From contig JAPUIX010000186.1 in assembly GCA_027296625.1 (NCBI GenBank), positions 1 to 32,222 on the forward strand: a DNA stretch of 32,222 bases. The letters are read 5' to 3'. A program made the position numbers and the translations under genes. The stretch is from Gammaproteobacteria bacterium (GTDB lineage Bacteria; Pseudomonadota; Gammaproteobacteria; JAKEHO01). Positions 1 through 32,222 of this stretch are shown one piece after another (position 1 is the stretch's first letter; every line of letters begins with the position of its first letter). The notes under the pieces were generated by a model. That model saw nothing but the letters and a program-made list of their open reading frames with translations. It made no database searches and was not told where the DNA came from.

Positions 1-198
1 AAGTTAGTACAACAATATTCTGATAAATTATCCTGTCTTATTCATGCTTACCTGCATCGGGTAGAAGGTGACATAAGCAATGCCAATTACTGGTATAGGC
101 GTGCTGGTGTGGATATGCCCGACAATAGCTTGGAAGATGAATTACATCGTTTGTATGAAATGACTGGTGGGAGAAAGAAAGATCATCCACAGTCATGA
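1..198 (+). CDS. Hypothetical protein, C-terminal fragment (65 codons)
   Basis: Frame 1 is open from the left edge to a TGA at 196-198, giving 65 residues, so the start lies outside the window. The visible part contains LHRVEGDISNANYWYRRAG. This resembles a short signature (LHR.EGD..NA.YWYRRAG) that I recall from small uncharacterised bacterial proteins; no function is known to me. The tail is polar and charged (ending GGRKKDHPQS), with no membrane segment or signal visible. Base use is more AT-rich than in most of the window. The gene is followed within 20 bases by the first copy of a hairpin repeat, which could mark its end or the edge of an inserted segment. Coding status is supported by the motif; the function is unknown. 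Confidence 0.6.
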   Translation, partial: KLVQQYSDKLSCLIHAYLHRVEGDISNANYWYRRAGVDMPDNSLEDELHRLYEMTGGRKKDHPQS

Positions 199-217
199 TC
201 TGACATTGATATTAAGT

Positions 218-241
218 GTCCGCTTACGGCCAGAAGCGGAC
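218..241. repeat. Hairpin repeat, left copy
   Basis: Arms GTCCGCTT (218-225) and AAGCGGAC (234-241) are perfectly complementary around an 8-base loop. A related hairpin with longer arms and the same loop length lies at 1362-1391, on the other side of the EamA exporter gene. The sequence resembles the dispersed palindromes of many proteobacterial genomes whose chance translations read VRFGSEADI; that link is from memory. Confidence 0.65.
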
Positions 242-339
242 CTTCTCGCCAGCTAGACGTCTAGGAACCAGTTGACGTGCGTGCATCTGTTTGGCTGAAT
301 TGACGGGGCTATGTACAAACATTCTTGCTGTTATAGGCG

Positions 340-1239
340 TTGTTAATCGACCTTAGGGTGGCCGGTATCCCTTCAACGAACTCCAGATCAATTGCCGCGA
401 GTACCGTGTTGCTGACGGTTCTCGCGATGCTGGCATTTGCAGCCAACTCTTTGTTGTGCCGACTTGCTTTAAGACAGGAACTCATCGACCCTGCAAGCTT
501 CGCTACTGTCAGGGTGATCTCCGGCGCGGTGTTGCTGAGTCTCATCGTACTGCCTCGCTGGCGAGCCCGCGGCCGCTCTTCAGCCGATTGGCGCTCTGCC
601 ACCTTGCTATTTACCTACATGGCCTTCTTTTCCTTCGCGTATCTGTCGCTCAGTGCAGGTACAGGCGCGTTAATTCTATTTGGCGCAGTTCAGCTTACGA
701 TGTTTATCGTTGCGCTGCGGGGTGGCGAGCAGTTCCCATTGTTGTCATGGGCCGGGCTCACTCTGGCCATTCTCGGACTGGTGTACCTGGTCTCACCGGG
801 CGTGACTGCACCCGACCTCTTGGGTGCCGTCCTAATGGCCATCGCCGGGATCGCCTGGGGGTTCTATTCGTTGCTGGGTAGGGGCGCCGCCGATCCCCTG
901 GAGGCCACTGCTAACAACTTCATTTACTCGGTGCCCTTAGTGATCATCGTCAGCCTCTTGTTCATCGGCGACTTTCACGGCTCTTCTAGTGGCCTGGCCT
1001 TGGCGGCGGCCTCAGGGGCTATCGCCTCTGGCTTGGGCTATGTTATATGGTATACGGCGCTTCGTGGTCTCACGGCCACCGGTGCAGCCACAGTTCAGCT
1101 CTCTGTTCCCGTGATCGCTGCCTTCGGCGGGGTCCTCTTGCTCTCCGAACAGATAACACTGCGCCTGTTGTTAGCCTCCACCGCAACGCTCGGCGGTGTC
1201 GCGATCGTGCTGTCCCAGCGAGCTGTGCAGGCGCCATAA
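340..1239 (+). CDS. EamA/DMT-family transporter
   Basis: Predicted inner-membrane drug/metabolite exporter of the EamA family; the substrate cannot be told from sequence. The 299 residues are dominated by about ten hydrophobic helices. They form the family's two tandem repeats: the first includes AANSLLCRLALRQ, the second starts near IAGIAWGFYSLLGR. The length is normal for the family. The start is uncertain. An in-frame TAG at 334-336 limits it, and the first options are TTG at 340 and GTG at 358, neither with a convincing ribosome binding site. I list the longer form. The gene stands alone and is bracketed by two related hairpin repeats (218-241 and 1362-1391). A half copy of the repeat (AAGCGGAC at 1244-1251) lies just after its stop. 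This bracketing, and the truncated comEC next door, suggest it arrived by transfer or rearrangement. Confidence 0.88.
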   Translation: MLIDLRVAGIPSTNSRSIAASTVLLTVLAMLAFAANSLLCRLALRQELIDPASFATVRVISGAVLLSLIVLPRWRARGRSSADWRSATLLFTYMAFFSFAYLSLSAGTGALILFGAVQLTMFIVALRGGEQFPLLSWAGLTLAILGLVYLVSPGVTAPDLLGAVLMAIAGIAWGFYSLLGRGAADPLEATANNFIYSVPLVIIVSLLFIGDFHGSSSGLALAAASGAIASGLGYVIWYTALRGLTATGAATVQLSVPVIAAFGGVLLLSEQITLRLLLASTATLGGVAIVLSQRAVQAP

Positions 1240-1361
1240 CCATAAGCGGACGGACGGTGTCCTTCGCTGGCGGGTGGCAGAATCCCTGCAGAGTTTCACT
1301 TCTAGATTGGCATCATGTAACAAACCGCATCGCCAACGAGAACAATGGTGCCATAATCACG

Positions 1362-1391
1362 AATGTCCGCTTTGGGTCGGAAGCGGACATT
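1362..1391. repeat. Hairpin repeat, right copy
   Basis: AATGTCCGCTT (1362-1372) and AAGCGGACATT (1381-1391) form a perfect 11-bp stem around the 8-base loop TGGGTCGG. It shares the GTCCGCTT/AAGCGGAC core and loop length with the copy at 218-241. The plus-strand chance translation across it contains VRFGSEADI, a string I have seen in spurious protein entries from many proteobacteria, consistent with a widely dispersed palindrome. Confidence 0.75.
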
Positions 1392-1530
1392 GCGCCTTAG
1401 TCAGTTAATCCCTAGAACGTTCGTACGGAGCATTATGAGTGCTGTATTTAGGGACTCCTAACCGCCATTTATCTCCACTTTTTGATTGAAGAAAAGTAGT
1501 ACCTTTTCCCTCGCGCGTGCGCGCGTAGTT

Positions 1531-1552
1531 GTTACCTAATCGTTACCTAATC
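1531..1552. repeat. Tandem direct repeat of 11 bases, two units
   Basis: GTTACCTAATC occurs twice back to back (1531-1541 and 1542-1552), directly after an alternating GCGC tract. No gene explains it. It lies about 60 bases from the truncated end of comEC and could be a junction scar or a binding site. Confidence 0.6.
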
Positions 1553-1609
1553 CATTTGAATATAAGTAAAGTAATCTATTTAAGTTACTGTATATAAGCT
1601 ATTCGTAAA

Positions 1610-2764
1610 TTAAAACTTAGCGCTATATACGGTAGCTACGAGCCACTGTACCCGTCCCCAGCGCCACCAGATCCGTTGGACAGGCGTGCGCCCGATCATG
1701 CCGTATAGAATGACGGCAACCGCCCCAAATGAGAGCCAGAATCCAGCCGAAATGACGGCAAAGGGGTCGATAACCAGAACAACCCCTAACGCCAGGAGCA
1801 AGAGATCTATCGATGCGATACGACGATGGGTGAGCACACCCGCCATCACCAGCGCTATCATAACCAGCGCGCGTTGTGTGGGTACCGAGAACCCAGCCAA
1901 GGCGGCATAGGCGAATGCAGCTAAAAGGCCCGCAATCGCAGCAAAACGTGGCGCTGCAAGATATTGGACGGTAACACCGGCGAGAGACCACAACCAACGC
2001 GCCAAAAAAAATACCAAGCCCGCAATCAGCCCTATATGCAATCCCGAGATCGCCATGAGGTGATTGGTACCGGTACCGGTCAGCACCTGCCACTGGGATT
2101 GTGACATTTTATCGCGAACGCCGATGGCCAAAGCGCCGACCAGACCCGTCTCTGGCGCGTCACCCAGGGCGCCCTGAATAACGTCCCAGAGTCTGTGACG
2201 GAGACGCTGAATCGACGCGACCTTGGCCGTATCAAGGCGCTGATTCGCGGGATGCTTGACGACATAGCCTGTGGCTCGAAGCTTTTCGCGGAAAAGCCAG
2301 CCCTCGTAGTCAAAACCCCCGGGATTCATAAAACCGTAGGGCCTTTTCAGGCGAACAGCCAGTCGCCACGGCTCACCGGGACTAAGTCGAGGTCGGTTGC
2401 CATACCAATTCAGTCGCACCCGTCCCGGGGGATCCCAGTCGCGCCCGTCGAACACGAGCCGCTCGATATCAAGTTCAAAACGGACCGCACGACCTCGTGG
2501 CGTGGGCAGCGATGCGACTGTCCCTTCGACGGTCACCGTCTGGCCTTCAATGGCCTTGGGGAGTGCATCAGAAAGGATCCAATCGGCCCGAAAGAGCGCC
2601 CATAGAAAGCCACAAAGGAAAAATGCAGGGAGTCGGAGCCGACGCGTGAAGAGGATAAGACCAACGCCGACGGGGATAAGGAATATAAGGCGGCTATCGG
2701 GCAGGGACGTCAGTTGAATGCAGGCCAAAATGCCCAAGAGAAACGCCAGGATACCGAGACGCAT
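1610..2764 (-). pseudogene. comEC: ComEC/Rec2 DNA-uptake channel protein, C-terminally truncated
   Basis: ComEC forms the inner-membrane channel for single-stranded DNA in natural transformation. This 384-residue product has the N-terminal hydrophobic helices and DUF4131-type soluble domain (about 1-185), then the start of the Competence domain with HLMAISGLHI at 235-244, VPTQRA at 294-299 and GFWLSFGAVAVILYG near 341-355. Family members are usually about 700-800 residues. This one stops just after RVQWLVATVY, with a foreign-looking SAKF tail. Half of the Competence domain and the whole C-terminal metallo-beta-lactamase-like domain are therefore missing. No continuation is visible downstream, where the DNA turns AT-rich and repeat-bearing. 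The start ATG at 2764 agrees with the family. It is most likely a nonfunctional remnant at a rearrangement boundary. An assembly join is the alternative explanation. Confidence 0.85.
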
Positions 2765-2921
2765 GACGGATTATCCGACTTATGCGCCGAGCAAGGCCGC
2801 GCGCCCGCGCCAATGCATTCGGGGTGTTGTACCAGAGGAGAGGATGGATCCTAGAAAGGCGTTCAAGATCATTTCTTTATTACTTGTTTTACATAGTAAT
2901 ATACGCAATGGCGCCCAACGA

Positions 2922-2940
2922 CACCGGACGATCGTCGGTG
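2922..2940. repeat. Near-perfect 19-base palindrome between comEC and the DUF2062 gene
   Basis: CACC-G-GACGATCGTC-GGTG is a perfect inverted repeat apart from one unpaired G. It lies in the divergent intergenic region and could be an operator or a hairpin; no specific regulator is recognised. Confidence 0.35.
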
Positions 2941-3006
2941 CTGCGCATCAGAAACGCATCGTCCCAGCCATTTTTGCGCCAGAAGCGGGGACCGGCACCT
3001 TTCAGT

Positions 3007-3012
3007 TATAAT
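3007..3012 (+). promoter_or_regulatory. Candidate -10 element for the DUF2062 gene
   Basis: A perfect TATAAT hexamer lies 33 bases upstream of the chosen ATG at 3046. No good -35 hexamer sits at the standard distance, so this is only a tentative promoter. Confidence 0.3.
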
Positions 3013-3045
3013 AGCGGGCCTTTTGCACGCCAAAAACACAAAAAA

Positions 3046-3570
3046 ATGGGCCTAAGAAGAATCTTTAAGCGCTATCTGCCAGAAAGACACGAGCTCCACA
3101 ACCACAAACATCTGCGACTATTTGGCGAGCGCCTTCACGATCCGAACCTGTGGCATTTGACCCGCCGATCGGCAGCAGGGGGGGTTGCGGTGGGGCTTTT
3201 CGTTGCCTTTGTCCCGATCCCACTCCAGATGATTCTGGCTGCTGCCGTAGCCATCGTAGTGCGCGTCAACCTGCCACTGGCGATTGTCTTCGTCTGGGTC
3301 AATAATCCCATCACCATACCGCCACTATTCTATCTTGCCTACCGGACCGGTAGCGCCATCATGAATATCCCGATCCGTACCATCGAGTTTGAATTCTCGT
3401 ATCAGTGGTTTGTCGAAACCTTGGCGATTATTTGGCAACCGTTCCTTCTGGGCTGCTTGGTATTCGGGACCTTGAGTGCCGTGGCCGGATACTGGCTTAT
3501 GCGCTTCTTGTGGCGCGTATTCGTAGTACGCAAATGGGCCAACAGGCGAAATTCGAGGGCGAAGACTTAA
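3046..3570 (+). CDS. DUF2062 domain-containing membrane protein
   Basis: This is a 174-residue inner-membrane protein of unknown function. It opens with MGLRRIFKRYLPERHE followed by HKHLRLFGERLHDPNLWHLTRRS, the conserved DUF2062 N-terminus. Hydrophobic segments follow near residues 45-75, 78-102 and 130-160, with FVPIPLQM and NNPITIPPLF typical of the family, and the end is basic. The frame is open upstream to 2782, but that extension has no family similarity, so I place the start at the ATG at 3046. In Pseudomonas and relatives this gene sits between the lol genes and comEC, as here. It converges on lolD with only one base between the stops. The family has no firm role, though envelope association is likely. 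Confidence 0.85.
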   Translation: MGLRRIFKRYLPERHELHNHKHLRLFGERLHDPNLWHLTRRSAAGGVAVGLFVAFVPIPLQMILAAAVAIVVRVNLPLAIVFVWVNNPITIPPLFYLAYRTGSAIMNIPIRTIEFEFSYQWFVETLAIIWQPFLLGCLVFGTLSAVAGYWLMRFLWRVFVVRKWANRRNSRAKT

Positions 3571-3571
3571 G

Positions 3572-4255
3572 TCACATCGGCTCAAGGTGTCCATCGGTCA
3601 AGTGCATTATGCGATCCATACGCCCTGCCAGGCGCATGTTATGCGTCACCGCCACGAGACTTGTACGATAGGCACTATTCAGTTCAAGTATCAGATCAAA
3701 CACCTGATCTGCCGTATGCTCATCCAAATTGCCTGTCGGTTCATCCGCTAATATGCATTGAGGCGTCGTCACTAAAGCACGAGCTATTGCTGCTCGCTGC
3801 CGTTCTCCTCCAGACAACTCTCCTGGCTTATGATGCAGTCGATCACCGAGTCCGACCCGCTCCAGTAGATCAGCCGCCACTTGCTTCACCGAATGAGGCT
3901 CAGCGCCCCTGATTAAAAGTGGCATGCACACGTTTTCTAACGCCGAAAACTCCGGCAACAGATGGTGAAACTGATAGACGAAACCCAACGCACGATTGCG
4001 GAGCCTGCCACGTTCGACTTCATTTAACGACGTCATCACACTGCCGTCGACGCTGACTTCTCCCTTCGTCGGCATATCGAGGCCGCCAAGAAGATGCAGG
4101 AGAGTGCTCTTTCCAGAGCCGGATGCACCGACAATGGCAATGCGATCGCCAGCGTTAACAGCGAGGTCTACGCCGCGCAGCACATCGACTCTGATGCGCC
4201 CTTCAACAAAGGATTTATGCAGATCGTGACAGGATAAAATCGGCGCTTCATTCAT
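3572..4255 (-). CDS. lolD: Lipoprotein-releasing ABC transporter ATP-binding protein LolD
   Basis: LolD is the ATPase of the Lol complex that extracts outer-membrane lipoproteins from the inner membrane and passes them to LolA. In this 227-residue product the Walker A motif is GASGSGKST (43-51), the signature [15 protein letters not shown] begins at 147, Walker B with its catalytic Glu is CILADEP (168-173) and the switch His is H205. The length matches the family. The frame extends upstream to 4357, but similarity begins at [16 protein letters not shown], so the ATG at 4255 is chosen. That start overlaps the last 8 bases of lolC, which implies translational coupling in one operon. Confidence 0.95.
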
Positions 4256-5495
4256 AGCGCAGAGCTTCGGCTGGCTGCGTACGTGCTGCACGCCACGCCG
4301 GATAGATCGTTGCGAGTATACACAGGAAGAAGGCAACGATACTAATTCGGACAACATCTATCCACTGCATATCCGAAGGCACCTCGCTGATGTAATAGAC
4401 ATCGGGCGACAGGAACTGCACCTCAAATAACGCCTCAATACTGGGCACAATGGTCTCCACGTTGCTCGCCAGCCATACGCCCGCCACCACGCCCAGAATA
4501 GTCCCTACAAGGCCTATTACGGTACCTTGCACCATGAAGATCCCCATGATACTTCGCGGTGTAGCGCCTAACGTACGCAGAACGGCAATGTCGGCCTGTT
4601 TATCGGTCACAACCATGACCAGGGTCGATACGATATTAAATGCCGCCACTGCGACAATCAGGGCCAGTATGACGAACATCACAGTCTTTTCCGTTTTTAA
4701 CGCCCGGAAAAAGTTGGCATGTTGCTGGGTCCAGTCCACTACCCAATAGTTTCCCGGCAGTTGATGGACAACGCTACGAGTTATCGTGGGGGCCGAATAG
4801 ATGTCATCCGTGATAAGACGAAGACCCGTGACACCGCCTTCCAGCCTGAATAACCGTGCTGCATCATCAATGTGTATCAGTGCGAGCGCACTGTCATACT
4901 CATGCATCCCAATTTCATAGATCCCAACGAGCGTAAAGCGCCGAAGGCGCGGAAGGATCCCCGCGGGTGTCACAGTAGCCTGAGGTGCCACGACTGTAAT
5001 TTTGTCACCAATCTCAGCGCCCAGGGCGGCGGCAAGACTGTGACCCAGTATGGTTCCATATTCCCCCGGCTTTAGCGCCGAAAGTTCTCCTGCAATCATC
5101 TTGTCCGCTATGATGGATACCTTAGGCTCCTCGCTGGGCGAGATGCCTCTCACCACGACCCCGTTTACGCGCTGCCCGTGCACAAGCATTGCCTCGCCCC
5201 GAATGAATGGTGCGGCACCAAGAATTTTCGGATGGCTCTGAACCGCCTCGGCAACTTTTTGCCAATTACGCAACGGCTTGCCACGCTCAACGACCGTCGC
5301 GTGCGACGCCATCCCGAGGATTCGCTCACGCAACTCCTTCTCAAAGCCATTCATGACCGAAAGCACCGTGATCAACGCCAAAACGCCGAGGGCAATCCCC
5401 AGCATAGAGGTCAGGGAAATAAAAGAGATGAAATGGTTACGGCGTTTCGCCCGCGTATAACGAAGCCCGATGAATACTTCCAAGGGTTTGAACAT
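4248..5495 (-). CDS. lolC: Lipoprotein-releasing ABC transporter permease (LolC/LolE family)
   Basis: Inner-membrane permease of the lipoprotein-sorting Lol system, 415 residues. The start [27 protein letters not shown] is typical of LolC/LolE. One helix (about 24-46) is followed by a large periplasmic domain. Three C-terminal helices of the FtsX domain come next (about 269-294, 315-343 and 381-401), and the protein ends AEALRYE. The gene overlaps lolD. Many gammaproteobacteria encode lolC, lolD and lolE together, but only one permease is present here. Either the partner lies elsewhere, or this is a LolF-like protein working as a homodimer; the sequence alone does not settle which, so the symbol is approximate. 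Confidence 0.92.
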
Positions 5496-5658
5496 TTCGC
5501 AGCATTATATCCTAAATGCAAACTTTTCCCCCCGGATTATGTATCGGCCGACAGTTGTGTCCGGTAGAGATCAATGAAATATCAGTGCCAAAAAGCTTGA
5601 ATGCGGCGATAAATGAGATAATAGACACACGGTGAATCAAAAAAACTGAGTTTTACGA

Positions 5659-6330
5659 TTGAAACTACTCGCCATCGATACGTCAACCGAAGCATGTTCT
5701 GCTGCACTTTTCAGCGACGGTGAGATTAAGGAACTATGGGAACTTGCGCCGCGCCGTCATGCAGAGCTCGTTCTGTCCATGATCGACACCCTGTGCGCGG
5801 ATGCAGGTATTGGTGTTGCAAACCTAGACGGCCTGGCATTCGGCAGGGGTCCAGGCGCATTTACCGGCTTGCGCATTGGCGCCGGTGTTATTCAAGGAAT
5901 TGCCTTTGGTTTGGACTTGTCGGTTGTGCCGGTCTCTTCGCTCGCTGCGCTCGCCCAGGGCCAGCTGAGGGAGGCAAAACGGGAGCGGGTGCTCTCAGCG
6001 ATCGATGCCCGGATTGGCGAAGTGTACTGGGGCGCCTACGCATGCGGCGAGAATGGGATCATGCGAGGAGTCCTCGACGAATGCATTCGCCTACCCAGCG
6101 AGGTCCCGATACCGGAGCACGGACCGTGGTTCGGTGTCGGCAGCGGCTGGCAAGCCCACGGTGCGGCACTCGCAGCGCGTCTCGGCGAGTCCCTTAGCGC
6201 ATTTGAAGCGGCGCGTTACCCAAGGGCACAGGACGTCGCCATCTTAGGTGTCGAGGGCTTCTTGCGGGGCGAGTTTGTGCCGGCTGAGTTGGCCCTGCCC
6301 GTCTATCTGCGCGATCAAGTGGTTCGATGA
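5659..6330 (+). CDS. tsaB: tRNA N6-threonylcarbamoyladenosine biosynthesis protein TsaB
   Basis: TsaB partners TsaD and TsaE in making t6A37 on ANN-reading tRNAs. The 223-residue product begins MKLLAIDTSTEACSAAL, the ASKHA-fold phosphate-1 region. It carries GRGPGAFTGLR at 62-72 and VPVSSLAALAQG shortly after, both diagnostic of the family. Translation starts at TTG (5659-5661): the residue it encodes is the conserved initiator Met and no ATG fits. In many gammaproteobacteria tsaB is followed by rimI through an ATGA overlap. Here an ATG overlaps the stop at 6327 but opens only a 14-codon frame. Confidence 0.95.
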   Translation: MKLLAIDTSTEACSAALFSDGEIKELWELAPRRHAELVLSMIDTLCADAGIGVANLDGLAFGRGPGAFTGLRIGAGVIQGIAFGLDLSVVPVSSLAALAQGQLREAKRERVLSAIDARIGEVYWGAYACGENGIMRGVLDECIRLPSEVPIPEHGPWFGVGSGWQAHGAALAARLGESLSAFEAARYPRAQDVAILGVEGFLRGEFVPAELALPVYLRDQVVR

Positions 6331-6371
6331 GCTTTGGCATCACGGCCAGTACAATCAATGTACCACATTAA
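6327..6371 (+). pseudogene. 14-codon stub overlapping the tsaB stop, possible rimI remnant
   Basis: An ATG at 6327 overlaps the tsaB TGA in the ATGA arrangement usual for coupled genes. It encodes MSFGITASTINVPH before a TAA. The following DNA (6369-6420) becomes abruptly AT-rich and non-coding. rimI, the usual partner after tsaB, would be expected here, so this may be its broken 5' end. The evidence is positional only; chance is possible. Confidence 0.25.
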
Positions 6372-6479
6372 GTTTTAGATATAACAAATTGGTATAATTA
6401 ATATATTGGCAATTCTTGCTAGGAAAGCCAAGCACGGTCGTCAGCCGTCTTGCCCCCTCACCATCCCTTTTTGACCCGC

Positions 6480-7271
6480 CTAGGCCGCGCCCTTGAGGCG
6501 CTGGATGCCCGTCTGGACCGTGCCGTCCCCCTGCAGCAGCAGCCAGCGATAGCCTGGCGGCTGGGTGTCGGGGACATACTCCTGCGCCCCGGGCTTGAAC
6601 TGCACGCAGGTTGACGGTGATCCAAAAAGACGCACCCCGCCTCGCTCGGCGTTGAATTCCTGGTGGATATGACCCCACAGCACTGCCCTCACCTGAGGAT
6701 AGCGATCGATAATGGCAAACAACGCCACGGGATTATCCAGTGCGATCTCGTCCATAAAACGACTGCCGATAAGCACCGGCGAGTGGTGCAGGCAAATCAA
6801 GGCATATGCTTCAGGCGCCGCCCGCAATGCCTCATCCAGATAGGTCTGTTCGGATTCCGCCAAATGGCCGCCATGGGAATCGGGCACCACCGTGTCGAGT
6901 AAGATGATTTGCCATTGTGGGCCGCGAATGCTTCTTGTGAGATGGACGTTTGATGCAGGCAGAGTCTTGCCCATGACAGTCGGATCATCATGGTTACCGG
7001 GAATGCAATACACAGGTATCTTCAGGCCATTGAAGATTTCCCGTAACCTTTCATAGGCTGCTGGCACCGGTTCATGGGCGAGATCCCCTGTGGCAAGGAC
7101 CATATCGGGAGGCCAGTGGTTCTCTCGGGCTAGATCGATCACACATTCCAGTGAGTTCTGTGTGTTGACACCATCAAAGGTTCTCGATGCGTCGGCATAG
7201 AGATGGGTGTCCGTAAGCTGAATGATCTTGACGGCATCAGCGGGACATTGTGTGAACATCGAATACGTCAT
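6480..7271 (-). CDS. cpdA: CpdA-type metallophosphoesterase (3',5'-cyclic AMP phosphodiesterase)
   Basis: Calcineurin-like phosphoesterase, probably hydrolysing cAMP to AMP in the cytoplasm and thereby damping CRP-type signalling. The 263 residues show the full dinuclear metal set: D21-T-H23, G-D63, G-N93-H94-D, H162 and G-H201-I-H203. The family-typical QLTDTHLYAD, PGNHDD and WGHIHQEF segments are all present. Length and motif spacing match Icc/CpdA. The proposed ATG at 7271 is preceded by AAGGCGG. The gene converges on tsaB and diverges from the O-methyltransferase gene. Substrate preference within this superfamily varies, so cAMP specificity is an inference. Confidence 0.88.
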   Translation of the reverse strand: MTYSMFTQCPADAVKIIQLTDTHLYADASRTFDGVNTQNSLECVIDLARENHWPPDMVLATGDLAHEPVPAAYERLREIFNGLKIPVYCIPGNHDDPTVMGKTLPASNVHLTRSIRGPQWQIILLDTVVPDSHGGHLAESEQTYLDEALRAAPEAYALICLHHSPVLIGSRFMDEIALDNPVALFAIIDRYPQVRAVLWGHIHQEFNAERGGVRLFGSPSTCVQFKPGAQEYVPDTQPPGYRWLLLQGDGTVQTGIQRLKGAA

Positions 7272-7400
7272 TGAGGCCGCCTTCTAAGGACATCTGACTG
7301 ATGTCTCTTTCCAGAACGAGCAAGCTTATCTAAGCTGATATAAAAGCCTGAGATGTGTATTTGTAGTATAAATCATACCAGTCAAGCTGAAGACTTCACC

Positions 7401-8063
7401 ATGACAAGAAAAAGCATCACATTAACCGATACGCTTCATGAGTACCTTATTTCTGTATCCCTCCGTGAGCCCGATCTGCTTCGGAGGCTGCGGGAGGAAA
7501 CCACGAAATTCCCTATGGCGGAGATGCAAATCGCTTCAGAACAGGGGCAGTTCATGAGCCTCCTGGTACAGATAATGGGTGCAACCAAGGCGCTCGAAGT
7601 CGGCGTATTCACTGGCTACAGTGCATTCTGCATTGCCCTTGCGCTACCGCCGGACGGCAAGCTAGTCGCCTGTGACATCAATGAGGAATGGACTTCGGTC
7701 GCGCGGCGCTACTGGCGGGAAGCCGGCGTTGCTGACAAGATTGAACTGATATTGGCACCAGGTTTGGAGACCATGGATAGATTGCTTGACCAGGGCCAGC
7801 AAGACTCCTTCGACTTCATCTTTATCGACGCGGAAAAAGAAAATTACCTCGGATATTACGAGCGATCCCTGAAACTACTACGCAGAGGTGGTCTCATTCT
7901 TGTAGATAACGTGCTTTGGGGCGGTAGAGTTGCAGATATAAACGAACAGGAAGCCGACACAGTGGCGATTCGTATCTTCAATGAACAACTTCATCAAGAT
8001 GATAGGATTGCATTATCGATGCTGCCCATTGCGGATGGTCTCACCTTGGCGATGAAACGTTGA
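7401..8063 (+). CDS. Class I SAM-dependent O-methyltransferase (caffeoyl-CoA OMT-like)
   Basis: This is a 220-residue cytoplasmic methyltransferase of the cation-dependent O-methyltransferase family (methyltransf_3). SAM motif I is EVGVFTGYSA (66-75), the acidic ribose-binding region is ACDINEEW (90-97) and the metal/substrate region is FIDAEKENY (141-149). VDNVLWGGRV follows (168-177). These are the markers of the COMT/CCoAOMT group, whose bacterial members methylate catechol-like hydroxyls; the substrate here is unknown. The frame is open from 7353, but similarity begins at the ATG at 7401 (MTRKSITLTDTLHEYL). It may be co-transcribed with asnS, 78 bases downstream, although no functional link is evident. 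Confidence 0.9.
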   Translation: MTRKSITLTDTLHEYLISVSLREPDLLRRLREETTKFPMAEMQIASEQGQFMSLLVQIMGATKALEVGVFTGYSAFCIALALPPDGKLVACDINEEWTSVARRYWREAGVADKIELILAPGLETMDRLLDQGQQDSFDFIFIDAEKENYLGYYERSLKLLRRGGLILVDNVLWGGRVADINEQEADTVAIRIFNEQLHQDDRIALSMLPIADGLTLAMKR

Positions 8064-8141
8064 TCATTCCATTTGATAAAATTCCAATGGGCCGCGGTCA
8101 CCAACCGGATTCCAATCAGGTAACAACCGGGAGTAAGGCAG

Positions 8142-9527
8142 ATGCCTGAACGCAGCAAGGTAATTGAATTGCTGAACGCGAGTGCCCCTATTGACAGCTT
8201 GCTGGCCAAGGGATGGGTCCGTACGCGACGGGATTCCAAAGACTTTTCCTTCATCGAGCTCAACGACGGATCGTGCTTGAGCAACATTCAAATCATAGCG
8301 GACGGTGCTCTTCCCAACTACGACGCTATCAAGAAGATCCCGACAGGTTCTGCAATCTCTGTAGAAGGTGCGCTGATTGCTTCCCCCGGATCGGGCCAAA
8401 ACTGGGAAATTCGGGCAACAAAAATCGACATGATCGGCCATGCGCCCGATTCGTATCCGTTACAGAAAAAGCGGCATACCGATGAGTATCTGCGCAGTAT
8501 TGCGCATTTGAGGCCACGCACCAACAAGTACGGCGCCATGTTTCGAATGCGATCGCAATTGTCCTATGCCATTCACCAATTCTTTCAAGACAGGGGGTTT
8601 TGGTACATCCATTCACCCATCCTTACTGGCGCAGACTGCGAAGGCGCAGGTGAGATGTTCAACGTCACGACGCTGGACCTGCACAAGGTACCCAAAAAAG
8701 AAGGTCGCGTTGACTACACTGAGGATTTTTTCGGTAAAGAGACCAAACTAACCGTATCCGGGCAGCTCTCAGCTGAGATGCTGGCGCTTGCACTGGGTGA
8801 GGTCTATACCTTTGGGCCAACGTTCCGGGCAGAAAATTCGAACACCAGTCGTCACATCTCGGAATTCTGGATGGTGGAGCCAGAAATGGCGTTCTATGAG
8901 CTGTCCGATGATATGGATCTGGCCGAAACTTTCGTGCGTTACCTGACATCGTACACCATGGATAAATGCAGCGAAGATCTGGCGTTGTTTGCGCGATTCG
9001 TCGACCAGAGCCTCATGGATAACCTGGAGAACATTGCATCCCATGAATTTGTGCGCCTTCCCTATAGCGAGGCGATTGACATCTTGGAGAAGTCCGGTGA
9101 ATCGTTCGAGTTTGAAGTTGCCTGGGGAAAAGACCTCCAATCAGAACACGAGCGATACCTAACAGAACGTCATTTTGAGCGGCCCGTTATCGTGTATAAC
9201 TACCCCAAGGACATCAAGGCCTTTTATATGAGACTCAACGATGACGAAAAGACCGTGACGGCGTTGGATGTCTTGGTCCCACGCGTTGGCGAGATTGTTG
9301 GAGGTAGCCAGCGCGAAGAGCGCTTGGACGTGCTCAGATCACGAATTCGGGAGACGGGATTAACGGAGGACGATTATTGGTGGTATCTGGATTCACGGCG
9401 CTTTGGCAGCGCACCGCACAGTGGATTCGGCTTAGGGTTCGAACGCTTCTTGATGTTGGTCACGGGCGTGACCAATATCCGCGACGTGATCCCTTTTCCC
9501 CGCACACCCAAACACCTGGAATTTTAA
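8142..9527 (+). CDS. asnS: Asparaginyl-tRNA synthetase
   Basis: Class IIb aminoacyl-tRNA synthetase charging tRNA-Asn with asparagine, 461 residues. An N-terminal OB-fold anticodon-binding domain (about 15-100, with [20 protein letters not shown]) precedes the catalytic core. The core has motif 1 around [15 protein letters not shown], motif 2 at 228-248 ([21 protein letters not shown]) and motif 3 at 428-442 ([15 protein letters not shown]). The SEFWMVEPE and GAGEMF elements favour AsnRS over AspRS. The start ATG follows GTAAGGCAG, a reasonable ribosome binding site. Its presence implies direct Asn-tRNA formation, though it does not exclude GatCAB elsewhere. Confidence 0.97.
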
Positions 9528-9578
9528 ATTACTTGTTGTTGACCTGAGTTGAGGCTTGCCTCGCTCGCTAACATATGT

Positions 9579-10355
9579 TTATTCAATCGGAAAATTGAAA
9601 TAAACATTCTTAAAAGGCTCATTTTTTAGAGTGAAATGCCACCACTCTTTTTCATAATTTACGAAACCATATTTTTCCATCACAGCTTTCAATAACAACC
9701 GATTCATACGTTGCCTCGCTCCAACTTCGCTATTATTGGTGATAGCAAATCTATGAAAACAATCATATCCTGATCCCATATCAATACTGTTATCCTTGAA
9801 TCGCTCTTCTTCAGGCAGGTAACATTCCTGCAATGGTTCCTCAACGCGATATTTTGCTTGTTCTGGAACCGGCAGCGGAACAATTGTTATATCGACGGTA
9901 CTGCCTCGGCTATGACTTGACTGCCCAGAAATATAGCCTTTTCCAATGAGTTCCTGCTTCTTTATGGTTGGATAAAATTCGTTTTTGGTACGTGTATCGC
10001 TAAGGTCCTGCGCCCATCTGATAAATTGATCGACCGCGTCCTGAGGGCGATAGCAATCGTAGATTTTCAGCGACAATGAAAACTGAACGAGTTCTTTTTG
10101 AACGTCTCCTAGTGCATCTGCTGCTTCACTCGTGAGAATACACTTATTGGCATGGTAACTTTTAATTGGTTCTCCAATAAAATTGTGAAATGAGTAATAC
10201 CTCATATCCAAAACAATTGTAGGGACAACCTCTCCTAGGTTAACGAATCCCACGGGGTAGTTCATTTGGGCAGCGCTTTGCCTAAAAGATAAGAATTGAA
10301 TGATAGTGAATATAATCAATACGCGCTTAGAGAATCTCTTTATGGAATCATACAT
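9579..10355 (-). CDS. D-alanyl-D-alanine dipeptidase (VanX-type, peptidase M15D), exported
   Basis: Zinc dipeptidase of the VanX/DdpX family, which cleaves D-Ala-D-Ala. The 258-residue product has an N-terminal signal (KRVLIIFTIIQFLSF, ending near SAAQ at 27-30), so it probably acts in the periplasm. The catalytic set is complete: Arg in YDCYRPQDAV (R103), zinc ligands in SSHSRGSTVD (H148, D155), and E237-W-W-H240. A periplasmic member more likely recycles peptidoglycan-derived dipeptide or supplies D-Ala than confers glycopeptide resistance; no vanH/vanA or vanS/vanR genes are adjacent. The gene is conspicuously richer in A and T than asnS and putA on either side, with AAA/ATT/AAT-type codons. 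That points to recent acquisition. It stands alone. Confidence 0.9.
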   Translation of the reverse strand: MYDSIKRFSKRVLIIFTIIQFLSFRQSAAQMNYPVGFVNLGEVVPTIVLDMRYYSFHNFIGEPIKSYHANKCILTSEAADALGDVQKELVQFSLSLKIYDCYRPQDAVDQFIRWAQDLSDTRTKNEFYPTIKKQELIGKGYISGQSSHSRGSTVDITIVPLPVPEQAKYRVEEPLQECYLPEEERFKDNSIDMGSGYDCFHRFAITNNSEVGARQRMNRLLLKAVMEKYGFVNYEKEWWHFTLKNEPFKNVYFNFPIE

Positions 10356-10406
10356 ACCCGCCTAACACCGGGCATTCTGCTGGTATGTGGAAAAAATAAT
10401 CAGGAA

Positions 10407-13400
10407 TTAAAGCCCGCCAAGTTCCGCCGCGATGTCTTGGCTAGGCGCAAATCCGCGACGTAGTGTATTCTCTGTGATAGTGTGCGGCGTCAAAAATTGC
10501 AGAAGATAGTCCGGGCCCCCTGTTTTACTGCCCAACCCACTTAACTTAAAGCCACCAAAGGGTTGCCGGCCGACCAGCGCGCCCGTGATCTTTCGATTAA
10601 TATAGAGATTGCCGACTTCGAACTCCTGACACGCCTTGGCAATATTAGCTGGGCTGCGGGAATAGACGCCCCCTGTCAGCGCATAGCGTGTGTTATTAGC
10701 AAGCACTAAGGCTTCATCAAAATTCTCTGCGTGCATCACAGCAAGAACTGGTCCGAAGATCTCCTCCTGAGCAAGCGGCGAATCAGCTGGAACATGGCTG
10801 AAGATCGTGGGGCCGATGAAAAATCCCGGGCCTTTGTCAGAACAATCCATCTCCAGCGCGACCTCTGCGGTATCACGACCGACGGCAATCGCCTGGCGTA
10901 TTCGTTCATAGGCCGCTGCTCCAATAACCGGTCCCACGCGAACACCTGGATCCGCCGGCATACCAGCCTTCAGGCTACGGGTTGCTTCAACGAGACGATG
11001 CAGAAAGAGATCATAACGGTGGCCTACTACAATCACCCTGGACGCTGCACTGCATTTTTGCCCCTGATAGCCAAACGCTGAAGCTACCACGCCAAGGACT
11101 GCATCATCTAGATCAGCGTCACTGTCCACGATGATTGCATTTTTGCCGCCCATCTCTGCAATGACACGCTTGACATGATGCTGTCCCTCCCCGACATCAG
11201 ACGCCAATTTGATGATCCTAGTGCCAACTTCCATCGACCCGGTAAATGCCACAAAGTGAATTTGCGGATCTTTCACCAGATGTTCCCCAAGGTCGCTGCC
11301 TGGTCCCGCAAGGAACTGAACGACGCCAGCAGGTAAATTGACCTCTTGTAATAGTTCCGCAAATTTAGCTGCAATGACAGGCGTTTGGGAAGAAGGCTTC
11401 AATATTGCCGTGTTTCCCGTGACGATGGCCCCGGAAAGCATTCCCGTCAAGATCGCGAGTGGGAAATTCCACGGTGGGATAATAAGCCCAACCCCACGTG
11501 GGCGATAAATAAAGGCATTCGTCTCCCCAGGCACTTCCTTCGAACCGGTAGCGCCGAGCCGTAGCGCTTCACGCCCGTAGTACTCTAGATAATCAATGGC
11601 CTCACACACATTGAGATCTGCTTCGCCCCATGTCTTACCCGCCTCAAAGATCTCCCAGGCAGCGAACTCATCACGTCGCTCCCGGAGGCGCTGAGCTGCT
11701 CGAAACAGATACTCTGCTCGCGCATCCATGGACAACCCGGCCCAATCGTTAAATGCTTCGGTGGCACCCTCTAATGCACTCTTTGCCTGTAGTTCATTAG
11801 CCACTGCGACCCGCCCGACCATCTCGTCCGGGTTCGCCGGATTGATGGAGACTATATATTCTCCGGTATCAATGGCCTCGCCATTGATGATCAGTGGATA
11901 GTCAGATCCCAACTGCCTTCTCACGTCATCGATTGCATCGTGAAAATGTTCTCTCTCTAAACGATTGGTAAATCGGTGTACGGGCTCGTTGATGAAGTTG
12001 TTAAAGTTTGGTCTTTCTATATCTCCGTCATTGTTGGTGCTCTCAGAAGCCCGAGATTCGGTTGATTGATTAGCGTCAGGAACAGGCGCCTCTTTAACAT
12101 TCTCCGACTGAAACTCCGCGTGAGGAGGCGCCAATAAACGCGCCGGCGGAAGGTCCTTCAAGAGACTCATACGCTGAAAGGACTGACTTGAGGAATTTTC
12201 TAATAGTCTTCGCACCAGATAGGCCATGCCGGGGATAAGCTCACCATAGGGAAGATAGACCCGCAACCGAAACCCCATCTCGGGAATAACATCTTCCAAG
12301 GACTTTGCCATGCCATAGAGCATCTGAAACTCAAACTGATCAGGCGATAACCCATATTCACCCACCAGCACCATGGCCAAGCTAAGACTGCGTACATTAT
12401 GGGTCGCAATTGCCGCCTCGATATACGGATGGTTTTCAAACAGTAGCCGCACACAGCGCTCATAACATGCATCCGTACGCCACTTTTCCGGCCATGTTGG
12501 TAGAGGCCAATGATTTTGCTCCGCCACCACAGTCTCAAAGTCCCAATAGGCTCCGCGGACTAGCCGAACGGTGACAGGTGTTCCTCTGTTCTTAGCCCAA
12601 TCAATTAGCTCACTGAGGTCATGTTCTGTATCCACAAGATACGCCTGCAACGCGATCCCGGCGTCCGGCCAGTCACGCAGTTCTGGTTCCATCAAGAGTT
12701 TCTGAAAAGATGCCACAGTCGCGTCCTTAAGGTCGTACTGTTCCATATCCAGATAAACAAATGCGCCGTTGCTTTTGGCAGCAAGAAGGATGGGGCGTAA
12801 GCGGGATGAGATGCCCTTGACAGTGCTATCGAGATCTAGACGATTGATCTGAGAAAACAGAGAAGAGACTTTCAACGACACGTTTAAGCGTGGTGCCTTC
12901 CGTCCGTTCACCGTATCAAGCAATGCATTTGGCGCCCACGTTTCTAACTTTGGCGGCAAGCGATCCAGCAATTGCCGATAGTGTGTCTTATAGAGTTCGC
13001 CCTCCTCTTCGCTAACAGTCGCCTCGCCTAACAGATCGATGCTAAATCCAATGTTTCTAGAACGTAGTTCCTCGCCCACAACCATCGCTTCATCAACATG
13101 AGCACCACCCATAAAACGGCGAGCAAGTTTCTGGATAGCACTGCGCACAGCTTTGGCAACAAGCTTGTCACTCGGCCTTGTACGAATGTGGCGTAGCCCT
13201 AATTTCACAAGACCCGTCAGTGGCACTTCATCTTCATCAAAATACTCCTGTAAGTGACGGACGAGATCTTCATCTTTATCGAGCGTTGGCAGCACATCGA
13301 CAAAACGTAGCCCCTGTACGCGAAACTTTTCATTCTCCATGATCCGTTCCATAAAGCGATCCAGCCAATGGTGTCCAGACTTCGCTGCGTTTGCGTTTTT

Positions 13401-13481
13401 CTGAGCTTGCGCAAGCAGCCGCCGCCCAAGTTCACCAATTCGCTTCTCAGTATCAGGATCGATGGTTAAAATTGTTGCCAT
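10407..13481 (-). CDS. putA: Bifunctional proline dehydrogenase / L-glutamate-gamma-semialdehyde dehydrogenase
   Basis: PutA oxidises proline to glutamate in two steps, feeding electrons to quinone and NAD+. In this 1024-residue form an N-terminal arm precedes the FAD-dependent proline dehydrogenase barrel (about 85-450, with VRLVRGAYWDFE near 305-316 and YLPYGELIPGMAYLVRRLLEN near 409-429). A polar, low-complexity linker (about 455-500, rich in S, N, E and D) follows. The aldehyde dehydrogenase domain (about 525-1015) has PPWNFPL at 669, FTGSMEVG at 746, catalytic Glu in AEMGGK (E776) and catalytic Cys in GYQGQKCSAAS (C810). There is no ribbon-helix-helix domain, so it is not self-repressing like enteric PutA. 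The frame is open to 13565; the ATG at 13481 (MATILTIDP) fits the family better. No clear ribosome binding site is visible. Confidence 0.95.
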   Translation of the reverse strand: MATILTIDPDTEKRIGELGRRLLAQAQKNANAAKSGHHWLDRFMERIMENEKFRVQGLRFVDVLPTLDKDEDLVRHLQEYFDEDEVPLTGLVKLGLRHIRTRPSDKLVAKAVRSAIQKLARRFMGGAHVDEAMVVGEELRSRNIGFSIDLLGEATVSEEEGELYKTHYRQLLDRLPPKLETWAPNALLDTVNGRKAPRLNVSLKVSSLFSQINRLDLDSTVKGISSRLRPILLAAKSNGAFVYLDMEQYDLKDATVASFQKLLMEPELRDWPDAGIALQAYLVDTEHDLSELIDWAKNRGTPVTVRLVRGAYWDFETVVAEQNHWPLPTWPEKWRTDACYERCVRLLFENHPYIEAAIATHNVRSLSLAMVLVGEYGLSPDQFEFQMLYGMAKSLEDVIPEMGFRLRVYLPYGELIPGMAYLVRRLLENSSSQSFQRMSLLKDLPPARLLAPPHAEFQSENVKEAPVPDANQSTESRASESTNNDGDIERPNFNNFINEPVHRFTNRLEREHFHDAIDDVRRQLGSDYPLIINGEAIDTGEYIVSINPANPDEMVGRVAVANELQAKSALEGATEAFNDWAGLSMDARAEYLFRAAQRLRERRDEFAAWEIFEAGKTWGEADLNVCEAIDYLEYYGREALRLGATGSKEVPGETNAFIYRPRGVGLIIPPWNFPLAILTGMLSGAIVTGNTAILKPSSQTPVIAAKFAELLQEVNLPAGVVQFLAGPGSDLGEHLVKDPQIHFVAFTGSMEVGTRIIKLASDVGEGQHHVKRVIAEMGGKNAIIVDSDADLDDAVLGVVASAFGYQGQKCSAASRVIVVGHRYDLFLHRLVEATRSLKAGMPADPGVRVGPVIGAAAYERIRQAIAVGRDTAEVALEMDCSDKGPGFFIGPTIFSHVPADSPLAQEEIFGPVLAVMHAENFDEALVLANNTRYALTGGVYSRSPANIAKACQEFEVGNLYINRKITGALVGRQPFGGFKLSGLGSKTGGPDYLLQFLTPHTITENTLRRGFAPSQDIAAELGGL

Positions 13482-13608
13482 TAGAAAGTAATAAACAAAT
13501 ATCGAACACCTAGTAAATCTTAGTACATCGGTAACGATGATGGCCTTAGAAAGACATAGATCCACTCACTCCGGATTGGCTCGCCGGTAAGCAACATGCA
13601 CAAGCCAA

Positions 13609-15546
13609 TCAAGCCTTGGCTCTGATTTCGCTGGATTTATTCTCCGAAAGGAATCGACGTACATCTTTAATATCGCGCGTCTGGGGCATCGGCGGAAGGC
13701 CGTCAAGAAACACGTGCCCATAGCCACGCGTAAACAGGCGAGGGTCACACAACACCAGCACACCTCGATCGCGCACGTCTCGAATGAGTCGGCCTACCCC
13801 CTGTTTTAAGGCAATCACCGCCTGAGGTAGCTGAAACTCGATAAAAGGATCACGGCCCTGACTCTGCATCCTGCTAATTCGCGCCTGGAGGATCGGATCC
13901 TCAGGCGACGCAAACGGAAGTTTATCGATAATAACGCACGACAGCGCCTCGCCTCTAACGTCAACACCTTCCCAAAAACTGCTTGTGCCCAATAAAACCG
14001 CGTTGTTTAGCGCTCGGAAGCGTCGTAGCAATTCAGATCGGGGCCCCTCGCCCTGCACGATCAAGGGAAACTTGATACGGCCTTCAAGAAGCCCCCTCCC
14101 TTCACTCAGTGCACGGTGACTTGTAAAGAGCAGAAAGGCTCGACCTTGGCTTGCCTTAAGTACCGGTAACGCCGCATTGATCACGGCCGCTGTATAGCTT
14201 GGATCCCTTGGATCAGGCATGGGGTCGGGAATGTATAGCAAGGTTTGTGTTTCGTAATCATAAGGGCTATCCCAACGCAACATCTCGGCTTCATTGAGAC
14301 CCAGTTGGCTTGTGAAATGTCGGAAGTCGCTACCGATCGCGAGCGTTGCGGAAGTGAAAATCCAAGCACACTGATAAGCGTTAAGCCGGGACTGAAAGGC
14401 CTCGGAGATATCCAGGGGTGTCTCATACAAACGAAAGCCCCGCCCGCGGGTCTCATACCACTGGATATGGTCATTCTCATGCACATCTGCAAACAGGTTG
14501 AGTTGCGCCAGGAGCAATGCACATCGTCGGCCACAGCTCTCAAGGACTTTTGCCCGCTCCGCGAGTGGTTCAAGTTCGGACTGCAAATGTGCAAGCATTG
14601 CCTTTAGCGACGCCAACGCCTCACTTACCGCATGGTCGGCTTTGGCTTGCTCCCAGGCAGCTCGGTGATCGTTGCTGCCCAGGGTGAGACGCAATTCAGC
14701 CACCGTTTTCTCCAGTGCGCCGCACGCCTCTGTGAAGGTTGGCACGTCACGTGCTTCGCTTAAATACGCGTTTTTACTGTCGCGCGCCAATTCAATCACC
14801 TGGCGACTACTTAATGCAATCCCAAAGAACGCAGACGCTGCCTCGGGCAGCTGATGCGCCTCATCAAAAATCACGGCTTCTGCCCCTGGAAGCACTTCGC
14901 CAAACCCTTCATCGCGCAGCGCCATATCCGCAAGAAACAAGTGATGGTTCACCACCAAGATTTCTGCTTCGTTCGCCTCACGACGAGCCTTTACCACATA
15001 ACAGTCATTAAATAACGGACATTCTTGGCCCAGGCAGTTATCGGCCGTGGACGTCACGTGTGGCCACACCGACGCGTCTTCAGGAATATCCACGAGTTCC
15101 GCACGATCACCCGTTTGGGTTCTCCCGGCCCATGCCTTTATGCTTTGCAGGTCAGCACTCACTTGCGGAGACAGAAAACCGGCTTCGATCTCCGCCTGGC
15201 CAAGGCGGTGCAGGCAGAGATAGTTCGCGCGTCCCTTAAGCAATGCCACATGCACAGGTATCGCCAGCGCCGCGCGGACAACTGGCAGGTCACGATGAAA
15301 TAGTTGATCTTGGAGATGCTTGGTACCCGTAGAGACGATGACCTTCTTTCCCGACATCAGTGCGGGAACAAGATAGGCGAAGGTCTTGCCCGTGCCCGAC
15401 CCGGCCTCACAGACAAGCATGCCATACTGATTGAGGGTGCGGGCGATGGCCTCTGCCATCTCCTGCTGCTGGGGGCGCGCGGCGAAACCCTCCACATGCT
15501 GCACCAGGGGACTGCGCGCGGAGAGAAATTCGGCGGGGGTTAGCAT
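13609..15546 (-). CDS. yoaA: DinG/YoaA-family ATP-dependent DNA helicase
   Basis: Superfamily 2 XPD-like helicase with a 4Fe-4S cluster, 645 residues. YoaA in Escherichia coli works with HolC in repair of damaged replication forks. Walker A is EAGSGTGKT (47-55) and the DEAH box is at 228-231 (VIFDEAHQLPEAA). Four candidate cluster cysteines lie between them (C111, C171, C176, C182). Helicase C-terminal motifs include GTSSFWEGVDVRG and QGVGRLIRD. The length fits YoaA (636 in E. coli) rather than the longer DinG. It lies downstream of epmA on the same strand with 121 bases between, so it may be in the efp-epmA unit. The only weak point is the symbol, because DinG and YoaA are close relatives. 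Confidence 0.92.
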   Translation of the reverse strand: MLTPAEFLSARSPLVQHVEGFAARPQQQEMAEAIARTLNQYGMLVCEAGSGTGKTFAYLVPALMSGKKVIVSTGTKHLQDQLFHRDLPVVRAALAIPVHVALLKGRANYLCLHRLGQAEIEAGFLSPQVSADLQSIKAWAGRTQTGDRAELVDIPEDASVWPHVTSTADNCLGQECPLFNDCYVVKARREANEAEILVVNHHLFLADMALRDEGFGEVLPGAEAVIFDEAHQLPEAASAFFGIALSSRQVIELARDSKNAYLSEARDVPTFTEACGALEKTVAELRLTLGSNDHRAAWEQAKADHAVSEALASLKAMLAHLQSELEPLAERAKVLESCGRRCALLLAQLNLFADVHENDHIQWYETRGRGFRLYETPLDISEAFQSRLNAYQCAWIFTSATLAIGSDFRHFTSQLGLNEAEMLRWDSPYDYETQTLLYIPDPMPDPRDPSYTAAVINAALPVLKASQGRAFLLFTSHRALSEGRGLLEGRIKFPLIVQGEGPRSELLRRFRALNNAVLLGTSSFWEGVDVRGEALSCVIIDKLPFASPEDPILQARISRMQSQGRDPFIEFQLPQAVIALKQGVGRLIRDVRDRGVLVLCDPRLFTRGYGHVFLDGLPPMPQTRDIKDVRRFLSENKSSEIRAKA

Positions 15547-15667
15547 AAAGCAGCCTGTTATGAACGAGACAGCACAACGTTCGATGATGCTATTCTATTG
15601 TAACGAGTTTTTGCGTCGGTTTTGGTGAAATCGGGCTATTTCACTGCACAAGAGCTCGGCTCGTGCG

Positions 15668-16663
15668 TTATGCTTGTCCCACTGGAAATGGCAATACGTC
15701 GGCGACATCAGAGACGCCTGCGTGTACCATGACGAGCCGGTCGAACCCCAACGCCACGCCAGCACACGGAGGAAGCCCGCTGTCGACGGCCGCCAAATAG
15801 CGCTCATCCCAAGGTACCGCATCGCTGCCGCGCTGGCGTCGTTTTGACAGGTCACGGTTGAATCGGCGCCTGTGTTCCGCTGGATCGGTGAGCTCACTCG
15901 CCCCATTAGCGATTTCTATCCCTCCCATAAACAATTCGAATCGTTCAGATACCGCCGCATTAGCCGGGGAGATGTCGGCCAATGTTGCTTGACTCGCTGG
16001 ATAGTCGTAGATGAACGTCAAACAGTCTTTTCCCAACGTGGGCGCAACCTGATTCACAAGTATAAAGTCGAGATACGTGTCGCGGTCATCTCCACGGGGG
16101 TTACCCGACTTGAGCCCATGAGCTAGGGCATAGTTACGCAATTCCAATACCGATGCATCATGTGGATCGAAGCCTGTTTGTCTCCTAAAGCCTTCTGCAT
16201 AGGTGAGGCGTTGCGATGCCACCGTGCCCGTTAGTTGACTTACCAACATCTCGACCTCATCCATGAGCGCCACGTAATTGATACCTGGACGGTACCACTC
16301 AATCATCGTGAATTCTGGATTGTGTAAACGCCCCTGTTCGCCGTCTCTGAAAACCTTGGTGATCTGATAGATTGCACCCGACCCACTTGCAAGTAATCGT
16401 TTCATCGCAAATTCAGGGGACGTATGCAGATATAGCATCCTGTCAGCCGCGCCGTAAGGTGGCGTATAGTGTGTGTGCAGGCTCTGGATGTTCGGATCAC
16501 TTACTGTCGCTTGACAGAGTATGGGTGTTTCCACCTCCATAACACCATGCGCTCTAAAAAATGCACGCGCTTTTGCAAGCATCTCAGCGCGCAGCGCTAA
16601 GTGCTCCAGTGAAGCGCTCGGACGCCAGCTTTCTATGCTTTCTTCTTCGATTCGGGAACTCAT
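15668..16663 (-). CDS. epmA: EF-P beta-lysylation enzyme EpmA (PoxA/GenX)
   Basis: EpmA is a truncated lysyl-tRNA synthetase paralogue that attaches (R)-beta-lysine to Lys34 of elongation factor P. The 331-residue product is only a class II catalytic core without the anticodon domain. Motif 1 lies around FFRAHGVMEVETPIL, motif 2 around FRDGEQGRLHNPEFTMIEWY, and motif 3 near the end (PPCAGVALGFDRLVMV). The frame opens at TTG 16684, but the ATG at 16663 (MSSRIEEESIESWRPSA) is preceded closely by AGAGGTGGT and matches family length. It lies directly downstream of efp, its substrate gene, and across from epmB, so the whole modification pathway is encoded within about 2.7 kb. Confidence 0.95.
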   Translation of the reverse strand: MSSRIEEESIESWRPSASLEHLALRAEMLAKARAFFRAHGVMEVETPILCQATVSDPNIQSLHTHYTPPYGAADRMLYLHTSPEFAMKRLLASGSGAIYQITKVFRDGEQGRLHNPEFTMIEWYRPGINYVALMDEVEMLVSQLTGTVASQRLTYAEGFRRQTGFDPHDASVLELRNYALAHGLKSGNPRGDDRDTYLDFILVNQVAPTLGKDCLTFIYDYPASQATLADISPANAAVSERFELFMGGIEIANGASELTDPAEHRRRFNRDLSKRRQRGSDAVPWDERYLAAVDSGLPPCAGVALGFDRLVMVHAGVSDVADVLPFPVGQA

Positions 16664-16745
16664 ACCACCTCTAACGATAGACAAGAGAAAATACTTCTCA
16701 CTGGTTGCGAGTCCTTTGTTCGTCTTAATTGTGCAGTTCCAAGAG

Positions 16746-17321
16746 TCATGGGGAATCTTTGGCTCGTGCTACGTACTCGCCCGTGCGCGTATCGATCTTT
16801 ATCACCTCCCCCACTTGAATAAAGAATGGGACTTTTACGACTGCCCCTGTTTCTAGCGTCGCGGGTTTGCTGCCGCCACTTGAGGTATCGCCGCGAACCC
16901 CGGGATCCGTGGCGCTAACGACCAGTGTGACAAAATTGGGTGGTAATACCGAGAGCGGTTGTCCATTCCACAACGTCACCAGACACATCTCCTGTCCTTT
17001 TAACCATTTGGCTGTATCACCCATAGCGGTACTGTCCCTAGAGTACTGCTCATAGGATGCTGGATCCATAAAATGCCACATCGCACCGTCACTGTATAAA
17101 TACTGCATTTCCACATCGATGACATCAGCCCCTTCAACACTCTCGGCTGATTTAAATGTTTTTTCCACAACACGACCAGTTTTCAAATTCCGTAACTTGA
17201 CCCGATTGAAGGCCTGCCCTTTCCCCGGTTTAACGAACTCGTTTTCTAATATCGTATAAGGATCGCCATCGATGATTAGTTTGAGCCCGCTCTTGAATTC
17301 GTTAGTGCTGTATGTCGTCAT
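16746..17321 (-). CDS. efp: Elongation factor P
   Basis: EF-P binds between the ribosomal P and E sites and relieves stalling at polyproline stretches. The 191-residue product (start ATG at 17321) has the KOW-like domain I with the modification loop [12 protein letters not shown]34 is the beta-lysylation site, in the same position as in E. coli. Two OB domains follow, ending with [22 protein letters not shown]. The sequence from [14 protein letters not shown] is the usual C-terminal signature. The paired epmA and epmB genes next door agree with a lysine, not the arginine that is rhamnosylated by EarP. The gene diverges from epmB with 52 bases between starts, a space that must hold both promoters. 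Confidence 0.98.
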
Positions 17322-17373
17322 ATTACGTTCTTAGCCTAGTATCCTAAGTCATGAAAGTTTTATGATAACGTGA

Positions 17374-18384
17374 ATGCGAGCCCCTATGCAGTCTGACGGA
17401 TGGCAAGCGGAACTGCGACAGGCGGTGTCCAACATAGAGGAACTGTTGACGATGCTCGACCTGTCTCCACAGCAGCTCCATCTGTCGGAGAAGGGCCAAC
17501 AGGACTTTCCTTTGAGAGTACCACGTGGCTACGTCTCCCGAATGCGTAAAGGTGATCCCGAGGATCCCTTACTGCGTCAGGTCCTGCCGATCGTGAATGA
17601 GGATGATCGTGTGCCGGGATTTAGCCATGATCCCGTTGGCGATTTATCCGCTCAGACTGTTCCCGGCGTTTTGCACAAATACCATGGACGCGCACTCCTT
17701 GTGACCACCGGTGCATGCGCTGTGCACTGTCGCTACTGCTTTCGCCGCCATTTTCCCTACGCCGCATCGAACGCGGCCACCGGGCACTGGCAGTTAGCGC
17801 TGGCATACATTCAAAAGGATCAATCAATTAAGGAGGTCATCTTGAGCGGGGGTGATCCCCTATCCTTGTCTGACGCGCGCCTTGAATACCTCGCGGCGAA
17901 GATCGCTCAGATCCCGCATGTCATACGCATGCGAATTCACACACGACTACCTATCGTGGTGCCTGAACGAGTCGATAAGACCTTGCTTGACTGGCTGTGC
18001 GGGACCCGCCTGCAACCCATCGTGGTCCTACATGCAAACCATGCCAATGAAATAGATGAATCGGTGTCGCGGGCGACCGCACGCTTTCGAGAACGCGGTG
18101 TCACATTGCTGAATCAGTCTGTGTTGTTGCGAGGCGTTAATGACAGCGTTCAAGCGCTGGTGGATCTCAGCGAGTCCCTTTTTTTTAATGGAGTGCTGCC
18201 CTATTACCTCCACCTGCTCGACCCGGTGCAAGGCGCGGCGCATTTCGACGTGGATCGCCAAAGAGCGCTTTATTTAGTTGACGGCGTGCGCGCTCGCCTT
18301 CCCGGCTACCTCGTGCCACGGCTGGTGCGCGAGCAGCCAGGGGCACCCCACAAAATACCCGCTGAACTTCTGGCAAATGATTAG
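17374..18384 (+). CDS. epmB: EF-P lysine 2,3-aminomutase EpmB (radical SAM)
   Basis: EpmB converts L-alpha-lysine to (R)-beta-lysine, the donor used by EpmA. It is a radical SAM, PLP-dependent enzyme of 336 residues. The CxxxCxxC cluster motif is C115-A-V-H-C119-R-Y-C122, with FRRHFPY directly after it. ILSGGDPLSLSD is the conserved SAM-binding region and LLDPVQGAAHF lies near the C-terminal PLP region. The length matches EpmB (342 in E. coli) and is shorter than catabolic lysine aminomutases (KamA). Starts at 17374 and 17386 (MQSDG) are both possible. Its stop overlaps the stop of convergent htpX by 4 bases. Confidence 0.95.
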   Translation: MRAPMQSDGWQAELRQAVSNIEELLTMLDLSPQQLHLSEKGQQDFPLRVPRGYVSRMRKGDPEDPLLRQVLPIVNEDDRVPGFSHDPVGDLSAQTVPGVLHKYHGRALLVTTGACAVHCRYCFRRHFPYAASNAATGHWQLALAYIQKDQSIKEVILSGGDPLSLSDARLEYLAAKIAQIPHVIRMRIHTRLPIVVPERVDKTLLDWLCGTRLQPIVVLHANHANEIDESVSRATARFRERGVTLLNQSVLLRGVNDSVQALVDLSESLFFNGVLPYYLHLLDPVQGAAHFDVDRQRALYLVDGVRARLPGYLVPRLVREQPGAPHKIPAELLAND

Positions 18385-19271
18385 TACGGCGCGCTCCGCA
18401 AGGCCTCGATCCGCGCATCCAGCGGCGGATGTGTTGAAAAGAGCCGAGCCAGCCCCTGACGAAACTGACCGGAAATGCCAAAGGCTGCCATTTGATTCGG
18501 AAGTGGCGGCTGGCCCATCGCGGAGCGCAAGCGCTCCAAAGCTTTGATCATCTTGTCACGGCGCGCCAGCCGGGCCCCGCCGGCATCTGCTCTGAATTCT
18601 CTACGGCGGCTAAACCACAATACAATCGTGCTCGCCAATATCCCCAAAACGATTTGCGCCACAATCGTAGTTATCCAATAACCGGGGCCATGGCCCCGCT
18701 GAGTCTTAAAGACGACCCGGTCCACAACATGACCAATCACATAGGAGAAGAACACGACGAACGTGTTCACGACCCCTTGGATCAGCGCGAGTGTCACCAT
18801 GTCGCCGTTGGCAAGGTGTGAGACCTCGTGACCGAGCACAGCTTCCGCTTCGTCGCGATTCATACTGGCTAAAAGCCCTGTGCTAACCGCTACCATCGCT
18901 TTATTGCGGTTCATCCCGGTTGCAAAGGCATTGAGGTGAGATGCCTCGTAGATTGCAACGTCGGGCATGCCGATCCCCGACTCACGTGCCTGCCTCGCAA
19001 CGGTGTCCACGAGCCACGCCTCTGTCGCATTAGCAGGCCGCTGAATCACCTGCGCGCCGGTCGCGCGCCTGGCCATCCACTTGGACAGGGCCAGCGACAT
19101 GAACGAGCCCGTCATGCCAATGACCACCGCCATGACTAACAGCGCTTTTAGGTTCAGGTCAATGCCTTGCTCATCGAGGACGCCTTGTATCCCGAAGATC
19201 GTCATGACGATGCTCAGCACGGCGATAATCGCCAAGTTAGTGGCAAGAAAGAGGCCAATACGTAACATCAT
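18381..19271 (-). CDS. htpX: Membrane zinc metalloprotease HtpX
   Basis: HtpX is an inner-membrane protease that, with FtsH, degrades misfolded membrane proteins. The 296-residue product has N-terminal helices (about 5-29 and 43-63), the zinc site H148-E-V-S-H152 and two further helices (about 160-182 and 195-215). A third zinc ligand lies in RRREFRAD (around residue 222). The start lies after AGGAGTGTA, a strong ribosome binding site; ATGATG allows either of two adjacent codons. Length and topology are typical. No sigma-32-like promoter was convincing. The gene converges on epmB with overlapping stops, so read-through transcripts would be antisense to each other. Confidence 0.95.
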   Translation of the reverse strand: MMLRIGLFLATNLAIIAVLSIVMTIFGIQGVLDEQGIDLNLKALLVMAVVIGMTGSFMSLALSKWMARRATGAQVIQRPANATEAWLVDTVARQARESGIGMPDVAIYEASHLNAFATGMNRNKAMVAVSTGLLASMNRDEAEAVLGHEVSHLANGDMVTLALIQGVVNTFVVFFSYVIGHVVDRVVFKTQRGHGPGYWITTIVAQIVLGILASTIVLWFSRRREFRADAGGARLARRDKMIKALERLRSAMGQPPLPNQMAAFGISGQFRQGLARLFSTHPPLDARIEALRSAPY

Positions 19272-19355
19272 TACACTCCTAAGGGGAAACTCGCGTTATA
19301 GGATAATATTGAAACAAGCCTGTTTTCGAACACCGCCTGTCCACATGGATTCAAG

Positions 19356-21599
19356 TCAAGCGGGCTCCATCAATGTCACACGTCGGAAGCCCCGGGGCAG
19401 GACGCGCCCCCGCTGTGCGCGCTCACCCATGTAATGCTCAAGATCCGCGCTTTTCAACGTCAAGTGGCGCTGGCCCGAATGCAGGATTAACGCTCCGTCA
19501 TCCGGCACAACAGTCACAGCGGACACGATCTCGTCGCGAGCTGCCAACTTAGCAGATGGAATCTGGATAATCTTTAGCCCTTTGCCCTTGGAAAGCCTTG
19601 GCAACTCGTTAAGCGGAAAGACCAAAAGCCTGCCCTGCGTCGTCACCGCGGCGATGCGGTCAGATTCAAAGTCTGAAACGGCAGCCGGTGTCAGCACTTT
19701 AGCTCTGTCCGGTACACGCAAGACGGCCTTGCCCGCCTTATTCTTAGCGTAAAGCGCCTCAAGGCTGGCGACAAGCCCGTAACCCACATCGGTTGCGAGC
19801 AGATACAGGGCATCCGGCTGCCCAAGCATCACCCCCTCGAATCTCGCCCCTTCCGGTGGTGTCAACCGCCCCGAAAGAGGCTCGCCCATTCCGCGTGCAG
19901 AAGGAAGCGAGTGGCCTGGAATTGAATAGCTACGGCCGGTCGAATCCACAAAAACGGCTAACTCGTTGCTTCGGCCACGGGCGGCAGACTTATATCGATC
20001 GCCCGCCAGGTAGTTTAAAGCAGGGGCGTCAATCTCGTGGCCCTTGGCTGATCTAATCCACCCCTTGTCCGACAAGATCACCGTTATCGCCTCTGACGGG
20101 ATTAAGGCAGTTTCATCCAGCATCTGTGCCTGTTCTCGCTCAACAAGGGGTGAGCGACGCTCATCACCAAAGCGTTCCACATCACTTTGGATCTCTTGAA
20201 GGATCACTTTTTTTAGGCGTTGCTTTGACTTGAGTGCTTTGTCGAGCTCCCCTTTCTCCTTCGACAACTCCTTTTGCTCATCACGTATCTTCATTTCTTC
20301 GAGCTTGGCAAGCTGGCGAAGCTTAAGTTCCAGGATCGCTTCGGCTTGCTCATCATCGAGCTTGAAGCGTGCCATTAAAACCCGCTTGGGTTTATCTTTC
20401 TTGCGAATAATGGCAATCACTGTGTCGACATTGCCGTAAACAGTCCTGAACCCATCAAGGATGTGCAGGCGGCTAACTACCTCTTCCAGGCGGTGCTTCA
20501 AGCGCCGGCGGACGGTTTCAGTCCTGAATGCCAGCCACTCGGAGAGGATCGCTTTCAGCCCCTTGACCTGGGGCCGCCCGTTCATGCCAATCACATTAAC
20601 GTTCACGCGGTAGCTGCGCTCTAGATCTGTACTTGCAAAGAGATGCCCCATCAGCTGATCCACGTTGACTCTGTTTGAACGCGGAACAAGTACTAATCGT
20701 GTCGGATTCTCGTGATCGGATTCATCGCGCAGGTCTTCCAGCATAGGCAGTTTCTTTGCATTCATCTGGCCTGCGATCTGTTCTAAGATTTTGGTTCCCG
20801 AACTCTGGTAGGGCAGCGCATTAACAATAATATTACCTTCCTCGCGTTCAAAACGAGCCCGAATGCGAATTGATCCCATACCTGTCTCATACATTTCTAA
20901 AATATCGGTACGCGGTGTAACGATTTCAGCATCAGTTGGAAAATCAGGACCTTTTATATGTTCACAAAGTTGTTTGACAGTGGCCTTGGGATCCTCGAGC
21001 AAGCGAATACACGCGCTTGCCACTTCTTTCAGGTTATGGGGTGGAATATCCGTGGCCATACCGACTGCGATCCCGGTGGTCCCGTTAAGAAGGATATGGG
21101 GTAAGCGTGCCGGAAGGATTTTGGGTTCACGAAGGGTGCTGTCAAAATTAGGCACCCAGTCGACGGTGCCAAAACTAATCTCCTCAAGTAACAGTCCCGC
21201 GAATTCGGTCAGCTTGGCTTCGGTATAGCGCATCGCAGCAAACGATTTGGGATCGTCCATGGAGCCCCAATTACCCTGCCCATCAATGAGCGGATAGCGA
21301 TACGAAAAAGACTGGGCCATGAGTACCATCGCCTCGTAGCAGGCAGCATCTCCATGCGGATGATACTTGCCGATTACATCGCCGATGGTGCGAGCTGATT
21401 TCTTGTATTTTGCGCTCGCCTTCAGCGCCAGTTCCGACATGGCATAGATGATTCGCCGCTGTACGGGCTTGAGTCCATCCCCAATGTGCGGAAGCGCACG
21501 ATCGAGGATAACGTACATGGAGTAATCGAGGTACGCCTGCTCAGCAAACTGTTGTACAGCCTGGTGCTCGATGTTTTCGGGAATCAACTCGTGGCTCAT
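19356..21599 (-). CDS. parC: DNA topoisomerase IV subunit A
   Basis: ParC is the cleavage-rejoining subunit of topoisomerase IV, which decatenates daughter chromosomes. The 747-residue length is normal. The breakage domain contains [13 protein letters not shown] (42-54), [15 protein letters not shown] (78-92) and catalytic Tyr Y125 in AAMRYTE. A five-bladed C-terminal domain follows from about 490, shorter than in GyrA and without a clear GyrA box, which supports ParC. At the quinolone-contact position, the residue equivalent to E. coli Ser80 is Ala (A85), while the acidic partner is kept (E89). The gene follows parE with a 78-base gap, probably in one operon. Confidence 0.96.
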
Positions 21600-21677
21600 A
21601 TTAATTTATACTTTATGAAATTAAGCGGTTTAAATGTACGATAAATTGCATGTCATAGTCTGGCTAAATAAGAATGA

Positions 21678-23567
21678 TTATAAATTGGCGAGATCGCCCT
21701 TCGTTTCGATCCATTTTTTGCGATCAGAGCTGCGTTTTTTACCGAGCAGCATGTCCATGACATTATCAACTTTTTTCGATGCGCCGATCGTAAGTTGAAC
21801 CAAACGACGTGTGTCTGGCGCCATGGTCGTTTCACGCAACTGCATGGGATTCATTTCGCCGAGTCCTTTAAACCGCTGCACATTCACCTTTCCTTTAATT
21901 TTTTCTGCGGCGATCCGATCAAGGATGCCCTGTTTTTCTTCATCATCCAGCGCGTAAAAAACATCCTTCCCCACGTCGATACGGTATAACGGGGGCATGG
22001 CAACATATATATGACCTGCCGCTACGAGCGATCGAAAGTGACGTACGAATAATGCACATAATAATGTTGCAATATGGGCCCCGTCGGAGTCTGCATCTGC
22101 GAGAATACAAATCTTCCCATAACGTAGATTTTTAAGATCACTTGAACCAGGATCGACACCAATTGCCATTGCGATGTCATGGATCTCTTGTGATGCCAGA
22201 ACCTCTGAAGAATCGATCTCCCAGGTGTTAAGTATCTTGCCGCGCAGGGGCATGATTGCCTGAAATTCACGATCACGGGCTTGTTTAGCGGATCCGCCCG
22301 CTGAATCACCTTCTAAAAGAAAGAGTTCTGTAACATTGAGATCCTGGGACGCACAGTCGGCCAGCTTCCCCGGTAGTGAAGGGCCTGTACCGAGCTTTTT
22401 GCGGGTCACCTTTTTAATGGCCCGCAACCGTTTCTGGGCACGACTAATCACGAGTTCAGCAATGCGCTCACCAATCTCCACATGAGTATGCAACCACAAA
22501 CTCAATGCATCTCTGACGACGCCTGACACAAACGCTGCGCACGCGCGAGATGTGAGACGTTCCTTGGTTTGTCCGGTAAACTGAGGATCTTGAAGTTTCA
22601 CTGATAGGATGTAACAGCACCGCTCCCATACATCATCGGCGCCAAGTTTGACGCCCCGCGGTAAAAGACTGCGGAATTCACAAAACTCTCGTATAGCTTC
22701 CAACAAACCGGTACGGAGCCCATTCGTATGGGTGCCGCCTTGTGATGTCGGAACGAGATTAACGTAGCTTTCCGTGATCGTCTCCCCTTCCTCTGGCAAC
22801 CAGTGCACCACCCAGTCGACAGCTTCCGTTTCGCCTTCCATGCTGCCGGTAAAAGCTTCCTTGGGAATCATTTCCAAATCGGAAAGTGCATCGGTCAGAT
22901 AAGTCTTGAGTCCATCCTCATAGTACCAATCCGCTTTCTCGCCCGATGCTTCATTCTTAAAAATCACTCTTAATCTCGAACACAGAATCGCCTTAGCGCG
23001 AAGGATATGCTTGAGGCGGGGAATAGAGAATTTGACTGAGTCGAAATACCGCGGATCAGGCAAGAAACGAATTTTCGTGCCAGTATTCTGCTTTCCCACG
23101 CTCCCAACAACCTTTAAGTTGAATTTTCTCTCGCCGTTCTTGAAGGTCATGTAATATTCCTTGCCACCGCGTTTCACCCAGACTTCCAGGTTTTTTGAGA
23201 GCGCATTGACCACCGATACACCGACGCCGTGAAGCCCACCGGAAAATCGATAATTCTTTTGCGAAAATTTTGCGCCAGCATGAAGTCGTGCGAGGATCAC
23301 CTCAACGCCTGTGATTTTCTCTCCGGGGTGCACATCAACAGGCATGCCACGTCCATTATCGGCTACCGTCATAGAACCATCCGAATGCACAATTACCTCA
23401 ACTTTGCTTGCATACCCTGCAATCGCTTCGTCAACACTGTTGTCAATCACTTCCTGCGCCAAATAGTTTGGACGAGTTGTATCCGTGTACATGCCCGGGC
23501 GCTTGCGCACCGGCTCCAAACCGGTCAGCACCTCAATATCCGCCGCTTTGTAGTTTGAACGTGCCAG
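21678..23567 (-). CDS. parE: DNA topoisomerase IV subunit B, non-canonical start
   Basis: ParE is the ATPase subunit of topoisomerase IV. It has the GHKL ATP-binding domain (DNSVDEA, DNGRGMP, GGLHGVGVSVVNALSK), the transducer, and the TOPRIM domain (EGDSAGGSAKQARDREFQAIMPLRG, DADSDGAHI). The end matches the family. The N-terminus needs care. The first conventional codon in frame is GTG at 23531, but the family continues upstream with YKAADIE before VLTGLEPVRKRPGMY, and that sequence is encoded here. Reading back to an in-frame TAG at 23598-23600, there is no ATG, GTG or TTG. CTG at 23567 follows AAGAGGG at good spacing and gives 629 residues, as in E. coli (630). ATT at 23588 after AGGA is the alternative. 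Confidence 0.93.
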   Translation of the reverse strand: MARSNYKAADIEVLTGLEPVRKRPGMYTDTTRPNYLAQEVIDNSVDEAIAGYASKVEVIVHSDGSMTVADNGRGMPVDVHPGEKITGVEVILARLHAGAKFSQKNYRFSGGLHGVGVSVVNALSKNLEVWVKRGGKEYYMTFKNGERKFNLKVVGSVGKQNTGTKIRFLPDPRYFDSVKFSIPRLKHILRAKAILCSRLRVIFKNEASGEKADWYYEDGLKTYLTDALSDLEMIPKEAFTGSMEGETEAVDWVVHWLPEEGETITESYVNLVPTSQGGTHTNGLRTGLLEAIREFCEFRSLLPRGVKLGADDVWERCCYILSVKLQDPQFTGQTKERLTSRACAAFVSGVVRDALSLWLHTHVEIGERIAELVISRAQKRLRAIKKVTRKKLGTGPSLPGKLADCASQDLNVTELFLLEGDSAGGSAKQARDREFQAIMPLRGKILNTWEIDSSEVLASQEIHDIAMAIGVDPGSSDLKNLRYGKICILADADSDGAHIATLLCALFVRHFRSLVAAGHIYVAMPPLYRIDVGKDVFYALDDEEKQGILDRIAAEKIKGKVNVQRFKGLGEMNPMQLRETTMAPDTRRLVQLTIGASKKVDNVMDMLLGKKRSSDRKKWIETKGDLANL

Positions 23568-23817
23568 GTCGCGGTCCCTCTTACAAATAGTATCCTATGA
23601 AAAGTTGATGATCTTTACGATAACGGACGGGTAAATGATTCATCGACCCACAATCGCTTTCTGCAATGTGGCCACATGTGCGATCGAGTGAAAAAAGAGT
23701 CAATGACGGGGATAAGCTAAGATCTACACAAGACCAACAGGTTTCTATCTCAGCCAGCCAGAAAAAGCAAGCCCAGAAGCGAGCCTCGCCTAGATGCAAT
23801 TAATTGAACTGGGGAAA
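23568..23817. other. Intergenic region upstream of parE
   Basis: About 250 bases with no credible gene. It contains a perfect 12-base palindrome ATGTGGCCACAT at 23666-23677 that overlaps a second, CACATGTG (23673-23680). The parE promoter should lie here; TTGACT on the minus strand (around 23700) is a possible -35, but no matching -10 is clear. Confidence 0.4.
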
Positions 23818-24414
23818 CTAATCTAGATCTCTTATCAGCGATGCACGCACGTCTTCTGCAATGGAATCTACTTTGTGCAGATAGTTCTCATGTTCGATCC
23901 CGATACCAACGTGGCTACCTGATTTGAGGTCGCGTATCATATCGGGTGTTAATTCAAAACGAACAAAGTGTACGGACGAGGTCTTGGATTCATCCTCCCG
24001 TTCCAGATCTTCATCGGCGGTTGCCCATACAGGATCATGGTTACCAACCTTTACCCATACCCGATCTTCCACGCCAATAAGCTGGGCGAGCGCACTCGTG
24101 CGCTCGCCGACATCTTCGTATTCAAGCATCATCGTAGCCTTCCAGTTGCTGCCATCCGGAATTAATGGATTATAGGTGTCAAGTTCAGCTTGGATCTCGT
24201 CTTTTGCAAAGATTCGTTCAACTCGCAACATTTCCTGAACTTGGTACTGAATGGTTAGCCGATCCTCGAAATACAACGTGGCGTTCGGTCCAACATGGAC
24301 CTTGCGATCCTTCTTATGAGCCATTACTTCCGCGCGAAATTGTGCCCGATCCGCCGCGTATTCCTCCAAAGAATACAGATCTTGTCGGATTATCGTCTTC
24401 AATATTGACGACAT
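23818..24414 (-). CDS. DUF3501 family protein
   Basis: Soluble protein of unknown function, 198 residues from the ATG at 24414 (MSSILKTIIRQDLYSLEEYAA); the open frame upstream to 24447 is not conserved. The body is typical DUF3501: AHKKDRKVHVGPNATLYFEDRLTIQYQ is followed by EMLRVERIF, NPLIPDGSNWKATMMLEY, ADEDLERE, and KTSSVHFVRFEL. It has no signal, membrane helix or cysteine cluster. The family is regularly encoded next to a rubrerythrin and a CCG-domain iron-sulfur protein, and it is the last gene of that trio here. A role with those proteins in peroxide, oxygen or metal stress is an inference from context; no biochemical activity is known to me. Confidence 0.9.
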   Translation of the reverse strand: MSSILKTIIRQDLYSLEEYAADRAQFRAEVMAHKKDRKVHVGPNATLYFEDRLTIQYQVQEMLRVERIFAKDEIQAELDTYNPLIPDGSNWKATMMLEYEDVGERTSALAQLIGVEDRVWVKVGNHDPVWATADEDLEREDESKTSSVHFVRFELTPDMIRDLKSGSHVGIGIEHENYLHKVDSIAEDVRASLIRDLD

Positions 24415-24477
24415 TTTCCAACTATAGCTGCATTCTAGACGCAGCAAAATGAATCTTCAGGTGCTGGTACAAAAGCA

Positions 24478-25824
24478 CTAAATGCCGTAGGCATTCCGAA
24501 ATAACGCCAACGGGTGTTCGGGTTTCATTCCACCACTCAATCCATTTTCTATCTGATGTCCCGCCATCGGGCAGTCACTGGCATAGTGATCGGACCTGCT
24601 TTCCTGCAGTCGTGAAATTACCGGCTTACAAATTTTCATTGACGGTTTATGGAATTCTTTCTTTACCGCGTAAGTACCATTGTGCCCAGAGCAACGTTGA
24701 ATCGTCTCCACCGTCGTTCCCGGGATTAGCTGTAATGCTTCGCGGGTCTTTAATCCAATGTTCTGTACACGCAAGTGACAGGCCGCGTGGTAAAAGATCT
24801 TGCCCAGCGGGTTCGAAAAATCAGTCCGCAGTTTATTGGCCTTATGACGTAACATTAGATATTCAAAAGGATCAAACATGGCATCGCGGATTTTTCTTAC
24901 GTTAGGGTCGTCTGGAAACAATAAGGGCAATTCTTGCTTGAACATCAACACACACGAGGGTACGGGCGCCACGATATCCCAGCCTTCATCCACTAGCCGG
25001 GTCAATACGGCAATATTCGTCTTCTTTGCGCGGGCAACGGCATCCAGATCACCCAATTCGAGCATTGGCATCCCGCAGCACCGCTCCTTGCTAGCTAATG
25101 TGACTGGAATACCATTGTGCGCAAATATTGTTATCAGATCTTCGCCGAGCTGCGGTTCATTTCGGTTGCCATAGCAAGTCACAAATAGCGCAACCTTTCC
25201 CTGGGTGGTTTCTGTCGGCTCAGGAATGATATGTGCCGGCTTACTCCGCTTTCGCCGCCTACGAAACGTATCGCTATGATATGTTGGTAGCAAGGCCTCC
25301 CGATGAACGCCCAGAGTCTTCTCCATCACTTTACGGGCAGACGGGTTCTTGTTTGCTGCATTGACAATCTCTGCAACAACCGGGATCCCGGCTAGCCTTC
25401 CGACAACATCCGTAGAACTCAGGATCTTGTCACGGGCACGCGTTTTCCCTTTCTTATATTTCACTGCCTTGGCCCGCAGCATGAGGTGAGGAAAGTCCAC
25501 ATTCCAAGGATGAGGTGGTACATAGGGGCACTTAGTCATAAAACACAAATCACAAAGATAGCAGTGGTCAACGACCTGCCAATAGTCTTTCTTTGCCACG
25601 CCGTCTATTTCCATAGTCTCCGATTCATCAATAAGGTCGAAAAGGGTTGGAAACGCGTTGCAGAGACTTACGCAACGCCGGCAGCCGTGACAGATATCAA
25701 ACACCCTGTCAAATTCCTTGACCAGGGTTTCTTCATTATAGAAATCGGGATCTTGCCAATTGATTGGATGGCGCATCGGCGCCTTAAGACTGCCTTCGCT
25801 CTGTTCGTCTCGCAGTTTAGACAT
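24478..25824 (-). CDS. CCG-domain iron-sulfur oxidoreductase (GlpC/HdrD-like)
   Basis: Probable electron-transfer protein of 448 residues. An N-terminal ferredoxin-like domain carries two 4Fe-4S sets: C45, C48, C51, C55 and C88, C91, C94, C99 (the last before Pro). Two cysteine-rich CCG domains follow. The first has C217, C249-C250-G and C291; the second has C349, a C378-S-G variant and C418. The order resembles GlpC, the electron-transfer subunit of anaerobic glycerol-3-phosphate dehydrogenase, and heterodisulfide reductase subunits. However, no glpA, glpB or other partner dehydrogenase is adjacent. No membrane segment is present. It sits between rubrerythrin and DUF3501 genes on the same strand. 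I infer a role as an electron donor or sensor for that unit, not glycerol metabolism. Confidence 0.9.
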   Translation of the reverse strand: MSKLRDEQSEGSLKAPMRHPINWQDPDFYNEETLVKEFDRVFDICHGCRRCVSLCNAFPTLFDLIDESETMEIDGVAKKDYWQVVDHCYLCDLCFMTKCPYVPPHPWNVDFPHLMLRAKAVKYKKGKTRARDKILSSTDVVGRLAGIPVVAEIVNAANKNPSARKVMEKTLGVHREALLPTYHSDTFRRRRKRSKPAHIIPEPTETTQGKVALFVTCYGNRNEPQLGEDLITIFAHNGIPVTLASKERCCGMPMLELGDLDAVARAKKTNIAVLTRLVDEGWDIVAPVPSCVLMFKQELPLLFPDDPNVRKIRDAMFDPFEYLMLRHKANKLRTDFSNPLGKIFYHAACHLRVQNIGLKTREALQLIPGTTVETIQRCSGHNGTYAVKKEFHKPSMKICKPVISRLQESRSDHYASDCPMAGHQIENGLSGGMKPEHPLALFRNAYGI

Positions 25825-25950
25825 GGTTCATTAACCGTAGATTGCACGCCCTTGCTGAAAACCAAGATCTAGGCGCATACAACGACGAAGCCGGGCATGG
25901 GATCCCGCCTCCTTACGCATCAGCATACAACACAGCTCTGCGCTCTGCCG

Positions 25951-26367
25951 CTAGTCTAATGTCTCCAGGGCTTTCTTGAATCGATTGGCGTGTGAGCGCT
26001 CAGCCTTGGCAAGGGTCTCGAACCAATCGGCAATCTCATCGAGGTTTTCTTCGCGTGCGGTCTTTGCCATGCCGGGATACATATCGGTGTACTCATAGGT
26101 TTCCCCTGCAATGGCCGACTTAAGATTGTCTTCAGTTGCACCAATCGGTAACCCAGTTACGGGATCACCGATAGCCTCTAGGTATTCCAGATGCCCATGG
26201 GCATGCCCGGTCTCCCCTTCCGCGGTGGAGCGGAAGACGGCGGAAACATCGTTGTAGCCCTCCACATCGGCCTTCTGGGCGAAATACAAGTACCGGCGGT
26301 TGGCCTGGGATTCGCCGGCGAATGCGTCTTTCAAATTCTCTTCTGTCTTGCTGCCTTGGAGTGACAT
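25951..26367 (-). CDS. Rubrerythrin family protein lacking the rubredoxin domain
   Basis: Ferritin-like diiron protein of 138 residues, likely a peroxide reductase in the cytoplasm. The diiron ligands are all recognisable: E19 (GESQANRRY), E52 and H55 ([10 protein letters not shown]), E89 and E92 ([10 protein letters not shown]), and E123 and H126 ([10 protein letters not shown]). Classical rubrerythrins carry a C-terminal rubredoxin domain that delivers electrons. Here the protein ends soon after the last helix, so it needs an external donor, and the adjacent iron-sulfur protein is an obvious candidate. The ATG is preceded by GGAGGAAATTC, the strongest ribosome binding site in the window, suggesting high expression. 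A promoter and an inverted-repeat operator lie upstream. Confidence 0.95.
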
Positions 26368-26428
26368 GAATTTCCTCCTCCGGATTTTCGTCAGTTAGCC
26401 GAGCCGTATCGGCCCTTTTGGCGCGGAA

Positions 26429-26445
26429 TTTAGACTAATTCTAAA
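26429..26445. promoter_or_regulatory. Inverted-repeat operator upstream of rubrerythrin
   Basis: TTTAGA-CTAAT-TCTAAA is a perfect inverted repeat with a 5-base centre. It lies just downstream of the predicted start of rubrerythrin transcription, where a bound repressor would block the polymerase. Read as a 7-1-7 site (TTAGACT-A-ATTCTAA) it resembles PerR boxes; the GACTAATT core also recalls IscR/Rrf2-type sites. The regulator cannot be assigned from the site alone. Confidence 0.55.
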
Positions 26446-26454
26446 AGCCGATAA

Positions 26455-26483
26455 AATTTACACCACATCCTCTACCCTGTCAA
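26455..26483 (-). promoter_or_regulatory. Sigma-70-type promoter of the rubrerythrin unit
   Basis: On the minus strand a perfect -35 TTGACA (26483-26478) is separated by exactly 17 bases from TAAATT (26460-26455), a 4-of-6 match to the -10 consensus. Transcription would start around 26448, giving a leader of about 80 bases and placing the operator at about +3 to +20. Confidence 0.6.
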
Positions 26484-26495
26484 CGGCAACTGTTA

Positions 26496-26524
26496 TTAGA
26501 ATCCCTTATTGGAACCCGTATGAT
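26496..26524 (+). promoter_or_regulatory. Candidate promoter for xseB-ispA
   Basis: TTAGAA (26496-26501), a 17-base spacer and TATGAT (26519-26524) form a plausible plus-strand promoter about 80 bases ahead of xseB. The -10 is good; the -35 is weak. Confidence 0.35.
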
Positions 26525-26606
26525 AGACGATCATTGCTACGCGTTCTTGATTGACCGCTTCTCACAGGGTGCGTTAACGTAGATGCATCTCGAACGGGGA
26601 CAGACC

Positions 26607-26855
26607 GTGCCAAAGCAGAAACGAAGTAGCTTTCACTTCGAGCGTGCCCTCGGAGAGCTGGAGAAACTGGTTGAGAAGATGGAGGGAGGGGATTTGAGCC
26701 TGGAAGAATCTCTTAAACATTTTGAGCGGGGCATCGAGCTAACAAGGGCCTGCCAGAAGGCACTCGCCGAAGCCGAGCAAAAAGTACAGATCCTGCTGGA
26801 AAAGGAAGGGAAGACGGAGCTTGAGCCCTTCAGTCCAGACGACGATATCGATTAG
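26607..26855 (+). CDS. xseB: Exodeoxyribonuclease VII small subunit
   Basis: XseB is the small helical subunit that assembles on XseA to form exonuclease VII, which degrades single-stranded DNA. The product has 82 residues from GTG at 26607 (MPKQKRSSFHFERALGELEKLVEKMEGGDLSLEESLKHFERG), the usual length. An ATG at 26583 would add eight residues that do not resemble the family, and it lacks a ribosome binding site. The GTG is preceded by GGGGA at proper spacing. The family signature LE.LV..ME.GDLSLE.SL..FE.G is intact, followed by an acidic tail. Only five bases separate its stop from the ispA ATG, the classic xseB-ispA arrangement. Confidence 0.95.
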   Translation: MPKQKRSSFHFERALGELEKLVEKMEGGDLSLEESLKHFERGIELTRACQKALAEAEQKVQILLEKEGKTELEPFSPDDDID

Positions 26856-26860
26856 TCCCC

Positions 26861-27751
26861 ATGCCGCTTGCGGAACTTATGGAGGAATACAGATCCTGCG
26901 TAGAGAGGGCGCTTGACCACTGGCTTCCGGCAAGCACCATTCAGCCGACCGATTTGCACAAGGCAATGCGGTATGCGGTCCTCGGCGATGGAAAGCGGAT
27001 AAGGCCCATACTCGTTTACATCTCCGGTCAAGCGCTTAGTGTCGAAACAACTGCGTTGGACGGACCCGCGTGTGCAGTCGAGTTTATACATGCCTATTCC
27101 CTGATTCACGATGACCTTCCCGCGATGGATGACGATGATTTGCGCCGTGGGAGACCAACGTGTCACAAGGCCTTCGATGAAGCGACGGCAATTCTTGCAG
27201 GCGACGCGCTACAGGCGCTCGCCTTTCACGTTTTATCCTACGATTACCACATCACTGTCGACGCGGAGCAACGCCTTAGGATGATTGATACATTGGCGCA
27301 AGCAAGCGGTTCGCGCGGAATGGCCGGTGGACAAGCCATTGATCTCGCCGCAGTCGGACGCGATTTAAACATCGCGGAGCTCGAGAACATGCACATCCAT
27401 AAAACCGGGGCGCTAATACGCGCAAGCGTGAAGCTTGGAGCGCTATCCCTCCCCGGCGTAGGAAAAGATTTGCTAGGTGATCTCGAGCATTACGCGAAAT
27501 GTATCGGTCTCGCATTTCAGATCCGCGATGACATCCTGGACGTCGAAGGTGACACGGCAACCCTCGGAAAACCTCAAGGATCTGATATCGCGCAGAATAA
27601 ACCTACGTATCCGAACCTGCTCGGGCTAGAAGATGCCAAACAAACCGCAAAAGAATTGCACGAACGAGCGCTGAATAGCCTTAAAGATCTAGGAAAGGAA
27701 GCCGACCCGCTGCGCTGGATCGCAGACTATATTGTGGATCGGGATAAATAG
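26861..27751 (+). CDS. ispA: Farnesyl diphosphate synthase (polyprenyl synthetase)
   Basis: IspA condenses isopentenyl diphosphate with DMAPP and GPP to make farnesyl diphosphate, the precursor of undecaprenol, quinone tails and hopanoids. The 296-residue product has the first aspartate-rich motif at 84-90 (DDLPAMD, with DDDLRRGRPT after it) and the second at 223-227 (DDILD), plus GDGKRIRPIL near the start. AYSLIHDDLPAMD is typical of the short-chain bacterial enzymes. The position after xseB supports ispA. In many gammaproteobacteria dxs follows, but here folE2 does, after 185 bases. The specific product length (C15) is an inference. Confidence 0.95.
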   Translation: MPLAELMEEYRSCVERALDHWLPASTIQPTDLHKAMRYAVLGDGKRIRPILVYISGQALSVETTALDGPACAVEFIHAYSLIHDDLPAMDDDDLRRGRPTCHKAFDEATAILAGDALQALAFHVLSYDYHITVDAEQRLRMIDTLAQASGSRGMAGGQAIDLAAVGRDLNIAELENMHIHKTGALIRASVKLGALSLPGVGKDLLGDLEHYAKCIGLAFQIRDDILDVEGDTATLGKPQGSDIAQNKPTYPNLLGLEDAKQTAKELHERALNSLKDLGKEADPLRWIADYIVDRDK

Positions 27752-27936
27752 TATTTGGACTAGCCTCATGCCCACGGGATTAGTTAACAAAAAGTCGATG
27801 CCCCCAGCAACTATAGCGGACACGCACATAAGCGAGTAAAATGTAAGCGAAATGGAACCCACACATATCGGGTCACTCAGGATTAAGCAATTTTCGATGG
27901 CGTAGAAGCAACTTATTCATTAAGGAACCCTAGCAT

Positions 27937-28770
27937 ATGAATCGACCAGCCCCTCTTATTTCGCCGATCGCCGACCTGCAAAGCAGCACGGATAAACGTC
28001 ATATCCCTATCGACAAGGTCGGTATTAAAGATATTCGTCATCCGATCGTAATTTCGGATCGAGAAGGTCGTGAACAACATACCGTTGCAACATTCAACAT
28101 GTATGTGAACCTGCCGCATAGGTTCAAGGGGACACACATGTCCCGTTTTGTCGAAATCCTCAACATGAACGAATACGAAATCACTGTTAAATCCTTCAAA
28201 CAGATGGTCATCGAAATGACGCATCTATTGAAAGCCGAATCCGGACACATCGAAATGTCTTTCCCGTATTTCGTGATGAAAAGCGCCCCTGTGTCCGGAG
28301 TTAAAAGTCTACTAGATTATGAAGTTACGTTTATCGGCCAAATTATGAACGACAATCCAACGGTGCTGGTTAAAGTTATTGTACCGATCACAACACTATG
28401 TCCTTGCTCAAAGGAAATTTCCGATTACGGCGCGCATAATCAGCGGTCACACGTAACGGTTTGCGTGCGAACCCGTGATTTCATCTGGATTGAAGAACTG
28501 ATTGAAATGGTCGAAAAGATCGGATCTGCAGAGCTTTACGGTCTCCTAAAACGTCCGGATGAGAAATTCGTCACCGAGCAGGCTTATAACAACCCCAAAT
28601 TTGTAGAAGACATTGTTCGCGACGTAGCGCTAAAACTGAATGTCGATGACCGTATTGGTGCCTACTCCGTAGAGTCTGAAAACTTCGAGTCGATTCATAA
28701 TCACTCCGCATACGCCATGCTGGTTCGAGATAAAGATGCCGACAAGGCAAAAGACTCACTAAAGAAATAG
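27937..28770 (+). CDS. folE2: GTP cyclohydrolase FolE2 (type IB)
   Basis: FolE2 converts GTP to 7,8-dihydroneopterin triphosphate, the first step to folate and to queuosine. Unlike FolE it is not strictly zinc-dependent. The 277-residue product opens with the family-specific [26 protein letters not shown]. It contains [13 protein letters not shown], then the active-site region [10 protein letters not shown] (C155, C157) followed by AHNQRSH (H167, H172). The C-terminus [10 protein letters not shown] is also typical. The ATG is preceded by AAGGA, slightly far. folE2 is often induced by zinc limitation through Zur, but I found no convincing Zur box in the 185 bases upstream. Whether it is the only GTP cyclohydrolase in the genome cannot be told. 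Confidence 0.96.
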
Positions 28771-29214
28771 TGTTCAGTGGGGTTTCCTTCTATAGGGCCC
28801 CTTATTTGATATTTTCCAATTGGCATTTCCCTCGGCACCGCCTGAACCCTATTTGCTCCACAGAAACTTGATCTAAATCGAGATCAAGCCGACGCGATAC
28901 GAAATTAATTCACAGCGTCTTTAAGCATCCTGTCGTCAAGCCTTGTTTCCTCCAAGGATCTTGGACCAGTCTCGATAGGCGATGTTCGTATCGTTCTAGC
29001 ACAACGATCGACAAACCAGACAGAGCAAGCATGGAGCGCATTCTGAAATCAAGAATGCCGCTTTGAATCGGGTCCCTTGGGTAAAATGCACTTATCCCAG
29101 GTATCTGGCGATGAACGTAGCTACAAAGACCAGGCCCACATCCCTTTGACCCAATATGGCCGTCGGACTAACATCGACTCTACATCTTGTGCGGTTTACC
29201 GATTGGTGATCACC
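28771..29214. other. Long gene-free region between folE2 and pncA
   Basis: 444 bases with no gene I can support. It contains an 8-bp-arm inverted repeat at 28867-28888 with an FNR-like half. An open frame starting at 29077 runs into pncA, but its first 46 codons have no family similarity. A minus-strand stretch (about 28950-29060) is open in more than one frame but resembles no protein I can name. The gap may contain the pncA promoter, a degraded gene or a small RNA. Confidence 0.4.
28867..28888. promoter_or_regulatory. Palindrome with FNR/ANR-like half, upstream of pncA
   Basis: CTTGATCT (28867-28874) and AGATCAAG (28881-28888) are perfectly inverted around AAATCG. The left part (28868-28881) reads TTGATCTAAATCGA, one base from the FNR/ANR consensus TTGAT-N4-ATCAA. 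No gene starts close by; pncA begins 326 bases downstream. Confidence 0.35.
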
Positions 29215-29808
29215 ATGAATGAATTGCTCAAACCAACGCCGACAGTCGGCGATGCGTTGATCGTCGTGGATTTGCAGAATGACTTTCTCCCCGGCGGTAG
29301 TCTTGCGGTTCCTGAAGGCGAAAAAGTTGTACCGATCATGAACCGTTACATCACACGTTTCGAAAAGGAAGGGCTACCGATCTTTGTGACACGTGACTGG
29401 CACCCAGCCGATCATTGCTCTTTCGCTCCCCAGGGCGGCCCCTGGCCTCCCCATTGTGTGGTCAATACGCCAGGCGCCGAGTTTGCGCCGAATTTAGTCA
29501 TCCCAAAGGATGCCGCAATTATTTCGAAGGCAACCCGAGCGGATAAAGAAGCTTATTCTGATTTTGAAGACACCGATCTAGATAAAGAGTTGCGTAGGCG
29601 GCATGTTATGCGTGTTTTCGTCGGGGGCCTTGCCACTGACTACTGCGTGCTCTACACGGTCAGGGACGCTATTAAGAACGGATACGATGTGATACTCCTA
29701 GAAGACGCCATACGGGCCGTAAACGTACAGCCCGATGATGGAGACAAAGCGGAAAAAGAGATGTGCGAGCTCGGCGCTCGTCCGATCCAATACGAGATGA
29801 CTACCTAA
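29215..29808 (+). CDS. pncA: Nicotinamidase (PncA, isochorismatase-fold)
   Basis: PncA deamidates nicotinamide to nicotinate in the NAD salvage cycle. From the ATG at 29215 (MNELLKPTPTVGDALIVVDLQNDFLPGG) the protein has 197 residues. The catalytic triad is D19 (VVDLQND), K111 (RADKEAYSDF) and C144 (GLATDYCVLYT). Metal ligands are D61 and H63 (TRDWHPADH) and probably H80 (WPPHCV). The frame is open to 29077, but that extension is unlike the family. The stop codon overlaps the next start by one base (TAATG), so it is translationally coupled to the nicotinate phosphoribosyltransferase gene that uses its product. Confidence 0.95.
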   Translation: MNELLKPTPTVGDALIVVDLQNDFLPGGSLAVPEGEKVVPIMNRYITRFEKEGLPIFVTRDWHPADHCSFAPQGGPWPPHCVVNTPGAEFAPNLVIPKDAAIISKATRADKEAYSDFEDTDLDKELRRRHVMRVFVGGLATDYCVLYTVRDAIKNGYDVILLEDAIRAVNVQPDDGDKAEKEMCELGARPIQYEMTT

Positions 29809-31148
29809 TGCGCCTTGGCAATAGCCCTCTTCTCACGGATCTTTATCAACTCACGATGCTGCAGGGCTATTTCGATCATGGCATGATTGATCAGGCAGTG
29901 TTCGAGTTTTTTGTTCGCAAACTACCTCCAAATCGCAACTTTCTTATCGCAGCAGGCCTTGAACAAGTTCTTCAATTCCTGGAAGGCTTTGCGTTCACTG
30001 CCGATGAACTTGATTGGCTGGGCGATTGCGGTCACAACTTTACCAAAGACTTCATTAATTTCTTGGCAGATCTGCGGTTCACCGGTGATGTCCATGCCAT
30101 GCCAGAAGGCACTATCTTCTTTCCCAGTGAACCGATCCTTCGCGTCACGGCGCCAATGCCCGAGGCTCAAATCGTAGAATCCCGCCTTATCAACCTGCTT
30201 CAGTTCCAAACTCTTATCGCATCGAAGGCTGTGCGTTCGGTACTGGCTGCGCCTGGGAAGCTCTTGGTTGATTTCGGCCTGCGGCGCGCCCATGGTGCGG
30301 AAGCTGGATTATTGGCTGCGCGCGCCTGCTACATTGTGGGATTCGCCGGGACGGCCACAGTACTTGCAGGGAAAACGTTCGGTATCCCGACCTACGGCAC
30401 AATGGCACATTCATTCGTCATGGCCCATGATGACGAAGCGATCGCCTTCCAACACTTTGCGGATAGTCAGCCGGAGAATGTCATCCTACTCATCGACACC
30501 TACGATGAAGCAGCTGCCATCGAAAAAATCGTCCACTTGGCTCCTACCTTCGAAAAGAATGGGATCATCATCAAAGCGGTACGAATCGACAGTGGCGACC
30601 TCTACCAAATAGCCATAACGGTTCGCAAGCTGCTCAACGAAGGTGGCCTTACCGATACCAAGATCTTTGCGAGTGGGGACCTCGATGAAATGGCACTGCA
30701 GCGTCTCCTACGCGGTGGAGCCCCTATCGACGGCTTTGGGGTCGGCACCCGCATGGTCACGTCCGAAGATGCCCCGTATCTGAATTGCGCCTACAAATTA
30801 GAGGAGTACGCTGGTCAAGCCCGTCGCAAGCGCTCGGCTGGTAAAGAAACATGGCCAGGGCAAAAGCAAGTCTATCGTTTCTATGATTCGGAAAATACCA
30901 TGAGCCATGATGTGCTCGCACTCGCAGACGACGTACATGAAGGACAGGCCTTATTACAATGCATTATGCAGGGCGGCGAACGAGTATCGCCATCGGAGAC
31001 ACTCAAAGATATCAGAGAACGTACCACGTCATCACTCAGCCGCCTACCGCCAAGCCTAAAGCAGATTGACCAAAGTACGCCGTTCGCGGTCCACATCTCT
31101 GCGGCGCTGCAAGGACTCACTCAGGCAGTAGATAAAATGGCTCATTAA
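29808..31148 (+). CDS. pncB: Nicotinate phosphoribosyltransferase
   Basis: This enzyme joins nicotinate to PRPP, giving nicotinate mononucleotide for NAD synthesis. The ATG at 29808 shares its A with the pncA TAA; an upstream in-frame ATG at 29763 lies inside pncA and adds non-family residues. The 446-residue product begins MRLGNSPLLTDLYQLTMLQGY, the family signature. It includes RRAHGAEAGLLAARA, GTMAHSFVMAH with the active-site His region, LIDTYDE, RIDSGDL and FGVGTRM. It resembles the longer NAPRTase group rather than the shorter E. coli PncB type. With pncA it forms a complete two-step nicotinamide salvage operon. A strong hairpin terminator lies about 190 bases downstream. Confidence 0.95.
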   Translation: MRLGNSPLLTDLYQLTMLQGYFDHGMIDQAVFEFFVRKLPPNRNFLIAAGLEQVLQFLEGFAFTADELDWLGDCGHNFTKDFINFLADLRFTGDVHAMPEGTIFFPSEPILRVTAPMPEAQIVESRLINLLQFQTLIASKAVRSVLAAPGKLLVDFGLRRAHGAEAGLLAARACYIVGFAGTATVLAGKTFGIPTYGTMAHSFVMAHDDEAIAFQHFADSQPENVILLIDTYDEAAAIEKIVHLAPTFEKNGIIIKAVRIDSGDLYQIAITVRKLLNEGGLTDTKIFASGDLDEMALQRLLRGGAPIDGFGVGTRMVTSEDAPYLNCAYKLEEYAGQARRKRSAGKETWPGQKQVYRFYDSENTMSHDVLALADDVHEGQALLQCIMQGGERVSPSETLKDIRERTTSSLSRLPPSLKQIDQSTPFAVHISAALQGLTQAVDKMAH

Positions 31149-31333
31149 ATTTCAGAAATCCAGAACCCCGCTCCCCCGAAGCAGCTGACTGCACGCTTAG
31201 CAAGCCCTGGCATCACTGAGATCGGCTTTGACGGGCATGGACGCGTCATCGCTTCTGGGCGTGAAAAACAGAAATAATACTAACAAACAATTAATTAGCA
31301 CCAAATCCTCATACCATTTCTCATATCATGATT

Positions 31334-31366
31334 TGCCCCAGCGGTGCCGGGCCCACCGCTGGGGCA
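31334..31366 (+). terminator. Strong hairpin, probable terminator
   Basis: TGCCCCAGCGGTG (31334-31346) and CACCGCTGGGGCA (31354-31366) form a perfect 13-bp GC-rich stem around a 7-base loop. It is followed by CCCCCTTTTAA, a short T run on the plus strand. It most likely ends the pncA-pncB transcript. The T tract is poor, so it may instead be a leader hairpin of the next gene. Confidence 0.65.
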
Positions 31367-31436
31367 CCCCCTTTTAACCCTTTGTGGGGCTTTCGGCGTT
31401 TAAGTCACCAATTCCACGTAACGGCAAGGAGCAACG

Positions 31437-32222
31437 ATGCACACACGATCTTCACTATTCGCCCTGATACTGGGCCTGATCGCACCATTCACGGCCGCTG
31501 GCAAGGTGGACCTCGTTATGCTGCCGGAGCGCGATCGGGTTCAACTGACAATCTACAACTCTGCCGACCTAACCCTCGTTCGGGAAGAACGCACCCTGAC
31601 GCTGAAGAAGGGCATAAACCGCCTCGAGTTTAGCTGGGAGAACACCTTAATTGACCCCACATCCGTTCAACTAAGGGCACCGCAACATGCGGGCCGGGTG
31701 CGATTGCTCGAGGTCGCCTTCCCACCAAAGGTCAAAGGAAGTGCGATATGGACCATCAAGTCGGACGTCGACGGTCCGATCCCAGTTGAGATCTCGTTCT
31801 TCACGTCCGGCATTTCCTGGCGCGCCTTTTATATGGGCACATTGTCACCCGACGAGCAAATGATGAAGCTTCAGGGCTATGTGCGGATACAAAACCAAAG
31901 TGGCGAAGATTATCAGAATGCCGAGACCCGTGTGATCGTCGGCAAGATCCATTTGCTCGATGAAATCGCAGAGCTTGCACGGCGAGAAGCGCCTTATGGA
32001 AAGCCAGGATATCCAGAACTGCGCGGCCGCGGATTACTCACCAATGCGTCGGATGAACTTAAGCGCAAGGCTTACAGCCAAATGGCTGTTGCAGAGGGAG
32101 CTGCCGACTTAGCTGCAGCGGCCAAATCAATTGTTAAGGAAGGGCTGTCCGAGTATTTCCTCTATACCATCGAGGGTACCGAATCAATTCCGAACGGCTG
32201 GGGAAAGCGCTTACCGTCGTTC
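31437..32222 (+). CDS. Exported DUF4139-type protein, 5' part (runs off the right edge)
   Basis: The frame is open from the ATG at 31437 to the window end (262 codons), so the gene is incomplete here. AAGGAG ends five bases before the ATG, a strong ribosome binding site. The N-terminus MHTRSSLFALILGLIAPFTAAG is a clear signal peptide, predicting export. The mature part starts VDLVMLPERDRVQLTIYNSADLTLVREERTLTLKKGINRLEF. It continues with ISWRAFYMGTLSPDEQMMKLQGYVRIQNQSGEDYQNAETRVIVGK. Both resemble DUF4139 proteins, beta-rich exported proteins of unknown role. An alanine-rich, possibly helical segment (around KRKAYSQMAVAEGAADLAAAAK) follows. The assignment is by recalled family pattern; the function is unknown. 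Confidence 0.75.
   Translation, partial: MHTRSSLFALILGLIAPFTAAGKVDLVMLPERDRVQLTIYNSADLTLVREERTLTLKKGINRLEFSWENTLIDPTSVQLRAPQHAGRVRLLEVAFPPKVKGSAIWTIKSDVDGPIPVEISFFTSGISWRAFYMGTLSPDEQMMKLQGYVRIQNQSGEDYQNAETRVIVGKIHLLDEIAELARREAPYGKPGYPELRGRGLLTNASDELKRKAYSQMAVAEGAADLAAAAKSIVKEGLSEYFLYTIEGTESIPNGWGKRLPSF

Follow-up and report, generated by a model that had tools for sequence, protein, structure and literature searches.

A conserved operator-promoter unit ahead of aerobic-type rubrerythrin operons, probably served by an Irr/PerR-type Fur-family repressor

Two known boxes of Fur-type regulators resemble the site described here: the ICE consensus of the Irr system (TTTAGAA-N3-TTCTAAA), which is nearly identical to it, and the PerR box of Bacillus and Leptospira, TTATAATnATTATAA, to which it is related as a 7-1-7 palindrome. 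In Rhodobacter and Bradyrhizobium, Irr is reported to repress the rubrerythrin-like mbfA/blr7895 through a box located where transcription begins (PMC3413700), and rubrerythrin is mentioned in papers on PerR of Campylobacter and Clostridioides. For Acidithiobacilli, Irr-type and PerR-type Fur paralogues have been predicted together with their gene context (PMC2631029). The genes at the present locus are likewise described as a group: the aerobic-type rubrerythrin cluster comprises RBR, RFO and DUF3501, with gene context and phylogeny treated in PMC5114695. Ferriperoxin, a relative from Hydrogenobacter thermophilus, acts on both hydrogen peroxide and organic hydroperoxides by reduction, and the organism requires it to grow aerobically (PMC3317640). 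A word search of the main text of PMC5114695 yielded no occurrence of 'PerR', 'binding site' or 'transcriptional regulator', and five word-start matches for 'Fur'. In the open-access literature, no description of the rubrerythrin box was present among the matches listed, and the letters of the ICE consensus, used as a literature query, returned only unrelated titles among the matches listed. Control of rubrerythrin-like genes by Irr or PerR is already known; new are the target operon, the host range and the possibly orphan state of the operator.

The window, i.e., the whole analysed stretch of 32,222 nucleotides (contig JAPUIX010000186.1 of the gammaproteobacterial assembly GCA_027296625.1), contains the three genes of the aerobic-type cluster in the order rubrerythrin, RFO, DUF3501 (Table 1), forming a presumed operon that points away from xseB and ispA. 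The rubrerythrin (ATG at 26367; Pfam Rubrerythrin 104.9 bits, residues 2-138) has no rubredoxin domain and is accompanied by RFO and DUF3501, as is typical of aerobic-type operons; GlpC models score below cut-off for the RFO protein. The original prediction placed a TTGACA-17-TAAATT promoter towards rubrerythrin, which direct reading and a promoter scan confirmed, and a perfect TTTAGA-N5-TCTAAA repeat at about +3 to +20 of the transcript. The latter is indeed present with all 12 palindromic bases (minus-strand letters of 26445-26429: TTTAGAATTAGTCTAAA); relative to a transcription start that the hexamer spacing would place near 26448, its coordinates correspond to about +4 to +20. Elsewhere in the window, a ComEC-like ORF (1610-2764, minus strand) comprises just 384 aa and runs out once 159 of the 270 Competence domain positions are covered, so it is possibly truncated.

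Table 1. Coordinates of the operator, predicted promoter and neighbouring genes in the window
Feature	Position	Strand	Basis
Operator, perfect palindrome TTTAGA-N5-TCTAAA, 15-base core TTAGANTNANTCTAA	26429..26445	.	Read, scanned, conserved before rubrerythrin
-35 hexamer TTGACA of the rubrerythrin promoter (predicted)	26478..26483	-	Sequence read and promoter scan
-10 hexamer TAAATT (predicted), 17-base spacer to TTGACA	26455..26460	-	Sequence read and promoter scan
Shine-Dalgarno AGGAGG of rubrerythrin	26374..26379	-	Read from sequence
Rubrerythrin, aerobic type, without rubredoxin domain, ferriperoxin-like, 138 aa	25951..26367	-	Pfam Rubrerythrin
RFO, GlpC-like Fe-S protein	24478..25824	-	Pfam CCG 49.1 bits; RFO association reported in PMC5114695
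DUF3501 protein, third gene of presumed operon, start approximate	23818..24447	-	Pfam DUF3501 246.8 bits
xseB, divergent neighbour, bounds the intergenic region	26583..26855	+	Domain/family searches

Taken singly, neither element of the site stands out. Five promoter-like sites were found in 6 kb, compared with 6.6 in shuffled sequences; TTGACA-17-TAAATT is the best of the five, and by itself the rubrerythrin promoter is not remarkable, being no better than chance. With up to two mismatches, the palindrome occurs once in the window against a shuffle mean of 0.96, while the perfect form is not repeated anywhere else in the assembly of 2.42 Mb. Since a single sequence constitutes weak evidence, comparison across genomes was needed.

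The comparison comprised 128 regions upstream of rubrerythrin. A search of 114 genomes (own genome included) supplied 30 loci plus 18 additional regions, the latter being its remaining matches of at least 76 % identity; the other 80 regions belong to named loci and were the top 80 of 595 in a single contig scan. The set contains the window's own copy, G088 with two copies and one or more duplicate pairs; the weaker matches of the genome search, at 54 % identity or below, and both G001 fragments had been dropped prior to counting. With a threshold of at least 10 of the 12 palindromic bases within 350 bases of the rubrerythrin start, the box was found in 71 of the 128 regions (40 perfect), as against 3 of 128 (none perfect) when the same regions were read backwards. 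Conservation of the motif ahead of orthologues, on which the original prediction had staked itself, is thus borne out. The 70 distinct sites yield the consensus tTTAGA[CA]TnA[GT]TCTAAa, in which nearly all of the information content falls within the palindrome of 17-18 bases (0.2 bits or less in the other columns).

The position of the box relative to the promoter is likewise shared. According to a simple weighted score devised for this analysis, the best promoter, sigma-70-like in type, begins 34-42 bases upstream of the box for 45 of the 70 regions that contain one, where 5.0 would be expected if positions were uniform; the corresponding distance in the window genome is 38 bases. Because promoters of this group end before the box, the signal is not created by the box itself. 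A second group (11/70, at -25 to -16) mostly reflects the box being taken as the -10 element and may be partly an artefact, and in 6 of 70 regions the best promoter lies downstream of the box. A conserved operator just after the promoter agrees with the geometry of repression that had been predicted for this site, and would be suited to repression as such. At the level of sequence comparison, the site is confirmed as a real, conserved operator-promoter unit. That a palindrome happens to lie next to an ordinary promoter by chance, as the chance-level values of promoter and two-mismatch palindrome would allow when taken singly, is extremely improbable in view of conservation and common geometry over many genomes, and is refuted for the family by the forward and backward counts given above. 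In G090, two boxes about 20 bases apart precede rubrerythrin (C24:14916 and about 14935).

The likely candidate for the protein binding this operator is an Irr/PerR-type member of the Fur family, the gene of which is present in 44 of 114 genomes at 69 bits or more, with the next family members at 41 bits. A Fur-family gene is located next to the rubrerythrin operon in 12 of 110 loci, ten of them with the gene immediately upstream (mostly alphaproteobacterial by title) and two gammaproteobacterial ones with the gene downstream, just beyond the operon; judged by coordinates, the regulator also lies just beyond the operon in G007 and G093. The box reaches the threshold in 8 of these 12 regulator-adjacent loci (7/10 upstream, 1/2 downstream) and scores 8-9 of 12 in the other four.

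Box and regulator also tend to occur together. In a first set of 48 rubrerythrin regions (G088 counted twice; all genomes except the own one and G001 from different families), the box was present in 27 of 33 regions with the regulator as compared to 3 of 15 without (Fisher p = 7e-5, two-sided), and one of these three, G032, looks like chance. A second set of 49 named genomes, searched with the family profile, gave 20/25 versus 9/24 (p = 0.003, one-sided). Combined, the box accompanies 47 of 58 entries with the regulator versus 12 of 39 without; the tests take no account of relatedness and many of the assemblies are incomplete. Expressed as exceptions, a regulator was not detected in 12 of the 59 entries that carry the box, and the box fails to reach the threshold in 11 of the 58 entries with a regulator.

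The region ahead of the regulator gene itself carries the motif in part of the genomes. At least 10 of the 12 core bases occur within 120 bases of the start in 8 of the 30 best-matching loci, five of them at a distance of 35-39 bases, compared with none of 30 when read backwards and none among 724 further windows taken from these loci. At 9 of 12 or better the counts are 14/30 versus 5/30 backwards, and 16/30 remain below this level. The regulator gene is located downstream of a thiO-like gene (named by eye) in 23 of the 30 loci (L130-L159).

All 42 Irr/PerR-type proteins inspected (30 plus the 12 adjacent ones) share an Asn within the DNA-reading helix and a metal-site Asp, contain no CxxC and display an HxH motif. 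This haem-binding motif, a criterion of the Irr/ICE system, is not specific, since it also occurs in the Fur of the window genome; this Fur otherwise has Arg, Glu and CxxC, and the own Zur has Arg and Gly. The Asn/Arg and Asp/Glu positions are reported to separate PerR from Fur (PMC8638851). For all three proteins scanned, Irr models score above PerR models: NCBIfam IrrA (cut-off 150) assigns 201 bits to the alphaproteobacterial-type protein of L069 (Sneathiella chungangensis) and 107 and 136 bits to the gamma-type proteins of L119 and L135, respectively, whereas the PerRA model yields 63-96 bits, short of its cut-off of 200. The nearest solved structure found for one of them is 5nl9, described as Leptospira PerR without the structural metal site (PMC8638851). 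Based on residues, NCBIfam scores and nearest structure, the protein is therefore named Irr/PerR-type here. The PerR-type binder proposed originally is well supported for the family by adjacency, co-occurrence, self-box and the invariant Asn/Asp pair.

Compared with the alphaproteobacterial Irr/ICE system, the present one shares a Fur-family protein and, in ten loci, an Irr-type gene directly before rubrerythrin, that of L069 passing the IrrA cut-off; a palindrome resembling the ICE box at the predicted transcription start may be a further parallel. It differs in that the target is a soluble aerobic-type rubrerythrin operon, the hosts are mostly Gammaproteobacteria, the two gamma-type proteins stay under the IrrA cut-off and strict-core sites are not in excess outside the rubrerythrin operon. 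With PerR it has in common the Asn/Asp pair and the closest solved structure found. In contrast to the PerR box, which has T and A at these positions, the half-sites of the rubrerythrin box contain G and often C (TTAGA[CA]T), and the better scores of the Irr models are a further difference.

Other regulators were considered as binders. The window genome encodes both a Fur, which is paralogous to the presumed binder, and a member of the Rrf2/IscR family; that either the own Fur or IscR occupies the site is nevertheless very unlikely. In the own Fur, Arg and Glu take the places that Asn and Asp hold in all 42 Irr/PerR-type proteins inspected, and the Fur consensus site differs from the rubrerythrin box. 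Rrf2-family proteins are found in 14 of 14 rubrerythrin genomes without an Irr/PerR-type gene, and in 11 of these genomes the box stays below threshold, so that presence of Rrf2/IscR does not predict the box; moreover, the type 1 consensus of IscR, GACT-N5-AGTC, differs in spacing. On the grounds of residues, Rrf2 distribution and consensus differences both were rejected as binders, and with them the IscR-like link suggested earlier.

An incidental box in an operon controlled by OxyR is hardly probable. The window genome does contain an OxyR-like gene, which shares 55 % identity with its L104 counterpart, and a gene of this kind (LysR type, named by eye) lies beside rubrerythrin in 14 of 110 loci. 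However, the box is present in none of 14 OxyR-adjacent operons versus 71 of 114 others, the OxyR-like gene of the window genome resides on another contig, and inspection of the window's intergenic region by eye revealed no OxyR-type site. In the OxyR-adjacent locus L070, GATAGTTATCTTCTATC, 124 bases before rubrerythrin, resembles an OxyR half-site pattern. Judging from these counts, box and adjacent OxyR look like alternatives, and OxyR as such occurs in 31 of 48 genomes, both with and without the box.

Preference is given to the Irr/PerR-type protein, and the question of its further targets was addressed by motif searches. In the window genome, 48 sites with two mismatches or fewer (one perfect) compare with 67 for the backward pattern. 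The other strict-core match, at C29:15602, was set aside as chance because it has a G where none of the 70 sites has one; a one-mismatch match is located at C28:17712. The whole-genome search suggested in the original prediction hence points to no wider regulon, the rubrerythrin site being the only convincing one in the assembly. Across the 114 genomes, 40 strict-core matches were found, 22 before rubrerythrin and 18 elsewhere; as the backward pattern also totals 40, there is no excess of strict-core sites outside the rubrerythrin operon, and 17 of 44 regulator-bearing relatives contain no strict-core match at all. Eight of the 18 matches away from rubrerythrin were inspected. Seven of these (G000:C29 in the window genome, G052, G089, G044, G033:C206, G099:C164 and G101:C143) had no clear target. 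A suggestive case is G099, a genome of 73 % completeness with the regulator and without a detected rubrerythrin, where a strict core (L183, about 1501-1515) precedes an AhpC-type peroxiredoxin ORF (861-1466, minus strand; named by eye) by about 35 bases.

In the window assembly (97.7 % complete, 188 contigs), no Irr/PerR-type gene was found: Pfam gives just Fur and Zur, and the only match to the Irr/PerR profile is Fur at 43 bits. With neighbours named by eye and NCBIfam consulted, the own Fur lies near recN and a bamE-like gene and the own Zur near a znuA-like gene; the NCBIfam Zur score of the latter protein is below cut-off. An Irr/PerR-type gene was likewise not found in G001, the sole congener compared (87 % complete, about 120 contigs), and the thiO-like gene is without a close match in the window assembly (one query, best stretch 26 % identity) and in G001. 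In this congener, the rubrerythrin of locus L178 (C70:51500-54500), at 960-1470, has a 231-base internal deletion plus a one-base gap, the RFO ORF is shortened to 148 aa and the -35 hexamer is changed; the box keeps 10 of 12 palindromic bases amid diverged flanks. The rubrerythrin operon thus seems to be decaying in G001.

Since neither the repressor nor the thiO-like gene, its usual neighbour, was found and the operon of G001 is broken, an orphan operator represents a serious possibility, if still a doubtful one: the repressor would have been lost in the lineage, the site would be a relic and the operon constitutive or otherwise controlled. The box is nevertheless still perfect in the window genome and largely kept in G001, numbers too small to prove selection, and both assemblies are fragmented. 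The alternative to an orphan site is a repressor gene within the missing 2.3 % of the assembly.

Taken together, the site is probably the operator of the peroxide-defence operon rubrerythrin-RFO-DUF3501, bound in the wider lineage by the Irr/PerR-type Fur-family repressor; binding, repression and signal are what we infer from sequence patterns. A dimer of this protein would sit on the transcription start of the rubrerythrin operon and block RNA polymerase; its release may be triggered by peroxide or by a shift in iron or haem, such that the peroxidase would be made when needed. The repressor's own gene also bears the box in a sizeable share of genomes, and in the window genome it may be either in the unassembled part or lost. 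Going further, one may speculate, on balance against the odds, that an Irr-clade protein turned into a PerR-like peroxide switch for little beyond the aerobic rubrerythrin operon and itself in Gamma- and Alphaproteobacteria, that OxyR replaces it elsewhere, and that in the window's genus the operator outlived the repressor with the operon starting to decay.

The aerobic-type rubrerythrin operon is herewith assigned a conserved operator and a likely regulator. The genomes compared would moreover offer two natural comparisons, one between Irr/PerR-type and OxyR as alternative peroxide controls acting on a single enzyme, and the other between an operator with and without its repressor.
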